Notes under the pieces: model-generated | The model's input: only the letters and a program-made list of their open reading frames with translations | What the model was told of the DNA's origin: nothing | The model's database searches: none | Made by a program: the position numbers and the translations under genes | Source: Blastochloris viridis | Lineage (GTDB): Bacteria; Pseudomonadota; Alphaproteobacteria; Rhizobiales; Xanthobacteraceae | DNA length: 64,000 bases | Reading direction: 5' to 3' | NCBI RefSeq assembly: GCF_001402875.1 | Contig: NZ_CP012946.1 | Location: 2,582,001-2,646,000 of the forward strand | Shown: in pieces, positions 1 to 64,000 of the stretch | How positions within the stretch are numbered: position 1 is the stretch's first letter | How the letters are laid out: each line of letters begins with the position of its first letter

Positions 1-23
1 GCTATTGCCCGAACAAAATGCCG

Positions 24-1034
24 TTATGGAATGAGCACCGCCGCGCCCTCGAGGCGGCCCTCGCGCAGGTCGGCCAGCGCCTGGTTGGCCTGCGCCAGCG
101 GATAGCGCACGATGGCGGTGGTCAGGCCGGCGCGCGGGGCGACTTCCAGGAACGAGCGGGCGTCCTCGCGGGTGAGGTTGGCGACCGAAACCAGCTGTCG
201 CTCCTGCCATAGCAGGCGATAGGGGAAGCTCGGCACGTCGCTCATGTGGATGCCGCCGCACACCACCCGGCCACCCTTCTTGACCGCCTTCAGCGCCGCC
301 GGCACCAGCGCCCCGACCGGGGCGAAGATGATGGCGGCGTCGAGCGGCTCGGGCGGCGCCTCGTCGGAGCCGCCCGCCCATGACGCGCCGAGCCGGCGGG
401 CGAAGTCCTGCGCCGCCCTGTCACCCGGCCGGGTGAAGGCGAACACCCGCCGGCCCTGCCAGTGCGCGATCTGGGCCAGGATGTGGGCGGCCGCACCGAA
501 GCCGTAGAGCCCGAGGGTCCTCGTCTCCGCCGCCCCCTCCCCCGCCATTCCCGCCGTCGCCATGCGGTAGGCGCGCCAGCCGATCAGCCCGGCGCACAGC
601 CACGGTGCCAAGTGGGCGTCGTCCTCCGCCTCCGGCAGCGGCACGACGTAGCGGGCGTCGGCGACGGCGTGGCTGGCGTAGCCGCCATCGCGGGTATAGC
701 CGGTGAAAAGCGGCCGGTCGCACAGGTTCTCGCGGCCGGAGGCGCAGTAGGGGCAGACGCCGCAGGTGAAGCCGAGCCACGGCACGCCGACCTTGGCGCC
801 GAGCGCCAGGCCGCCGACGCCGGCGCCCAGCGCCGCCACCCGCCCGACCACCTCGTGGCCCGGCACCAGCGGCAGCGCCGGATCGGGCAGCTCGCCGTCG
901 ACGATATGAAGGTCGGTGCGGCAGACGCCGCAGGCGGCGACCTCGACCAGCACCTCGCCGGGGGCCGGCTGCGGCGTCGGCCGCTCGTGCGGCACCAAGC
1001 CATCGCCGGGACGTTTGAGCACCATGGCATGCAT
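24..1034 (-). CDS. Zinc-dependent alcohol dehydrogenase, AdhP/Adh-like
   Basis: Cytoplasmic medium-chain zinc alcohol dehydrogenase of 336 residues that would oxidise alcohols to aldehydes with NAD(P). Near the N-terminus it has the catalytic zinc motif CGVCRTDLH (Cys38) and then PGHE. A four-cysteine structural zinc lobe follows (CGVCPYCASGRENLC). A glycine-rich nucleotide-binding stretch (LYGFGAAAH) sits in the second half. I chose the ATG at 1034 (MHAMVLKRPG) because family members begin just before this motif; the frame stays open to 1094 but adds a low-complexity Gly/Arg extension. It is divergent from pepN. Substrate not predictable from sequence. Confidence 0.88.
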   Translation of the reverse strand: MHAMVLKRPGDGLVPHERPTPQPAPGEVLVEVAACGVCRTDLHIVDGELPDPALPLVPGHEVVGRVAALGAGVGGLALGAKVGVPWLGFTCGVCPYCASGRENLCDRPLFTGYTRDGGYASHAVADARYVVPLPEAEDDAHLAPWLCAGLIGWRAYRMATAGMAGEGAAETRTLGLYGFGAAAHILAQIAHWQGRRVFAFTRPGDRAAQDFARRLGASWAGGSDEAPPEPLDAAIIFAPVGALVPAALKAVKKGGRVVCGGIHMSDVPSFPYRLLWQERQLVSVANLTREDARSFLEVAPRAGLTTAIVRYPLAQANQALADLREGRLEGAAVLIP

Positions 1035-1172
1035 GTCCCCGCCTCCCGTGCCGCTCCGCCCTCGCCCGCCGCACCGCCCTCGCGGCGCGGCCATGCCGCC
1101 CGCGCAGTTCGAGCGGCTTTCGCATGGTCGGCGAACAGTTTACACCCGAGCTTCCAGATACCGAGAGTCACG

Positions 1173-3812
1173 ATGCGAACTGACGCCCGTCCCGTCCGCT
1201 TGACGGATTATCGCCCCCCCGACTGGCTGGTTGATCAGGTCGAACTCGATTTCCGCCTGCATCCGACGGACACGCGGGTCACGGCCAAGCTGTCGCTCAG
1301 GCCCAACCCGGCCGGACGGCTCGACGCGCCGATCGTGCTCGACGGCGACGGCCTGACCCTGACCGGCCTCGCCCTGGACGACTGGCCGCTCGGACCCAAC
1401 GCCTTCGAGGTCACGCCAAACGCGCTGACCATTCCGGTGCCGCCGCCGCGGCCGCTGGTGCTGACCATCTCGACCCGGATCGATCCCTCCGCCAACACCC
1501 AGTTGATGGGGCTCTACCGCTCGCGCGGCACCTATTGCACCCAGTGCGAGGCCGAGGGCTTCCGCCGCATCACCTATTTTCCCGACCGCCCCGACGTGCT
1601 GGCGGTCTACACCACCCGCATCGAGGCCGAGCGCGCCGAGGCGCCGGTGCTGCTCGCCAACGGCAATCTGGTCGAGGCCGGCGACGTTCCCGGCACCTCG
1701 CGCCACTTCGCAGTGTGGCGCGATCCCTTCCCCAAGCCGTGCTATTTGTTCGCCCTGGTCGGCGGCAGCCTCGCCGCGGTGCGCGACCGCTTCGTCACCG
1801 CCTCGGGGCGGACGGTCGAGCTTGCCATCTATGTCGAGCCCGGCAACGAGGGCCGCTGCAGCTACGCCATGGACGCGCTGAAACGCGCCATGCGCTGGGA
1901 CGAGACCGCGTTCGGCCGCGAATACGATCTCGACGTGTTCAATATCGTCGCCGTGTCCGACTTCAACATGGGCGCGATGGAGAACAAGGGCCTCAATATC
2001 TTCAACGACAAATACGTTCTTGCCTCGCCCGACACCGCGACCGACACCGACTACGCCAATATCGAGGCGATCATCGCCCACGAATACTTCCACAACTGGA
2101 CCGGAAACCGCATCACCTGCCGCGACTGGTTCCAGCTCTGCCTGAAGGAAGGCCTCACCGTTTTCCGCGATCAGGAATTCTCCTCCGACCAGCGCTCGCG
2201 CCCGGTGAAGCGCATCGCCGACGTCCGGCTGCTGAAGAGCCACCAGTTCGCCGAGGACGGCGGGCCGCTGGCGCACCCGGTCCGGCCGGATTCCTATTAC
2301 GAAATCAACAACTTCTACACCTCGACCGTCTATGAGAAGGGCGCCGAGGTCATCCGGATGCTGAAAACCCTGCTCGGCTCCGAGCAGTTTCGCACCGGCA
2401 TGGACCTTTATTTCGCCCGCCACGACGGCCAGGCGGCAACGATCGAGGATTTCCTCGCCTGCTTCGCCGACGCCTCGGGCCGCGACCTGACGCAGTTCGC
2501 GCTGTGGTACGCCCAGGCCGGCACGCCGGAGGTCACCATCACCGGCGCCTATGACACCCGCACGCGCTGCTATCGGCTGGAGGTGGCGCAGCTGGTGCCG
2601 GCGACCCCCGGCCAGGCGGTCAAGCAGCCCGCGGTGATCCCGCTCAAGATCGGCCTGGTCGGCCCCAACGGCGCCGATCTGCCGCTGGAGATCGACGGCG
2701 GCGGCCGCAGCGACGGCGTGATCGAGGTCGACCGCGCCCACCAGGCGTTCGTGTTCCGCAACGTGCCGGCCCGCCCGGTGCCTTCGCTGAACCGCGGCTT
2801 CTCGGCGCCAATCAAGCTGACCGCCAATCTGACCGAAGACGACCTTCTTTTCCTGATCCGGCACGACCGCGACCCATTCAATCGCTGGCAGTCGGCTCAG
2901 GTGCTGGCGATGCGGCACCTGCTCGACGCGGTGGCGGCGCGTCGCGACCGGCGCAAGCCGGCCAGCGCCGACGCGCTGATCGACGCGCTCGGACGCACCC
3001 TCGACGACGCCGAGCGCGACCCGGCGTTCGCGGCCCAGGTGCTGATGATGCCGTCGGAAGCCGACATCGCCCGCGAGATCGGCTCGGACGTCGACCCCGA
3101 CCTCATCTTCGCAGCGCGGCGCGATCTGCGCGCCGCGCTGGCGCGGGCGCTGTCGGAGCGGCTGTGGCGGCCGCTGCACGAGGCGGCGACCACCGCGCCC
3201 TACACGCCCGATGCCACTGGTGCCGGGCGCCGGGCGCTGCGCAATGCCTGCCTCGACCTCATCGCCACCACCGGCACGCCACCGGCGCTGGCGGCGGCAT
3301 TGCGCCAAGTCGAGACCGCCGACAACATGACCGAGCGGTTCGCCGCGCTGTCGGTGCTGACGCTGAACGGTGCCGACAGCCGCGAGGCGGCGCTGGCGCG
3401 GTTTTACGAGCGCTACGCCGGCGATCACCTCGTCATCGACAAATGGTTCGGGTTGCAGGCCTCCATCGCCGAGCCGGGCACGCTCGAGCGCGTGCGCGAC
3501 CTGATGAGCCATCCGGCGTTCTCCGCCGCCAACCCCAACCGGGTGCGCGCGCTGGTCGGCACGTTCGCGATCGCCAACCAGACCCAGTTCAACCGCTCCG
3601 ACGGTGCCGGCTTCGAACTGGTCGCCGAGGTGGTGCTGGCAACCGATTCCAGAAACCCCCAGCTCGCCGCGCGACTGTTGTCGGCGTTCAAGAGCTGGCG
3701 GGCGCTGGAGCCGACCCGGCGCGCGGCGGCCGAGGCGGTGCTGCGTCGAATCGCCGCGTCCGACCCACTGTCGTCGGACGTGCGGGACATCGTCGAGCGC
3801 TCGCTCGGCTGA
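1173..3812 (+). CDS. pepN: Aminopeptidase N (M1 zinc metallopeptidase)
   Basis: M1-family aminopeptidase that removes N-terminal residues from peptides. The 879 residues match the usual PepN length of about 870-880. The exopeptidase motif GAMEN is at residues 267-271. The zinc site HEYFH is at 303-307 with the third ligand Glu326, the HEXXH-X18-E spacing of the family. The long all-helical C-terminal half characteristic of PepN is present. The ATG at 1173 (MRTDARPVR) is used; the frame is open further upstream but that part lies opposite the dehydrogenase and has no family resemblance. Monocistronic by spacing. Confidence 0.95.
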   Translation: MRTDARPVRLTDYRPPDWLVDQVELDFRLHPTDTRVTAKLSLRPNPAGRLDAPIVLDGDGLTLTGLALDDWPLGPNAFEVTPNALTIPVPPPRPLVLTISTRIDPSANTQLMGLYRSRGTYCTQCEAEGFRRITYFPDRPDVLAVYTTRIEAERAEAPVLLANGNLVEAGDVPGTSRHFAVWRDPFPKPCYLFALVGGSLAAVRDRFVTASGRTVELAIYVEPGNEGRCSYAMDALKRAMRWDETAFGREYDLDVFNIVAVSDFNMGAMENKGLNIFNDKYVLASPDTATDTDYANIEAIIAHEYFHNWTGNRITCRDWFQLCLKEGLTVFRDQEFSSDQRSRPVKRIADVRLLKSHQFAEDGGPLAHPVRPDSYYEINNFYTSTVYEKGAEVIRMLKTLLGSEQFRTGMDLYFARHDGQAATIEDFLACFADASGRDLTQFALWYAQAGTPEVTITGAYDTRTRCYRLEVAQLVPATPGQAVKQPAVIPLKIGLVGPNGADLPLEIDGGGRSDGVIEVDRAHQAFVFRNVPARPVPSLNRGFSAPIKLTANLTEDDLLFLIRHDRDPFNRWQSAQVLAMRHLLDAVAARRDRRKPASADALIDALGRTLDDAERDPAFAAQVLMMPSEADIAREIGSDVDPDLIFAARRDLRAALARALSERLWRPLHEAATTAPYTPDATGAGRRALRNACLDLIATTGTPPALAAALRQVETADNMTERFAALSVLTLNGADSREAALARFYERYAGDHLVIDKWFGLQASIAEPGTLERVRDLMSHPAFSAANPNRVRALVGTFAIANQTQFNRSDGAGFELVAEVVLATDSRNPQLAARLLSAFKSWRALEPTRRAAAEAVLRRIAASDPLSSDVRDIVERSLG

Positions 3813-4047
3813 GGCCGTACCCCGGTCCGGATGCACCGACCGTCGGCGCAACCTACCTCGACACCCGCCGACGGTCGCATTCGCATCTTTAATCGGACAG
3901 GTTGAAGCCCGGCGTACTGGGAACCGTTCTTGACTCCTCGAATCTCTGGACAAGGTACCCCCGATTCGATTCCAATCGGGGTGATTCGGAGAGATGCGGC
4001 AGTCCCTCCAGGTCAAATCGATGGGACTTATCCGACGGAGGCCGGCG

Positions 4048-6327
<2,280 letters not shown>

Positions 6328-6359
6328 TACCTGCGGCCCTGACGACTGACGTTGGTCGG

Positions 6360-6398
6360 CCTCATGGCGAGGCGAAGCAGCCGTCTCGAACCATGAGG
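6360..6398. repeat. Interspersed palindromic repeat
   Basis: CCTCATGG and CCATGAGG bracket a core containing GCAGCCGTCTCGAA, forming a hairpin between the kinase and glnE, which converge here. The same core recurs at 45071-45115. It may also act as a bidirectional terminator for the two converging genes. Confidence 0.65.
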
Positions 6399-6455
6399 CG
6401 AACGTCAGGCGTTGGAAGGCCAAGCTGACAGGCCGCAGCGTAAGGCGCTCGGCGC

Positions 6456-9428
6456 TCAGCCGGGCTGGTTGCCGAGCAGGCGGTCGAACACGGTGCGGAC
6501 TTTGGCCTGCGTCTCGCGCAGGTGGGCGTCCAGCGTCGCGAAATCGGGCACGTCACCCGCCCGCGTCAGCAGCGCCAGCAGGTTGGCCCCGGCGGTGTTG
6601 GGGTCGAACGGCGCCGACAGGCACAGCCGCAGCACCTGCGTCAGGTTCTGATAGAGCCGCACCGCGCCGCGCAGCGTCTCGGCGTCCTCGACCGGGATCA
6701 GCCCGAGGCGCAGCGCGCCGTCGAACACGCGGCCGGTGTTGGTGTCGAACAGCTCGGGCTGGTCGGCGCCGTAGACCAGTTGCAGGTACTGGGCGATGAA
6801 CTCGAGGTCGACCAGCCCGCCGGCAGCGTGCTTGAGGTCCCACGCCTCGCCCTCGCCCTTTTCCTCGGCGATGGCGCGGCGCATTTCCACCACGTCGCCG
6901 GCGATCGCGTCCGGATCGCGCGGCTGCGCCAGCACCTCGCGAATGCTCTCCTCCACCCGCGCGGCGAAATCGGGCGGCGCCGAGATCACCCGCGCCCGCG
7001 TCAGCGCCATGTGCTCCCAGGTCCAGGCTTCGGTGAGCTGGTAGCTGCGGAAGCTGTCAAGCGAGGCCGCCAGCGGGCCGGAACGGCCGGACGGCCGCAG
7101 CCGCATGTCGACGTCGTAGAGCTTGCCGACATTGGTCTGCACGGTGAGCGCGTTGATCAGCCGCTGCGTCAGCCGGGCGAAATACTGTGCGCCGTAGAGC
7201 GGGCGCGGACCGTCCGACTCCGGGTGCTCCTTGTCGAACTCGTAGAGCACGATCAAATCGAGGTCGGAGCCGGCGGTCATCTCGCGGCCGCCGAGCTTGC
7301 CGAGCGCCAGCACCGCGGTCGCCATGCCCGGCACGCGGCCGTGCTGGGCGACGAAGCGGTCGAGCACGTGGGCGTGCAGGAAGCGCACCAACGCCACCGC
7401 GAGGCGGGCATAGGCGGCGCCGGCCTGCGTCGCGGTCAGCGTGCCGGACAGCACGCGCATCGCGATCAGGATCTTCTGCTCCTGGCCGAGCAGGCGGATG
7501 CGATCGAGGAAATCCTCGTCGCTCGCTGCGTCGGCCAAGGTGGCGGCGAAGCGCTGCTCCTGGGTGTCGCGATCCGGCAGCGGGCCGAAGAAGGCGGGGT
7601 CGAGCAGCGCGTCGAGCACCTGCGGGCGGCGGGCCAGCATCTCGGCGATGCGCGGCGCGGTGCCCATCACCGAGGCGAGCAGGCGCACCAGATCCGGATT
7701 GCGGCGCAGCAGCGTGAGCAGGCGCAACGCGCCGCCGAGCCCGGACACGAACCGGTCGAACGTCGTCAGCGCCACGTCGGCATTGCCGCTCGAGGCGAAG
7801 CCATCCAGCAGCGCCGGCACCAGATCGGCCAGCAGCGCCCGCGACGCCTCGCTGCGCAGCGCGCGCGGCCGGCCGGCGAGCCATTCGCGCACGATGAAGC
7901 TGGCCGCCAGCGGATCTCTGAATCCGAGCCCCTTGAGGGTGTCGAGCGTCTCCTTGTCGTCGCGATCGTCGGGAAAGCGGAAGGCGCCCTCGACCTGCGC
8001 CACCGGGGGAGCATCCTCGAACAACCCGGCATAATGGCGCTGCACGGTGCGCAGATGCGGCAGGATAGCGTCGGCGAAGGCGTCGCGGCCGTCATGCCCG
8101 AAGAAGCGCGCGAAGGCGTCGAGGGCGTGGGTCTCCTCCGGCAGCGACTGGGTCTGCTCGTCCGCCACCATCTGCAGCCGGTGCTCGACCGCGCGCAGAA
8201 ATTCGTAGGCTGCGGTCAGCTCGTCGCGCGCCGCCGGCGCGATCCAGCCGCCTTCGGCCAGCGCCGCCAGCGCCGCCAGGGTCTGGCGCAGGCGCAGGTG
8301 GGCGTTGCGTCCGCCGACGATGAGCTGCTGGGTCTGGGCGAAGAACTCGATCTCGCGAATGCCGCCGCGGCCGAGCTTGACGTTGTGGCCCTCGACCGCG
8401 ATGTCGTCGTGGCCGCGATAGGCGTGGATCTGCCGCTTCATCGCGTGGACGTCGGAGATTGCGGCGTAGTCGAGGAAGCGGCGCCAGATGAACGGCACCA
8501 GCTCGTCCAGGAAGGCGGCGGCGGTGGCATAATCGCCCGCGCACGGTCGGGCCTTGATGTAGGCCGAGCGTTCCCAGGTCTGCCCCTCGCGCTCATAATA
8601 GTGAAGACCGGCGATGGTGGTCATCGCCACCTGAGTGGAGGCCGGATCAGGCCGCAGCCGCAGGTCAACGCGGAACACGTAGCCGTCAGCGGTGCGCTCC
8701 TGCAGCAGCTTGACCAGGCCGCGGGTGATGCGCACGAACAGCGGTCCAACCTCGACGCCGGGGCGAAGCGGGGCGCGCTCGCGATCGTAGAACACCACCA
8801 GATCGATGTCCGACGAGTAATTGAGCTCGCCGGCGCCCATCTTGCCCATCGCCAGCACGAAATAGCCGGAGCCGCGCTCGGGTTCTGCAGGATCGGGCGG
8901 CACGAGCTTGCCCTCGCTGGCCGCCGCCAGCAGCAGCCGGCGCAGCGCCGCCTGCACCGCGACGTCGGCGATCTCGGTCAGCGCGCCGGTGACGCGGGCC
9001 AGATCCCACACCCCGCCGATGTCGGCGAGCGCGATCAGCAGCGCCGCCTCCTGCTTCATCAGCCGCAGCGCGCGCATCGCCCCGGCGTCATCGGGCGAGG
9101 CCACCACCGCGGCGCGGGTCTCCTCGATCAGCGCCGCCAGCCGCTCCTCGGGCGCCGACGTGAACAGCCGCACAAGCCGGGCCGGGTCGGTGGCGGCAAG
9201 GTCGTAGAGGAAGGGCGAGCCGCCGGCGATGCCGGCGAGGACGCGCCGCGCCAGCGGGTAGGCATCCACCAGTGCGGCAACGTCATCGTGCTTGAGGAGA
9301 TCGTCGAGGCGCGGCTCGGATGCGGCAGGGTCGCCGACCAGCGGGGCGGCGGTCAGGCGAACGGCGAGGGCCGACGCCGCGTGCGCCGGGCAGGCGATGG
9401 CCGGTCGGGGGGCGGCAGGATACGTCAT
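6456..9428 (-). CDS. glnE: Bifunctional glutamine synthetase adenylyltransferase/deadenylyltransferase
   Basis: GlnE adds AMP to and removes AMP from glutamine synthetase, tuning ammonia assimilation to nitrogen status under PII control. The 990-residue protein has the duplicated family architecture: an N-terminal nucleotidyltransferase domain with the SSDIDLVVFYD signature (deadenylylation half) and a C-terminal one with GSDLDLIVLYEFD (adenylylation half), each followed by a helical regulatory domain. Its ATG overlaps the stop of the upstream sensor kinase by four bases (ATGA), so it is probably the last gene of a degP-regulator-kinase-glnE transcript. Confidence 0.96.
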   Translation of the reverse strand: MTYPAAPRPAIACPAHAASALAVRLTAAPLVGDPAASEPRLDDLLKHDDVAALVDAYPLARRVLAGIAGGSPFLYDLAATDPARLVRLFTSAPEERLAALIEETRAAVVASPDDAGAMRALRLMKQEAALLIALADIGGVWDLARVTGALTEIADVAVQAALRRLLLAAASEGKLVPPDPAEPERGSGYFVLAMGKMGAGELNYSSDIDLVVFYDRERAPLRPGVEVGPLFVRITRGLVKLLQERTADGYVFRVDLRLRPDPASTQVAMTTIAGLHYYEREGQTWERSAYIKARPCAGDYATAAAFLDELVPFIWRRFLDYAAISDVHAMKRQIHAYRGHDDIAVEGHNVKLGRGGIREIEFFAQTQQLIVGGRNAHLRLRQTLAALAALAEGGWIAPAARDELTAAYEFLRAVEHRLQMVADEQTQSLPEETHALDAFARFFGHDGRDAFADAILPHLRTVQRHYAGLFEDAPPVAQVEGAFRFPDDRDDKETLDTLKGLGFRDPLAASFIVREWLAGRPRALRSEASRALLADLVPALLDGFASSGNADVALTTFDRFVSGLGGALRLLTLLRRNPDLVRLLASVMGTAPRIAEMLARRPQVLDALLDPAFFGPLPDRDTQEQRFAATLADAASDEDFLDRIRLLGQEQKILIAMRVLSGTLTATQAGAAYARLAVALVRFLHAHVLDRFVAQHGRVPGMATAVLALGKLGGREMTAGSDLDLIVLYEFDKEHPESDGPRPLYGAQYFARLTQRLINALTVQTNVGKLYDVDMRLRPSGRSGPLAASLDSFRSYQLTEAWTWEHMALTRARVISAPPDFAARVEESIREVLAQPRDPDAIAGDVVEMRRAIAEEKGEGEAWDLKHAAGGLVDLEFIAQYLQLVYGADQPELFDTNTGRVFDGALRLGLIPVEDAETLRGAVRLYQNLTQVLRLCLSAPFDPNTAGANLLALLTRAGDVPDFATLDAHLRETQAKVRTVFDRLLGNQPG

Positions 9429-10831
9429 GCCGCATCTCTAGCACCCCGAGGCAATGTGATCACCACTTTCAGGCCAGGATTGTTGTCCGAAAGTGCCAAG
9501 CTACCGCCATGCAGGCGGGCAACCGCGGATGCCAGCGACAAACCGAGCCCGGAGCCGGGTCGGGAGCGGCTGGATTCGAGCCGAACGAATCGTTCGACCG
9601 CCCGCGCGCGGTCTTCGGCGGCAATGCCGGGGCCGCGGTCGGCGACCGACAGCTCGACCCCGCCCGGCACGGTGCGGGCGGCCAGGGTGATCGACGGCGG
9701 CGAGGCCGGGTCGGTGCCCGCCGGCACGCCGTATTTCAGCGCGTTGTCGACCAGATTGGCGAGCGCCTGACCGATCAGCTCGCGGTTGCCGCGCAGCGGC
9801 ACCGGCGCCGCGACGTCGACCGTCAGGGTGGCGCCCCTCTCCTCGGCGACCGGGTCGTAGAGTTCGCCGACGGTCTGCACCACCTCGGCGGCGTCGAGTT
9901 CGGTCATCTCGCCGTCGAACCGGCCGGCCTCGGAGCGCGCGATCATCAGCAGCGCGTTGAAGGTGGCGATCAGGCCGTCGGCCTCGGCGATGGTGTCCTC
10001 CAGCGCGCCGCGCCAGTCGTCCTCGGTGCGGGCGGTGCGCAGCGCCTCCTCGGCGCGGTTGCGCAGCCGGGTCAGCGGCGTCTTGAGATCGTGGGCGATG
10101 TTGTCTGACACTTCCTTCAGGCCGCGCATCAGCCCTTCGATGCGCTCCAGCATGGCGTTGAGCGATGAGCCGAGGCGGTCGAACTCGTCGCCGGTTCCGG
10201 CGACCGGCAGGCGTTCGGACAGGTTGCCGGCCATGATCGCCTCGGCCGAGGTGCCGATGGCGTCGACCCGCCGCAGCACGCGGCTGGTGACGAACACGCC
10301 GCCAGCAATGCCGAGCACCACCACGATCACGATCGCCCACCGCATCGGCGGCGCCATCACGCCATGGATACGCTCACGCTCCTCGAGGTCGCGCCCGATC
10401 ACCATGCGAAAACCGCCCGGCAGCAGGAAGGCCCGCGCCATCGCCCGCAGCTCGCGGCCGTCGGCCTCGTCCATCCGCCGGTAGCGGATCTGCTCCCAGC
10501 CGGAGGCCGCGAGGTGCTTGCCCGGCAATTCGGCGATGTTGCCGGCCAGCGTCTCGCCCTGGAAGGTGGTGAGAAGGTAGATGTTGGAGCCGGGCTGGCG
10601 CGAACGCCAGTCGATCACCGCCGCCAGCCGCCTGATGCCGCCGCGGGAATAAATCTCCGACAGCGCCGCGATCTCGGTATCCAGCGTTTCCTGGATCTGG
10701 CTGAACACGAGGTTCTGGGTGTGCCAGCCGAGATAGGCCACCAGCGAGGCCGCAAACGCCAGGAACACCGCCAGATACACGGCCATCAGCTTGAAGGCCG
10801 TGGTGCGGAACAGCTTACCGAGCGCTGTCAC
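9425..10831 (-). CDS. Sensor histidine kinase of an OmpR-type pair
   Basis: Inner-membrane kinase of 468 residues: an N-terminal transmembrane helix (about 12-35), a periplasmic sensor region, a second helix (about 165-188), a HAMP linker, a HisKA box with His247 (NIAHDLKTPLTRLR) and a HATPase domain ending with the GSGLGLSLA G2 box. It overlaps the response-regulator gene by 17 bases and glnE by four, so the three genes are translationally coupled. Position downstream of a DegP-type protease suggests envelope-stress sensing; that is inference. The signal is unknown. Confidence 0.9.
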   Translation of the reverse strand: MTALGKLFRTTAFKLMAVYLAVFLAFAASLVAYLGWHTQNLVFSQIQETLDTEIAALSEIYSRGGIRRLAAVIDWRSRQPGSNIYLLTTFQGETLAGNIAELPGKHLAASGWEQIRYRRMDEADGRELRAMARAFLLPGGFRMVIGRDLEERERIHGVMAPPMRWAIVIVVVLGIAGGVFVTSRVLRRVDAIGTSAEAIMAGNLSERLPVAGTGDEFDRLGSSLNAMLERIEGLMRGLKEVSDNIAHDLKTPLTRLRNRAEEALRTARTEDDWRGALEDTIAEADGLIATFNALLMIARSEAGRFDGEMTELDAAEVVQTVGELYDPVAEERGATLTVDVAAPVPLRGNRELIGQALANLVDNALKYGVPAGTDPASPPSITLAARTVPGGVELSVADRGPGIAAEDRARAVERFVRLESSRSRPGSGLGLSLASAVARLHGGSLALSDNNPGLKVVITLPRGARDAA

Positions 10832-11570
10832 GGATCACGTATCCCGCCCCGCGCATGGTGTGCAGCAGGGGCTTGGCGAAGCCCTTGTCGATCTTCGAGC
10901 GCAGCCGCGAGACGTGGACGTCGATGACGTTGGTCTGCGGGTCGAAATGATAGTCCCACACGTTCTCCAGCAGCATGGTGCGGGTCACCACCTGGCCGGC
11001 GTGGGTCATCAGGTATTCGAGCAGCCGGAACTCGCGCGGCTGCAGCGCGATCTCGGTGCCGGCGCGGATGACGCGGCGGGCGAGGCGGTCGAGTTCAAGA
11101 TCGCCGACCTTCAGCACGGTGGCGGCGGCGGCCGGGGTGCGGCGGCGGCCCAGCGCTTCGACGCGGGCGAGCAGCTCGGAAAAGGCGTAGGGCTTGGGCA
11201 AATAGTCGTCGCCGCCGGCCCGGAGGCCGCGGACGCGGTCGTCGACCTGGCCGAGCGCCGACAGGATCAGCACCGGGGTATGACGGTCCTCGGCGCGCAG
11301 GGTCTCGATCACCGACAGTCCGTCGCGCTTGGGCAGCATGCGGTCGACCACCAGCACGTCGTAGTCGCCTTCGCGGGCCATGTGCAGGCCCTCCTCGCCA
11401 TCACCGGCGTGGTCGGCGAGATGGCCGGATTCGTTGAAGGCCTTGACGACGTATTCGGCCGCGGCCGCGTCGTCCTCGATCACCAGAATGCGCATGGCCG
11501 GATCCGTGGAGGTCGAGCCGGCGACTCGAGCAGGCGCGACTCGGGCAGCGGCGACTCGGGTATCAGACAT
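10815..11570 (-). CDS. OmpR/PhoB-family response regulator
   Basis: DNA-binding response regulator with a receiver domain (acidic pocket EDD, phospho-acceptor Asp in VVDRMLP, Lys in LPKPY) and a C-terminal winged-helix domain. Two starts are possible. The ATG at 11570 has GGAGAG six bases upstream and gives 251 residues with an unusual Arg/Ala-rich 25-residue extension. The ATG at 11495 (MRILVIEDD) is where family members normally begin but has no clear ribosome binding site. I list the first. It is partnered with the downstream kinase; upstream is degP. Confidence 0.88.
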   Translation of the reverse strand: MSDTRVAAARVAPARVAGSTSTDPAMRILVIEDDAAAAEYVVKAFNESGHLADHAGDGEEGLHMAREGDYDVLVVDRMLPKRDGLSVIETLRAEDRHTPVLILSALGQVDDRVRGLRAGGDDYLPKPYAFSELLARVEALGRRRTPAAAATVLKVGDLELDRLARRVIRAGTEIALQPREFRLLEYLMTHAGQVVTRTMLLENVWDYHFDPQTNVIDVHVSRLRSKIDKGFAKPLLHTMRGAGYVIRDSAR

Positions 11571-11722
11571 GGCATCCTCTCCGAAATCGCACCCAGGGGC
11601 GAGTGCAGCACTGAAGATGGGACAAAAGGCGGGGCGGGAGGCGTGGCCTCCCGCCCGTCGGTCCTGCGGCAGCAGGGGCGACGAAAGCGACCGCAGGTCC
11701 GAATGGATGAGCCAGGCGGGCG

Positions 11723-13279
11723 TCAGCCCTGCCCGACCTTGAGCGCGACGAAGCGGCTGGACTCGCCGTTCTTGACGCGCATCAGCACGCTGCGCTTCTT
11801 GGCGTCGGTCGCCGCCTGCACCGCCTCGCGAACATCGCCAATGCTGCCGACGCTGCGGCCGTTGACGTCGAGGATCTGGTCGCCCTGGCGCAGCCCGGCG
11901 GCGGCGGCGGGGCCGCCCGGCTCGATGTCGCGGACCGCGACACCGGAACCGTCGGGCGTGGGTGCCAGCGTCAGCCCGAGGTGGGGAACGCTTCGGTCAG
12001 ATGGCACCTGACCGAAGCGCTTCGGGGCCTGCTGGTCGTCCGGAAACTGGCCGGGCTTCAACTCGACAGTGCGTTCCTTGCGGTCGGAGACGACGGTGAG
12101 CTTGATCGCCTCGCCGGGCTTCTCGGCGGCGATGCGGCGGGCGAGCTCGCGGGCGTCGCGCACCGGCTTGCCGTTGACCTGGGTGATGACGTCGCCGGCC
12201 TTGATGCCGGCCTTGGCGGCGGGACCGTTGGGCTGCGGATCGGCCACCAGCGCACCCTCGGCCTTGCTCAGACCGAGGCCGTCGGCGATCTCGGCGGTAA
12301 CCGGCTGAATCTGCACGCCGATCCAGCCGCGGGTCACCGTGCCGTGCTCGCGCAGGCTGGTGACCACCGTCCGAACCGTCTCGGCCGGAATGGCGAAGGC
12401 GATGCCGACGCTGCCGCCGGACGGCGAGAAGATCGCGGTGTTGACGCCGATCACCTCGCCATCGAGGTTGAAGGTCGGGCCGCCGGAATTGCCGCGGTTC
12501 ACCGGCGCGTCGATCTGGACGAAGTCGTCATAGGGTCCCGAGCCGATGTCACGGCCGCGCGCCGAGATGATGCCGGCGGTCACGGTGCCGCCGAGGCCGA
12601 ACGGATTGCCGACCGCCACCACCCAATCGCCGATCCGCGGAGCCTTTTCGCCCAGCGTCACGAACGGATAGGAGCCGCCGTCGACCTTGAGCAGCGCGAG
12701 GTCGGTGCGCTGGTCGGTGCCGACCACCTTGGCGTTGAGGGTGCGGCCATCGTCCGTCACCACCTCGACGCTGGCGGCGCGATCCACCACGTGGTTGTTG
12801 GTGACGATGTAGCCATCGGCGGAGATGAAGAAGCCGGAGCCCTGCGACTGGCCGAAGCGGTGCGGCTGGCGCGGGCCGAAGCCGTGCGGACCGCCGCGGC
12901 CGAAGCGCTCACCAAACTCGCGGAAGAAGCGCTCCATGCCGCCGGGAGGCATCGGCGCGGCCTCATCGTCCTCGCCGCCGAACTGCATCGGCTCGGCGAC
13001 GGTCTCGGTCTTGACGCGGACGCTGACCACCGCTGGCCGCACCCGCTCGACCACGTCGGCGAAGCTGAACGAGGATGCGGTGAGGCGGTTCGGCGTGGCC
13101 TGGAGCTGGGCAGTCTGGGACTGGGTCGACTGGGCCTGGGCAACGTCGCGGACCAGCAACGGCGACAGGCTGAACGTGCCGACGCCCAGCAGCGCGAGCA
13201 CGGCGACGCCGGCGAGCAACCGGTTCCGGCGCGGCGAGCGCGACCCAGACGACGGCGGAGTCTGAACGATGGGGGACAT
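11723..13279 (-). CDS. Periplasmic serine protease DegP/HtrA/MucD type
   Basis: Do-family protease and chaperone acting on misfolded envelope proteins. The 518-residue protein has an N-terminal signal-anchor helix, a trypsin-like domain with catalytic His in NNHVVD, Asp in DLALLKVD and Ser in NRGNSGGPT, and two PDZ domains (roughly 295-390 and 420-515). Between the signal and the protease domain is a Phe/Gly/Arg-rich stretch like the Q-linker loop. The ATG at 13279 has GGAGAG seven bases upstream; earlier in-frame ATGs at 13303 and 13339 do not. It probably heads a transcript with the two-component genes. Confidence 0.93.
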   Translation of the reverse strand: MSPIVQTPPSSGSRSPRRNRLLAGVAVLALLGVGTFSLSPLLVRDVAQAQSTQSQTAQLQATPNRLTASSFSFADVVERVRPAVVSVRVKTETVAEPMQFGGEDDEAAPMPPGGMERFFREFGERFGRGGPHGFGPRQPHRFGQSQGSGFFISADGYIVTNNHVVDRAASVEVVTDDGRTLNAKVVGTDQRTDLALLKVDGGSYPFVTLGEKAPRIGDWVVAVGNPFGLGGTVTAGIISARGRDIGSGPYDDFVQIDAPVNRGNSGGPTFNLDGEVIGVNTAIFSPSGGSVGIAFAIPAETVRTVVTSLREHGTVTRGWIGVQIQPVTAEIADGLGLSKAEGALVADPQPNGPAAKAGIKAGDVITQVNGKPVRDARELARRIAAEKPGEAIKLTVVSDRKERTVELKPGQFPDDQQAPKRFGQVPSDRSVPHLGLTLAPTPDGSGVAVRDIEPGGPAAAAGLRQGDQILDVNGRSVGSIGDVREAVQAATDAKKRSVLMRVKNGESSRFVALKVGQG

Positions 13280-13738
13280 CTGAGATCTCTCCGAAACGGG
13301 CATTGCCGCCCTGTTGAGCCGGAGAGTGACGTTCTCCACCTTACCGCGGGCTGGAGCGTCGATGAAAGTTTGGTAATTCCGCGGCCGCGACCCTATCCTA
13401 ACGTCATTGCGGCCGGCCCTGGTGGCGGACCTGCGCCGTCAAAATTCAAGAGTTTCGGTACCGCTAACACTTTGATTCAGAATATTTTATCAGCTCGAAA
13501 GTCACGAACCCAACAGCCGGCTGGATCCGCCGGAGTGACTACAGCTGAACGCTGCACGCCGAGACTTGACCACTGCTCGGCGGCACCCCACTGTTCGATT
13601 GCATCCCAGGAGGCGCCTTCAACCTCTCTTTGCCGCACCGGGCCCATTGCGTGGGGCAACCAAGGGCTTCCGGGTGAACGGCGAGATCGCGATCCGCGGA
13701 TTTGTCTTTTTCACTGAATTTTGTTGTAGGGCTAAAGT
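13280..13738. other. Non-coding, AT-richer region between degP and an orphan gene
   Basis: About 460 bases with no convincing gene in either strand. The part from roughly 13440 to 13530 is clearly richer in A and T than its surroundings. It must hold the leftward degP promoter and the rightward promoter of the gene at 13739, but I could not assign either with confidence. Confidence 0.5.
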
Positions 13739-14341
13739 ATGGATGAAATTTTTCCTTGGGGCTGGGGCAATGAGGTTCTCTACCGCATGTGTCGCGAAAG
13801 ACCTCAACACACCGATAACGATGTAATTTCCGGCAAATTATGGTTGATAGGACGCGCCTACTCCGCCGCAATCGAGCGCGGCGCTGGAGATGCCATCATC
13901 GCAGGCAAAGATCTACATCAGACCATCGCACCGGAGATCAAGGCATCACCTCTCGACGCTTGGCTTAAAGAAATTTCTGACATTGAATTCGTTGACAAAG
14001 AAAATCTATCCCGCGTACTCGCTGTCCATCAGCGATTTACACTTCTCATGAAAAGACTTACGAAACGCGAGCGGCGGTCGTTCACCTCAAAATACTTACA
14101 TTTTCATAATCCAAACGCTTTTTTTATTTACGACTCCCGCGCCACGGCTGCGGTCAGAAAGTGTGTCGGTCGCCGACGCTTCCCTATCCCGAACTCGTGC
14201 ACAGAGGCAGATGACGTCTACGCGACGTTCGTCCTGCGGTGCATCGAATTTCGAGATACGGATGCCAAGAGCGGCCAGCCGCCGCTGACACCGCGTCAAT
14301 TGGATCAATTACTGTTGGGTTATGGACTGCCGCCCCGATAA
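13739..14341 (+). CDS. Orphan hypothetical protein, probably horizontally acquired
   Basis: A 200-residue soluble protein I do not recognise. It has a Trp-rich N-terminus (FPWGWGNEVLYRM) and a conserved-looking central block SKYLHFHNPNAFFIYDSRA, with His, Asn and Asp residues that could form an active site. There is no signal peptide or membrane helix. The codons are much richer in A/T than neighbouring genes (many ATA, AAA, TTT and TTA codons), and the flanking DNA is similar, which suggests a recent single-gene arrival between degP and the ccm cluster. No mobility gene or duplicated attachment site is visible. It could be a defence or DNA-repair-like protein, but nothing here proves that. 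Confidence 0.72.
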   Translation: MDEIFPWGWGNEVLYRMCRERPQHTDNDVISGKLWLIGRAYSAAIERGAGDAIIAGKDLHQTIAPEIKASPLDAWLKEISDIEFVDKENLSRVLAVHQRFTLLMKRLTKRERRSFTSKYLHFHNPNAFFIYDSRATAAVRKCVGRRRFPIPNSCTEADDVYATFVLRCIEFRDTDAKSGQPPLTPRQLDQLLLGYGLPPR

Positions 14342-14431
14342 ATTAAACATAGCGACCTGAAAAGTTGTCATCAGGAGAGTATTTTTCGGCGACGGCGCCA
14401 CGAAATCCGGCCTGATCGCCCCGAGTTCGCG

Positions 14432-14926
14432 TCACTCCGAGCGCAGCAGGTCGGCGACGCGCTTTTCCTCATCCGCGCTCAGCGCCGCGGTGGCGGTAGC
14501 AGCGGTGCGGCGGCGACGGGCTGCGACGACGATGCCGATGCCGCCGCCGACGAGGATGGCGAGCGGGCTCAGCCACAGCAGGACGGTCGACAATTCCCAC
14601 GGCGGCCGCAGCCGCACGAAGTCGCCGTAGCGCGCCACCAGGAAGTCGAACACCTGCTGGTCGTTGTCGCCGGCCTGGATGCGCTCGCGCACCAGCACGC
14701 GCAGGTCCTTGGCGAGGCCAGCGTCGGAATCGTCGATCGACTGATTCTGGCAGACCATGCAGCGCAGCTCCTTGGAGAGCTCGCGCGCCCGCGCCTCCTG
14801 CGCCGGATCGGACAGCACCTCGGAGGGCTGCACCGCGAGCGCGGGCAGCGGCGCCGCCAACGCCAGCGCCACGATCGCGCCGCGGAACCAGTGCTTGCGT
14901 AAGACGATGCTGAATGCCTGGATCAT
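14432..14926 (-). CDS. ccmH: Cytochrome c maturation protein CcmH/CycL
   Basis: Thiol-disulfide component of System I cytochrome c maturation that reduces apocytochrome c cysteines for heme ligation with CcmF and CcmI. The 164-residue protein has a signal peptide or N-terminal helix, the redox motif LRCMVCQNQS, and a C-terminal transmembrane helix (LWLSPLAILVGGGIGIVVA). The ATG at 14926 has GGAGG thirteen bases upstream, which is long; an in-frame TTG nine bases earlier (14935) is only four bases from the same site, so the true start is uncertain. It is last of ccmI-ccmE-ccmF-ccmH. Confidence 0.92.
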   Translation of the reverse strand: MIQAFSIVLRKHWFRGAIVALALAAPLPALAVQPSEVLSDPAQEARARELSKELRCMVCQNQSIDDSDAGLAKDLRVLVRERIQAGDNDQQVFDFLVARYGDFVRLRPPWELSTVLLWLSPLAILVGGGIGIVVAARRRRTAATATAALSADEEKRVADLLRSE

Positions 14927-14980
14927 GACGTTCAATCGACCTCCAGATGACGGCTCCGTCATCGGCAGAACCGGGCTGTT

Positions 14981-15150
14981 GTCCCTTCCCCGTTGCGGGA
15001 GAGGGCGGCGACGTTTGGGCGAAGCGACATCCGGGCCGGGCGGGTCACGGGTTTGCCCCTCGCCCGCCCTCGCGGAGCCTGTCCCTTGGGCCGGCCGAAG
15101 AAGGCCGGACCCGAGGGCTTCGGACGCCCTCTCCCGCACCGGGAGAGGGA
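14981..15150. repeat. Interspersed element with palindromic ends between ccmF and ccmH
   Basis: A roughly 170-bp element whose two ends are hairpins built on CCGTTGCGGGAGAGGG and CCCTCTCCCGCACCGGGAGAGGG, with an inner GC-rich core that contains another palindrome (GGCCGGCCGAAGAAGGCCGG region). It resembles the small intergenic palindromic elements common in Rhizobiales. It separates two genes expected to be co-transcribed, so it is probably carried in the mRNA. Confidence 0.7.
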
Positions 15151-15159
15151 TAGCGGCAC

Positions 15160-17145
15160 TCACTCGGCCGGCTGCAGCGTGGCGCTGCGCATCTTGGCGG
15201 TGCGCGGCGCGCCGATCCGGTAGCGCCGGTCCGACAGCGACAGCCCGCCACCGGCCACCATCACCAGACAGCCGAGCCAGATCCACAGCACCAGCGGCTT
15301 GTCGTAGATCCGCACGTCGATCGAGTTCTCGGTGAAGGTCTCGCCCGGCGCGATGTAGAGTTGCGAGAAGCCGTGGGTGAGCAGCGCCGCCTCGGTGGTC
15401 GGCATCCGCCGCGCCAGGAAGATGCGCCGCGACGGCTCGACGGTGCCGATGGTCTTGCCGTTGCGCGACACGGTGAAGCGCGCGACGCCCTCCTGATAAT
15501 TGGGGCCGTTGCGCGGGAACAGCGACTCCAGCGTCAGGGTATAGTCGGAGATGCTGACGCTCTCGCCGATCTTGACGCGCTGCACCACCTCGCTCTTCCA
15601 GGCGCTGTCGCCGACGATGCCGAGGATGACGAGGCCCATGCCGATATGGGCAAAAGCGGTGCCCCAGGCCGAGCGCGGCAGGCCGCGGGCGCGGGCGAAG
15701 CTCACCTTGAGCGGCACCCGCCACAGCGCGGCGCGCTCGGCAAGGTCGGCCAGCGCGCCGACGATGATGAACACCGCAAGCCCGACCGCGAGCGGCGCCA
15801 GCACCGAGCCGCCCGTCACCAGCGCCAGCAGGATGCCGGTGGTGAACACCGCCGCCGCGATCGCCACCAGCAGGCGCTGGACGACACCGAGCAGATCGCC
15901 GCGCTTCCAGGCCAGCAGCGGCCCGAACGGCATCGCGATCAGCAGCGGGATCATCAGCGGCACGAAGGTGGAGTTGAAGAACGGTGCGCCGACCGAAATC
16001 TTCTCGCCGGTGATCGATTCCAGCGCCAGCGGATAAAGCGTGCCGACCAGCACCGCCGCGCACGCCGCCGACAGGAACAGGTTGTTGAGCACCAACGCGC
16101 CCTCGCGCGACACCGGCGCAAACAGCCCGCCCTGCTTCAGGGTCGGCGCCCGCCAGGCATAGAGCGACAGCGAGCCGCCGATGAACAGCACCAGGATGGC
16201 GAGGATGAACACGCCGCGCGCCGGATCGGTGGCGAACGAGTGCACCGAGGTGAGCACGCCCGAGCGAACCAGGAAGGTGCCGAGCAGCGACAGCGAGAAG
16301 GCGAGGATGGCGAGCAGCACCGTCCAAACCTTCAGCGCCTCGCGCTTCTCCATCACCACCGCGGAGTGGATCAGCGCGGTGCCGATCAGCCACGGCATGA
16401 ACGAGGCGTTCTCGACCGGGTCCCAGAACCACCAGCCGCCCCAGCCCAGCTCGTAATAGGCCCAGTACGAGCCCATCGCGATGCCGAGGGTGAGGAAGAT
16501 CCAGGCGGTCAGCGCCCACGGCCGCACCCAGCGCGCCCAGGCGGCGTCGAGCCGGCCGTCGATCAGCGCCGCCACCGCGAAGGCAAAGCAGATCGAGAAG
16601 CCGACATAGCCGAAATAGAGCAGCGGCGGATGGATGGCGAGGCCGACGTCCTGCAGGATCGGGTTGAGGTCGCGGCCCTCGATCGGCGCCGGGTCCAGGC
16701 GCAGGAACGGGTTGGAGGTGAGCAGGATGAACAGCAGGAACGCCAGCGCCACCCACGCCTGCACCGCCAGCACGTTGGCCTTCAGCGACTGCGGCAGGTT
16801 CTTGCCGAACACCGCCACCAGCCCGCCGAACAGGGCGAGGATGAGAACCCAGAGCATCATCGAGCCCTCGTGGTTCCCCCACACGCCGCTGATCTTGTAG
16901 ATCAGCGGCTTGGCCGAGTGCGAGTTCTCGTAGACGTTGGCGACCGAGAAGTCGCTGGTCACGTAAGCCCAGGTCAGCGCCGCAAACGACAGCGAGACGA
17001 ACAGCGCTTGCGCCAGCGCCACCGGCGCGGCGGTGCCCATCAGGGCGTCGTCGCCGGTACGCGAGCCCCACACCGGCAGCACCGACTGCACCAGCGCTAA
17101 GGCCAGCGCCAAGATAAGAGCGTAATGGCCGAGTTCGGCGATCAT
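15160..17145 (-). CDS. ccmF: Cytochrome c heme lyase subunit CcmF/CycK
   Basis: Polytopic inner-membrane protein (661 residues, about 15 helices) that takes heme from CcmE and attaches it to apocytochrome c. The heme-handling WWD domain is present (WGGWWFWDPVENASFMPW), as are the conserved histidines around it (NHEGSMMLW near the N-terminus). Length matches the family (about 650). The ATG at 17145 begins MIAELGHYALILALAL, as in relatives. It lies between ccmE (upstream) and ccmH (downstream), each separated from it by a repeat element. Confidence 0.96.
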   Translation of the reverse strand: MIAELGHYALILALALALVQSVLPVWGSRTGDDALMGTAAPVALAQALFVSLSFAALTWAYVTSDFSVANVYENSHSAKPLIYKISGVWGNHEGSMMLWVLILALFGGLVAVFGKNLPQSLKANVLAVQAWVALAFLLFILLTSNPFLRLDPAPIEGRDLNPILQDVGLAIHPPLLYFGYVGFSICFAFAVAALIDGRLDAAWARWVRPWALTAWIFLTLGIAMGSYWAYYELGWGGWWFWDPVENASFMPWLIGTALIHSAVVMEKREALKVWTVLLAILAFSLSLLGTFLVRSGVLTSVHSFATDPARGVFILAILVLFIGGSLSLYAWRAPTLKQGGLFAPVSREGALVLNNLFLSAACAAVLVGTLYPLALESITGEKISVGAPFFNSTFVPLMIPLLIAMPFGPLLAWKRGDLLGVVQRLLVAIAAAVFTTGILLALVTGGSVLAPLAVGLAVFIIVGALADLAERAALWRVPLKVSFARARGLPRSAWGTAFAHIGMGLVILGIVGDSAWKSEVVQRVKIGESVSISDYTLTLESLFPRNGPNYQEGVARFTVSRNGKTIGTVEPSRRIFLARRMPTTEAALLTHGFSQLYIAPGETFTENSIDVRIYDKPLVLWIWLGCLVMVAGGGLSLSDRRYRIGAPRTAKMRSATLQPAE

Positions 17146-17208
17146 GAGCGTGTCCCTACCGCGCGATGTGTTTCACTGAAATCGCCGGCGCGCATTAAGC
17201 CTTCGTTT

Positions 17209-17313
17209 GAGCACGGTGCTCTCGCAAAATCGGGGCCCGCCTTTGCGCATCATGAAGCTGCCCCCGCATGATGCTCCCGCAAAACCGGTGTCCACGTTTG
17301 CGCATCATGCTCT
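17209..17313. repeat. Interspersed repeat between ccmE and ccmF
   Basis: Two related half-units: each contains CTCGCAAAA/CTCCCGCAAAA followed by TTTGCGCATCATG, and GCATGATGC motifs appear in both orientations. This is a recurrent intergenic sequence type in Rhizobiales genomes. It lies between the ccmF start and ccmE stop and overlaps the ccmE stop codon. Confidence 0.65.
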
Positions 17314-17791
17314 ACCGCGGCGTCGAGGGCGTGCTGGCTGCCGCCCCCGGTGCCGGCCCCTCGCCCTGCCAGTGGCCCTGCTTCTTCAGCGCGTCGGTGA
17401 CTTCGCGCGGCATGTAGTTCTCGTCGTGCTTGGCGAGCACGGTGTCAGCGAGGAACACGCCGTCGGGGCCGAGGCTGCCCTCGGTGACGACCCCCTGCCC
17501 CTCGCGGAACAGGTCGGGCAGGATGCCGGTATAGGCGACGGGAATGGCCTTGTTGCCATCGGTCACCTTGAACCGCACCTTGAGCTGTTCGCCGCGCTCG
17601 ATGGTGCCGTTCGCCACCAGGCCGCCGAGGCGGATGCGCTCGCCGGGCGCCACGCCCTTCTCGACCACGTCGGTCGGCGAGTTGAAGAACACGATGGAAT
17701 CGTTGAGCGCGACCAGCACCAGGCCGGTGGCGACTGCCAGCACGGCGAGTCCCGAGCCGATCAGAGCGAGGCGACGTTGCTTGCGGGTCAT
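17312..17791 (-). CDS. ccmE: Heme chaperone CcmE/CycJ
   Basis: Periplasmic membrane-anchored heme carrier that binds heme covalently and passes it to CcmF. The 159 residues comprise an N-terminal anchor helix (about 10-30), a beta-barrel domain and the heme-binding motif [10 protein letters not shown] with His122 and the following Tyr. The start at 17791 ([12 protein letters not shown]) is typical; the open frame extends to 17905 but the added segment has no family resemblance. It is downstream of ccmI by 131 bases. Confidence 0.95.
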
Positions 17792-17922
17792 GTCCGCTAC
17801 CCTTCCGATGATCCCGGTCTCATACCGGATCCGGGCGACCGCGGGATCAGGATCTCTTTTGATCCGGATATCCGGCCGAACCAGACCCTCGTCGAAAAAC
17901 GGCAAGCCGGCCGGCCAGGGCC

Positions 17923-19110
17923 TCAGCCGCCCAGGCCGAGCCCCTTGGCGAAGGTCTCGACATTTCTCAGCTTGTCCGGTTCAGCCTGCAGCGCCGTCCG
18001 GGCGTCAGCCAGCGCGGCGCGGGCCTTGTCGGCCTCGCCGAGCGTCATGTGGCCGCGCATCAGCCGCATCCAGCCTTCAACGTCGCCGCGGTCGTTTTGC
18101 AGCTTCTGCGCCAGCATCTCGACCATGGCGCGAACCATGGCGGTCTGCGCCTCCGCCGAAGGCTCGGCGGCCGGCTGCATGTTCTCGACCCGCGGCCCCG
18201 GCAGCACATTTGCGGCCTCGGGCTTGCCCGCGTCGAGGTTACTCGCCTCGGAGGACTTGCCCGCCTCGGACTTGCCCGCCTCGGACTTGGCGGCCTCGGC
18301 CGCGATTTCTGCGAGCGATTGTTCCAGCACCTCGCGCCAGGGCGAATCCGGCGCGGTGTCGGCAAGCTGCATCCGCCACCGCGCGGCGGCCGATTCACGC
18401 TTGCCCTCCTGGTGGTCGGCAACGCCAAGGAAGTAGCGCGCCTTGGGCTGCCTGGCGTCCATCGCTGCGACCCGCTCGAAGATCGCGCGCGCTTCCGGGG
18501 TGACGACGTCGCCGGCCGCAGCGAACATCGACTCGCCGAGACCGGCCAGCCGGTCGGCGCTCTCGCCCAGCAGTCGCATCGCGTTCTGGTTGGCCCGCAC
18601 CGCATCGGCGTAGCGGCCCGAGCGCATGTAAACCGGCGCCAGCACTTCCCAGCCGCGGCCGTCGTCCGGGTTCTCCGCCAGGCGCGCCTCGACCTGCTCG
18701 ATCAGCACGGCGAAGTCCTGGTGATTGGAGGGCGCGTCGCGGCGCGCCGCGATCGGCTGGTCGGGCAGATCCGGCACGCCGATCACAAGATAGGTACCGA
18801 CCGCCAGCATCGGCACCACCACCAGGCCGGCGGCGGCGACCGCCCAGCCCCGCGCGCGCGCGGCACCCGGCGCAGAGGCGGCAAGGCGATCAGCAGCGGC
18901 CAGCAGCCGGCGCTTGACCTCGACGCGGGCGGCGCCGGCCTCGGCGGCGGTGATCTGGCCGCCGGCCAAATCGCGTTCAACCTCAGCGAGTTGATCCCGG
19001 TAGATGGCCAGATCGGGCGCGGCTGCGGCCGTCCGTCGACGAACCAGCGGCAGCAAGACCGCCAGCGCTGCCAGAGCAGTCATCGACGCCAACGTGACCC
19101 AGAACACCAT
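17923..19110 (-). CDS. ccmI: Cytochrome c maturation protein CcmI/CycH
   Basis: Membrane-anchored TPR protein that delivers apocytochrome c to the CcmF/CcmH ligation module. The 395 residues begin with a transmembrane helix, followed by a coiled segment typical of CcmI-1 ([18 protein letters not shown]), a second helix (about 92-112) and a periplasmic TPR region. Near residues 270-295 there is a tandem repeat of Lys-Ser-Glu-Ala-Gly units, encoded by repeated bases at about 18220-18300, likely length-variable. First gene of the leftward ccm cluster. Confidence 0.93.
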
Positions 19111-19244
19111 TCTTCCCTCCGCAACTCGACCTGTCGGTTGCGACGCGGCACGCCGGAATTTTTCCGGGACCCTACGCAGCCGGAGCCGGCCGGTCCTTGC
19201 GGAGCATCAAAGGGAGGAATGCGTCGACGTCAAGATCGGGCGGC

Positions 19245-20660
19245 CTATCGGCGCTCGCCGGCCGGCTCGGCCTGCCTTCCCTGCGCAGCGAGATCGACCG
19301 CCCTGGTCAGCGTTTGTGCGTAGCCGGGACCGAACACCCGGCCGGAGAGCTGAATTGCCGCGTCGAGCTGCGAGCGCCGGAACGGCTTCTCGACGTCGCT
19401 GGCGACGCGAAGGCCATCGATCAGCGTGGCGGTGCCGGTGTCCAGCAGCGCGTTCAGTTCGGAGGTGGCGCGCTGGGTCGCCTCGTTGAGGGCGATCTCG
19501 CCGGCATAGGTGCGGCACAGCAGGAGAAGGTCGATCGCCTCCTCCGCGGTCGCGACGTCGGCGGCGGAAACCGCCGGTTCCGACGCCGCCTCCTTGCGGG
19601 TACGCATCTTGAGCAGGCGGCGGATGTCGGTGCTGCAGGCGGCGATTTCCGTCGACAGCAGCGCGGCGATGTCCTTGCGGATCGCCGCCAGCCGGCGGCT
19701 CCAGGCGGAATCGCCGCGCAGGTCGAGCTCGGTGCGGAACCCGCGGGCGTCGTCGTGGATATCCTTGACCACCGGCGCCAGCGCGGAAAAGTCGCGCCGC
19801 TTCATCAGCGCCTTCAGCAGCGCCACCTTGCGGTCGAGATCGGCGAAGGCTAGCTCGACCGCGGCCGCGAACGGCGTTTCGGCGATCTTGGCGGCAACGT
19901 CGGTCTCGGCCGCCTTGATGGCGACGCGGACGATCTGCCAGGGCTGGGCCAGCCGCCTCATCAGCAGCGCCAGCGCGTAGGGCAGCACGTCGGGGTGGCG
20001 CGCCATCGAGCCGTTGAACACCGCCCGCGCCGCGTCCAGGTTCTGATCGGACAGGTTCTTGATGGAGGTCGGCAGGCGGCCACCGATGGCCCCCAGCGCG
20101 TCGCGGGCGCACAGGATCGCCAGCACGTCGCGCAACTCCTCGACCTCGCGCTGGGAGCCGAGCTGCGCGGACAGCTTGCGGGCCGCCACCTCGTCGCGCG
20201 CCGCCGCGGTCAGCGCGGCGCGGATGCGGATGATGGTGTGGTCCTGGAAGCTCTTGGCGATGCGCAGTGCCGAGGCCTCATCGCCCGGCTGCAGCGTGGT
20301 CGCGACCGCAACGGTGAACGCCTTGATGTCGGCCGGCAGCACATCGCGGCTCAGCCAGGTCCAGATCGGCTCCAGGCAGGCGCGCGGAATGACGCCGCGA
20401 ATCTTGGTCGGCGAAACCTCGTCGGCCAGGAACGGCTCGACCGGCAGAAAGAACAGCTGCTGGGGGCTGGTGATGCGGGGCTGCGGCGCCTCGGCCGGCG
20501 AGGCCGCGGTGCCGCGCAGCTCCTGGAGAACGATGGTCGCGGTGTCGTCGCCGGCAGCGGCTTCGCGCTCGAGCTTTTCGACGACCAACGCACGGGCTTC
20601 GGGCGTGAGGTTCTCCAGATAGCTCCGCAGCTTGTCGATCGCATTGCGCGGCTGCGCCAT
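19245..20660 (-). CDS. Conserved hypothetical protein next to ccm cluster
   Basis: A 471-residue mostly helical soluble protein of unknown function. There is no signal peptide or membrane helix; Ala/Leu/Arg-rich helices run through its length. I know of no catalytic motif. The start at 20660 (MAQPRNAID) is preferred over an ATG six codons upstream, which lacks a ribosome binding site; neither is strong. It precedes ccmI in the same direction but with a 134-base gap, so co-transcription is not certain. Confidence 0.8.
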   Translation of the reverse strand: MAQPRNAIDKLRSYLENLTPEARALVVEKLEREAAAGDDTATIVLQELRGTAASPAEAPQPRITSPQQLFFLPVEPFLADEVSPTKIRGVIPRACLEPIWTWLSRDVLPADIKAFTVAVATTLQPGDEASALRIAKSFQDHTIIRIRAALTAAARDEVAARKLSAQLGSQREVEELRDVLAILCARDALGAIGGRLPTSIKNLSDQNLDAARAVFNGSMARHPDVLPYALALLMRRLAQPWQIVRVAIKAAETDVAAKIAETPFAAAVELAFADLDRKVALLKALMKRRDFSALAPVVKDIHDDARGFRTELDLRGDSAWSRRLAAIRKDIAALLSTEIAACSTDIRRLLKMRTRKEAASEPAVSAADVATAEEAIDLLLLCRTYAGEIALNEATQRATSELNALLDTGTATLIDGLRVASDVEKPFRRSQLDAAIQLSGRVFGPGYAQTLTRAVDLAAQGRQAEPAGERR

Positions 20661-20781
20661 GCCGGCCCCCCCATCCATTCGAAAGATCGAGGCAAGCTAT
20701 GGCGGCGTCGTTTAAAATTCGGTATTCGCCCGGCCACCGCCCCGGAAATTAACGGATTTTCGAACGGTGGCCGGCGGCGAA

Positions 20782-21255
20782 TCAGCCGACCGGCCGCCAG
20801 GCCCCGTCGGGCTCGCGGCAGGCGGTGCCGCGCGCGGTCTGCGGCCGGCCGTCGATATAGATGGTATGGGTGTACTCGCGGCAGTCGCGGCCGGAGCGCT
20901 GATAGGACGGGCCGGGCACCACGGTGCCGTAGTGGCCGTTGTCGGGGTTGCGCCAGGACACCGGGGCGCCGGAGCGGCCCCGTTCGAGCGCCTCGACCTC
21001 CGCAGCATAAGCCCGCTGGCGGTCCTGCTCGTCGAGCTGGGCGCCAATGACGCCGCCGATCAGGCCACCGATCAGGGCACCCGCCACCACCGAGCCGACG
21101 TCGCCGTGTCCGATGGCGCTGCCGGCGAGGCCGCCGATGATCGCGCCGGTGCCGGCCCCGACCACGGTCTTGGTACCGGGCCCATCATCGGTGGTGGTGC
21201 AGCCGCCGAGCGCGAGGACGGTCGCGACCGCGACGAAAGACTTGCGGACATGCAT
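20782..21255 (-). CDS. Glycine-zipper outer-membrane lipoprotein, 17-kDa antigen type
   Basis: A 157-residue lipoprotein with a signal ending in the lipobox LALGGC, then a glycine-zipper region (repeated GxxxG in GTGAIIGGLAGSAIGHG and following), then a C-terminal domain with two cysteines of the RT0821/Lpp0805 surface-protein kind. It should sit in the outer membrane and affect envelope stability. The start at 21255 has GGAG eight bases upstream. It lies downstream of the FeuQ-like kinase in the same direction. Confidence 0.87.
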   Translation of the reverse strand: MHVRKSFVAVATVLALGGCTTTDDGPGTKTVVGAGTGAIIGGLAGSAIGHGDVGSVVAGALIGGLIGGVIGAQLDEQDRQRAYAAEVEALERGRSGAPVSWRNPDNGHYGTVVPGPSYQRSGRDCREYTHTIYIDGRPQTARGTACREPDGAWRPVG

Positions 21256-21334
21256 CGGCAACACTCCGGAATTGGCGACGGGCTTGGCCCTGGGCGTGAC
21301 GGCGAACCGGCCGGCGAGTCGCGGCCTGTGCTTC

Positions 21335-21395
21335 GGGTAGGGCGGGATTCCGGCGAAAGCTGGGCTTGGAGGCGGGCACGCCAGGCGCCCTACCC
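21335..21395 (-). terminator. Inverted repeat overlapping the end of the sensor kinase gene
   Basis: GGGTAGGGCG (21335-21344) and CGCCCTACCC (21386-21395) form a perfect 10-bp stem around a loop containing TTCCGGCGAAAGC. The right arm includes the kinase stop codon. There is no T-tract, so it may be an interspersed repeat rather than an intrinsic terminator. Confidence 0.5.
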
Positions 21396-22808
21396 CGCCG
21401 GCAGGATGAGCTCGGCGCGCAGGCCCCCGATCGGCGCGGCGCCGAGCACCAGGCGGCCGCCATATTCGGTTGCGGTCTCCACCGCGATGGCAAGGCCGAA
21501 GCCGGAGCCGGGCTTGGTCTCGTCCAGCCGCTTGCCGCGCTTGGCCACCGCCTCGCGCTGGTCGGCGGTGAGGCCGGGGCCGTCGTCGTCGATCACCACC
21601 CGCAGGAAGCGGCGATCGAGCGCATGGGCGGCCGGCTCGGCCAGCACCTCGATCTCGACCCGGCTCGACGCCCATTTGGCGGCGTTGTCGATCAGGTTGC
21701 CGATCATCTCGTCGAGATCGTGCCGCTCGCCGCGGAACTTGAGGTCGGGGTCGAGCGCGGTGGCGAAGGTGAGCCCGCGCCCGGCGTGGATCTTCTCCAG
21801 CGTACGCACCAGCGCGGCGATCGCCGGCGCGACCTCGGTCAGGCTAGCGACGTGCGCGGCGGCGGCGGCGATGCGGGCGCGGTCGAGGTGGTGGCCGACC
21901 TGCTCGCGCATCACCGCCACCTGCTCGCGCACCTTGGCGGCGAGCGCGTCGTCGCGGCCGGCGGCCTCGTTGAGCAGCACCGACAGCGGCGTCTTCAGGG
22001 CATGGGCGAGATTGCCGACGTGGGTGCGGGCGCGCTCGACCACCTCGCGGTTGGCGGCGACCAGGGCGTTCATCTCGCGCGCCAGCGGCGCGACCTCGCG
22101 CGGGAACGGGCCCTCCAGCCGGTCGGCGGTGCCGGCGCGGATCGCCGCCAGGCCCTTCGACAGCGCCTGCAGCGGCCTCAGCCCATAGCCGACCTGGAAC
22201 AGCGTGGTCAGCACCAGCAGCAGGCCGAGGCCGGCGAAGGTGGTGCCGATCGCAAGGTTGAAGCCGGCGCTCTCCTCGACGATTTCGCGAGCGTCGCCGC
22301 CGACGGCGACCAGCAGCCGGCCGTCCTCGCCGAGGTCGATGGTGCGTTCGGCGAGCCGCAGCGGCTGCTCGCCCGGGCCGGCGACGTAGCCGTGGCGAAT
22401 GCCGTCGGCGTCCTCCGGCACCGCGCGCTGATCCAGCCGCAGCAGCGTGCTGCCGAACAGCGAGCGCGAGGCGCGCACCTCGGCCGGGGAGCTGTCGACC
22501 CGCACCACCTGCCAGTACCAGCCCGACAGCGGCAGATCGAACAGCGGCTCGCCGAGGTCGCCGTCCTCGGCGCCCGATTCGGACACGGCGACGGCGGCCA
22601 CCAGCGCCTTGAGGTAGATGGCGAGCCGGCGGTCGAACGCCCGCTCCAGCGCCCCGGAATACAGCGACGACAGCCCGATGCCGGTGGCCAGCAGCACCAG
22701 CGACGTCACCACCGCGGCCGACAGAAACAGCCGCAGCGCCAGCGACGAGCTGGAGCCGGCGCGCCGGTCGGCCTCCGGCTGCGGAGGATGCCGCGTGTTC
22801 TCAGCCAC
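21390..22808 (-). CDS. Sensor histidine kinase, FeuQ/PhoQ-like
   Basis: Inner-membrane kinase with a transmembrane helix, a periplasmic domain, a second helix, a HAMP-like linker, a HisKA box (NLAHALKTPLSVLLNEA, His269 with this start) and a HATPase domain with DDDGPG and GSGFGLAIA boxes. No ATG fits: the only upstream one (22940) would add a Pro/Arg-rich stretch overlapping the regulator gene. I use the GTG at 22808 (VAENTRHPP), which has GGTGG eight bases upstream; a GTG at 22820 is the alternative. It pairs with the response regulator just upstream; relatives in rhizobia control cyclic glucan export and osmoadaptation. Confidence 0.87.
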   Translation of the reverse strand: MAENTRHPPQPEADRRAGSSSSLALRLFLSAAVVTSLVLLATGIGLSSLYSGALERAFDRRLAIYLKALVAAVAVSESGAEDGDLGEPLFDLPLSGWYWQVVRVDSSPAEVRASRSLFGSTLLRLDQRAVPEDADGIRHGYVAGPGEQPLRLAERTIDLGEDGRLLVAVGGDAREIVEESAGFNLAIGTTFAGLGLLLVLTTLFQVGYGLRPLQALSKGLAAIRAGTADRLEGPFPREVAPLAREMNALVAANREVVERARTHVGNLAHALKTPLSVLLNEAAGRDDALAAKVREQVAVMREQVGHHLDRARIAAAAAHVASLTEVAPAIAALVRTLEKIHAGRGLTFATALDPDLKFRGERHDLDEMIGNLIDNAAKWASSRVEIEVLAEPAAHALDRRFLRVVIDDDGPGLTADQREAVAKRGKRLDETKPGSGFGLAIAVETATEYGGRLVLGAAPIGGLRAELILPAG

Positions 22809-22908
22809 CGCCCATTCCACCTGCGCCGACGACGCTGCCGGCCGGCCCCGCCCGCCGCGTTGTCGCACAATCCGGCGACGAAGATGAACCGGTTTTGCGC
22901 GCCATGGT

Positions 22909-23580
22909 TTAGCTGGCGCCGGCGGCCGGGGCGAGCACATAGCCGAGGCCGCGCACGGTCTGGATGACGTCGACCCCGAGCTTCTTGCGCAGGCGGCCGA
23001 CGAACACCTCGATGGTGTTGGAATCGCGGTCGAAATCCTGCTCGTAGAGATGCTCGACGATCTCGGTGCGCGACACCACCCGGCCCTGGTGGTGCATCAG
23101 ATAGGCCAGCAAGCGATATTCGTGCGAGGTCAGCTTGACCGCCAGCCCCGCCACGGTGACGCGGCTGGCGCGGGTGTCGAGCCGCACCGGGCCGCAGGTG
23201 AACTCGCTGGTGGCGTGACCGGCGGCGCGCCGCAGCAGTGCCCGCAGCCGCGCCAGCACTTCTTCCATATGGAACGGCTTGGCGACGTAGTCGTCGGCGC
23301 CGGCGTCGAAGCCCTGCACCTTGTCGCTCCAGCGCTCGCGCGCGGTGAGAATCAGCACCGGCATGGTGCGGCCGGCCCGCCGCCACGCCTCCAGCACCGA
23401 CAGTCCGTCCATCTTGGGCAGGCCGAGGTCGAGCACCACGGCGTCGTAGGGCTCGGTATCGCCGAGGAAATGGCCCTCCTCGCCGTCGACGGCGCGGTCG
23501 ACGGCGTAGCCGGCCTCCTCCAGTGCGCTGGCGAGCTGGCGATTGAGATCGGGATCATCTTCGACGACGAGCAGACGCAT
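22909..23580 (-). CDS. Response regulator, FeuP/PhoP-like
   Basis: OmpR-family regulator of 223 residues with a receiver domain (EDD pocket, phospho-acceptor Asp in VVLDLGLPKMDG, Lys in VAKPF) and a winged-helix DNA-binding domain. The receiver sequence (DLNRQL, EEGHFLGDTEPYD) is very close to how I remember FeuP. The start at 23580 (MRLLVVEDD) is the family start; the frame is open ten codons further. Its partner kinase follows by about 100 bases. Confidence 0.92.
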   Translation of the reverse strand: MRLLVVEDDPDLNRQLASALEEAGYAVDRAVDGEEGHFLGDTEPYDAVVLDLGLPKMDGLSVLEAWRRAGRTMPVLILTARERWSDKVQGFDAGADDYVAKPFHMEEVLARLRALLRRAAGHATSEFTCGPVRLDTRASRVTVAGLAVKLTSHEYRLLAYLMHHQGRVVSRTEIVEHLYEQDFDRDSNTIEVFVGRLRKKLGVDVIQTVRGLGYVLAPAAGAS

Positions 23581-23847
23581 CGGCCGACTATAGCAGAGCC
23601 ATTCCGGCATGATCGGGGCGCAGGCCGGATCGCCGCCGCTTTCTGCCTGCGTATCTGCGCGCCGTCACCTCCTCGAAACCGTGGTGACGATGGCTGATCG
23701 CAACGGTCTTGGATGCCGACGCCGTTGGTCGGACCCACCGGTCCGACCAACGAAACGTGCCGACGTCCGAAAGATCCGGCCATCCGCTGCCGGATGAACG
23801 GCACCGGTTCCGCTTCCGGCTGATCCGCCGGATGTCGTTACAGACGG

Positions 23848-25014
23848 TTACTTCACCGACGCCGGCAGGAACTTGAACGGCTCCGCCGGCTGGAACTGCG
23901 CCGCGGCATTTCCGGCATAGATGGCGCCACCGGTCAGCAGGAGTTTCTTGGTCGGGGTTCCGGGAGCGAAGGCCAGCTCCGACACATTGATCCAGAACAA
24001 GCTCGGGCTCCGGGACGATTCGAAATAGTAGCGCTTGTTCTTCTGGTCCGACACCGAGCGCCACAGCGTGGAGGCGATGTTCGGCTCGGCCGGCGTCGAA
24101 ATGCCGAGCGGGACCGACGCATTGCGAATGACCGAGAACGTGGAGGCTACCGCTTCCACCTCGTTGGCCGTCTTCGGAATGGCGTTGATGTAGAATGAGG
24201 CCCGCACGAAGCGGTCGGCGGCGCGGTTGGTGCCCGGCAGCATGACGGCACCGCCGATCTCCTGCCAGTAGGTGTCAAGCGCGAGCTGCTGGTCGTAGAC
24301 CGGCGAATTCGTCATCACCTGATACTGGCGGCCGTGGTGAATGACCAGCTTGCCGCCGATGTATTCGAAGATGGCGGAATCGCCGGTGGCGTCCGAGATC
24401 GCCAGATGCACCGCACCCGGCTCGCCGTCCGGCGTCGTCACCGCGGCCACGTAGAACGGCTCGGCGCGAAGAGCCTCGACCGCCTCGGCCACCGAGGCGT
24501 AGTTGTCGAGGACATATTGCGCCCAGGCCGAGATCGAGATCGGCGGGCGCTTGCTGCCGGCGGCCGGCTTTTCGTACTCGGCCTCGGCCAGATACAGCAG
24601 GTTGGCGACCAGCCCTTTCTCGTTCATGCCGTCGGCGGTCGCGGCATCGAACGCGGTGGCGACCAGGCTGCCGTATTTCGAGGTCCAGCGGATGGACGTC
24701 GGCCCGGCCGCACCGTCGCGTGCCATGCCCCTCGGAAAGATCCACAGGTTCGAGCCGATGTCGTCCTTCCAGTCCATGCTGCGGATGGTGATGATGGTGT
24801 TGTCCGGCCCAAGATAGACCGCGCGGGTGCAGGCCTGCGCCGGCTGCCCCAGCGTGATGCCGGCCACCGCCAGGGCGACCAGGCTGGACACGGTGCCGAC
24901 CACGCTGCGAATGCCTATCGCCCGTCCCCGCCGAGCAGGCGCGGCGCGGGGACGTCCGGCGTGGGCGTGCGTCGCATCATCCAGAACAGCGTTGGGCGTC
25001 TGGGATGATTGCAT
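23848..25014 (-). CDS. Secreted linear amide C-N hydrolase (choloylglycine hydrolase/penicillin V acylase family)
   Basis: Ntn-type amidase of 388 residues. The catalytic nucleophile Cys62 directly follows a signal sequence ending QPAQA, so cleavage would expose the cysteine as the mature N-terminus, as this family needs. Family features include the Arg near the nucleophile (SMDW after IITIR) and an Asn-rich core (TNSPVYDQQL). Natural substrates in the family include bile-acid amides, penicillin V and N-acyl-homoserine lactones; which applies here is unknown. AGGAGG lies five bases before the ATG at 25014. Monocistronic. Confidence 0.92.
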   Translation of the reverse strand: MQSSQTPNAVLDDATHAHAGRPRAAPARRGRAIGIRSVVGTVSSLVALAVAGITLGQPAQACTRAVYLGPDNTIITIRSMDWKDDIGSNLWIFPRGMARDGAAGPTSIRWTSKYGSLVATAFDAATADGMNEKGLVANLLYLAEAEYEKPAAGSKRPPISISAWAQYVLDNYASVAEAVEALRAEPFYVAAVTTPDGEPGAVHLAISDATGDSAIFEYIGGKLVIHHGRQYQVMTNSPVYDQQLALDTYWQEIGGAVMLPGTNRAADRFVRASFYINAIPKTANEVEAVASTFSVIRNASVPLGISTPAEPNIASTLWRSVSDQKNKRYYFESSRSPSLFWINVSELAFAPGTPTKKLLLTGGAIYAGNAAAQFQPAEPFKFLPASVK

Positions 25015-25230
25015 GACAACCTCCTGATCGATTGATGTGTGACCGCCGCCCGGCGGCGTGGTCGGCCGGAAACCGCATCAACGGATGCACGCTGCATTGC
25101 TCCGGCAAATACAACCCCTCTGCGCGACAGCGCAATCAAGGCGGGAACGGCTGACAACGTCACCGAGGCTTTGCGGTTCCTCTGCCGGGCCGGTGTTGCG
25201 GTGACGCCGGCGGGCTCGCCGCAAACCGTA

Positions 25231-25731
25231 TCATTTGCGTCCCATCACCTCTTTGAGCGTGTGGCCGCCCATCAGGAAGGTGGTGACGATGCCGGCATAG
25301 GCGACGAAGGCGGAGAAGTCGGCGGTGACCGGCTGGCCGGTCAGCGCGGCGACGAGCGGGCCGACCAGCAACTGCCACAGCCCCAGCACCGGCACCGACC
25401 AGCCGGCGAGGCGCCGCCAGCCATAGCCGGTCCAGCCCTCGGCCTTCTCGTCTCGGGCGAGCCCGGCGGCAAACGCGAGCTGAGCGTGGGCGTAGGCGAC
25501 CAGCTCCGGGCCGTACTGGGCCTCGACCTGCCGCACCGCCACGCCGGCAGCGGCCGGATCGCGGTCGATGGTGTTGGCAATCGCCTCCGGTGTCGCCGGC
25601 ACGCCGAGGGCATCGCTGAGCGCGCCGCCGATGCGCCCGCCAATGGCAGCGCCGGCCGGGCCGGCGACCAGGCCGCCGAGCAGCGAGCCGCCGACCTTGG
25701 CGAGCGGCCCGGCAAGATCCGTCCAGTTCAT
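25231..25731 (-). CDS. GTA-type holin with three membrane segments
   Basis: A 166-residue protein of the 3-TM holin kind found with gene transfer agents. It has a glycine-rich N-terminal segment (GGSLLGGLVAGPAGAAIGG) and two hydrophobic C-terminal helices (SVPVLGLWQLLVGPLVAAL and FSAFVAYAGIVTTFLM). It would permeabilise the inner membrane so the endolysin, or cell lysis generally, can release particles. It follows the endolysin gene by 24 bases and ends the leftward GTA cluster. In Rhodobacter the lysis genes are elsewhere in the genome, so the linkage is notable. Confidence 0.85.
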   Translation of the reverse strand: MNWTDLAGPLAKVGGSLLGGLVAGPAGAAIGGRIGGALSDALGVPATPEAIANTIDRDPAAAGVAVRQVEAQYGPELVAYAHAQLAFAAGLARDEKAEGWTGYGWRRLAGWSVPVLGLWQLLVGPLVAALTGQPVTADFSAFVAYAGIVTTFLMGGHTLKEVMGRK

Positions 25732-25755
25732 CGCAATCTCCCTGATCCCGCATCC

Positions 25756-26532
25756 TCACGCCCAGTTGCGGATCACCGCGCGGGCCTTGCGCAGCCACAA
25801 CGCCAGCCCGGCCGCCGCAATGACGAGGCCGAGCGCCACCGCGATGCCGAGCAGCGCCGGCGTGCCGGCGGCATCGTGCGGGCCGGTGCCGGCCGGCGGC
25901 GCCGCAACGGCGGTGCCGGCGCCCGCACCGGCGACGGCGGTCACCGCCGCCTCGGTCCGGGTGCGACGGGCCAGCTCGGCGGCGGGCGGCAGCGGGCGGT
26001 CGACCGCCTGCGCCATCGGCTCGGACGCGGCGCGCTGCACCTCGGCGAGGTCGAACGCAGCGTCGATGTCGCCGCGATAGAGCGCGCATTCGGCCTTGCG
26101 CCGCCGCACCAGGCCGCGCAGCACCTTGCCGCCGCCCTTGTTCCAGCGGGCGAGCCGCTCGCACACCGCCTCGATGTCGCCGCCACGCGCCGCCGGCCAC
26201 ACCGACGACGTCGCCGGGCCGCCGGTGTTGTAGGCCCAGCTCCACAGCGCATCGAACTGGGCCTGGGTGACCTTGGCGCCGCCGAGCTGGCGCTCGACGT
26301 GGCGGGCGAACGCCGCGGCGTCGGCGCGAAAGGCGGCGTCGCAGTCGACCTTGGACCACACCATGCCGATCTTGACGGTGTGGCCGTTCTCCGAGGTGGT
26401 GCCCCAACCGATGGTGGCGACGCCGGCCGGGCAGCGATAGGTCTGAAAGAAGCCGGGCCGTCCCTTGACCGGCTCAAGGCACGACTCGAACGCCTTGGCG
26501 ATCGGCTCGCCAATCTCGCGAGAGAGTTCCAT
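25756..26532 (-). CDS. GTA-linked endolysin, GH24 lysozyme with C-terminal membrane anchor
   Basis: A 258-residue phage-type lysozyme that cleaves peptidoglycan for release of particles. The T4-lysozyme-like domain has the candidate catalytic Glu16, then Cys34-x5-Thr40 followed by GWGTT, matching the E-C/D-T pattern of GH24. A conserved block AYNTGGPATS follows. The C-terminus carries a hydrophobic helix (about 220-245) then basic residues, so the enzyme may be tethered to the membrane. No N-terminal signal or SAR helix is visible, so export may depend on the adjacent holin. Confidence 0.88.
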   Translation of the reverse strand: MELSREIGEPIAKAFESCLEPVKGRPGFFQTYRCPAGVATIGWGTTSENGHTVKIGMVWSKVDCDAAFRADAAAFARHVERQLGGAKVTQAQFDALWSWAYNTGGPATSSVWPAARGGDIEAVCERLARWNKGGGKVLRGLVRRRKAECALYRGDIDAAFDLAEVQRAASEPMAQAVDRPLPPAAELARRTRTEAAVTAVAGAGAGTAVAAPPAGTGPHDAAGTPALLGIAVALGLVIAAAGLALWLRKARAVIRNWA

Positions 26533-26604
26533 GATGTCCTCATGACAACGCCGCCCGAAGGCGGCGGCGCAACGAAAATTCCGGGCGTGGACGCGGCGGC
26601 CGGG

Positions 26605-28107
26605 CTAGGGCGTGCGGCGCTGGTCGCGGTCCGCTTCGAGCGCGGCGACCCGCTGCGCCAGCTGCTGCACCGCCTTGATCAGCGGCGCCACGAACTGGTC
26701 GTAGCGCAGCGCCTCCGGGCTGTCGGGATCGGACGGATCGACCTTGATCCAGCCGCCGAAGTCGGCGATGCCGGCGGCGTCGAGCGCGGCTCTGACCTCC
26801 TGCGCGATCAGTCCGTAATGGGTGCGCCGGCCTGGCACCGCGACAGCGATGGTCGGCCGGTCGCCGGCAGCATCCGCCACGGCGGCCGGATCGGCGATCA
26901 CGTCGAAGCCGCCGACCGCCCAGCGATAGGACACCGGGCGAAGCGACATGACGAAATCGAGCCCGAGCGCAGTATCCGTGATGTCGGTCTTGTCGCGCCG
27001 GTCCGATGTCTGGATCGTGCCATTGGCCGCCCACACCTGGGACCAGCGGTGGCTGGCATTGCCACAGGTGAACGCGTTGTCGGTGGCCGGCCGGGTCGCG
27101 CCGTCGGTGTCGAATACGGCGGCAAGGCGGCGGGCGCTCGACCCAACCGGTGTCGTGCCGATGGCGACATAGGTGCCGATGCCGGAGGCGCTGAAGTTCT
27201 CGGCGGCAAAGGAGGCGACAACCGCGGAATTTCCGCTGAATGCGTCGCTGGCGAGCCGTCCGGACGACAGCAGCGCCATCACCGGATCGCCCGCGAGGGT
27301 CTGGGTCGGCGCCTCCTTGGTGCCGCGCGTTTTCCGGAACACCAGCCGCGCGGCGTCGGCGGTGTCCGACGAACACACGAACGCGGCATTGAATTCCGGC
27401 GTATTGGTCGCGGTGGTCTCAAGGCGGCCGATGCCGGTCGGCGCGCCGTTCACGCCGACATTGCCGGTCGTTTTGTCGACCACGACGGCGTGAAGCCACG
27501 ACGCCCCGTTCGGGCTCACCTTGAGCGTGAGGTTGTCGTCGCCGATCAGGCCGATCTCGGCGCGGCCGGACCAGTTTGATTGCAGCAGCAGCGACAGCAC
27601 GTTGGCCGCCGCCTCCTTGTTGAGGGTGTAGCGCAGATCGCCCGAGCCGCCCTCGCCGGTCGTCCTGGCCGCCCACAGCGCCTTGTTGAGCTTGGCCGAG
27701 AACGGATTGGTGGCGTCGGCGGTGGTGCCGACGCCGAGCAGCGCGAGGTTCTGCAGCCCGCCGGCCAGATTGGTGAGGTTGGTCCACGCCGAGCCGGCAT
27801 AGACATAAAGCGCGGCCTCGTCCGCCACCCACGCCCGCATGCCGGCCTTGGGGCCGTGGAAGGTCCAGGCGCCGTCCTGCCAGGCGGCGATGGCGCCGTC
27901 GTGGCCGGCCCAGGCGCCGCTGGCGCCGGCGGCGATGATGTAGCGGTCACCATCGGCGGGCGCAGCCGGCGGCGCGGTGGCGTCCTTGCCGAGCACCGTC
28001 AGGTGCACCAGCGCGTCGAGCACCGACAGCGCCTCGTTGATGGTGACATGCTTTTGCGCCTGACCGGCGGCGAGAAACGGCAACGCGAGATTGGGGCTAT
28101 CGGACAT
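26605..28107 (-). CDS. Tail-associated DUF2793 protein with S74 (endosialidase-type) chaperone domain
   Basis: A 500-residue particle protein. The N-terminal DUF2793 domain (ALPFLAAGQAQKHVTINEAL) is typical of proteins adjacent to GTA or siphovirus tail genes and probably attaches to the tail tip. The C-terminal part is a peptidase S74 intramolecular chaperone domain (SDRRDKTDI, HYGLIAQEV, with the usual Ser-Asp start of the cleavage site), which trimerises fibres and cuts itself off. This suggests a host-binding fibre. It overlaps the gp15 gene by 11 bases, so it is coupled to the tail operon. Confidence 0.88.
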   Translation of the reverse strand: MSDSPNLALPFLAAGQAQKHVTINEALSVLDALVHLTVLGKDATAPPAAPADGDRYIIAAGASGAWAGHDGAIAAWQDGAWTFHGPKAGMRAWVADEAALYVYAGSAWTNLTNLAGGLQNLALLGVGTTADATNPFSAKLNKALWAARTTGEGGSGDLRYTLNKEAAANVLSLLLQSNWSGRAEIGLIGDDNLTLKVSPNGASWLHAVVVDKTTGNVGVNGAPTGIGRLETTATNTPEFNAAFVCSSDTADAARLVFRKTRGTKEAPTQTLAGDPVMALLSSGRLASDAFSGNSAVVASFAAENFSASGIGTYVAIGTTPVGSSARRLAAVFDTDGATRPATDNAFTCGNASHRWSQVWAANGTIQTSDRRDKTDITDTALGLDFVMSLRPVSYRWAVGGFDVIADPAAVADAAGDRPTIAVAVPGRRTHYGLIAQEVRAALDAAGIADFGGWIKVDPSDPDSPEALRYDQFVAPLIKAVQQLAQRVAALEADRDQRRTP

Positions 28108-31100
28108 CGATCGTCACCTCGGCCGGAAAGCCGCGGCCACACACCGCCGAAATCTGCGCGACGCTGAGCGACAGGCGGGCCTGCGGCGCGCCGAAATCGG
28201 CGAGTTCGGCTGCGGCGGGATAAAGGACGGACGGCGTCGCCGCCGCGAGGGTGCGCTTCACCGTGGCGCCGTCGAGAATGTCGACGGCGTAGGATTCCGT
28301 CGCCTCGCCGAGCGGCACCTCGGCAAGGTCGAAGCTGTCGCCGCCGACGCGAGTGCGGCGGATCCACGACAGCACGATGCCGGCGGCCGCGCGCCGTGCC
28401 TTGACGCGCACCGGCGCCAGCGGCCTGAGCGCGGTTGCGCCCGGCGTCGCGGTGAGCTCGGCCACCGCCGGATCGGCGTGGTCGCGGCCCGCCGGCCCGG
28501 CCCGCCACAGCACCTGCCGGCCGATGCGCGCGACGTCGCTTTCCAGCGCGACCAGGGCGGTGTCGATCATCACGAAGGTGGCGCCGGCCGGCAGCGGTGC
28601 CATGGTCCGCTCGGTGCCGAGCTGGCCACGCAGCAGGCGCGACAGCCGGTAGACGTTGGTTTCCACCAGCTCGGCGCCAGCGAACTGGATCACCTCCCAG
28701 CCGCCATCGGCGTGCTGGAGCGCCGCGGCGTTGCCGCCGTCGAGCACCGCGGTGTCCGGCAGCGAAGCCAGCGTGCCGGCGGCCAGCCGCACCCGCACCG
28801 CGTTGGCGCGGTCCCACCGCCACACCGGCCCGGCCGGCAGATCATCGAGCGTGGTGCCGACGATGGCCGGCACGCCGGCGCGGGCGGCGGGCTCGAAGCT
28901 CAGGCCGTCGGCCGAGCGCCACAGCGTGATGGCGCCGGGCCACGGCGCGGCGAACACCGCGACGTGCTGCAACACCGGGGGCTCGGCCAGCGCCGGCAGG
29001 TCGAGCACCTGGACCAGCGGCGGCCCGATCGCCGGAGCGATGGCGGGCGTTCGCACCCGGCCCGGCCGCACCGCGATATCGAACGCATCGGGGTCGATGC
29101 CGCGCGCCTCGACCTGCCGCGCCGCCTCGTCGACAATCGAGGTGATCTCCATCAGCCGCTCGCGGCCGCGATAAACGAGGCTCACCACGTCGCCGGGCAT
29201 CAGGTCGAGCCGGCTCGGCGGCAGCGCAAAGGTGGCGGTGTCGCGACCGGCCCAGGTGTCCTGCAACCACGCTTCGGCGAGGCGTTCGGCGTCGGCGTCG
29301 AAGGTGACGATGGCGAGGTCGGCGTGGGAGGTGCGGCGGCTGGTGCCGACCAGCCGGCGCGAGCGCGCGGCGGCGCGGCGATAGTCGGCCTCGGCGTCGG
29401 TGTAGCCGAGCGTGATCTCCAGCGGCAGCTCGCTGTCCTGGCCGCGCACCAGCTTGAGAACGTCGCCGTCCTGATCGGGCAGCACCAGGTCGTCCTCGGT
29501 CAGCGTCGCCACCGGCGCGCCGCCGCGCGGGCGCACCACCAGCGCCCCACCCTCCTCCAGCGCGGCGAAGCCGCAGGCCAGCGCGAGCGGCTCCAGCGCG
29601 GCGCGCGCCGACATCGGCCGGTCGACGACATAGCCGTCGAGGCTGCCGCGCAGCGTGTTGGTGTCGGCGGCGATGCCGTGGTCGCCGAGGATCGCGCCGG
29701 CCAGCCCGTCCAGCGTCGCCGCGCCGAGCCGGCCGGTGAGCCAGTGGCCGGTTTCCCAGTTGGCGCCGTCCGCCCACACCTCGGTGGCGCGCGGAAACCA
29801 CGGGTGGGGCCGGGCGTCCCAGGTCCACAGGTGAATGGCGGCGGGATCAACCATGCGCAGGCCGGCCGGCGACAGCGGGTTGGCGGCGCCAGCGCCGAAC
29901 GCCGGGTCGAGCGCGGCGAGCGAGACTTCCAGCACGCGGCGCTGGATCAGGTCGTCGCGGCGGCCGTTGGAGAACGGCGGCAGCGTGCCTTCGGCCGATT
30001 TTGCATCGGGGAAGCAGCTCGGCCGGTTGGCCCCCTTGTCGACCGCCGGGCAGCCGAGTTCGGTGAGCCAGATCGGCTTTGCCATCGGCACCCAGGCGGT
30101 GGGGGCGGCGAGTTCGGCGCCGCCGACGCGCTCGACGTGCGGGTTCGCCCACCAGCCGGCGAGGTCCTTCTGGCGGAACACCCAGTGCTTGCCGAACGCG
30201 CCGTCGACGATCGGGGTCCGGGCCTGGGCGAGGCGCGCAGCATCGTCGGCGTAATGCCAGTCGAACGCCTCGCCGCCGCGCACGTTGGCGGCAAGATAGT
30301 CGCGGTCGTGGATCGCGGCGGCGCGGGCGGTGTCGAGGTGGACGCCGTCGCGCCAGTCGGCCAGCGGCGGGTACCAGTCGATCGCCACCATGTCGATGTG
30401 GGGCGAGGCCCACAACGGATCGAGCGGAAAGCGCACCTCGGCGCCGCCCGCCCGCACATCGGCGCCGTACTCGCTCCAGTTGGCGGCATACGACACCTTC
30501 ACCGCCGACCCAAGCAGGCTTTTCACCTCCGCGGCGAGCGCAGCGAACTGGCCCACCGCCGGATAGACCCCCGGCCCGGAGCGCACGCGGGTCAGCGCCT
30601 CCATCTCCGAGCCGACCAGGATGGCGTCGACCCCGCCGGCGGCCTTGGCCAGCGCCGCGCAATGCAGCACCATGCGGCGCAGCGTCCATTCGTTGGGGCC
30701 GCCATAGCGCACCGTGCCGCCGCTCACCGCAAACTGCGCCGCGGTGGCGCTGCCGAACAGCGTCGCGACCTGGTTTGCCGCCACGGCGGTGCCGTCGGGC
30801 GAGCCCGGCCGACCCGGCGCCGGATCGCAGGTGATGCGGCCGCGCCAGGGATAGGCCGGCTGCGGCGCCGCGCCGGTGCGCGGATCGGCCAGCGTGTTGT
30901 CGGCCGGGATGTCCATCATCACGAACGGCACCAGCGTCACCTTCAGCCCGCGCCCCGACAGCTCGCGCAGCGCCCGGACCACCGAGCTGTCGGCGGGCGT
31001 GCCGCCGAACGCGGCGCGGCCGTCCACCGTCGATACCACGGCGGCGCTGGCGCGGGTGCGCCCGGCCACCGACCACTGCGCGCCGGTGGTCACCTTGCCC

Positions 31101-31996
31101 TTGCGGTCGACCCGCGGCTCGATGCGGCAACGGTCAGCCCGAAGGTCGGTGCCGAACCACGTCACCACCAGCGCGACGCGCTCGAGCGCCGGACACAGCA
31201 TCTGAAGCCGGTCGAGCGAGGCAAGAAAATCGGTGTCGGCGCTGGCGGTGTGGCGGTTCTCGGTCTCATAGGATCCCGGCCCGAGCACCCGCGACACCGC
31301 CTTGGTATCGTAGCCAAACTCGGTGGCGCCGGGGATCAGCGTCACCGCGCGGATCATCTTCTCCAGCCGCCCGACCGGGCGCACCACCTCGACCTGGATT
31401 TGCGGAATGCGGTTGCCGTAGTCGGCGAGCGGCAGGCGCTCGAACACCATGTAGGCGAGGCCGCGGTAGGCCGGCGCGGCGCCAGTGCCTTGCTTGGCGA
31501 CGATCAGCGGGTCGGGCTCCTGGGTCTCGGTGCCGTGATGGATGCGCCAGGTGACCGCCGACAGGTCGAGCGGCTTGCCGTCGGCCCAGGCGCGGCCGAT
31601 GCCGGCGATCGGCCCCTCCGTGAGGCCCAGCGCGAAATTGGCGTAATAGGCATAGGTGGTGTCGGAGCCGGCGGAACTGGAGCCGCCGCCCTTGCCGCCG
31701 CTGGCGCGCGGCCGGCTGGTGACGTCCTCATCCAGGTTGGTGGCCCATATCAACTCGCCGGCGAGGCGGGCGCGGCCATAGAGCCGCGGGATGGCGCCAC
31801 CCTCGGTCGAACTCATGACCTCGAGGTCGTCGAGGCGCGGCCCTTCGCGGTTGCGCGCGGTCGAGGAGCCGAACAGCGCATCATCGATCAGCCCGCCGCC
31901 GAGCTTGCCGAGGGTGCGGCCGAGCATGGCGCCGACCGGACCGCCGAACGCGCCGCCAACCGCGCCGCCGATCGAGGACAGGATAAGCGAAGCCAT
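28097..31996 (-). CDS. GTA gp15 baseplate megatron / host-specificity protein
   Basis: The largest GTA protein (1299 residues) forms the end of the tail baseplate. It starts with a Gly/Ala-rich hydrophobic segment (residues 1-45), then a TIM-barrel-like domain roughly in the middle third (motifs YAANWSEYG, IDMVAIDWYPPLADW and FGKHWVFRQKD), then a phage-tail region and a C-terminal beta-rich domain like that of Rhodobacter rcc01698. Length matches gp15 homologues (about 1300). The gap to gp14 is three bases. Confidence 0.95.
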   Translation of the reverse strand: MASLILSSIGGAVGGAFGGPVGAMLGRTLGKLGGGLIDDALFGSSTARNREGPRLDDLEVMSSTEGGAIPRLYGRARLAGELIWATNLDEDVTSRPRASGGKGGGSSSAGSDTTYAYYANFALGLTEGPIAGIGRAWADGKPLDLSAVTWRIHHGTETQEPDPLIVAKQGTGAAPAYRGLAYMVFERLPLADYGNRIPQIQVEVVRPVGRLEKMIRAVTLIPGATEFGYDTKAVSRVLGPGSYETENRHTASADTDFLASLDRLQMLCPALERVALVVTWFGTDLRADRCRIEPRVDRKGKVTTGAQWSVAGRTRASAAVVSTVDGRAAFGGTPADSSVVRALRELSGRGLKVTLVPFVMMDIPADNTLADPRTGAAPQPAYPWRGRITCDPAPGRPGSPDGTAVAANQVATLFGSATAAQFAVSGGTVRYGGPNEWTLRRMVLHCAALAKAAGGVDAILVGSEMEALTRVRSGPGVYPAVGQFAALAAEVKSLLGSAVKVSYAANWSEYGADVRAGGAEVRFPLDPLWASPHIDMVAIDWYPPLADWRDGVHLDTARAAAIHDRDYLAANVRGGEAFDWHYADDAARLAQARTPIVDGAFGKHWVFRQKDLAGWWANPHVERVGGAELAAPTAWVPMAKPIWLTELGCPAVDKGANRPSCFPDAKSAEGTLPPFSNGRRDDLIQRRVLEVSLAALDPAFGAGAANPLSPAGLRMVDPAAIHLWTWDARPHPWFPRATEVWADGANWETGHWLTGRLGAATLDGLAGAILGDHGIAADTNTLRGSLDGYVVDRPMSARAALEPLALACGFAALEEGGALVVRPRGGAPVATLTEDDLVLPDQDGDVLKLVRGQDSELPLEITLGYTDAEADYRRAAARSRRLVGTSRRTSHADLAIVTFDADAERLAEAWLQDTWAGRDTATFALPPSRLDLMPGDVVSLVYRGRERLMEITSIVDEAARQVEARGIDPDAFDIAVRPGRVRTPAIAPAIGPPLVQVLDLPALAEPPVLQHVAVFAAPWPGAITLWRSADGLSFEPAARAGVPAIVGTTLDDLPAGPVWRWDRANAVRVRLAAGTLASLPDTAVLDGGNAAALQHADGGWEVIQFAGAELVETNVYRLSRLLRGQLGTERTMAPLPAGATFVMIDTALVALESDVARIGRQVLWRAGPAGRDHADPAVAELTATPGATALRPLAPVRVKARRAAAGIVLSWIRRTRVGGDSFDLAEVPLGEATESYAVDILDGATVKRTLAAATPSVLYPAAAELADFGAPQARLSLSVAQISAVCGRGFPAEVTIDVR

Positions 31997-31999
31997 GGC

Positions 32000-32431
32000 T
32001 CAGCGCTCCGGAAAGGCGAATGCGAAGGCGAGACGGCGCCGCCACCACGGCGTCAGCGCCACCTCGGCGACCGCCGCGCCATCGTGGGCGTGGACCATGC
32101 GGCCGGGCTCGACCACGATGGCGGCGTGCTTGGCCGGCAGGCCGTCGCGCCAGCGAAACAGCACCACGTCGCCGGGCGCCAGCGCATCGAGCGGTCCCGG
32201 CACGAGGTGGCGCGCCGCCGCCTCGGCCAGCGTCTCGCGGCCGGCGGCTTCCGCCCAGTCGGGCGTATAGGCCGGCAGCGGCTCGGGCTCGAAGCCATGG
32301 ACCTCGCGCCACACCCCGCGCACCAGGCCGAGGCAGTCGCAGCCGACCCCGATCAGCGAGGCCTGATGTTGATAGGGCGTGCCGATCCAGCGCCGCGCCG
32401 CGGCGACGATGGCGGTCCGAAGTTCGGTCAT
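32000..32431 (-). CDS. GTA gp14 NlpC/P60-type peptidoglycan peptidase
   Basis: A 143-residue cysteine peptidase of the GTA tail, thought to open the recipient cell wall during DNA delivery. Catalytic Cys33 sits in GCDCLGLVRG and the His102 motif is AKHAAIVVEPGRMVHA, the usual NlpC/P60 arrangement. It lies between gp13 and gp15 with 69- and 3-base gaps. Confidence 0.94.
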   Translation of the reverse strand: MTELRTAIVAAARRWIGTPYQHQASLIGVGCDCLGLVRGVWREVHGFEPEPLPAYTPDWAEAAGRETLAEAAARHLVPGPLDALAPGDVVLFRWRDGLPAKHAAIVVEPGRMVHAHDGAAVAEVALTPWWRRRLAFAFAFPER

Positions 32432-32500
32432 GGTGTGTTCCGTTGGTTTGGCGCGATCCGGAGACGACCGGTCGCGGATGCGTTGTCGTCCACCTGCGCC

Positions 32501-33391
32501 TTACGCCAGCGCCGAGCCGTCATTGCCCGGCTCGCCGGCCACGGCGTAGCGCACCACCACGTCGTTGCCGGGGATATGCGGGAAGCCGCGGAAATTGGCG
32601 CCGTTGCCGAAGCGGCTGCGGCAGGTGCCGAAGCGCTTGTCGCAACCGGCGGTGACGACAAAGCCGTCGCCGGCCGCGACCGGGCGGGCCGGCGGCTGCC
32701 ACAGCGCCAATGCGACGCCGGCGGCATCAACCCGATGAGCCTTGATCTCAACCGCGGCGCCGGCATTGGCGCCGCTCTGCCACACCAGGCGGCCCCCGGT
32801 GAACCAGTCGTCGGCAAAGCTGGCGAGGCCGTGGACAGTGAGCCGCGTCGCCGACGTCACCGCGCCGACGGCGGCAGCGGCGCGGAACGCCGGCGCCGCA
32901 AGCGCGACGCCGCAGCGGGCGTCGCCGAGGTCGGCATCGCAGGTCGCAGTGTAGAGCCGGCCGCGCGCCTCATCGAGCCGGCCGGCCAGCCCGCGCACCT
33001 CGACGGTGAAGGCGGCACCGGCGCGCGTCACCTCGCCGAACTCGCCGGCGCGCAGCTTGAGCCGGCCGGCCGGCGCGCTCCAGTCGACCAGCCACACCTC
33101 GACCGCCGCACCGTCGAAGCGGCCGGCGGCGAGGTCGTCGTCCGTCAGCGTGTCGTCGGCGAGCGCGCCGACCAGTTCGTGGGCGTCGGCGGCGAACCCG
33201 AGGCGGCTGGTTACCTCCGAGCCGTCGATGCCGGACCCGGAGCGGCAGACCACGCCGTCGATCACGACGTCCTCGTCGTGCTCGGTGAAGCCGTGCACGA
33301 CGCCGTCGCGGCGGCGGACGATCCAGCAGCGGGCGAGCGTGGTGGCGCCCGATTGCAGCGCCGCGGCGAGCGCGGCGGGAAGCGTTCTCAT
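32501..33391 (-). CDS. GTA gp13 tail hub protein (DUF2163/BR0599)
   Basis: A 296-residue tail-hub protein. The N-terminal half is DUF2163 (CWIVRRRDGVVHGFTEHDEDV); the C-terminal half is the BR0599-type domain with the conserved cysteine stretch GCDKRFGTCRSRFGNGANFRGFPHIPG, which binds an iron-sulfur cluster in related tail hubs. It overlaps gp12 by four bases (ATGA), so the two are translationally coupled. Confidence 0.94.
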   Translation of the reverse strand: MRTLPAALAAALQSGATTLARCWIVRRRDGVVHGFTEHDEDVVIDGVVCRSGSGIDGSEVTSRLGFAADAHELVGALADDTLTDDDLAAGRFDGAAVEVWLVDWSAPAGRLKLRAGEFGEVTRAGAAFTVEVRGLAGRLDEARGRLYTATCDADLGDARCGVALAAPAFRAAAAVGAVTSATRLTVHGLASFADDWFTGGRLVWQSGANAGAAVEIKAHRVDAAGVALALWQPPARPVAAGDGFVVTAGCDKRFGTCRSRFGNGANFRGFPHIPGNDVVVRYAVAGEPGNDGSALA

Positions 33392-34017
33392 GGCCGGATC
33401 TCCACCACCGGAATGGACGGAATCTCGCCGGCGGCGAAGGCGGAAAGGTCGATGTCGAGCCGGTCGGTGTCGAACCGCACCGGCACGTCGAACACAAAGC
33501 CGGCAGTGACGAGCGCACCCACCGGCGGCGGCGCGGAGAAGGTGACGACGCCGGTCGCGGTATCGACCGCAACGCCGGCGTGAAGCTCGACGCCGCCGAC
33601 GGCGACGCGCACGCTGCCGCCGACCGGCTTGGCGATCGGCCGGCTGTAAGGCGCGTAACTGGTGCCGTAGGTCTTGACCAGCGGGAACGCCGTGCGCGCG
33701 CCATCGCCGACGCCGAGCGCCTGATCGGTCGCGGTTACCGCGACACCCGGCGTAGCGGAGGAATGGTCGAGCCGGTCGCGCCAGCGGAAGCCGTAGAGCC
33801 GGCCGCGCCGCTCCTCGAAGAACGCCACCACGCCCGCCAGCGCGGCCAGCGACTTGACGCCGTAGCCGGCGTTCCAGCGCCGGCGCGAATGCGCCCAGCG
33901 GGCGTTGCGCTCCTCGCGACCGGAGCTGAGCGAGACAACTTCAGTCTTGCGCTCCGGGCCGCCGCGGGCGCCGAGCGCCACGTCGAGCGGAAACAGAATA
34001 TCATGGAAGGCCGGCAC
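33388..34017 (-). CDS. GTA gp12 distal tail protein (DUF2460)
   Basis: A 209-residue distal tail protein, DUF2460 family, with the characteristic N-terminal block (FHDILFPLDVALGARGGPERKT) and the repeated-aromatic core (FFEERRGRLYGFRWRDRLDH). It joins the tail tube to the hub. The neighbouring tail gene on the left is gp13. On the right, a rightward module (34115-35602) separates it from gp11. Confidence 0.94.
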   Translation of the reverse strand: MPAFHDILFPLDVALGARGGPERKTEVVSLSSGREERNARWAHSRRRWNAGYGVKSLAALAGVVAFFEERRGRLYGFRWRDRLDHSSATPGVAVTATDQALGVGDGARTAFPLVKTYGTSYAPYSRPIAKPVGGSVRVAVGGVELHAGVAVDTATGVVTFSAPPPVGALVTAGFVFDVPVRFDTDRLDIDLSAFAAGEIPSIPVVEIRP

Positions 34018-34114
34018 GGACTGTTCTCCCGAACGGCATGATCCATCGCAATGCAGAACGTCCGCGCACGGTCGCAGACTTCAACTCGACCCGACGCAAA
34101 GAGGAGAAACTGCG

Positions 34115-34363
34115 ATGAGCCACATCCCCCATGAACTCAAGGAGGAGTTCCCTGCGGACGCGGAAACGATCCGCCACCTCGCAAGTGAAAACCCGCAGTT
34201 TGCTGCGCTCACCAAGCGCTATGACATCGTCAACGCCGAGATCCATCGCATCGAGGGCGGCGAAGACGCGGCCTCCGACACACGCTGGGAGGAGCTGAAG
34301 AAGGAGCGACTGCACCTCAAAGACAGTATTTTTGCGCAGCTCGTTCATCTCCGGAACGCTTGA
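34115..34363 (+). CDS. DUF465/YdcH-family small protein within the GTA cluster
   Basis: An 82-residue charged helical protein of the DUF465 (YdcH) family: HELKEEFPADAETIRHLASENPQF followed by a helical arm ending KKERLHLKDSIFAQL. GAGGAG lies nine bases before the ATG at 34115. Function unknown in the family. It runs opposite to the surrounding GTA genes and precedes the histone-like gene, with which it could share a promoter. Confidence 0.9.
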   Translation: MSHIPHELKEEFPADAETIRHLASENPQFAALTKRYDIVNAEIHRIEGGEDAASDTRWEELKKERLHLKDSIFAQLVHLRNA

Positions 34364-34543
34364 TACGCAACGCTTTGCGCGGAATGCGAGGTCCGGCGCG
34401 AGGGGCGTTGTGCGCGCCGTTCACGCACGGAAACCACATTCCGCGAAGGTTGCCGACCTGCATTGTTGGGGAACGATTTACGTTTTACTCTTTTTATTAT
34501 CCGAATCATGGTGCTGGACCATGTGGATAGGAGAAGCGTAATC

Positions 34544-35602
34544 ATGGCGACGACGAAAAAGGCGGCCACGCGCGGCGTGGCCGCCGAGGAAACGCCGGCG
34601 GAGGAATTCACGTCGGTGTTCCGGAAGAAACGGGCGCCTCGCAAGCCTGCCGTTCTGAAGGCGCCAGCGACGCGGAAATCCGCCGCGGCGAAGACGACCA
34701 CGCGCACGGCCGCCACCCGCAAAGCCGCGGGCGCCAAATCCTCCGCCGCCAAGACCTCCACCACCAAGACCTCCACCACCAAGACCCCCGGCGCCACCCG
34801 CTCCAAAGCCGCCGCCAAGGCGGACGCGACGGCCACCGGCCGCAAGACCGCCGGCCGCAAGCCGGCTGCCGCCAAGACCGCTTCGACCAAGACCGCTTCG
34901 ACCAAGACGGCTGCCCGCACGCCGGCGACGCGCGCGGCGACCGGCCGCAAGACCGCGGCCGCCTCGGCTTCGACGGCCAGAACGTCGACCCGCAAGACGT
35001 CGACCGCCAAGACTGCTGCCTCGAAGACTGCCGCCGCCAAGACGTCGGCCCGCAAGGCTGCGACAGCAAAGACGTCGACCGCGAAGACCTCGACCGCGAA
35101 GACTTCGGCGCGCAAACCGGCTGCCCGCAAGGCCGCGAGCACCAAGACGGCAACACGCAAGACCTCGACCCGCAAGACCGCGGCGGAGAAGGCGCCGGCG
35201 GCGCGGACGGCGCGAGCCGGTGCGGCAAAGACCGCGACCAAGACCCGCGCGACCAAGACGGCGAAGGCCGCGGCCAAACCCGCGGCGAAGGCCGGCACCC
35301 GCGCGGCGACCACCCGCAAGACGGCGAGCGCGCGCAAGCCCGCCGCGGCGAAGGCGGCGGCGGCCAAGACGACAAAGACGACGAGGACGGCAAAGACCGC
35401 AAAGGCGCCAAAGACGACGAAGGCCGCGGCAGCGAAGGCGCCGGCCGGGCGCAAGGCCGCGGCGGCGAAAGCGCCGGCCGCCAAGGGCTCGGCCAAGGTT
35501 GCGGCCAAGGTTTCCGCGAAGAAGGCGGCCGCCGACAAGCCGAAGACCAGCACGCGCAAGCCGGCGACCCGGCGCACCGCGGCGAAGAAGGCCGCCGCCT
35601 GA
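34544..35602 (+). CDS. Histone H1-like Lys/Ala/Thr-rich repeat protein inside the GTA cluster
   Basis: A 352-residue basic, low-complexity protein made almost entirely of Lys, Ala, Thr, Arg and Ser, with repeats such as AAKT, TSTAKT, ARKPA and KTA, similar to eukaryote-like histone H1 tails and bacterial AlgP/HctB proteins. The first 45 residues differ: Glu-rich (AAEETPAEEF) then basic (VFRKKRAPRKPA). It should bind and compact DNA. It is read opposite to the GTA genes, between gp12 and gp11. GGAG precedes the ATG at 34544 by ten bases. The repeats are likely length-variable. A role in GTA packaging is inference. Confidence 0.85.
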   Translation: MATTKKAATRGVAAEETPAEEFTSVFRKKRAPRKPAVLKAPATRKSAAAKTTTRTAATRKAAGAKSSAAKTSTTKTSTTKTPGATRSKAAAKADATATGRKTAGRKPAAAKTASTKTASTKTAARTPATRAATGRKTAAASASTARTSTRKTSTAKTAASKTAAAKTSARKAATAKTSTAKTSTAKTSARKPAARKAASTKTATRKTSTRKTAAEKAPAARTARAGAAKTATKTRATKTAKAAAKPAAKAGTRAATTRKTASARKPAAAKAAAAKTTKTTRTAKTAKAPKTTKAAAAKAPAGRKAAAAKAPAAKGSAKVAAKVSAKKAAADKPKTSTRKPATRRTAAKKAAA

Positions 35603-35675
35603 CGCCGTACCGCCTGACGCCGCACACGGATGCAACACTCCGGCCTGAACGGCCGGAGTTGGTATGCGGCCGCCC

Positions 35676-36242
35676 TCACCAGGTGCGACGCCCGCGGTCC
35701 ACCGCGCGGGCGAGCATGCTGGCGAGGTAGGATTCGGAGCGGCGGAAGCTCGCCGCATCCGCCGCCGCAACGTTCACCACCACCGAGACCGGCGCCGCGT
35801 TGCCGTCGGTGCGCACGCCGAGCCGGCCGTCGGCGCCGCGCGCCAGCGGCATGATCGCCTCGCTTCCGCTCTCGCCCATCAGCCCAAGGCCGCCCGACAT
35901 CGAAAACAGCGTCGGCGCATCGACCACGCCGCCCTTGGCAAACGCGGTGATGCCGGCGGTGCCGGTGTCGCTTTGCGTCAAGCCGGTGAGGCTGGCGGCG
36001 ATCAGCTTGCCGGCGGCGTCGGCGCCGACCTTGACTAGGCGCAGGCCGAGGGTCTTCAACACGTCGTCGAACGCCCTGCCTTCGGTTGCGGCGCCCTTGA
36101 GCGCCGTGGTGATGGCGAAGCCGAAGCTGCGCGCCGCGGCCGACAGCTCGGTCATCTCGGCGCGGGCGCCGGCCAGCGTATCGGTCGCGCCGCGCATCGT
36201 CTCAAGGTCGAGGTCGTCGCGCGCGGTGTCATGATCGGGCAT
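35676..36242 (-). CDS. GTA gp11 tail tape measure protein
   Basis: A 188-residue tape measure protein. The short length relative to phage tape measures fits the short GTA tail. It has an N-terminal helical segment (TLAGARAEMTELSAAARSFGFAITTALKGAA) and the typical GTA/lambda-type C-terminus FAKGGVVDAPTLF ... GLMGESGSEAIMPLAR. The start at 36242 (MPDHDTARD) overlaps nothing; gp10.1 ends five bases upstream. Downstream is the rightward histone-like module. Confidence 0.93.
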   Translation of the reverse strand: MPDHDTARDDLDLETMRGATDTLAGARAEMTELSAAARSFGFAITTALKGAATEGRAFDDVLKTLGLRLVKVGADAAGKLIAASLTGLTQSDTGTAGITAFAKGGVVDAPTLFSMSGGLGLMGESGSEAIMPLARGADGRLGVRTDGNAAPVSVVVNVAAADAASFRRSESYLASMLARAVDRGRRTW

Positions 36243-36247
36243 CGTCG

Positions 36248-36424
36248 TCACTCGTCGGGGTGGTGGGCCATCAGCTCGTCGAGCCGGGTGCGCGCGAGCG
36301 GCGGCCCGCGCTCGGGCCGCAGCGCGGCGATGGCGGCGGCAATCTCGCGCGGCGTCGCGCGCCACACCGCCTCCGGCGGCCAGCGCAACACGCCGAGCGC
36401 GACGCGCAGCAACGGCCGCGGCAT
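36248..36424 (-). CDS. GTA gp10.1 small tail assembly protein (TIGR02216-like)
   Basis: A 58-residue protein with the sequence pattern LGVLRWPPEAVWRATPREIAAA and a C-terminal LDELMAHHPDE, the hallmark of the small phage tail assembly chaperone-like protein found after gp10 in GTA clusters. Its ATG overlaps the gp10 stop by one base (TGATG), implying translational coupling. It was identified by translating the gap directly. Confidence 0.9.
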   Translation of the reverse strand: MPRPLLRVALGVLRWPPEAVWRATPREIAAAIAALRPERGPPLARTRLDELMAHHPDE

Positions 36425-36807
36425 CAGCCCGGCAGCGCGGCCGCAATCGGCGCCGGAGCCGCGGTCGCGACCCCGGCCGGCGGAGGGTTTGCGGCGTCCT
36501 CCGGCGCGAACGTCGCGACCAGGAGGTCAGCGGCGAGCCGCACCAGCCCACGCGCACCGTCGGGATGGGTCAGCGCCAGCACCTCGGCCTCGGTCACGCT
36601 TTCGCCGGCGCCGCGCAAGCCGGCGCCGAGAATGGCGGCGACCTCGCGCGCGCCGAGCCGGCCGCTGTCGAAGCGCGCGGCGAGCGCGGCGAGGTCGGCG
36701 ACACCGAGCGCGTCCTCCAACTCGGCGAGCGCGCCCAGCGTCAGCACTAGCCGGCGGCGCGCGCCGGAGAGTTCGGCGGCGATCTCGCCGCGGTAGCGAT
36801 TGGGCAT
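36424..36807 (-). CDS. GTA gp10 tail protein
   Basis: A 127-residue protein of the GTA gp10 family: starts MPNRYRGEIAAEL, then a LTLGALAELEDALG block, then EVAAILGAGLRGAGE. It is believed to act as a tail assembly factor before gp11. The frame is open to 36936 but the extra N-terminus is low-complexity and lies in repeat DNA, so the ATG at 36807 is used. One-base overlap with gp10.1. Confidence 0.92.
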   Translation of the reverse strand: MPNRYRGEIAAELSGARRRLVLTLGALAELEDALGVADLAALAARFDSGRLGAREVAAILGAGLRGAGESVTEAEVLALTHPDGARGLVRLAADLLVATFAPEDAANPPPAGVATAAPAPIAAALPG

Positions 36808-36943
36808 GGATTGCGTGCCTCGTTCTCTGGCGCCTGATCCTGAGTGCGGCGTAGAGCACCGTCTCGCAGGATCGGGCGAATGCCCTCCCCGCCCTTCGAG
36901 ACGCCCGCTGTCGCAGGCTGCCCAGGACGAGGACACTTCATGC
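36808..36943. repeat. Interspersed palindromic repeat between gp9 and gp10
   Basis: Contains two imperfect palindromes: GATCCTGAG ... CAGGATCGGG, and CCTCCCCGCCCTTCGAGACGCC ... GTCGCAGGCTGCCCAGGACGAGG. The motif TTCGAGACG and GCAGGCTGCC match the Rhizobiales palindromic element also seen at 6360 and 45071. Confidence 0.6.
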
Positions 36944-37351
36944 TCAAAGGGCGCTGAAGCTCAGCGCGCCGGCGGATTCCAGCGCGATGTCGTGGGTGAC
37001 CTCGCCATCGAAGCGGCCGCCATATTCCAGCGCGGTGACCTGGAACGGCCCCTCGATGGTGCCGAAGTCCGGCACGATGAGCTGGAACGTCGCGATTTCG
37101 CCGTCGAAGGCGAGCTGGCGCAGCCGCGCGTCGGACGCGGCATCCTTGAAGATGCCGGCGCCGGCCACGCTGGCCTTGCGCACGCCGGCGCCCGCCAGCA
37201 GCTCGCGCCAGCGGCCGGCGCTATCGGCGTGGGTGACGTCGACGGCCTGGGCATTGAGCGCGAAGCGGTTGGTGCGCAGCCCGGCGACGGTGATGAAATT
37301 GGTGCCGTTGTGGACCTTGAGCAGCAGGTCCTTGCCTTTCTGGGCAGGCAT
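36944..37351 (-). CDS. GTA gp9 major tail tube protein
   Basis: A 135-residue TP901-1-type major tail protein forming the tail tube. The N-terminus MPAQKGKDLLLK is diagnostic of GTA gp9; then VDVTHADSAGRWRELL and a beta-rich C-terminal part. The ATG at 37351 is used; a frame extension to 37366 adds five residues only. Repeat DNA flanks both sides. Confidence 0.94.
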   Translation of the reverse strand: MPAQKGKDLLLKVHNGTNFITVAGLRTNRFALNAQAVDVTHADSAGRWRELLAGAGVRKASVAGAGIFKDAASDARLRQLAFDGEIATFQLIVPDFGTIEGPFQVTALEYGGRFDGEVTHDIALESAGALSFSAL

Positions 37352-37473
37352 CAAACTCTCCCTCAAATGTCGTCATTCCGGGCGAGGCGAAGCCGACACC
37401 CAGGATCGTCATTGGAACAACGCGCCGTCCAGAATCCGGCCCCGGATCTCGCTCGCTTGAGGCGACGGGCGTT
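37352..37473. repeat. Interspersed repeat between gp8 and gp9
   Basis: About 120 bases containing TGTCGTCATTCCGGGCGAGGCGAAG and an inverted relative ending GAGGCGACGGGC, resembling the GTCGTCCCGGGCAAGCGGC elements at 39680 and 41083. No coding sequence. Confidence 0.5.
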
Positions 37474-37878
37474 CTATGCCGGCTCGGTGACGGCGCGGAT
37501 GCGGATGCGACCGCGATAGGTGCGGCCGTCGCCGTCGCGCCGCACCTCGGCGGTGGCGATGCGGAGATTGGCGAGGTGATGGCCGGCCAGAGCCAACGGC
37601 GCATCGACCAGCGCCTCCATCACCGCGCCCACCATCGCGTGCGCCTCGCGGTGGCCGCCCTGGCGCGAATAGACGTTGAGGGTGAGCGTGGTTTCCTCGC
37701 CCGGCTCGGTCATGGTCGAGGCGTCGCGCATCTCCGCCTCGCCCAGGGTGACGAAGGGATAGTCGAGCGCCTTGGGCGGCTCGTCATAGATTTTCGCGCC
37801 GCCGAGCATGGCGGCGAGCGCAGCATCTTGCGACAGCGCGGCGAAGATCGCGGCGCGCAGCGGAACGGCGGCGGACAT
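37474..37878 (-). CDS. GTA gp8 tail terminator protein (DUF3168)
   Basis: A 134-residue protein of the DUF3168 family that caps the tail tube and joins it to the head. Typical features are AAIFAALSQDAALAAMLGG near the N-terminus, IYDEPPKALDYPFVTLGE, and a C-terminal RTYRGRIRIRAVTEP. The ATG at 37878 (MSAAVPLR) is used. Confidence 0.92.
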   Translation of the reverse strand: MSAAVPLRAAIFAALSQDAALAAMLGGAKIYDEPPKALDYPFVTLGEAEMRDASTMTEPGEETTLTLNVYSRQGGHREAHAMVGAVMEALVDAPLALAGHHLANLRIATAEVRRDGDGRTYRGRIRIRAVTEPA

Positions 37879-37933
37879 GGCAAACCCTTGAATTCGGTAG
37901 CAAGCACAGGCGGAAGCGCACGACGCCGTCGTC

Positions 37934-38248
37934 TCACCCCCGCTCCTCCTCCAGCAGCAGCTCCAGGAAGCGGCCGCTGTCGCGCAGCGCCCGGATGCGG
38001 AACCGCCGCGAGCCATGGCTGAGACGGTGCGCGGTGGTGAGACCTGAGCGGGCGCGCACGGTGGCGCGGTGGGTGAGAACGCCGAGGCTGCGGTCGGCGC
38101 CGACGCGCTCGTCCATCGTCAGCGGCGCCAGCCGAGCCCACAGCCGGCCGGCGACGACAAAGCTCCGCACCGCGCCGCCGGCGCCGTCCGGGGTCTCCGC
38201 CGGCGCCTCGATGACGAGGCGGTGGTTGAGGTCGGCGGCGGCGGTCAC
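37934..38248 (-). CDS. GTA gp7 head-tail stopper/closure protein
   Basis: A 104-residue head-tail joining protein (phage head closure/SPP1 gp16-like). It starts LNHRLVIEAPAETPDGAGG and has the conserved beta core WARLAPL ... HRATVRAR and a C-terminal RFRIRALRDSGR. It overlaps gp6 by four bases. Confidence 0.9.
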   Translation of the reverse strand: MTAAADLNHRLVIEAPAETPDGAGGAVRSFVVAGRLWARLAPLTMDERVGADRSLGVLTHRATVRARSGLTTAHRLSHGSRRFRIRALRDSGRFLELLLEEERG

Positions 38249-38796
38249 AGCGCCACCACGCGGTGAGGCTGGAGCAGCGCCGCGACGTCGGCGGGCATTG
38301 CCGCGGCGTCGAGGCCGCGGCTGTCGTAAAGGCGAGCCGCGAGCCGGCGCACCGCCTCGACCAGATCGGCCGGCACCGACGCTGCGCTGTCGCCATAGCC
38401 GGCGACGAGGTCAAGCTCGACGGTGCCGCCGGCCGGCGCCGGCAGCGGCCGCCGCGCCAGGATGAGGCCGGGCGCCGCGCCGGCCACCACCTTGAACCGG
38501 GCCGGGTCGACCTCGGTCTCGGCGCCATCGGCGTTCCGGATACGCGCGGCGGTGACAGCGGCGAGCGGCGCCAGCGGCACGTCGATCTGGCCGCTGTGCG
38601 GCCAGCGCGCGCGGGTGAGGCGCCAGCTCTGGGTGAGAAACGCGCGCCGGGTCGCGCTCTCGCACGCCTGCCGTGCCGCGGCGATGAGGCGGCCGATCAG
38701 CTCGTCCTCGTCGTCGTGCTCGACCCGGAGATAGGTCTTCATTTCGGCAAGGGTCACCGGCTCCGCCGACGGCGGGGTGAGAAGGGACAGGGGCAT
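38245..38796 (-). CDS. GTA gp6 head-tail connector protein
   Basis: A 183-residue phage gp6-type connector adaptor that docks under the portal. The block VTLAEMKTYLRVEHDDEDELIGRLIAAARQACE at residues 14-46 is diagnostic of the HK97 gp6-like family. It overlaps gp7 by four bases. Upstream (59 bases) is the divergent trypsin-like gene, which separates gp6 from the capsid gene. Confidence 0.93.
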   Translation of the reverse strand: MPLSLLTPPSAEPVTLAEMKTYLRVEHDDEDELIGRLIAAARQACESATRRAFLTQSWRLTRARWPHSGQIDVPLAPLAAVTAARIRNADGAETEVDPARFKVVAGAAPGLILARRPLPAPAGGTVELDLVAGYGDSAASVPADLVEAVRRLAARLYDSRGLDAAAMPADVAALLQPHRVVAL

Positions 38797-38855
38797 GGTG
38801 TGTCCTGCTTGAAGGCGTCATTTGACTTCACCGCCGCTAGGCGCGAAATCAGCGC

Positions 38856-39629
38856 ATGACCGTGAAGCGTGCGACCGTGAATTGTGCGACCATGACGTTT
38901 GCGATTGCTGCGCTCGTGTTCGCCGCTGCCACACCAGCCGGCGCCATCGTCGGCGGCGCGCCGGCCGCCCCCGCGCTGAAGGCCCATCTGATCGAGGTGG
39001 TGTCGCCCAACGGCGCGTGCTCAGGAACCGTGGTCGGCCGCAACCTGGTGCTGACCGCCGGGCATTGCGTCGACCGGCCGGGCAGCTACGCCGTGCTGGT
39101 GCGCGGCGCGAACGGCCCAAGCGTGGTGGAGATCGACGGCGTCGCCATCCACCCCGCCTGGACCCGCGCGCACGACCAGCAGAAAAAACCCTCGCCCGAC
39201 GTGGCGCTGGTGCGCACGCGCAGCCCCCTGCCCGCGCAGTTCCGGCCGATTGCGCTGTCGGCGGCGACCGGCCTGCCGGCGGTCGGCGCGCAATTCACGC
39301 TGGCCGGGTTCGGCCTGTCGGAAGAAGGCAGCCCGCGCAGCGGCGGCGTGCTGCGCACCGTGACGTTGAAGGTGCTGCTGCGCTACGTCACCGCCCAGGC
39401 GAAGCTGGTGCCGCTCGGCGGCGCGCCGGCTGGCGCGTGCGAGCTCGATTCCGGCGGCGCCGCATTGACGAGCGAGAATGGCGCATCGGTGCTGGCCGGC
39501 GTGATCGCCTGGAGCGCGGGCGACGGCACGAAGAATTGCGGTGCCGCCAGCGCCATCACCGCGGTGGGCGCCATCGCCGACTGGCTGCCGCTCGCGGCGC
39601 AAAAGCTCGGCGCCCGGCTGGGCGAGTGA
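38856..39629 (+). CDS. Secreted trypsin-like serine protease inside the GTA cluster
   Basis: A 257-residue S1A protease. Catalytic residues are His70 (LTAGHC), Asp115 (PDVALV) and Ser198 (ACELDSGGAA). The signal peptide appears to end at Ala30, leaving IVGG at the mature N-terminus, the activated trypsin N-terminus with no propeptide. Disulfide cysteines occur near the His and Ser. It is transcribed opposite to the GTA genes, between gp6 and gp5, with a divergent 59-base promoter gap and no strong ribosome binding site. An internal ATG at 38892 is an alternative start. Confidence 0.87.
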   Translation: MTVKRATVNCATMTFAIAALVFAAATPAGAIVGGAPAAPALKAHLIEVVSPNGACSGTVVGRNLVLTAGHCVDRPGSYAVLVRGANGPSVVEIDGVAIHPAWTRAHDQQKKPSPDVALVRTRSPLPAQFRPIALSAATGLPAVGAQFTLAGFGLSEEGSPRSGGVLRTVTLKVLLRYVTAQAKLVPLGGAPAGACELDSGGAALTSENGASVLAGVIAWSAGDGTKNCGAASAITAVGAIADWLPLAAQKLGARLGE

Positions 39630-39653
39630 TTGCGCCGAGGTGCGCCGGGGCAT

Positions 39654-39805
39654 GGCGGAATACGCTGACGCTATTCCGCCCTATGAGGGTTGTCGTCCCG
39701 GGCAAGCGGCTGAAGGCCGCGCGACCCGGGACCGTGTTCCGGAAGGGGACTGTTCCGGATGCCGATCCCGGCGCTCGCTGACGCTGGGCCGGGACGACGA
39801 CAAGC
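39654..39805. repeat. Interspersed repeats between trypsin-like gene and gp5
   Basis: First a palindrome GCGGAATACGCTGACGCTATTCCGCCCTA, then GTCGTCCCGGGCAAGCGGC ... CGACCCGGGACCGTGTTC ... GATCCCGG ... CCGGGACGACGAC. Both parts recur at 41083-41275, with the order reversed. It separates converging genes and may serve as terminator. Confidence 0.7.
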
Positions 39806-39806
39806 C

Positions 39807-41054
39807 TCAGCTCGCGGCGAACTTCAAGAGCTTGATGGCGTCGAAGTCCTGCACGCCGCCGCCGACGCGCTTGGTGGTGTAGAACAAAACGTAGGGTTTC
39901 GCGGAATAGGGATCGCGCAGGATGCGCACGCCCTGGCGGTCGACGATGAGGTAGCCGCGGCGGAAATCGCCGAACGCGATCGAAAGCGAGCCCGCGGCGA
40001 TGTCCGGCATGTCCTCGGCCTCGACCACCGGAAACGTCATCAGCGTGGCGCGCCCGCCCGCCGAGGCCGGCGGCTGCCACAGATAGGCGCCCTGGGCATC
40101 CTTGAACTTGCGCACCGCGCTCTGGGCCTTGCGGTTCATCACGAAGGTGCCGTTCTGGCGATAGCCGGCGCGCAGCGCATAGACCAGATCGATCAGCACG
40201 TCGGACGGACTGGTCGCCGGAAATCCGCCGGCCTGGCCGGTGGCGATGACGCCGAGCTTGCCCCACTCCCACGCCGAATTGGCAACGGTCTCGTAAGCGG
40301 TGAAGCCCTTGGGCTTGCCGTTGCCGTCGCCGGTGACGAACGCAGTACCCTCCTGCTCGGCGAACGCGGTCTCGACCTCGGCGGCGATCCACTGCTCGAT
40401 GTCGACGGCGGAGTCCTCCAGCAGCGTCGGGGTCGCCGCCGGCATGGCGTAGAGTTCGGCGGCGGGAAAGTCGAGCTCATCGAGGGTCGGCGTATTGGTC
40501 TGGGCGCGGGCGCCGGTCTCGCTCACCCAGCCGGCGGAAAAGCCGGTGGTCATGAACGGCTTCTTGTAGGTGCCGAGCGAGATTTCGCGCACGCCGGAAA
40601 TGGCGCGGATCGGCGAGATGGCGGCGAGCCGCCGGCCGATTTCGCGCTCGACTTCGGCGGTGACGGTGTAGCCGCCGTCGGCGCCCGAGCCGGCCGACAG
40701 CGCCTTGCGCTCCAGGCGCTTCAAGCCCGAAGTCTCGCCGGAGCGGACATAGGCGTCGAACGCCGCCTTGTGCTCGCGGCGCGCCGCGTCGCCGGCGTCG
40801 GCGGTCTCGGTGCCGAGTTGCGGCCGGCGCGCCTTCACCGCGAGTTCGTCGAGCACCGCCCGCTGGCGCTCCAGCGCGGCGTCGATGCGCGCCACCTTCT
40901 CCTCGATCAGCACGTCGGCGGAGGCGCGCCGCTCCAGCGCCGACAGGCGCTCGTCATTGGCGTCGCGATAGGCGGCGAAGGTGTCGTGCAAGGCCTCGTG
41001 CGCCACCTGCATCTCGGGGGTCGCGGCCTTGGTCTCGGGCGAAGCGAGGGTCAT
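39807..41054 (-). CDS. GTA gp5 HK97-fold major capsid protein
   Basis: A 415-residue HK97 major capsid protein. The N-terminal coiled scaffold (about residues 15-105, ending near the Lys/Arg-rich AGDAARREH) would be removed by the gp4 protease. Then comes the HK97 core (DGGYTVTAEVEREI, EEVETAF-like region, GTAFVTGDGNGKPKG, FVMNRKAQSAVRKFKD and the C-terminal FGDFRRGYLIVDRQG). The start at 41054 has AAAGGAC upstream. Confidence 0.96.
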   Translation of the reverse strand: MTLASPETKAATPEMQVAHEALHDTFAAYRDANDERLSALERRASADVLIEEKVARIDAALERQRAVLDELAVKARRPQLGTETADAGDAARREHKAAFDAYVRSGETSGLKRLERKALSAGSGADGGYTVTAEVEREIGRRLAAISPIRAISGVREISLGTYKKPFMTTGFSAGWVSETGARAQTNTPTLDELDFPAAELYAMPAATPTLLEDSAVDIEQWIAAEVETAFAEQEGTAFVTGDGNGKPKGFTAYETVANSAWEWGKLGVIATGQAGGFPATSPSDVLIDLVYALRAGYRQNGTFVMNRKAQSAVRKFKDAQGAYLWQPPASAGGRATLMTFPVVEAEDMPDIAAGSLSIAFGDFRRGYLIVDRQGVRILRDPYSAKPYVLFYTTKRVGGGVQDFDAIKLLKFAAS

Positions 41055-41082
41055 GAGAAGGTCCTTTGGTTTGAACAGTTCG

Positions 41083-41275
41083 ATGCGTCGTCCCGGGCAA
41101 GCGGCGAAGCCGTGCGACCCGGGACCGTGTTCAGAACGGGGTGTCGTGTTCTGAAAACGATCCCGGCTCGGCGCTGCGCGCCGTCCGGGATGACGAGGCG
41201 CGGGCAAAGGCCGTAGCGAACGCGTATTTCGCCAAGTGAATGCGCTATTGGCGCAATACGCTGCGCTCTTGCGCC
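41083..41275. repeat. Interspersed repeats between gp4 and gp5
   Basis: Contains GTCGTCCCGGGCAAGCGGC ... CGACCCGGGACCGTGTTC ... GATCCCGG ... CCGGGATGACGAG, then GGCGCAATACGCTGCGCTCTTGCGCCCTAC, a palindrome. It is a second copy of the 39654-39805 elements and is read within the capsid mRNA. Confidence 0.7.
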
Positions 41276-41701
41276 CTACCGAAACAGGAGATGCTTGGCG
41301 CGGAGGCGCGCCTCCGGCAGCAGCGGAAAGGTGACGATCGAGATCTCCCACAGGTCGATCTCGATCAACCGGCGCAGCCGCGTCACCGGGTCGAGCCGGG
41401 CGCGTACCGTGCGGTAGCCGATCGACAGCCCGTCGAGCGCGCCGGCCTTGAGCAGCGCCGCCACCTCGGCCGATTTGGCGGCGTCCGGCACCAGCCGGCC
41501 GCGGCAATAAAGGCCGCAGCCGTCCTCGGCGATCGACAGCCACACCCCGATCGGCTGCATCGGATCATGCTGCCACAGCATGCGGATATTGCCGGCGCCG
41601 CGCCGCCGCAGCGCGGTGCCGAATGCGCCGGCCTCGACCACGTCGCGCGCAAGGTCGGCGCGGCCGAACAGGCTGGCGTAGCCTTCGATGATGTCGCTCA
41701 T
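41276..41701 (-). CDS. GTA gp4 prohead maturation protease
   Basis: A 141-residue HK97 prohead protease that trims the capsid scaffold. It starts MSDIIEGYASLFGRADLARDVVEAGAF, then has the conserved QHDPMQPIGVW and the catalytic SIGYRT block. It overlaps the preceding 40-aa ORF by four bases (ATGA). Confidence 0.94.
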   Translation of the reverse strand: MSDIIEGYASLFGRADLARDVVEAGAFGTALRRRGAGNIRMLWQHDPMQPIGVWLSIAEDGCGLYCRGRLVPDAAKSAEVAALLKAGALDGLSIGYRTVRARLDPVTRLRRLIEIDLWEISIVTFPLLPEARLRAKHLLFR

Positions 41702-41820
41702 GCGCGCACCCGGCGCAGCCGCGCCAGCGTCATGACGAAGCGGCGGAACACCGCCTCGGCCTCGGCGTGACGCGTGCGGCGGTGCAGCAGCACGGCGAGA
41801 CCTTCGAACATCGCGGTCAT
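41698..41820 (-). CDS. Small GTA-cluster protein of unknown function, 40 residues
   Basis: A 40-residue basic helical peptide (MTAMFEGLAVLLHRR ... RLRRVRA) encoded between gp3.5 and gp4. It has an AGGA ribosome site seven bases upstream, overlaps gp4 by ATGA and follows gp3.5 by nine bases, so it fits the operon rhythm tightly and is probably real. I do not recognise a family; it may be a local head assembly factor or a divergent remnant. Confidence 0.62.
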   Translation of the reverse strand: MTAMFEGLAVLLHRRTRHAEAEAVFRRFVMTLARLRRVRA

Positions 41821-41829
41821 GGCGAATTC

Positions 41830-42012
41830 CTACAGCTCGAACCGGTTGTTGAAGCGCGTCAGCTCGCGCACGAAGGCGTCGAACCGACGATTGGCGGCGG
41901 CAAGCTCGCGCAGCGCGAACGCGGCGAGCGCCGAGGCGCCGCTCGCCCACAGAAACAACGCAAGATGCGCGAGATCGCCCCGCGCGATCACGCTGCGGGT
42001 GACCTCGTCCAT
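41830..42012 (-). CDS. GTA gp3.5 head formation protein (rcc01685 family)
   Basis: A 60-residue protein with a membrane-like central segment (LAHLALFLWASGASALAAFAL) and a C-terminal RELAAANRRFDAFVRELTRFNNRFE, the distinctive pattern of the GTA head formation protein encoded between portal and protease in Rhodobacter. The start at 42012 is MDEVTRSVIARG. The rightward radical SAM gene begins 106 bases upstream. Confidence 0.86.
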   Translation of the reverse strand: MDEVTRSVIARGDLAHLALFLWASGASALAAFALRELAAANRRFDAFVRELTRFNNRFEL

Positions 42013-42118
42013 GGATGTCTCCGTTTGTCTCCCGGAAGTACCGCTGCCCGGGGGGAACGTTGCCAAGGCCGAAAATCGATGTTAACTTCTGGTTGCGTGT
42101 CAGCATGGAGCAACTCCC

Positions 42119-43369
42119 ATGAACGCGGACGCGGCGCGACAGGCCGAAGTTGCTCGAACGGCCCCGTTCCAAGCATCGCCAAATGATGTGGCGGCGATCG
42201 CGAACCGCATCGCGTGTTCCGATCATCCGTTCGCGGTCATCATGAAGCCGACCGATAAATGCAACCTGCGGTGCGGCTACTGCTACGTTCCGCACCGCGG
42301 CCACCACCTTCGCATGACACGCGACGTGCTGAAGGCGTCGATGTCGATGCTCAGCGCCATGCTCGGCTGGCGCCGCCAGCTCCATTTCATCTGGCATGGC
42401 GGCGAGCCGCTGGCGATGCCGCTCAGCTTCTTCGAGGAGGCCGTCGCGCTGCAGCGCGAGCTGTTCCCCGGCTGGTTCATCGACAATTGCGTGCAGACCA
42501 ACGGCACCCTGTTGACGCCGGAGCACGTCGCGTTCTTCGCCGACCGCGGTTTCTCCGTGAGCCTCAGCATCGACGGGCCGGCGGACCTGCACGACAAAAA
42601 CCGTACGTTCGCCAACGGCCGCGGCTCCTACCGCCGCGTGCTCGAGGCGGTGTCGCTGCTGCGCGAACGAAATCAGGCGGTCGGCGCCGTGGTGGTGATG
42701 ACGCCGGACATCGCCGCGAACATCGAGCGGGTCTATCGCACCATGCGCGAGCTGCGCATCAACTTCCGCATCAACCCGGTCATCCAGATCGCGGGCGATC
42801 GCAGCGCCTCGCCGCGCTACGCCGTCACGCCGGACGACTACGCCCAGGCGATGATCGCGCTGTTCGATTTGTGGTTCGAGGACGATGTGCCTCTCCACGT
42901 CGACCCGTTCAACCTCATCGTCGGCAACATGATTTCCGACACGGTGTGGGGCTGCGACTATCACGGCGGCTGCCTGCGCGACGTCATCTGCGTCGACCCC
43001 GACGGCGGGGTCTATCCGTGCGGCCAACTGGCCGGCCGCCCCGAGTTCCGGCTTGGAAACGTGCTGAAGGACGACGCACCGGCGATCTTCGCCGCGCCGA
43101 TGTACGCCCGGCTGCTCGACCGGCGCCACCTCGGGATCGCAGCGTGCGAGGGCTGCCACCACCGGCGGATCTGCAACGGCGGCTGTCCGGTCGCGGCCTA
43201 TATGCGCGGCGACATGCTCGGCCGGGACTATTTCTGCGAGGGCCGGCACCGGCTGTTCGACCACATCCGGCGCCGGATCGAGGAGGATGTGGCGCGACAG
43301 GCGGCAACCCCGCTGCCGGCACCACGAACAGGAGGACAGTGCGATGGCAGACCAAGACCGGCCGGATGA
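42119..43369 (+). CDS. Radical SAM/SPASM peptide-modifying enzyme inside the GTA cluster
   Basis: A 416-residue radical SAM enzyme. The AdoMet 4Fe-4S site is Cys48-Cys52-Cys55 (CNLRCGYCY), preceded by VIMKPTDK and followed by WHGGEPL, as in anSME-like and peptide-maturase enzymes. The C-terminal SPASM region has candidate auxiliary-cluster ligands Cys285, Cys291, Cys301, Cys343, Cys346, Cys352, Cys356 and Cys373. GGAG lies eight bases before the ATG. It overlaps the downstream 101-aa gene by 26 bases, so the pair is coupled. SPASM enzymes often modify ribosomal peptides; the substrate here is presumably the partner. It lies opposite to the GTA genes, between gp3 and gp3.5. Confidence 0.9.
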   Translation: MNADAARQAEVARTAPFQASPNDVAAIANRIACSDHPFAVIMKPTDKCNLRCGYCYVPHRGHHLRMTRDVLKASMSMLSAMLGWRRQLHFIWHGGEPLAMPLSFFEEAVALQRELFPGWFIDNCVQTNGTLLTPEHVAFFADRGFSVSLSIDGPADLHDKNRTFANGRGSYRRVLEAVSLLRERNQAVGAVVVMTPDIAANIERVYRTMRELRINFRINPVIQIAGDRSASPRYAVTPDDYAQAMIALFDLWFEDDVPLHVDPFNLIVGNMISDTVWGCDYHGGCLRDVICVDPDGGVYPCGQLAGRPEFRLGNVLKDDAPAIFAAPMYARLLDRRHLGIAACEGCHHRRICNGGCPVAAYMRGDMLGRDYFCEGRHRLFDHIRRRIEEDVARQAATPLPAPRTGGQCDGRPRPAG

Positions 43370-43649
43370 AGGCATCGACATCCGCGAGATCGAAGACCTG
43401 GTGAAGGCGTTCAAGGAGCACGTGTCGCTCGATGGGCTGCGGGCGAACCTGCGGACGGTGGCGGAGAGCCGTCGCCTGCAGGGCGCGACGCTGAACCTCA
43501 CGCTCAAGCCGGACCACGCCAAGCCGGACTACTACAACATCTACCGTTACGCCTTCTTCGGCTTCCAGGCGCCGGAAGACGTCGACGTGCTGCCGGCAAC
43601 CGAGCGCAGCGGCCTCACCGAGCGCTTCGAGGCGGTGCGCAAGAAATAG
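43344..43649 (+). CDS. Small partner protein of the radical SAM enzyme, possible substrate
   Basis: A 101-residue cysteine-free soluble protein of no family I recognise. Residues 10-45 look like an amphipathic helical leader (DIREIEDLVKAFKEH). Residues 63-74 form an aromatic cluster, YYNIYRYAFFGF, flanked by PDHAKPD and QAPEDVD. It starts inside the radical SAM gene with GGAGG eight bases upstream, so it is translationally coupled. Aromatic cores of this kind are targets of cyclophane-forming radical SAM enzymes, but whether this is the substrate, a chaperone or unrelated is unproven. Confidence 0.78.
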   Translation: MADQDRPDEGIDIREIEDLVKAFKEHVSLDGLRANLRTVAESRRLQGATLNLTLKPDHAKPDYYNIYRYAFFGFQAPEDVDVLPATERSGLTERFEAVRKK

Positions 43650-43847
43650 CTGGCGGCCGGCCCCCGGATTCCGGTTTTCGCGAAAGAGATGGCGATACTC
43701 GAAGGCTTGGTGCGGCCGCCTGATGACATCACAACGGCGGCCGCTTTTGAGCATTTTCGCACACGTGGGTGCCGAACGTGCGAAGGAAAAATGCGAAATT
43801 ACAAAACCTGGAGCATCTGACCTGATGCCGTCAGGTCGGATGCTGCC

Positions 43848-44993
43848 CTAGCCGCGCGGCTCCCAGCCCAGCGCCTCGCGCTTTTCGTCGTCGGTGAGGA
43901 ACGAGGCCGTGCCGACGCGCCGCCACAGCGCCTCGCGATCCTCGGCCAGCGCCGGCACCTCGTCGAGATCGACGGTGATGCGCGGCGCGTCGGCGAAGCC
44001 CGGCGACAGCCACGCGGCGAGCGCATCGGCGGTGCGCGTCACCAACGGCACCACGCTCTGGCGCCAGAACGCGCGGTTGGCCTCGGCGAAATTGGAATAG
44101 GTGTTGTCGCCGGGAATGCCGAGCAGCATCGGCGGCACGCCGAAGGCGAGCGCGATGTCGCGCGCGGCGGCGTTCTTGGCTTCCATGAAATCCATGTCTT
44201 TCGGCGACAGCGACAGCGGCTGCCAGGCGAGCCCGCCCTCCAGCAGCAGCGGCCGGCCGGCATTGGCGGCGCCGGAAAAGCCGCTCTCCAGCTCGACTTT
44301 CAGCCGCTCGAACTGGCTCTCCGACAGCGTGGCGCCGCCCGAGCACACCAGCGCGCCGGAGGGGCGCGCGGCGTTGTCGAGCAGCGCCTTGTTCCAGCCC
44401 GCCGCCGCGTTGTGAAGGTCGATGGCTTTCGCCGCGGCTTCCGACGGCGATAGGCCGTAATGGTCGTCGAGCGGGTGGAACAGCGCAAGGTGCAGCACCG
44501 GAGGAATGGCGCCATCGCCTTGCGACAGCCGAACGGTGGTGCCGGCGACGGTGTAGTCGAACGCTTGCGGCCAGCCGTCCGGCCCGGGCACCACCTTGAC
44601 GCGGTCCGGCCGCAGCAGGTGCAGTTCGCGCACCGCGCTCATGGCCGCCACCGCCTCGATGAAGGCGTTGCCGGCGACGAACTGGAAGGCGTGCAGCGCC
44701 TCGCGGAAGCCCTGCCCGCTCTGGCGCGGGTTGGGCCGCTGGAGCAGCTGCGCCAAGGCGTGGTCGGGCGCCTCGCGGCCGTCGACATAGATCCGCCACG
44801 TCACCGACGCGGCGGCTTCGGCGATCAGCCGCACGCAGCGGTGCACCACCGGGTTTGCGGCGTAGCCCTCGCGGGCCAGCGCGGCGTAGTCGCGCGGCGA
44901 CCAGCGCGGCCGGCCAGGGTCGAGTGCGATCAGGCTCGCCACCCGGCTGGCCTTGGCCTCGGGCGCGCGAAACAGGCGGGCGATCAGGGACAT
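43848..44993 (-). CDS. GTA gp3 portal protein
   Basis: A 381-residue HK97-type portal protein through which DNA enters the head. Typical features are NPVVHRCVRLIAEAAASVTWRI near residues 45-66, ALLDNAARPSGALV, and KDMDFMEAKNAAARDIALAFGVPPMLLGIPGDNTYSN, the conserved clip region. The start at 44993 (MSLIARLFR) has GAGG seven bases upstream. The longer open frame to 45119 enters repeat DNA and is rejected. Confidence 0.95.
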   Translation of the reverse strand: MSLIARLFRAPEAKASRVASLIALDPGRPRWSPRDYAALAREGYAANPVVHRCVRLIAEAAASVTWRIYVDGREAPDHALAQLLQRPNPRQSGQGFREALHAFQFVAGNAFIEAVAAMSAVRELHLLRPDRVKVVPGPDGWPQAFDYTVAGTTVRLSQGDGAIPPVLHLALFHPLDDHYGLSPSEAAAKAIDLHNAAAGWNKALLDNAARPSGALVCSGGATLSESQFERLKVELESGFSGAANAGRPLLLEGGLAWQPLSLSPKDMDFMEAKNAAARDIALAFGVPPMLLGIPGDNTYSNFAEANRAFWRQSVVPLVTRTADALAAWLSPGFADAPRITVDLDEVPALAEDREALWRRVGTASFLTDDEKREALGWEPRG

Positions 44994-45070
44994 GCTAGAT
45001 CCTCTCGCGGCATCCTCGTCGTTGGGACGCGGCGTGGCGGCCATCCATTGTGCCAAGGCGGCGCGGACAG

Positions 45071-45115
45071 CCTCATCCTGAGCAGGGTGCGCAGCCGCCG
45101 TCTCGAAGGATGAGG
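45071..45115. repeat. Interspersed palindromic repeat between gp2 and gp3
   Basis: CCTCATCCTGAGCAGGGTGCGCAGCC and CGTCTCGAAGGATGAGG form an imperfect hairpin. The core GCAGCCGCCGTCTCGAAGGATGAGG matches the element at 6360-6398 and at 36808-36943. Confidence 0.7.
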
Positions 45116-45137
45116 CCAATGGCGGCCTACGCCACGT

Positions 45138-46508
45138 TCACATCCGCCGCACCCGCGGGCGGGTGGCGGGTTCGGTGAGGGTGGCGAGCGCCCACACCAA
45201 GGCATCGAGGCGGTCGGGCGATCGGCCGTCCGACAGGCCGTCGTGGGCGAAGTCGGCCATTTCGTCCTCCAGTTCCGGGAAGGCACCGACGTGGGCGACC
45301 TTGCCCTGCTCGTAGAGCTGGGCGACCGGCTCGGCGCGCAGCCATTTGCCGCGCCGGGCGTGGACGAGGCGCACCGGCACCGCGGGGTCGGCTTCGGCGA
45401 GCACGGCGCGCACCATCTCGCCGCCCTGGTTGGCCTCCGCCACCAGCGCGTCGGCCTCAAGCTGGCGATAGAGCGCCAGCGCCCGCGCCGCCCATTGCGC
45501 CGGGCGAAGGCCGCGGGCGGTGCGGTCGGCCAGGACGTAGAGCCGGCCGTCCTCGGCCCTGCCGGCGGCGACGATGCCGCAGGCGTCGGAGGCGCGGTGT
45601 GCGGAGGCCGGCGGATCGACCGCCACCACCACGCGCGGCAGCGGCGGCGCCGCGGCCACCCGGCCGCGCTCGATGACATCGCGCGGGAACAGCGTACCGG
45701 GGCGGTCCTCGATCAGTTCGCCCAGCAGCTCCTGGCGGCCGAGCCGGGTGCCGCGATAGCGCGCCACCACGGTGTCGAGGAAGCGCGGCGCCAGGTTCAG
45801 CGCGTTTTCGGCGGTGGTCATGCGGGTGACGGCGACGCGCGGGTCGGCCAGCAGCCGCCGCACCATCGGCACCGCGCGCGGCGTGGTGGTCACCACCTGG
45901 CGCGGCGCCTCGCCCAACCGCAGCGCAAACTGCAGCATGTCGAACGCCTGCTCGGCGCGGCTCCATTTGGCGATCTCGTCGCACCACGCCGCGGCGAACT
46001 GCGGCCCGCGCAGCTGCTCGGGATCGTCGGCGGAGAAAGCCTGCGCCACTGCGCCGTTCGGCCATTCCAGCCGGCGACGCGAGGGCAGCCACTGCGGGCG
46101 CTCGCCGCGCGGGTGGATGCGCATCAGGCCGGAGACGCCCTCCACCATCACCTCGCGCACGTCGGCTGAGGTCTCGCCGACCAGCGCGATCGGCGAGAGC
46201 GGCGCCGCGGCAGCCGGCGGGCGGCCGAGCGCCAGGGCGCGCACCCATTCGGCGCCGGCCCTGGTCTTGCCCGAGCCGCGGCCTCCCATCATCAGCCAGG
46301 TGGTCCACGGCGCGCCGTCCGCCGCGACGTCGGGCGGCCATTGCGACGGCCGCGCCCAGGACCGCCACTCGTGGAGGAAGTCCTCAAGCTCGTCCTCGGT
46401 CAGCTGCGCCAGCAACGCCGCCTCCCGCCCCTTCTGCCTCCAGCTCCGCCAGACGGCGCGCCAGCTCGGCCCGGAGCCCGGCATAGTCTTTAGGCAAGGA
46501 TCGGTCAT
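45138..46508 (-). CDS. GTA gp2 terminase large subunit
   Basis: A 456-residue packaging motor. Walker A is GGRGSGKTRAGAEW with the preceding TTWLMM; Walker B is in AAWCDEIAKW; the nuclease domain includes VVVAVDPPAS, LVAEANQGGE and SPDRLDALVWAL. GTA terminases package random genomic DNA. The start is uncertain: ATGs at 46508 and 46484 both overlap gp1 and neither has a clear ribosome site; a TTG with GGGAGG closer to the LAQLTEDEL block is a third possibility. I list the longest sensible one. Confidence 0.93.
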   Translation of the reverse strand: MTDPCLKTMPGSGPSWRAVWRSWRQKGREAALLAQLTEDELEDFLHEWRSWARPSQWPPDVAADGAPWTTWLMMGGRGSGKTRAGAEWVRALALGRPPAAAAPLSPIALVGETSADVREVMVEGVSGLMRIHPRGERPQWLPSRRRLEWPNGAVAQAFSADDPEQLRGPQFAAAWCDEIAKWSRAEQAFDMLQFALRLGEAPRQVVTTTPRAVPMVRRLLADPRVAVTRMTTAENALNLAPRFLDTVVARYRGTRLGRQELLGELIEDRPGTLFPRDVIERGRVAAAPPLPRVVVAVDPPASAHRASDACGIVAAGRAEDGRLYVLADRTARGLRPAQWAARALALYRQLEADALVAEANQGGEMVRAVLAEADPAVPVRLVHARRGKWLRAEPVAQLYEQGKVAHVGAFPELEDEMADFAHDGLSDGRSPDRLDALVWALATLTEPATRPRVRRM

Positions 46509-46947
46509 CGGGGCCCCCGGCGGCGGCGCGTTTGCTGTCGATCGCCGCCAGCCGCTCGATGGTGCGGGCGAGCACGGCAAGGGTGCGGGCCTCGCGCTCG
46601 GGCACGAGGTCGTCGCCGCCGGCGGCGAGGCGGTCGACCGCGGCCGCGACCTGGTCCTCGCAGGCGGCAAACAGCTTGCCGACCATGGCTTCGCGCTCGC
46701 GGCAGGTGGCAAAGCCGGTGCAAAGGAAACCGCGGTGGCGGCCAGCGCCCTGCCCGGCGCGGCGGCGAAGCCCATTGGGCAGGCGGCGGCGGTACCAGCC
46801 GTAGCGGCTGGCGTATCTCTTGAGGCGCGACGCCGGCAGGCCGCACTCGGCCGCCAGCTCGGCGACGGTGACATCGCGGCGGGTCTCGTACAGCGCGCGC
46901 AAGCGCGCCAGCTCCTCCGGCGGAGGCGACGGCATGGGCGGGATCAT
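46384..46947 (-). CDS. GTA gp1 small terminase-like protein
   Basis: A 187-residue protein in the gp1 position. An N-terminal helix-turn-helix-like segment (ELARLRALYETRRDVTVAELAAECGLPASRLKRYASRYGW) fits a DNA-binding small terminase; the C-terminal part is helical (ERLAAIDSKR ... ELARRLAELEAEG). It overlaps gp2. The start at 46947 (MIPPMPSPPPEE) or the ATG four codons on (46935) is likely. First structural gene of the GTA transcript. Confidence 0.83.
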   Translation of the reverse strand: MIPPMPSPPPEELARLRALYETRRDVTVAELAAECGLPASRLKRYASRYGWYRRRLPNGLRRRAGQGAGRHRGFLCTGFATCREREAMVGKLFAACEDQVAAAVDRLAAGGDDLVPEREARTLAVLARTIERLAAIDSKRAAAGGPDDRSLPKDYAGLRAELARRLAELEAEGAGGGVAGAADRGRA

Positions 46948-47145
46948 TGATGTTCCGAAATGGCAGTTGCGGCGGGAGCCGAGGACCCGACCTTTGGCGG
47001 CGTCATGCGGCGGCGGCGAACGCGCGCCAGGCACGATCCCACAGGACAAGCCTGATCGATCGTCCTCGCATCGAGGCGGGCCGATGACGGTGAAAGGTCA
47101 CTGGTGACGGACGCCGGGTTTCGCGGGCGCGCTCCCGGGCGTGAC

Positions 47146-47180
47146 GGTCAGGTGCGGGTTGCTATAACCCGCACCTGACC
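47146..47180 (-). terminator. Perfect 15-bp inverted repeat in the GTA leader
   Basis: GGTCAGGTGCGGGTT (47146-47160), loop GCTAT, AACCCGCACCTGACC (47166-47180). A perfect 15-bp stem about 200 bases ahead of gp1 and downstream of the leader promoter. There is no T-tract on either side, so classic Rho-independent termination is doubtful; it could act as a pause, processing or antitermination site. Confidence 0.75.
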
Positions 47181-47219
47181 ATCCCCTTCCGACGGAAAGG
47201 AAGGCCCGAAGAGGCGACG

Positions 47220-47270
47220 CTATCCCGGGTGATGAGGGCGCTGGCTGAGGGCGCGCACCGGAATAGCCAT
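47220..47270 (-). CDS. Candidate 16-codon leader peptide of the GTA operon
   Basis: An ATG at 47270 with AAGGAG six bases upstream opens a 16-codon ORF (MAIPVRALSQRPHHPG) before a stop at 47220. It lies in the leader between the GC hairpin and the perfect inverted repeat. The spacing is ideal, which is why I list it, but a peptide this short has no independent support. It carries no Trp or run of one amino acid, so classical amino-acid attenuation is unlikely; it may tie ribosome occupancy to leader folding. Confidence 0.45.
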   Translation of the reverse strand: MAIPVRALSQRPHHPG

Positions 47271-47285
47271 CGGCTGCTCCTTAAG

Positions 47286-47324
47286 GAGGCCCCGCCGCGC
47301 GCGGGGGGTGCGCGGCGGGGTCTC
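47286..47324 (-). other. GC-rich hairpin in the GTA leader
   Basis: GAGGCCCCGCCGCGC (47286-47300) pairs with GCGCGGCGGGGTCTC (47310-47324) with a single G-T wobble around a 9-base loop. On the leftward transcript the ribosome site of the 16-codon ORF follows directly, so folding could control it. Confidence 0.65.
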
Positions 47325-47410
47325 TAACGGCGGCGGGCTGAGCCCACCGACGCTTGGCGCCTTGCCGAGGGGCGAGAGGCGGCGCCAACGCACTTGCGGA
47401 GCGTGCAACA

Positions 47411-47439
47411 ACCCTAGCCCAGCAGCGCGCCGCTGTCAA
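47411..47439 (-). promoter_or_regulatory. Near-consensus sigma-70-type promoter reading toward gp1
   Basis: On the leftward strand the -35 TTGACA (47439-47434) is separated by exactly 17 bases from TAGGGT (47416-47411). Transcription would begin near 47404 and produce a leader of about 455 bases before gp1. The stretch 47440-47693 behind it holds no gene that I can support. Confidence 0.7.
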
Positions 47440-47693
47440 GGATTAAATGCCGTTTTTGGGAAAATAGGCTGCGACAGGCGGTCGCAGGGCTGCTACCAAA
47501 ATACCGCCCATCGCCCCTGCCGCCTGCCAGAACCGGCCTTCCCCGCCGACTTGGCCAGCGCGCGCGACAATCGACCGCAGCGCAACATGGCGGCGAACGC
47601 AGCGGCTGGCCGCCCACCCCGCCGGCGCTCGGCACCCTTCCCCGCTGCGCGCTCGCCGTGGCACCGCCGCAGCTGCCAGCGCCGAGGGGCCGG

Positions 47694-48194
47694 TCAGCCC
47701 GCCACGCGTGCCAGCGCAGCCGGCCGGCGCCGCGCCCGGCGCGGCAGCCGTAGCGGCCAATCGACGACGAAGCCCTCCATCTGCTCGGCCGGGACATCGG
47801 TCTCAGTGGCGGCGACCTTGGCGCGCACGCTGACGCCGGCGGCATGGACGCTGTCGGGATCGCCGGACACCAGCGGGTGCCACCAATAAAGGTCGCGCCC
47901 CTCGGCCAGCAGGCGATAGCCGCAGGTTGGCGGCAGCCAACCCAGCGTGCGCACCTCCACCGGCGTCAGGCGGACGCATTCGGGCACCTGTTCGGACCGG
48001 GCGCCATAGTCGATGCACCGGCACGCCTCGTCGTCGAGCAGCCGGCAGCCAACCTCGGTGTAGACGATGCGGCCGGTGTCCTCACACTCGAGCTTGGCCA
48101 GGCAGCAGCGCGCGCAGCCGTCGCATACGCTTTCCCACTCCGCCAGCGTCATCTGCTCCAGCGTCTTGGTCTTCCAGAATGGTCGTTCGGTCAT
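47694..48194 (-). CDS. ycgN: YcgN-family cysteine-cluster protein (UPF0260)
   Basis: A 166-residue protein with the start [28 protein letters not shown] seen in YcgN, and eight or so conserved Cys (CDGCARCC ... [11 protein letters not shown] ... [10 protein letters not shown]) of the zinc/iron-chelating domain. Function unknown in the family. The start at 48194 (MTERPFWKT) follows the family; a frame extension to 48209 adds five residues. It is divergent from gafY across 318 bases and sits between gafY and the GTA leader. Confidence 0.9.
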
Positions 48195-48401
48195 GTCAGC
48201 GGCACTCATGCCGCCACTCTATATACGAAATCTGCGACCGAACGCGCCGCTCGGCGCCAATTGCTTGGACGCCGAGGCCGCCTGATGAGCCTCCGCGGCA
48301 GCGGCTCGCCCGCAACTGCGGCGCCCCCCGCTGGGACGCCACTCAGATTATTTCTGGGCATAAATTCTTTGGGCGCACACGCCTAGCGCGTGAATTTCGT
48401 A

Positions 48402-48424
48402 TTCCCTAGCCGTATGTTAGGGAA
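48402..48424. promoter_or_regulatory. Operator-like inverted repeat upstream of gafY
   Basis: TTCCCTA (48402-48408) and TAGGGAA (48418-48424) are a perfect 7-bp inverted repeat with a 9-base spacer. It overlaps by three bases the LexA-box match. Protein unknown. Confidence 0.5.
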
Positions 48425-48436
48425 CGTATAGAGAAC
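48422..48436. promoter_or_regulatory. Perfect alphaproteobacterial LexA (SOS) box match upstream of gafY
   Basis: GAAC at 48422-48425, seven bases, GAAC at 48433-48436; on the other strand this reads GTTC-N7-GTTC, the consensus LexA site in alphaproteobacteria. It is 76 bases before the gafY start and adjoins a possible -35 TTGACC (48439-48444), where LexA would block RNA polymerase. Confidence 0.6.
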
Positions 48437-48512
48437 ATTGACCGGGATTCGCTACGCTCAGCCAGTTCGGCCAACTTATGCTAGGCTCTTAGTCCTACAA
48501 GAGGAGGCCGCG

Positions 48513-48929
48513 ATGCAGATTGCCCTGACCACCCCGGACCCCGGCCGCGATGCCCTCGCCGCATTCGGCCCACCCGCCGGCCCGACCTCGCCGGCCTCCG
48601 CGCGCGAGCGCCAGCTCGCCTTCCTGGTGTCGACCTGGCTCGCCGCGTCGGCCCACCGGGTGGCACCGGCCGATCTCAGCCTGATGCGACGCGGCAGCGG
48701 CGATGTGGTCGCCGCCCGCCAACTCGCGATCTATCTGGTGCACGTGGTGTTCGGGTTCGACCGCGACTGCACCGCGAAACTGTTCGGGCGCGACCGCCGC
48801 ACCGTTGCCCGCGCTTGCGCCAAGCTTGAGGACCAACGCGAATCCGCCGAGGCCGAGCGCACCTTGTGCGCCATCGAGCGCGAGGCGCTGGCGCTGGCCG
48901 AGACCTTGGGCCTGGAGCCGCGGGCATGA
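48513..48929 (+). CDS. gafY: GafY-like GTA transcription activator (DnaA C-terminal-like domain)
   Basis: A 138-residue protein with a DnaA-C-type helix-turn-helix domain (ARQLAIYLVHVVFGFDRDCTAKLFGRDRRTVARACAKLED, about residues 68-110). This is the family of GafY in Caulobacter and the N-terminal part of GafA in Rhodobacter, which turn on GTA genes. GAGGAGG precedes the ATG at 48513 by five bases. It overlaps gafZ by ATGA. A LexA-box match lies upstream. Assignment rests on domain type, operon partner and linkage to the GTA cluster; a replication initiator-like regulator is the alternative, less likely. Confidence 0.85.
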   Translation: MQIALTTPDPGRDALAAFGPPAGPTSPASARERQLAFLVSTWLAASAHRVAPADLSLMRRGSGDVVAARQLAIYLVHVVFGFDRDCTAKLFGRDRRTVARACAKLEDQRESAEAERTLCAIEREALALAETLGLEPRA

Positions 48930-49729
48930 CCGCCCGCAAGCGGGCCAAACACCCCACGCCGCTGGCAGGCGACGCGCTCCTCCTGGCGCTGGCTGACGGC
49001 GCGACCGCCGCTGCGACGCACGATGGCACCGTGGCCCTGGCGCGCCCGGACGGCCGCCATATCGCCACCACGGCGGCCGCACTCGCCGATCTTTGCGCCC
49101 GCGGCCTGATCGCGATCGGCCGGGCCGGCCGCTTCGAGCCATCGAACGACGGCAACGCCCGGCTGGCGCGCCTGACCGCCACGGCGCAGCCCTTCCTCGC
49201 CCAACACCGCACCCTGGAGCCGGCCACGGTGGCGATCGACGGCCTCGACGCCGAGGTGCTGTGCGATGCCGACGAAAGTCCACTGGCCTGGCTGGCGCGG
49301 CGCAAGGACAAGACCGGCCGGCCGCTGCTGGCGCCACACCAGTTCGCCGCCGGCGAGCGGCTCCGGGCCGACTTCACCCGCGCCCAGATGACGCCGCGCC
49401 TCACCGCCGACTGGGGCGGGGCGGCAACCCGCGGCGGCGGCAGCCGCGATCCGGCGGCGTTCGCCGATGCCGCGGTCGCCGCGAAGGAGCGGCTGACCAC
49501 CGCGCTCGACACCGCCGGGCCGGAGCTATCAGGCGTTCTGCTCGATGTATGCTGCTTTCTGAAAGGGCTCGAAGCGGTCGAGCGCGAGCGCAACTGGCCG
49601 GCACGCACCGCCAAAGTGGTGCTGGGGCTGGCGCTCGATCGCCTCGCCCGCCATTACGGCCTCGGCAGCGAGGCCCGCGGCCCGGCGCGCGGACGGCTTC
49701 GGGCGTGGAGCGCGGGGGCCGGCGAGTGA
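48926..49729 (+). CDS. gafZ: GafZ-like GTA activator/antiterminator (DUF6456)
   Basis: A 267-residue protein. The C-terminal half carries DUF6456: LARRKDKTGRPLLAPHQFAAGERLRADFTRAQMTPR, then GPELSGVLLDVCCFLKGLEAVERERNWPARTAKVVL. In Caulobacter, GafZ works with GafY at GTA promoters, resembles sigma-factor-like regions and is reported to let RNA polymerase pass terminators. The start at 48926 overlaps gafY by four bases, so the two are made together. The gene is 2 kb from gp1. Confidence 0.87.
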   Translation: MTARKRAKHPTPLAGDALLLALADGATAAATHDGTVALARPDGRHIATTAAALADLCARGLIAIGRAGRFEPSNDGNARLARLTATAQPFLAQHRTLEPATVAIDGLDAEVLCDADESPLAWLARRKDKTGRPLLAPHQFAAGERLRADFTRAQMTPRLTADWGGAATRGGGSRDPAAFADAAVAAKERLTTALDTAGPELSGVLLDVCCFLKGLEAVERERNWPARTAKVVLGLALDRLARHYGLGSEARGPARGRLRAWSAGAGE

Positions 49730-49789
49730 TACGGTGTCCGGCCGACCAGGCCGGCCGGAACGCCGTCTCATTGGTCCACGGAGTCCAAA

Positions 49790-50566
49790 TTGTCGTTCGA
49801 GCTGCCGAAAGCCGTCGCTCAGTTCGTCGGGGACGCGCGTCTTGTCGCCGACGACATCGGCGAGTCGCCCGGTCACGTTCACAGCTTCACCCGCGGCAAC
49901 GACCGCTTCTTTCTCAAGACGTCGTCCGCCATCTACGCGCCGACGACGTACAGCGTCCTGCGCGAGGCGCGCGTACTCGGCTGGCTGAGCGGCCGGCTGC
50001 CGGTGCCCGAAATCGTGCTGGTCGCGGCGAGCGAGGACGCGGAGTTCATGATCACCCGCGGCGTGCCGGGCGAGCCGCTGGCGGCGCGGATCGCCGCCGG
50101 GCGGCCCGTGACCGAGCTGTTCCGGGACGCGCTGCGCCTGCTGCAGGCGGTACCGGTCGAGGGCTGCCCGTTCGATTCCAGAATAGCCGCCCGTCTGCGC
50201 GAAGCGGAGTATCTCATCGCCCACGGCCTGTGCGCCGACGACTGCGATTTCGATCAATGGCCGGGCTTTGCCGAGCCGCGGGACTTGCTGGCGCACCTCG
50301 ACGCCAACCGGCCGGACGAGGACCTGGTGTTCACCCACGGCGACCTGTGCGACAATAACGTCTTTGTCGACGATCGCGACAATCTCTATTTCATCGACCT
50401 TGGGCGCGGTGGCTTGGCCGACCGCTGGTCGGACATCGCCTTCATCCTCCGCAATCTGCGCGACGATGTTTCGGAAGATGCCGCGGACAATTTCCTGAAG
50501 GCCATTGGCACAGCCGACAATCGCGAAAAACGCACGTTCTTCGAACAGCTCGACGAGTTGTTCTAA
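49790..50566 (+). CDS. APH(3')-like aminoglycoside phosphotransferase-family kinase
   Basis: A 258-residue kinase-fold protein. The catalytic loop is HGDLCDNNVFVDD (His183, Asp185, Asn190) and the metal-binding IDLGRGGLADRWSDIA follows; both are APH(3') hallmarks. The TTG start at 49790 has GGAG six bases upstream. It may phosphorylate an aminoglycoside or another natural substrate; chromosomal homologues in environmental bacteria often do not confer clinical resistance. It is 60 bases after gafZ and may be transcribed with it. Confidence 0.85.
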   Translation: MSFELPKAVAQFVGDARLVADDIGESPGHVHSFTRGNDRFFLKTSSAIYAPTTYSVLREARVLGWLSGRLPVPEIVLVAASEDAEFMITRGVPGEPLAARIAAGRPVTELFRDALRLLQAVPVEGCPFDSRIAARLREAEYLIAHGLCADDCDFDQWPGFAEPRDLLAHLDANRPDEDLVFTHGDLCDNNVFVDDRDNLYFIDLGRGGLADRWSDIAFILRNLRDDVSEDAADNFLKAIGTADNREKRTFFEQLDELF

Positions 50567-50649
50567 CAACGCCGATGGCCCCGAGCGCGGTCGCGCGGGG
50601 CCGTCGGCTCATCCCAAGACGCAACCGGCGGCGGCCCGCCCGCCCGCGA

Positions 50650-51078
50650 TCACACCGTCGCCAGCGCGGCGCGAGCGTCGGCGCGGACACGCTCGATCAT
50701 CGAGCGCAGGCCATTGGAGCGCTGCGGCGTCAGATGCTCGCGCAGACCGAAGCGGTCGAACAGCTCGATCGCATCGGTTTGCAGAATGGTGCGCGCCGCT
50801 TGGCCCGAGTAGAACGCGATCAACACCGCGATCAGGCCTTTGACGATATGGGCGTCGCTATCGCCGATGAAGGTGAGTCGCGGTTCCGGCCCCGGTTCCA
50901 CAGTCGTCGACAACCAAACCTGGCTGGCGCAGCCCTGCACCTTGTTGGCGTCGACGCGGGCTGTCTCGGGGAATGGCGGCATCAAGCGGCCGAGTTCGAT
51001 GAGATACCGATAGCGGTCCTCCCAATCGTCCAGCAGCGCAAAGTTCTCGGTGATTTCGTCGATATCCATGAGCGACAT
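50650..51078 (-). CDS. sufE: SufE-family cysteine desulfurase sulfur acceptor
   Basis: A 142-residue protein that takes sulfur from SufS for Fe-S cluster assembly. It has the family N-terminus (IDEITENFALLDDWEDRYRYLIELGR) and catalytic Cys50 in NKVQGCASQVW. The start at 51078 (MSLMDIDEI) or 51069 is likely; the open frame reaches 51135 but that part is not conserved. It is convergent with the APH-like gene and follows the DUF5330 gene by 69 bases. Confidence 0.94.
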   Translation of the reverse strand: MSLMDIDEITENFALLDDWEDRYRYLIELGRLMPPFPETARVDANKVQGCASQVWLSTTVEPGPEPRLTFIGDSDAHIVKGLIAVLIAFYSGQAARTILQTDAIELFDRFGLREHLTPQRSNGLRSMIERVRADARAALATV

Positions 51079-51147
51079 ATAGGCCGCCGCCGGGGGAAGC
51101 GGGAACCATTTTCTCAGATCATCAGCCCCGTTCATCAGACCCGCCCG

Positions 51148-51546
51148 TCAGCTACGGCGCCGCGGTGGGTTCTCCGGCCCCCGCCACGGCATCTGCATCT
51201 CGTCCGGCGCCAGTGACGGGGCTTCGGGCTTGGGTGCGGCCGGTTCGGTGACGCTGCCCGTGACCGTTGCGCCGCCATGGTCGCCGGCCTGATCTTTCAG
51301 GAATTCATAGAGCATCTTGGCGCCGACCTGTGCCTTCTCGGTGAAGGTCGAGCCCACTCGGCCGGCGATTTCGCAGACCTCGGGCTGGCGGCCGCAGAAG
51401 CCGCGCAGATCGTCGACGGCGGCGTAGGCCGCCGACATCGCGTCACCCGCGCCGACCTGGTCGGAACGGTGCGAGGAGTCGCCGCCGGTCGGAATCAGCA
51501 GCACCAACACCGCCAGCCAGAACGCCACTTTGACCAAGAACATCAT
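51148..51546 (-). CDS. DUF5330 protein, membrane-anchored
   Basis: A 132-residue protein with an N-terminal membrane helix (MFLVKVAFWLAVLVLLIP) and a conserved segment with two Cys (DLRGFCGRQPEVCEIAG), the DUF5330 pattern in Rhizobiales. The C-terminus is Pro/Glu-rich. Function unknown; periplasmic. ATG at 51546 or the immediately following 51543. It is divergent from the DivJ-like kinase gene. Confidence 0.88.
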   Translation of the reverse strand: MMFLVKVAFWLAVLVLLIPTGGDSSHRSDQVGAGDAMSAAYAAVDDLRGFCGRQPEVCEIAGRVGSTFTEKAQVGAKMLYEFLKDQAGDHGGATVTGSVTEPAAPKPEAPSLAPDEMQMPWRGPENPPRRRS

Positions 51547-51944
51547 GTGTCCGTCCGTATGTCGACCATCCTGCCCGTTCCCGGTGCCAGAACGGCCACT
51601 TTGTCCCACCCCGCTTCTCTAACAGGCACCGGTTTGGATTTGTTCTTCTTCACTAGACAGAAACGGCTTAAATCAAGTTTTCATTTTCAACGAAATTGAT
51701 TCAAATTCGATCTTTCCCGCCCACATCCCAAATCTGAATAACTGTTAATTCTGTTGGCAGCGTTGTGGCCGACCGCCGACGACCGTTTCTTCACCGGTTT
51801 TTCACCATGACAATGGAACCGATCATTTCAACGCTCCGTTAGGGCTGCCAGAGTCTTTCTGCCCCCAAGGCTTAGGCTTCATTTAAGGCCCGAGTGCCAG
51901 GATCACGGAAGAAGGAAGCGGGTCCGCGTGGGGAGTTTCGTTTA

Positions 51945-53759
51945 GTGCCGGTGCTCGAGCCGATCCGCAGCTATATCGACGGGCTCGTTCATCCGAGCGC
52001 CCGCGGCGATGCGATGGCCGCGGCGCGCCACCGGACCTTTATCGGGGCCCATCTCGGCGCCGGCCTCACGGCGGTGGCCGGCCTGCCGGTGTTCCTGGCC
52101 GTTCATGGCGCACCGGACGCCCTGGCGGTCGCGGTGTTCGGCTGCCTGGTGATCCCGCTGGCGCTGGCGTGGCTCCTGGCCGCAACCGGACGATTCGTGA
52201 CCGCGCACCTGCTGTCGGCGCTCAACCATGCCGGCCTGGTCTTGACCGTCGGCGCCGTCACCGGCGGACCGGCCTCGTTCGCCATGGTGTGGCTGGTGGT
52301 CATCCCGGTCGAGGCCGCGCTGTCGGCCTCGCGCCCGGCGATGATCGGCGCCGCCGCGATCGCCGCCACGGCCGGCGGCGGCCTGTTCGCCGCCGATGCC
52401 CTTGGCGTGCTGCCACCTGCGGGAACATCCGGGCTGCCGCACGGGGCGATGATGCTGCTCGCGGTGCTCGCGGCATTGCTTTACGGCACCGGCCTGATGC
52501 TCGGCAGTGGCGCGGTGGCCCGCACCGGCGAGCGGCTGCGCGATCTCAACGATGCCCGCTACCGGCTGCTGGCCGAGCACATGACCGACCTGATCACCCG
52601 CCATGCGCCGAACGGCGCCGTGACCTTCGTCTCGCCGGCGGCCGAGGGGCTGGTCGGGGTGGCGCCGTCCGAACTTCACGGCAACGGGCTGTTCGCCCGC
52701 GTCCACGTCGCCGATCGCCCCGCCTATCTGACCGCACTCGGGCGGGCGACCGCAGAGGGCAAGCCGGCTTCGGTCGAGTTCCGCCTGCGCCGCGGCGCCA
52801 GTGCGTCCGACATCCGCTACATCTGGACCGAGATGCGCTGCCGGCCGCTGGACGACGAGGCGCCGGCCGGCACCCGCCGTCAGGTCGTCGCGGTGACCCG
52901 TGACATCACCGAGCGCAAGCAGCAGCAGGAATCGCTCGAACAGGCCCGCAGCGAGGCCGAGCGCGCCAACCGTGCCAAGACGCGGTTCCTGGCCACGATG
53001 AGCCACGAGCTGCGCACCCCGCTCAACGCCATCATCGGCTTTGCCGAACTGCTCGCCAATGAGCGCGTGATGCAGCTCGATGCCGTCAAGCGCGGCGACT
53101 ACGCCCGCCTGATCCATGAATCGGGCTACCACCTGCTCGGCGTGGTGAACGGTATTCTCGACATGTCGCGCATCGAATCGGGCAATTTCGACGTGCTTGC
53201 CGAGCCGTTCGCCCTGAGGCCGGTGGTCGAGGGCTGCTGCGCGATGATGGCGCTGAAAGCCGAAGCGAGCGGGCTGACCCTGTCGGCCGAGGTGGCCGCG
53301 GATTCGCCCGAAATCGTCGCCGACAAGCGCGCCCTCAAGCAGATCCTGATCAACTTGATCTCCAACGCGGTAAAATTCACCCGGACCGGCGGCGCGGTGA
53401 CCGTCCTCGCCGGGGTCGAGAACGACGAGCTTCGAATCACCGTCGCCGATACCGGAATCGGCATCGACCCCGCCGACCTGCCGCGGCTGGGCGCGCCGTT
53501 CTTCCAATGCGGCTCGGTGTACGATCGCCCGTTCGAAGGCACCGGGCTCGGTCTCTCGGTGGTGAAGGGTCTTGTGGAACTTCATGGCGGCCGCCTCGAA
53601 ATCGCCAGCCGGGTCGGCGAGGGTACGACGGTGACGGTGCGGCTGCCGCGCAACTGCGACGCCGCCCGCCCGCCGCGGACGGCTGACGTTGTGACGGCGC
53701 TGCCGCGTCGCTTGGTCCGCGAGGAAAGCGAGGCGAAGGAGATTCGAAAGAGTGCATAA
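51945..53759 (+). CDS. PAS-domain sensor histidine kinase, DivJ-like
   Basis: Membrane kinase of 604 residues. Five to seven N-terminal transmembrane helices (about residues 30-190) precede a PAS domain (AEHMTDLITRHAPNGAVTFVSPAAEGL), a coiled coil, the H-box NLSHEL-type ATMSHELRTPLNAIIGFAELL with His354, and HATPase boxes DTGIGIDP and GTGLGLSVV. Layout and H-box fit DivJ/PdhS kinases of the DivK-CtrA cell-cycle pathway. The GTG at 51945 has GGGGAG nine bases upstream; another GTG at 51894 is in frame. It overlaps the next gene by eight bases. Confidence 0.85.
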   Translation: MPVLEPIRSYIDGLVHPSARGDAMAAARHRTFIGAHLGAGLTAVAGLPVFLAVHGAPDALAVAVFGCLVIPLALAWLLAATGRFVTAHLLSALNHAGLVLTVGAVTGGPASFAMVWLVVIPVEAALSASRPAMIGAAAIAATAGGGLFAADALGVLPPAGTSGLPHGAMMLLAVLAALLYGTGLMLGSGAVARTGERLRDLNDARYRLLAEHMTDLITRHAPNGAVTFVSPAAEGLVGVAPSELHGNGLFARVHVADRPAYLTALGRATAEGKPASVEFRLRRGASASDIRYIWTEMRCRPLDDEAPAGTRRQVVAVTRDITERKQQQESLEQARSEAERANRAKTRFLATMSHELRTPLNAIIGFAELLANERVMQLDAVKRGDYARLIHESGYHLLGVVNGILDMSRIESGNFDVLAEPFALRPVVEGCCAMMALKAEASGLTLSAEVAADSPEIVADKRALKQILINLISNAVKFTRTGGAVTVLAGVENDELRITVADTGIGIDPADLPRLGAPFFQCGSVYDRPFEGTGLGLSVVKGLVELHGGRLEIASRVGEGTTVTVRLPRNCDAARPPRTADVVTALPRRLVREESEAKEIRKSA

Positions 53760-54588
53760 CGACCTTGCCGACGACGCCTGGGAGGACACCGCGGAGGATG
53801 ACGCCCGGCATGGAACGCCGGCGCGCGCGCGCCGTGGCGTGTTCGGGCTGCGGCGCGCCGACCTCGTCGGCCTTGCCCTGCTCGCCCTGGGGTCCGGTGC
53901 CATCGCCGTCAATGCGCTGCTGATGCAGAGCGGGCCTCACCCTGCCCCGCTCGCCGCTGCCACCCCGGTCAGCCCCGCGCCGGCCCCCAAGGCCGTGCCC
54001 AAGATGGCTGCGACCGATCTTACCGGCTCGCTGACGCCGCCGCAGCCGATCGCACGGCCTGCCTCGCTGATGGCGGCGGCGGCGGAGCCCGCGGCGCCCA
54101 CGCCGACGACGGCGGCGGCCGAGCCGGCACGCCGTACCCGCGCCCAGCTCATTTCGGACCTGCAGCACGAGTTGCAACGGCTCGGCCTTTATGACGGCAC
54201 CGCCGACGGCGTGCTCGGCCCGAAAACCGAAGCGGCGATACGCGACATCGAGTTGGTGCTGGCTTGGCGCGAGACCGGCGAGCCGACCGAGGCGCTGCTT
54301 GCCTCCTTGCGCCGGGTCGAAACCCGGGCGACGCCGCGGCCGCCGGCCGCGGTTCCAGCCTCCAGCCCAGCGCCAACAGCGATGCCGATCGATACCCGCA
54401 TCCTCGCCATCCAGCGCGCGCTCGCCCGCCTCGGCTACGGCCCGCTCCGACCGGACGGCCGCCCCGGCGGCGAGACGCGGGCCGCGGTGCAGCGCTTCGA
54501 GCGCGACCGCAACCTGCCGGTCACCGGCGAGATCAGCAGCCGTCTGGTGCGGGAGCTCGCCGCGGTGAGCGGCATGCCGATCGAATGA
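53752..54588 (+). CDS. Membrane-anchored peptidoglycan-binding protein
   Basis: A 278-residue protein: acidic cytoplasmic N-terminus, a transmembrane helix (about 36-58), an Ala/Pro-rich linker, and two PG_binding_1-type repeats (LQHELQRLGLYDGTADGVLG and IQRALARLGYGPLRPDGRPGGETRAAVQRF). It would bind the periplasmic cell wall. The GTG at 53752 overlaps the kinase stop by eight bases and the gene overlaps the DUF1491 gene by ATGA, so these three are one operon. Confidence 0.87.
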   Translation: MHNDLADDAWEDTAEDDARHGTPARARRGVFGLRRADLVGLALLALGSGAIAVNALLMQSGPHPAPLAAATPVSPAPAPKAVPKMAATDLTGSLTPPQPIARPASLMAAAAEPAAPTPTTAAAEPARRTRAQLISDLQHELQRLGLYDGTADGVLGPKTEAAIRDIELVLAWRETGEPTEALLASLRRVETRATPRPPAAVPASSPAPTAMPIDTRILAIQRALARLGYGPLRPDGRPGGETRAAVQRFERDRNLPVTGEISSRLVRELAAVSGMPIE

Positions 54589-54935
54589 GCCGCCTCAAGA
54601 GTGCGATCTGGGTTTCGGCCTACGTCCGGCGCTGTCAGGTCGAGGGCGCCTATGCGCTCGTACGCCGCCGCGGCTCGGAGGAAGCCGGCGCCATCGTCAT
54701 CGAGCTCGACCGGCTCGATGGGCGCGTTGCGCTATTCGGCCCGGCGCCACAGAGCGCGTTCGACGACGCCGCGCCCGAGCGCGCCTTCTGTCCGTTGCAC
54801 GCCAACGACACCGTCACGCCAGCCGAAGCCGAGGCGATCCTGGCGCGCGAGCTGGAATTCGATTCCGACCTGTGGATCGTCGTGGTCGAGGACCGCGCCG
54901 GCCGCCATTTCCTGGACGCCGTGGTGCCGCGGTAA
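54585..54935 (+). CDS. DUF1491 protein
   Basis: A 116-residue protein of the DUF1491 family, with SAIWVSAYVRRCQVEGAYALVRRRGSEEAGAI at the start and a C-terminal ELEFDSDLWIVVVEDRAGRHFLD. No signal or membrane helix. Function unknown. ATGA overlap with the peptidoglycan-binding protein gene. Confidence 0.9.
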   Translation: MSRLKSAIWVSAYVRRCQVEGAYALVRRRGSEEAGAIVIELDRLDGRVALFGPAPQSAFDDAAPERAFCPLHANDTVTPAEAEAILARELEFDSDLWIVVVEDRAGRHFLDAVVPR

Positions 54936-55033
54936 CTTGTCCGGGACGACGGCGCGAGGTCTCCCGCCGCGGCCGGCCGACCTTGGACGTCGGACGCCAC
55001 GGCGCCGTGGCGCGCAGCGCACACGGTTTCTGT

Positions 55034-56497
55034 TTAGCCCCGTGCTGCAATGCGGCCGCCGCCGGGCTGGGCCGGCGCGACACGGCGCGGTTCAAAGCTG
55101 TGGCGGCCGGGGCCATCGGCGGCGGTCACCGGCACATGCCGCGCCGCCGGACGTTTGGTCCCCCGCCATGTGGCAACGACGTCGTTCGCCTGCGCCACCG
55201 ACAGCCGGCCGTAGTACTCGGCAAGCGAGAACACCAGCGCCACCGACCGGCCGATGGTCGGATCGAGGAACAGCATGATCCGCGAAAACACGTCGCATGG
55301 CATGTCGAGAGCGCGGCAGGCGATCGCCACCGACTGACCGGTCGGATCGCGCACCACCTCCTCGGCCTTGGTGCGGTCGAGGTCGAGCATCGCTGCCAGG
55401 CGGTCGATGAAGTCCTCGGGTTTGCGCTGCAGCGCCGCCTGTTCAAGCTCGGTGATCGCCACGGTCGTGTCGGCAGCGTTCGCGATCGGTCGCCGAGCCG
55501 GGAGCTCCGGTTGAGCCGGAGCCTGCGCCACCGCCGGCACCGGTGCGGCAGCCGGCGCTTGAGCCGATGCGGGCGTCGCCGATTTGGTCATCCAAGTCGG
55601 CAACGCCATCGGCCTGGCGGTCGGCTTGAGGTTGGGTGTGGTCGCGACTGTCGCCGGTTTCGCGGCGGCCGCACTCGCAGGCTTGTTCAACCAAGCTGGC
55701 AATGCCATCGGCTCGGCCGCAGGTTTGGGCGCGCGCGGCGGGGGCATCGGCGCGGTTGCGGCCGGCGTCATCGCCTTGCTTCGCCAAGCCGGCATCGGCT
55801 CGGCCGCCGGCTTGGCCGCGGTCAACGGGGTAAGGCCAAGCGGCTTTTCCCAATCGAAGGCCGGCGGCGCTGCGGCCGCCGCGACCGCCTTGGCGCCCTC
55901 GGCGTACGCGATGCCGGCAGTCGCATTTTTGGCAACGCAGCCCGTCGTATCCCTGGCGACGACGACGTCGCCTTTCGCGGTGGCGACGTCCTGGGCGGCA
56001 CGCGCTTCCGCCGGCTTGAGGTCGGGCTGACCGCGGTGAACCGCGCGCGCCGATTCAGCGCCGCCCTGCGGCGCCGCCGGGGCGACACCGAGCCGAGCAG
56101 CCACCGCCGCCGGCAGGTCGCGCCGCTCGGCGAGAATCTGGCGCCGCTCGGCGTCGGCGGTCTCGACCAGATGGAGAAGATCGGCCTCGCCGAAGTGCGC
56201 CCGGCTGAGCACCAGTTCGGCCACCTCGATGATGTCGGTGGCCAGCATCATCAGGATCTCGCGCGGCGCATTCGGATAGCGCACCAGCTTCATGGCGACG
56301 GCGAGGCGCGCAGTCTCGTCGACCCCGTCGAGCATATGGCGCGCCAGCTCGACGTAGCGTGTTACCTCGGCCGCGCTATGAACCTGTTCCTGCACGAACA
56401 AATCAGTGATCACCCGAACCAAGGTGGGGCGGATGTCGACCCCGTCGCGACGGGCGAGCGCAATGAGGCCACGAAGGTTCGGCGTTCTGGTCGACAT
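55034..56497 (-). CDS. DUF2336 protein with proline-rich tandem repeats
   Basis: A 487-residue protein: an N-terminal helical domain (LIALARRDGVDIRPTLVRVITDLF, VTRYVELARHMLDGVDE), a long Ala/Pro linker with three tandem copies of a KPAAEPM/ALPAWLNK type unit, and a C-terminal DUF2336 segment (KPEDFIDRLAAMLDLDRTKAEEVV ... DVFSRIMLFLDPTIGRSVALVFSLAEYY). Function unknown, common in Rhizobiales. The start at 56497 (MSTRTPNLR) is used. Upstream is a CtrA-box match. Confidence 0.86.
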   Translation of the reverse strand: MSTRTPNLRGLIALARRDGVDIRPTLVRVITDLFVQEQVHSAAEVTRYVELARHMLDGVDETARLAVAMKLVRYPNAPREILMMLATDIIEVAELVLSRAHFGEADLLHLVETADAERRQILAERRDLPAAVAARLGVAPAAPQGGAESARAVHRGQPDLKPAEARAAQDVATAKGDVVVARDTTGCVAKNATAGIAYAEGAKAVAAAAAPPAFDWEKPLGLTPLTAAKPAAEPMPAWRSKAMTPAATAPMPPPRAPKPAAEPMALPAWLNKPASAAAAKPATVATTPNLKPTARPMALPTWMTKSATPASAQAPAAAPVPAVAQAPAQPELPARRPIANAADTTVAITELEQAALQRKPEDFIDRLAAMLDLDRTKAEEVVRDPTGQSVAIACRALDMPCDVFSRIMLFLDPTIGRSVALVFSLAEYYGRLSVAQANDVVATWRGTKRPAARHVPVTAADGPGRHSFEPRRVAPAQPGGGRIAARG

Positions 56498-56551
56498 AGC
56501 GGGCGCAGCTCCGGCGCAGGATCGAAACAAGGCAAGCCTAAGGTGAACCGC

Positions 56552-56566
56552 TTAATAGCCTATTAA
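56552..56566. promoter_or_regulatory. CtrA-type box TTAA-N7-TTAA
   Basis: TTAA at 56552-56555, seven bases, TTAA at 56563-56566, a perfect match to the full CtrA consensus. It lies between the DUF2336 gene (starts 56497, leftward) and the small gene at 56635 (rightward), 55 and 68 bases from the two starts, so either or both could be CtrA-controlled. Confidence 0.55.
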
Positions 56567-56634
56567 CCTTACCGCGGCCTTAATCAGCCCATCGAAGCTG
56601 GCCCGACGGGGACGCAGACCGGCGGGAGAGACCA

Positions 56635-56835
56635 ATGGGCACCGTGCTGAAATTCCCAACCGAGCGGCGCGCTCCGCCTGATCCCGAAAGCAGGACCAGT
56701 TCGACCGCGTCTGCCGACGTCGTGATCCTGCCGGCGGTGCGGATCGAGCGAATCGCCGAACCGACTCATCCCAGCGAAACGCCATCCGGGCTGAAGTCCG
56801 CCTGCGCAAACGAACGGGGACCCCTGTGGTCATGA
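56635..56835 (+). CDS. Small conserved Rhizobiales protein, 66 residues
   Basis: A 66-residue soluble protein: MGTVLKFPTERR then DVVILPAVRIERIA. This short LKFP...VVILPxxRIER pattern is shared by small rhizobial proteins of unknown function. GGGAGAG lies about eight bases before the ATG. It overlaps the next gene by ten bases, so they are coupled. Confidence 0.75.
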   Translation: MGTVLKFPTERRAPPDPESRTSSTASADVVILPAVRIERIAEPTHPSETPSGLKSACANERGPLWS

Positions 56836-57635
56836 CCGGCCGCCTCCACGGCAAAGCCCTCACGGCAGCCGTCCTCGCGGCAATCGCCGGAGGTTGTGCC
56901 CAGATCGAGGGCGATTTTGGGCGTCCGCGTCCGAACGTCGTTCGCGACGAAGCCATGCCGGTGATCGGCGGCGCCTTCGCCGCCGTGCGCGGCGAGCCGG
57001 TGTCGGTGTTCGCCATGACCGACGACGAGCGCCAGTTACGCGACCGCGCCTACGCCTTCCTGGCACCGCCGGAGGGCTGGAAATTCCTGTCGCTGCCGGT
57101 GGCCGAACTGCGTGCGGCGCGCGTGCTGCCAACCGATGGTCCGCTGGAGCCGACGCCGGGAGCCTATACCAACGCGCTGGTGTCATATCAGTACCGCTCG
57201 ACCACCGCGCGCTGGCAACGGCTGATCGACGATATCCGCTCCGATCGCGACCGCATCGGGCCGGTGGTGCGGGTGGCCGAGCACGTCATCGCGATGGACC
57301 GCGTCCGGCGTGACAGTTTCCAATACGTTCAGACCATGACGGCACCCGAACGCGACCAGGCGGTCGCCCGCATGGAGGAGAACGCCCGGCTGATCGACGA
57401 TGTCCGCTTCGCCCTGGCCCAGCGCATCGCGATCTACCGGCACGCCATGGAGCACCTGCTGGTGGCACAGCCGGCGCCGATCGCAGTGGAAGCCGAACGG
57501 GCGTTGAAGAGCCTGCAGGAACGGGCGGAAAGCTCGGTGTTCGCGCTCCGCACCGAACCGGTGCCGGTTGCGCCGCCGAGCGCGCAAACCGGCTATTTCC
57601 CCGGCGCGAAAGACCGCGTCATCCGCAAGGACTGA
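56826..57635 (+). CDS. Lipoprotein of unknown function
   Basis: A 269-residue protein with a lipoprotein signal (KALTAAVLAAIAGGCAQIEG, lipobox AGGC). The body is helical (RDRAYAFL, RLIDDIRSDRDRIGPVVRVAEHVIAMD), likely in the periplasm. No domain recognised. The GTG at 56826 has GGGGA five bases upstream; an ATG at 56832 is the alternative. The preceding small gene overlaps it. Confidence 0.82.
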   Translation: MVMTGRLHGKALTAAVLAAIAGGCAQIEGDFGRPRPNVVRDEAMPVIGGAFAAVRGEPVSVFAMTDDERQLRDRAYAFLAPPEGWKFLSLPVAELRAARVLPTDGPLEPTPGAYTNALVSYQYRSTTARWQRLIDDIRSDRDRIGPVVRVAEHVIAMDRVRRDSFQYVQTMTAPERDQAVARMEENARLIDDVRFALAQRIAIYRHAMEHLLVAQPAPIAVEAERALKSLQERAESSVFALRTEPVPVAPPSAQTGYFPGAKDRVIRKD

Positions 57636-57719
57636 GCGAAGCACCGCCAATCGCCGCGGCCGCGGCGAACAGGCGCAGTGTTTCGCACGATCTTGGATGC
57701 TCGCGCCGGGCCATCGCCC

Positions 57720-58280
57720 TCAGTTCGCCGGCTCGCAGGTTGCTCGCGCCAGCAGCGCCTCGACGGCCGGACGGGCGCCGGGCTCGCGCACCAGGGCGCG
57801 GATCACCGCAATGCCGGTGGTGGTGGGCGACTCGACGATCAGCCGGTCCGCCGCTGTGATCTCCTCGTCCGCCGGCAGCAGTTCCTTCTGCTGCGGCGTC
57901 ATCAGATCGACGTCGATCACGTTGCGGCCGGCGGCGCGGTCGTTGATCCCGTAAAACGCCAAGCCATGGCGGGTGTAGAACGAAATCGAGGTGTAGTCCG
58001 CCGTCACCGGCGCGCGCACCTTGAGGCTGCCGCGCGACAGATCATAGCGGCACACCGCCACCGCGAACGCAGGATCGAGCAACGGTATCAGCTCGTTGTC
58101 GGCGACCGCTTGCGGCACCAGCAGAACTTTATTGGTCGGCCCAAGTGTGGCGATGCGAGCCCAGGCGTCGGCCGGCGCCTGATAGGGCATGATGAGCACC
58201 GACACCAAGTGCGCGGCGACGCCGATCACGAGGCCGGTCGCCACCGGCAGCATCCAGCGCATGGAAAGCTGCGGTCTCAT
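57720..58280 (-). CDS. DUF1254 protein
   Basis: A 186-residue protein with an N-terminal membrane helix (MLPVATGLVIGVAAHLVSVLIM) and a periplasmic domain of the DUF1254 family (NKVLLVPQAVADNELIPLLDPAFAVAVCRYDL). Split partner of the adjacent DUF1214 gene: in many bacteria DUF1254 and DUF1214 are fused in one protein. It overlaps the upstream DUF1214 gene by one base (TGATG). Confidence 0.9.
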   Translation of the reverse strand: MRPQLSMRWMLPVATGLVIGVAAHLVSVLIMPYQAPADAWARIATLGPTNKVLLVPQAVADNELIPLLDPAFAVAVCRYDLSRGSLKVRAPVTADYTSISFYTRHGLAFYGINDRAAGRNVIDVDLMTPQQKELLPADEEITAADRLIVESPTTTGIAVIRALVREPGARPAVEALLARATCEPAN

Positions 58281-58879
58281 CACGGGCAGTCGTCCTGGCG
58301 GATGACGGGCAGAAGCGGCGCATCGCTGGTGCGCGAGGCAAAGCCGGTCTGAGTGTCGTAGAGCCGGAGCACCAGCACAACGCTGCTGGCGCCGCCGGTG
58401 GGCAGCCAATTGCCCGCCCGCGCCCGTGGCGCCGCGACGATCTCGACCCTGCCGTCGCTGTTCCAGACCAGCTCGGAGCTGACGAAGGCGAAGCGGCCGG
58501 CTGGGTTGTCGATCAGCGCGCCACTGTCGTCGGTCACGGTCATGGTCCAGAAACGCGACTGCGGCACGCGGCCAGCGATGCGAATGGTGCAGCGGCCGTC
58601 GAGTGGCTTCTTGGCCGAATCGCGGCGGGCGATGAACACCAAGCCGTCTGCCAGGCTGAGCGGCAGCGTGCCGAACTTCGCGAAGGTCGCCCGCGCGTAG
58701 GGATCGGCATCTGCGGTGCCGTGGCTCGGCGCCGCTGTCCATGCCCCGATCCGGATGGTCGCGAAATCAACGCGGCCGTCGACCGCGAACCACGTCAGCA
58801 CGAGCGCCGTGACCGCAGCGACCAGGAAACTGACGAGGGTCGAAAAGGGCCCCACGAAATCTCGTCCGGACTTGAGCAA
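58280..58879 (-). CDS. DUF1214 protein
   Basis: A 199-residue protein with an N-terminal transmembrane helix (STLVSFLVAAVTALVLTWF) and a periplasmic DUF1214 domain (SRFWTMTVTDDSGALIDNPAGRFAFVSSELVW, ARAGNWLPTGG). Function unknown. Its gene is upstream of, and translationally coupled to, the DUF1254 gene; together they rebuild the usual fused protein. Confidence 0.91.
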   Translation of the reverse strand: MLKSGRDFVGPFSTLVSFLVAAVTALVLTWFAVDGRVDFATIRIGAWTAAPSHGTADADPYARATFAKFGTLPLSLADGLVFIARRDSAKKPLDGRCTIRIAGRVPQSRFWTMTVTDDSGALIDNPAGRFAFVSSELVWNSDGRVEIVAAPRARAGNWLPTGGASSVVLVLRLYDTQTGFASRTSDAPLLPVIRQDDCP

Positions 58880-58981
58880 GCTGGGACCGAAGCGATGGCC
58901 CGACTGCTCCCTATACCAACGCCACCGCCCCCGGCAAATCGCCTCGGCGAAATTCCGCGCCGCGGCGCATGCGAAATCGAC

Positions 58982-61159
58982 TCAACGCAGCGTGCCGGCG
59001 CGCTCGTCGGTGGCCGCGGCCTGCGGCTTCACCGGAACCCCTGAGTCGCGCATCAGCTTCTCGATGCGGTTCAGCACAGAACTCGCCTTGGTCGACAGCG
59101 TCATCGGCCGCTGCGGCCCGCTGTCGCCGCCCGACTGCGCCACCGGCGTATCGGCCTTGGGCGGCTTGGGCTCGGCGCCGACGCCCGGCATCGTCTTCAG
59201 TTCGATGCCCTGGTGGGCATAGGCCATGATCTGCTGCCAGGTCATCGCCGGCAGCGTGCCGCCGGTCATGCGGTTGGTGGGCGAGTGGTCGTCGTTGCCA
59301 AACCACACCGCGCCGACATAGTTGCCGGTGTATCCAACGAACCAGGCGTCGCGGTAGCCGTTGGTGGTGCCGGTCTTGCCCGAAGCGCGAACGCCATCGA
59401 GCATGGCGCGCCGGCCGGTGCCGTCCTCCACCGCAGACTTGAGGGCACGGTTGATGTCCTCGGCAACCTGCTGCGGCAGCACGCGCTCGGATTTCGGTGC
59501 GTCGCGATCGAACCGCCACACCGTCTCGCCGGTCGGCGTCTTGATCTCAAGCGCGGCGTGAGCGGTGACCTTCATGCCGCCGGTGGCGAAGGCGGCATAG
59601 GCCTGGGTCTGGTCGATTACCGTAACCTCCGCTGCGCCGATCGGCAGCGACGAGGAATCCGGCAGCGGTGTCGAAATCCCCATGCGGTGGGCGGTGTCGA
59701 TGATCTTGGCGCGGCCGGCCTTGGCGGTGCCTTTGCCCAGCATCACCGACAGCCGAACCGGAACGGTATTGATCGATTTCTGCAGCGCGTAGTGCAGCGT
59801 CACCGTGCCGGCAAATGAACGACCGTAGTTCTGCGGACACCAGTTGCCGAGGCAGATCGGCTCGTCGCGCACCGTCGAGGTCGGCTTGAGGCCATTCAGG
59901 AACGCAGTCGCGTAGACATAAGGCTTGAACGATGAGCCCGGCTGGCGCAGCGCATCGGTGGCCCGATTGAACTGGGAGGCGCCGTAATCGCGACCCCCCA
60001 CCATGGCGCGCACCGCGCCGTCGACGTCCATGATCACGGTGGCCGCCTGGCTGGCGCCGTATTCGCGACCGTACTGGCGCAGCTTCTCCTCGACCGCCAT
60101 CTCGGCGACGTACTGGATGTTGGGGTCGAGCGCGGTGCGCACCACGAACACCCGCTCGGTCACCGACTTCGGCAGCGTCTCGGTGATGTCCTCAACCTCG
60201 CCGAACGCCCAGTCGAGATAGTAGTTCGGCACCTTTTCGTCGCGACGCTCGATCGGCGTTGCCGGATTGCGGCGGGCGCCGAACACTTGACCTTCCGTCA
60301 TCAGGCCGGCGTCGACCAGGTTGTCGAGCACGACGTTGGCACGCCCGCGCGCCGCCGGCAGGTTGACGTGCGGGGCGAACTTGGTCGGCGCCTTGAACAG
60401 GCCAGCCAGCATCGCTGCCTCCGCCACGTTTACGTCGCGCACCGACTTGCCGAAATAGTATTGGGCCGCGGCATCGGCGCCGAAGGCGCCGCCGCCGAGA
60501 TAGGCCCGGTCGAGATAGAGCTTGAGAATCTGGTTCTTGGTGAGGTGGGTCTCCAGCCAGAACGCCAAAAACGCTTCCTTGACCTTGCGTTCGATGGTGC
60601 GCTCGTTGGACAGGAACAGGTTCTTGGCAAGCTGCTGGGTGATCGAGGAGCCACCCTGCACCACGCCGCCGGCACGGGCGTTGGCGGTGAGTGCGCGCAG
60701 CGTTCCGCCGAAATCGATGCCGATATGTTCGAAGAAGCGGCGATCCTCGGTGGCGAGCACCGCCTTGATCAGGTGGTCGGGGAAATCCTCAAGCGGCACC
60801 GTGTCGTTCTGGCGAACGCCGCGCCGGCCGACCTCGTTGCCGTAGCGATCGAGAAAGGTGACCGCAAGCTCGGTGCGCTTCAGCCAGTCGGGCGTGGTCT
60901 CGCGGAACGCCGGTATCGCCAGCCCCAGCATCACCACCGCGCCGACGGTGCCGAGCGTAACCACCTCCGACAGCGGCTCGATCAGCACCCAGCGCTTCCA
61001 GCCGCCGACATAGAAGCGATCCATGAAGGCGGAGAAGTTCTCCCAACCGTCGTGCAACGCCGTCAGCAGCCCGAAGGTCGCGCTATCGGCACGCGCGTTC
61101 AAATCGAGCCAGGCACGCACGAGGCGTGCCTTGAATTCATTGGACAGGAGATCGCGCAC
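58982..61159 (-). CDS. Class A penicillin-binding protein 1A
   Basis: A 725-residue bifunctional cell-wall synthase. After an N-terminal region with a transmembrane helix (TLGTVGAVVMLGLAIPAF), the glycosyltransferase domain has ATEDRRFFEHIGIDFGG and GGSSITQQLAKNLFLS. The transpeptidase domain has the SxxK motif in QPGSSFKPY, SxN-type SIN in ALQKSINTVP, and KTGTT. Strong similarity to rhizobial PBP1a. The GTG at 61159 (VRDLLSNEF) matches where homologues begin; ATGs at 61318 and 61435 would prepend a low-complexity segment. Confidence 0.93.
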   Translation of the reverse strand: MRDLLSNEFKARLVRAWLDLNARADSATFGLLTALHDGWENFSAFMDRFYVGGWKRWVLIEPLSEVVTLGTVGAVVMLGLAIPAFRETTPDWLKRTELAVTFLDRYGNEVGRRGVRQNDTVPLEDFPDHLIKAVLATEDRRFFEHIGIDFGGTLRALTANARAGGVVQGGSSITQQLAKNLFLSNERTIERKVKEAFLAFWLETHLTKNQILKLYLDRAYLGGGAFGADAAAQYYFGKSVRDVNVAEAAMLAGLFKAPTKFAPHVNLPAARGRANVVLDNLVDAGLMTEGQVFGARRNPATPIERRDEKVPNYYLDWAFGEVEDITETLPKSVTERVFVVRTALDPNIQYVAEMAVEEKLRQYGREYGASQAATVIMDVDGAVRAMVGGRDYGASQFNRATDALRQPGSSFKPYVYATAFLNGLKPTSTVRDEPICLGNWCPQNYGRSFAGTVTLHYALQKSINTVPVRLSVMLGKGTAKAGRAKIIDTAHRMGISTPLPDSSSLPIGAAEVTVIDQTQAYAAFATGGMKVTAHAALEIKTPTGETVWRFDRDAPKSERVLPQQVAEDINRALKSAVEDGTGRRAMLDGVRASGKTGTTNGYRDAWFVGYTGNYVGAVWFGNDDHSPTNRMTGGTLPAMTWQQIMAYAHQGIELKTMPGVGAEPKPPKADTPVAQSGGDSGPQRPMTLSTKASSVLNRIEKLMRDSGVPVKPQAAATDERAGTLR

Positions 61160-61599
61160 CGGTCCGTCCGCCTCCGAGCTGGTCAGCGTGGCCTGATCCC
61201 GACCCGGACGAGTGATGCCCGCAACGCTGCGCCGACGCAAGGGCTTCCCGCCGCCCTCCCCGCACAAGTGAGCAGCCGGCCTCGCCCTGTCCGCGCTCGC
61301 GGTGGTAATCCGAGCCATCCGGGCCGGAGCGGCGCGAGGAGTCCGCCCCCGTCCGGGCATGATCGCCGCGAGAACCATTGCGGAAGGTGCGCGACGCGAT
61401 ACCGCACGCGCACGCCTCGGAGCGCTGCCTTCCAAAACGGCAATTTCAGCAAGCGGCTTGACACCGCCTCAGCCGCCGCCGGCAGAGGTCCCGCTTCGCC
61501 AGCCGGGTCTTGCGTCACCCAGCCGTCACCGCGCCGTCAGCCGCACGACACCAAGACCGGCCAAACCTCGCGGCGGTCAATCACCACGAGGACATCGTC
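61160..61599. other. Intergenic region between PBP1a and phytase-like gene
   Basis: About 440 bases with no supported gene if PBP1a starts at the GTG. It should carry the two divergent promoters. I see no clear consensus promoter or repeat. Confidence 0.45.
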
Positions 61600-62964
61600 A
61601 TGCGATTGTCGATCTGCGTCCTGGCGGCCTGCGCCTTGGCCAGCCCCGCCACCGCCCAGCAGCAATTCCCGGCCACACTTGCCGGCCACGCGCTCATCCC
61701 GGCCGCAACCAGCTTCACCCCGCCGGCGGACGCTCCAGCCGACCTCGCCGTCTCCGGCAAGTTCGCCGCGCCCGATCGCCGCCGCATCGACGCGCTCGGC
61801 ACCATCGCAGGCACGTCGTTCCTGTCCGATCCCGCGGCTCCGCGCGCGACCGGCTTTGCCGTGCCGATCAAGGGCCAGCCGGTGCAAGGCTTTTCCGGCA
61901 TCAAGACCATGGGCGACGGCACCTTCCTGGTGCTGACCGACAACGGGTTCGGCGCCAAGCGCGATTCCGTCGACACTCTGCTGGTTGCCCACCGCGTTCG
62001 CCCAGACTGGAAGAGTGGCAGCGTGGCGATGGTCGAAACCATTCACCTGCGCGACCCCGACCGCAAGGTTCCGTTCCAGATCACGCTCGAGGGTACGCCG
62101 ACGCGCTATCTGACCGGTGCCGACTTCGATATCGAGTCGATCCAGCCGATCGGCGACAAGCTGTGGTTTGGCGAGGAGTTCGGCCCCTATCTCATCCGCA
62201 CCGACCGCACCGGCAAGATCGAGGCGGTGTTCGACACCTTGGTCGACGGCAAGATCGCCCGCTCGCCCGACCACTTCCAGGTGCTGACCCCGGCCGTGCC
62301 GGGCGGCAAGGTCGATTTCACCGTGCGCCGCTCGCGCGGCTATGAGGGCATGGCCGCCTCACCGGACGGCAAGTTGCTCTACCCGCTGCTCGAAGGCCCG
62401 CTGTGGGATGCCGGCACCGGCTCCTGGGAGAGCGTCGACGGCAAGGCCGTGCTGCGTATCCTTGAGTTCTCGACGGCCGAGAACAAATGGACCGGCCGGT
62501 TCTGGTTCTATCCGCTTGAGCTTGCCGGCAACAATATCGGCGACTTCAACATGATCGACCCCTCGATGGGCCTGATCATCGAGCGCGACAACGGCGAAGG
62601 CGCTGAAGCGCAAGCCTGCCCGCAGGGCGCCGCGCGGCCGGACTGCTTCAACGTGCCGGCCCGCTTCAAGCGCGTCTACAAGATCGAACTGACCGACGAC
62701 ACCGTCGGCAAGCCGGTGCGCAAGGTTGGCTATATCGACCTGATGGCGATCAAGGATCCGAAGGGCCTCGCCCGCCAGGGCGGCGCGGACGGCACGTTCA
62801 CCTTCCCGTTCGTGACGATCGAGGATGTCGACCGGGTCGACGCCAGCCATATCGTCGTCGCCAACGACAACAACTTCCCCTATTCGGCCGGGCGTGCGCC
62901 GCAGAAGCAGGACGACAACGAGTTCATTCTCCTGGAGGTCGGTGACTTTCTCTCCGCAAAGTGA
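61600..62964 (+). CDS. Secreted esterase-like protein of the phytase-like family
   Basis: A 454-residue periplasmic or secreted protein with a signal peptide (MRLSICVLAACALASPATA). The body is a beta-propeller-like esterase/phytase-like domain (GFSGIKTMGDGTFLVLTDNGFG, GADFDIESIQPIGDKLWFGEEFGPYLI, YEGMAASPDGKLLYPLLEG), with acidic residues that could bind calcium. Possible activity on phosphate or carboxylic esters. The ATG at 61600 has GAGG eight bases upstream. Confidence 0.9.
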   Translation: MRLSICVLAACALASPATAQQQFPATLAGHALIPAATSFTPPADAPADLAVSGKFAAPDRRRIDALGTIAGTSFLSDPAAPRATGFAVPIKGQPVQGFSGIKTMGDGTFLVLTDNGFGAKRDSVDTLLVAHRVRPDWKSGSVAMVETIHLRDPDRKVPFQITLEGTPTRYLTGADFDIESIQPIGDKLWFGEEFGPYLIRTDRTGKIEAVFDTLVDGKIARSPDHFQVLTPAVPGGKVDFTVRRSRGYEGMAASPDGKLLYPLLEGPLWDAGTGSWESVDGKAVLRILEFSTAENKWTGRFWFYPLELAGNNIGDFNMIDPSMGLIIERDNGEGAEAQACPQGAARPDCFNVPARFKRVYKIELTDDTVGKPVRKVGYIDLMAIKDPKGLARQGGADGTFTFPFVTIEDVDRVDASHIVVANDNNFPYSAGRAPQKQDDNEFILLEVGDFLSAK

Positions 62965-63074
62965 CGGAGTCTGCCAGACGTTGATGTCACGAGGGGCCTA
63001 ATTTTCTTCCGGAAATAGATGAAGCCGTTCCATCCGGTTTCCCGGAAGATCTCTTGGCAATCCACAGACGTGGT

Positions 63075-63114
63075 TTCGCCGAAAATCCTGGCTTAAACTG
63101 GGATTTTCGGCGAA
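63075..63114. repeat. Perfect 14-bp inverted repeat
   Basis: TTCGCCGAAAATCC (63075-63088), 12-base loop, GGATTTTCGGCGAA (63101-63114). It lies 110 bases after the phytase-like gene. No T-tract, so either an interspersed palindrome or a regulator site; it could stop transcription by structure. Confidence 0.6.
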
Positions 63115-63234
63115 CAAACTGCGGTTCGAAGGCTCAATCAACTGGAAGCCGCATCACTCGCGGTTCAGCCAAGCCCCGAAGGTCGGCCGGGGGTGGTCTT
63201 AAAATAGAGCGTGTTCACCATGGTTCATACGAAA

Positions 63235-63306
63235 CTCCGGCCGATCGGGCCGGAGCTTCGTCGTCTGTCGCCGGGAAAACCCATTCGCATCGGGGTTTCC
63301 GGCGAC
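63235..63306. terminator. Two stem-loops between converging genes
   Basis: CTCCGGCC (63235-63242) with GGCCGGAG (63248-63255) around GATCG, then GTCGCCGG (63267-63274) with CCGGCGAC (63299-63306). They lie between the converging phytase-like and DUF2892 genes, where bidirectional terminators are expected. Confidence 0.5.
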
Positions 63307-63320
63307 GGAGGTGACGTCAA

Positions 63321-63515
63321 TCACGCCCGCGAGCAGGTCGACAGCCCGACCATCGAGTAGGCCGGGCACCAGCCGAGCATGGCGGTGGCAAGCGGAACCA
63401 CGCCGATCCATCCCGCCCAGGCGTAGGTCGAGTCCGAAAGCAGCGCGAAAGCGAGAAGGCCGATACCGGCGACGACGCGCAGGGCGCGATCCACGCCGCC
63501 CATGTTCTTGGTCAT
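63321..63515 (-). CDS. DUF2892 (YgaP-type) inner-membrane protein
   Basis: A 64-residue membrane protein with two helices (ALRVVAGIGLLAFALLS and GWIGVVPLATAMLGWCPAYSMVGL), the DUF2892 family. The conserved Cys-Pro near the second helix is present. The start at 63515 (MTKNMGGVDRAL) has GGAG six bases upstream; an upstream ATG at 63527 is in frame. Associated with sulfur-transfer or redox genes elsewhere. Function unknown. Confidence 0.86.
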   Translation of the reverse strand: MTKNMGGVDRALRVVAGIGLLAFALLSDSTYAWAGWIGVVPLATAMLGWCPAYSMVGLSTCSRA

Positions 63516-63739
63516 GTCCGTCTCCATGCTGTATCCGGCCGAAGTGCCGGTGCCCATCGGGCATGACGGCACCATGACGGCGGGATACCGCAGCGTCGGT
63601 GACGAAGTCACAATTTCGACGAAAAGCGCATGACACCGAATGCCGGCATTGACCGGCCGACAGCGCGAGGAAATTCCTCGGGCTCTTAGCTTGACCTTCC
63701 ACCGACGCCAGCTCGCCTCATCCTGCGCCAGAAACGGTT

Positions 63740-64000
63740 TCAGTCGGTCTCGTCGGCGAGCCGGGCCAGCCGGGAGCGGTCGACGATATCGATGCGGCCG
63801 CGCGACAGCGTGACCAGCCCCTGCTTCTCAAACGATTTGAGCTGGCGCGACACCACCTCGCGGGCCGAGCCGAGTTCGGCCGCTAGGTCCTGATGGGTGC
63901 CGGTGACGATGGCGGTGCCGCGTGCGCCCAGGATGCGCGCCAGCCGCCGGTCGATGCGGTGGAACACCGCGTCTTCCATGGTGAGAATAAGGTCAGCGAC
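63740..64000 (-). CDS. Crp/Fnr-family transcription regulator, partial
   Basis: Carboxy-terminal 86 residues of a Crp/Fnr regulator; the gene continues past the window edge, where reading remains open (VADLILTMEDAVFHRID). The helix-turn-helix GTHQDLAAELGSAREVVSRQLKSFEKQGLV is clear. The cyclic-nucleotide-binding domain would lie outside the window. Not enough is seen to choose between FNR-, NnrR- and CRP-type. Confidence 0.85.
   Translation of the reverse strand, partial: VADLILTMEDAVFHRIDRRLARILGARGTAIVTGTHQDLAAELGSAREVVSRQLKSFEKQGLVTLSRGRIDIVDRSRLARLADETD

Follow-up and report, generated by a model that had tools for sequence, protein, structure and literature searches.

A LexA-type box upstream of the GTA activator genes gafYZ of Blastochloris viridis and its recurrence before gafY in other lineages

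Overview

The intergenic region in front of the GTA activator gene gafY of Blastochloris viridis contains an exact LexA-type box, GAACGTATAGAGAAC, which fits the LexA motif of SOS genes, is of the same type as the boxes of lexA and recA in that genome, and recurs before gafY in several lineages. We propose that this box is probably a LexA operator, that LexA represses gafYZ through it, and that DNA damage frees the promoter and so switches the GTA on. LexA control of gafYZ as a recurrent arrangement is well supported by the sequence comparisons; in B. viridis itself, where the case rests on one species, it is probable, not proven.

The gafYZ locus and the GTA cluster

The B. viridis genome is a single contig (C1) of 3.72 Mb, and the window, by which we mean the whole 64-kb stretch analyzed here, corresponds to C1:2582001-2646000. 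The reaction-center M protein of the genome is identical to PDB 2wjm_M, an entry from B. viridis, across all 324 residues, which makes the species assignment almost certain. The main features of the window are collected in Table 1. A GafY with a weak DnaA domain IV-like match adjoins a GafZ with a DUF6456 domain, the arrangement of a gafYZ activator operon; the second gene we take to be gafZ from its operon position and from what is known of the family. A Shine-Dalgarno-like sequence, AGAGGAGG, lies ahead of gafY at 48500-48507. The intergenic region is bounded on its other side by a divergent, YcgN-like CxxCxxCC gene. The gap between the two genes measures 303 bases to the first ATG of the divergent gene (48209); the 318 bases given by the initial annotation are obtained from its second ATG.

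The genome contains an RcGTA-type head-tail cluster, whose terminase ORF starts 1.6 kb away on the opposite strand. Terminase, portal, head-tail adaptor, major tail protein and tail genes were matched with PHROGs, and the capsid and protease were named by eye. The gp15-like gene shows 79% identity to both congeners. Plus-strand genes occur within this minus-strand cluster at 42119-43649 and 38856-39629. Among them, a gene for a radical SAM protein, followed by a small ORF, lies between the portal and the protease/capsid, while an ORF judged trypsin-like by eye separates the capsid from the connectors. Two more gp15-like tail genes, with multi-piece matches, were found far from the window (C1:1293899-1298406 and C1:1336104-1340602); perhaps they belong to other GTA-like or prophage clusters.

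Table 1. Features of the gafYZ locus and GTA cluster (positions within the window)
Feature	Position	Strand	Basis or remark
GTA head-tail cluster: terminase, portal, protease and capsid region, connectors, tail genes	26608-46874	-	PHROGs
Divergent CxxCxxCC gene, far end of intergenic region	47694-48209	-	Pfam PF03692, 1.1e-08
Inverted repeat TTCCCTA-N9-TAGGGAA	48402-48424		Arms 48402-48408 and 48418-48424; overlaps the LexA box by 3 bases
LexA box GAACGTATAGAGAAC	48422-48436	+	Exact match; 21.0 bits; second among the 74 exact sites of the genome on a PWM built without its genus
TAGGCTCTTAGTCCTA, local TAGG-N6-8-TCCTA copy	48482-48497	+	Pattern common among gafY promoters
gafY, GTA activator, DnaA domain IV-like	48513-48929	+	Pfam Bac_DnaA_C, 22.6 bits (weak, under the Pfam cut-off of 31.5); GafY alignment, 7.0e-33 (alignment includes B. 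viridis GafY itself)
gafZ, 4-base overlap with gafY	48926-49729	+	Pfam DUF6456, 7.4e-51

The LexA box and its motif

The perfect GAAC-N7-GAAC that had been claimed 76 bases before the gafY ATG was confirmed; on the opposite strand it reads GTTCTCTATACGTTC. It is the sole exact match in the window (shuffled-window mean 1.61), and one such site per 64 kb is, taken alone, unremarkable. At the rate of exact sites in the genome (74) the chance of finding one in 303 bp is 0.6%, and at the rate in a reversed control (38) it is 0.3%. The earlier estimate of about one in a hundred regions was thus somewhat too generous to chance.

The alphaproteobacterial LexA consensus is the direct repeat GTTC-N7-GTTC, or GAAC-N7-GAAC on the other strand (PMC3091678), and the gafY box has this form. 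One B. viridis protein matches the LexA DNA-binding domain, and the recA and lexA genes carry the same type of box upstream (GAACAAGAAGAGAAC and GAACACAAAAGGAAC). Among 60 upstream regions from relatives and from B. viridis itself, exact boxes were located before 22 of 30 recA and 28 of 30 lexA genes. The 35 distinct 17-mers from these boxes gave the position weight matrix (PWM) used for the bit scores, on which the gafY box, at 21.0 bits, stands 18th of 36 when set among them. A second PWM of 15 bases was built from 24 distinct recA and lexA boxes of relatives, leaving out the own genus. Here lexA's own box scored above the gafY box, which came second of the 74 genomic sites; the B. viridis recA box ranks just 21st, and the matrix is therefore not tuned to its genus. 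Both core and flanks of the gafY box agree with the motif of the relatives' SOS genes.

Recurrence among gafY upstream regions

Loci with gafY were pooled from relatives, named genomes (best 80 of 480 candidates), the family (198 genomes) and the order of Parvibaculum sedimenti (40 genomes). A single-sequence query gave no GafY matches in contigs, whereas an alignment query succeeded. The family search also returned many weaker matches in frames of about 500 residues, which look like DnaA itself, and three of its GafY-bearing genomes (G122, G160 and G211) were left out of the locus set. A GafY match was present in 241 of 242 loci; removal of 40 duplicates of the same 90 bases left 201, and setting aside three with too short an upstream sequence left 198 regions.

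The direct GAAC/GTTC repeat at spacing 7 was discovered in 27 of these 198 regions, compared with 0-4 regions for each other spacing from 0 to 24. When the spacing was held at 7, the next best 4-mer with two G or C reached 9 regions. Shuffled regions gave a mean of 1.65 and a maximum of 7. Since the shuffles preserve composition only and related genomes are not independent, we place weight on the spacing control and on the separateness of the lineages rather than on a P value. The other 171 promoters are without the N7 box, which counts against our explanation. A class-wide draw of 289 genomes yielded 22 matches at E <= 1e-24, of which 6 were duplicates; among the 16 new regions are two with the box, which belong to a single family outside the order of B. 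viridis. Upstream of gafY in genome G282 (locus L361) there is a near-exact LexA-like sequence, GGAAAATTTATCGAACA (14.9 bits), with one half-site altered.

The carriers belong to separate lineages: Parvibaculum and its kin, genus g23, Rhodoplanes-like genomes, the family outside the order, and single genomes. The 27 comprise B. viridis, an alphaproteobacterial MAG (L005), a MAG titled Rhodoplanes piscinae (L089), loci L059 and L101, seven genomes of g23 (G024, G142, G159, G175, G217, G225 and G234), and fifteen of Parvibaculum type, including P. sedimenti (L096) and P. indicum (L131). Genus g23 is of the same family as B. viridis, and carriers make up 7 of its 11 genomes, no exact box being located at gafY in G103, G124, G190 and G204. 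In the order of P. sedimenti the box is present in 15 of the 30 loci returned; 6 further gafY-bearing genomes returned no locus. Across the seven g23 carriers the half-sites are invariant, and majority identity is 78% in the core, 51% in the 40 bases upstream and 76% in the 30 downstream. This comparison of genomes picked for their box shows retention of half-sites amid diverging sequence, and not a rate.

A GafY tree of 199 short domains requires 12 changes of the box label, and its starred branches force at least 5. It was built on 105 columns, a number that the program flagged as small, together with a warning about long branches meeting, the Blastochloris rows included; the tree therefore makes several gains or losses likely rather than giving an exact number.

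A gp15-like GTA tail protein was matched in 25 of 29 box-carrying genomes, own included, three of the matches (G239, G278 and G332) being partial; P. sedimenti is among the genomes with a match. The four with no match at E <= 1e-20 are two drafts, G013 (370 contigs) and G188 (250 contigs); the P. indicum genome G253; and G399, which is one contig, is listed as 100% complete and has a stop inside its GafY match. In the last two of these the box would control gafYZ without the usual GTA. We count the four against our explanation, yet they leave our odds for the LexA reading unchanged, those odds resting on the remaining carriers. In 17 box-carrying genomes, counting that of B. viridis, a single contig holds both gafY and the gp15-like gene, at most some 50 kb from each other; in the congener G001 they are about 660 kb apart. 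The box showed no association with linkage of gafY to the GTA: at least two GTA genes occur within about 20 kb per side in 2 of 9 carriers and 7 of 31 box-free genomes, a span too short for longer distances and, in G234, covering one side only.

Comparison with the congeners

Neither congener (G001 and G002) has the box at its gafY promoter, the best PWM scores being -6.1 and -7.5. G001 does possess one exact match, which is GC-rich, lies 215 bp before the presumed gafY start and falls outside the windows of the later scans; it scores 0.5 bits versus 21.0 for the B. viridis box. Between B. viridis and the congeners some 20 bp adjoining gafY align and nothing further, and the upstream neighbors of gafY differ: the CxxCxxCC gene in B. 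viridis, a transposase-like ORF (by eye) in G001 and another ORF in G002. From this it follows that the B. viridis box came with, or arose in, sequence unseen in the congeners. Conservation in close relatives is accordingly divided, the promoter box being missing from both congeners and present in other members of the family.

These observations bear on a rival reading in which the boxes of other lineages are real and the B. viridis match is a functionless chance LexA-like sequence. The absence of the box from both congeners, the fact that they do not share the upstream region, and the reversed control, by which perhaps half of the 74 genomic sites may be due to chance, are all in its favor. 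Even so, we consider this reading rather improbable: a chance of 0.3-0.6% per region, second rank among those 74 sites by motif and a strong enrichment of LexA boxes at gafY across genomes all speak against it. Position, motif score and recurrence before gafY elsewhere together place the box beyond chance. The site was originally picked by a reader scanning for motifs, and we count this against the LexA reading.

Other elements of the gafY promoter

The overlap between the box and a 7-bp inverted repeat, noted earlier, was borne out and amounts to three bases. The pattern TTCCCTA-N5-13-TAGGGAA occurs once in the B. viridis genome and is absent from those of G001 and G002. The repeat is a candidate operator of another regulator. 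It might thus be supposed that the site belongs to a different repressor, for example a RogA-like XRE/S24 protein acting on TTCCCTA-N9-TAGGGAA, and that the LexA-like box is incidental. RogA does repress gafYZ in Caulobacter, the B. viridis genome has, in addition to lexA, a gene for another protein of the S24 family, and the palindrome that overlaps the box has just this single genomic occurrence. The congeners, however, also encode a further S24 protein and lack the palindrome; the RogA motif GGAA-N4-TTCC was found in 10 of the 198 regions, that of B. viridis (L001) not being among them; and the enrichment is specific to the LexA spacing of N7. We regard this alternative as very unlikely. 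The second S24-family protein (L337, C1:3446802-3447158) shows, on inspection by eye, an HTH-like N-terminus; it also contains a GDSM motif, an AG pair and, farther along, lysines, and it is possible that it is a RogA relative, perhaps one keeping the self-cleavage residues.

Closer to the gene is a copy of the pattern TAGG-N6-8-TCCTA, which is present in 51 of the 198 regions (shuffled mean 0.4) and lies near the gafY start in the promoters inspected. In B. viridis it starts at -31, with the LexA box 60 bases upstream of it. A -10-like TATGCT (48477-48482) abuts the start of TAGGCTCTTAGTCCTA and may serve as the -10 element; a scan of 48150-48560 for sigma-70 consensus promoters located none. 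The sequence TTATCCCC, which resembles a DnaA box, was found in 97 of the 198 regions, compared with a mean of 1.0 after shuffling; 19 regions contain its complement. Because of this likeness, and because GafY is DnaA domain IV-like, TTATCCCC may be a site of GafY autoregulation. None of the three Blastochloris gafY promoters contains it. A helix RRTVR is present in the two Blastochloris GafYs readable by the helix pattern, and RTTxH in 87 of the 137 proteins read.

Placement of the box relative to these elements varies by lineage, a point that counts against our explanation. In all 15 Parvibaculum-type carriers it follows TATCCCC by 47-51 bases, and in g23 it always precedes the TAGG element by 38 bases, with TTG directly behind it. 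An equal spacing between box and TAGG element was considered and rejected, the distances being 47 in the Rhodoplanes-like promoters, 38 in g23 and 60 in B. viridis.

Proposed mechanism

From the sequence evidence we infer binding of LexA, repression rather than activation, induction by damage and release of the GTA. In undamaged cells, LexA on the box would hold gafYZ down. Upon DNA damage, RecA-stimulated self-cleavage of LexA would leave the gafYZ promoter free, GafY and GafZ would be made, and the GTA cluster would be switched on. The g23 box reaches the stretch where a -35 element is expected, a position suggesting that LexA obstructs RNA polymerase, and the TTGTTC at its end is spaced so that it could serve as a -35 element. 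The box of B. viridis precedes the conserved TAGG...CCTA element by 60 bp, and interference by LexA with an upstream activator, GafY or IHF, therefore seems more likely.

Further repressors may act besides LexA. In one version, narrower than our explanation and compatible with it, LexA binds but gates only the level of expression; damage by itself would not switch the GTA on, because a second control (a RogA-like repressor, CtrA, IHF or quorum sensing) is also needed. In Caulobacter, RogA and CdxB repress gafYZ in layers (PMC13236601), in Rhodobacter capsulatus LexA is said to act via cckA (PMC6363796, PMC9638019), and B. viridis has its second S24 protein; these points make the version conceivable, and we think it less likely than not. 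The B. viridis genome offers no direct evidence for such a control, and the g23 box, lying over the expected -35 region, would permit full repression by LexA.

The suggestion of SOS control made at the outset gains from the motif score in the own genome and from the spacing-specific recurrence in other lineages, and is weakened by the absence of the box in the congeners. More broadly, we think it quite likely that lineages of Alphaproteobacteria have acquired or lost LexA control of gafYZ several times over, and that GTAs are SOS-inducible in Parvibaculum and its kin, g23, the Rhodoplanes-like genomes, the family outside the order and B. viridis. The LexA box at gafYZ may be a remnant of an ancestral prophage induction switch, or a reinvention of it.

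LexA acting at the activator would make DNA damage a simple trigger of the GTA. According to a 2026 Caulobacter paper, the stimuli of GTA production remain elusive (PMC13236601). Such a trigger agrees with the report that GTAs provide templates from which DNA is repaired (PMC9632790). If true, GTA release would be a public response to DNA damage, handing out repair templates when they are needed. The genera to which the idea would apply include Parvibaculum and Blastochloris.

Comparison with known systems

No report of LexA at gafYZ or gafA was found in the accessible text of the open-licence literature searched, and the links between SOS and GTAs described there are indirect or concern other promoters. 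The earlier remark that no established example of direct LexA control of gafYZ is known agrees with that literature.

In Caulobacter crescentus, gafYZ are repressed by RogA and CdxB (PMC9632790, PMC13236601, PMC11150451) and activated by GafY and IHF (PMC11150451). The likeness to our proposal is a repressor at the gafYZ promoter that keeps the GTA off, and RogA is LexA-like in its domain plan. The region bound by RogA contains GGAA-N4-TTCC repeats, and the protein reportedly lacks key catalytic residues, whereas the motif in B. viridis belongs to LexA, the SOS repressor proper, and would tie the switch to DNA damage. Deletion of driD, which belongs to an SOS-independent damage pathway, did not abolish the benefit to GTA producers (PMC9632790), a result that counts against our explanation.

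The RcGTA of R. capsulatus is a second case in which the SOS repressor influences GTA production (Kuchinski 2016, via PMC6363796, PMC9638019 and PMC6473078). There LexA is reported to be required for production and to act through cckA (PMC6363796, PMC9638019), which is the opposite sense and likewise counts against us. In that system the route is said to run via cckA/CtrA, whereas in B. viridis the box stands before the activator of the GTA, and removing LexA would be expected to increase production. For Dinoroseobacter shibae a LexA site was predicted in silico at the promoter of the GTA cluster; the sites named at gafA are those of CtrA (PMC6473078). It resembles the present case as a predicted LexA site in a GTA-related promoter, but it is at the structural cluster and in one species, whereas that of B. 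viridis is at the activator operon.

Finally, some phages are induced via the host LexA (PMC9437464), so that, as proposed here, the lytic control of a phage-derived element is placed under the host repressor. The B. viridis element differs from these phages in being a domesticated GTA, and the operon at which its box stands is that of the activator. Host LexA control over prophage-like elements is already known; what would be added here is such control over the activator of a domesticated GTA.
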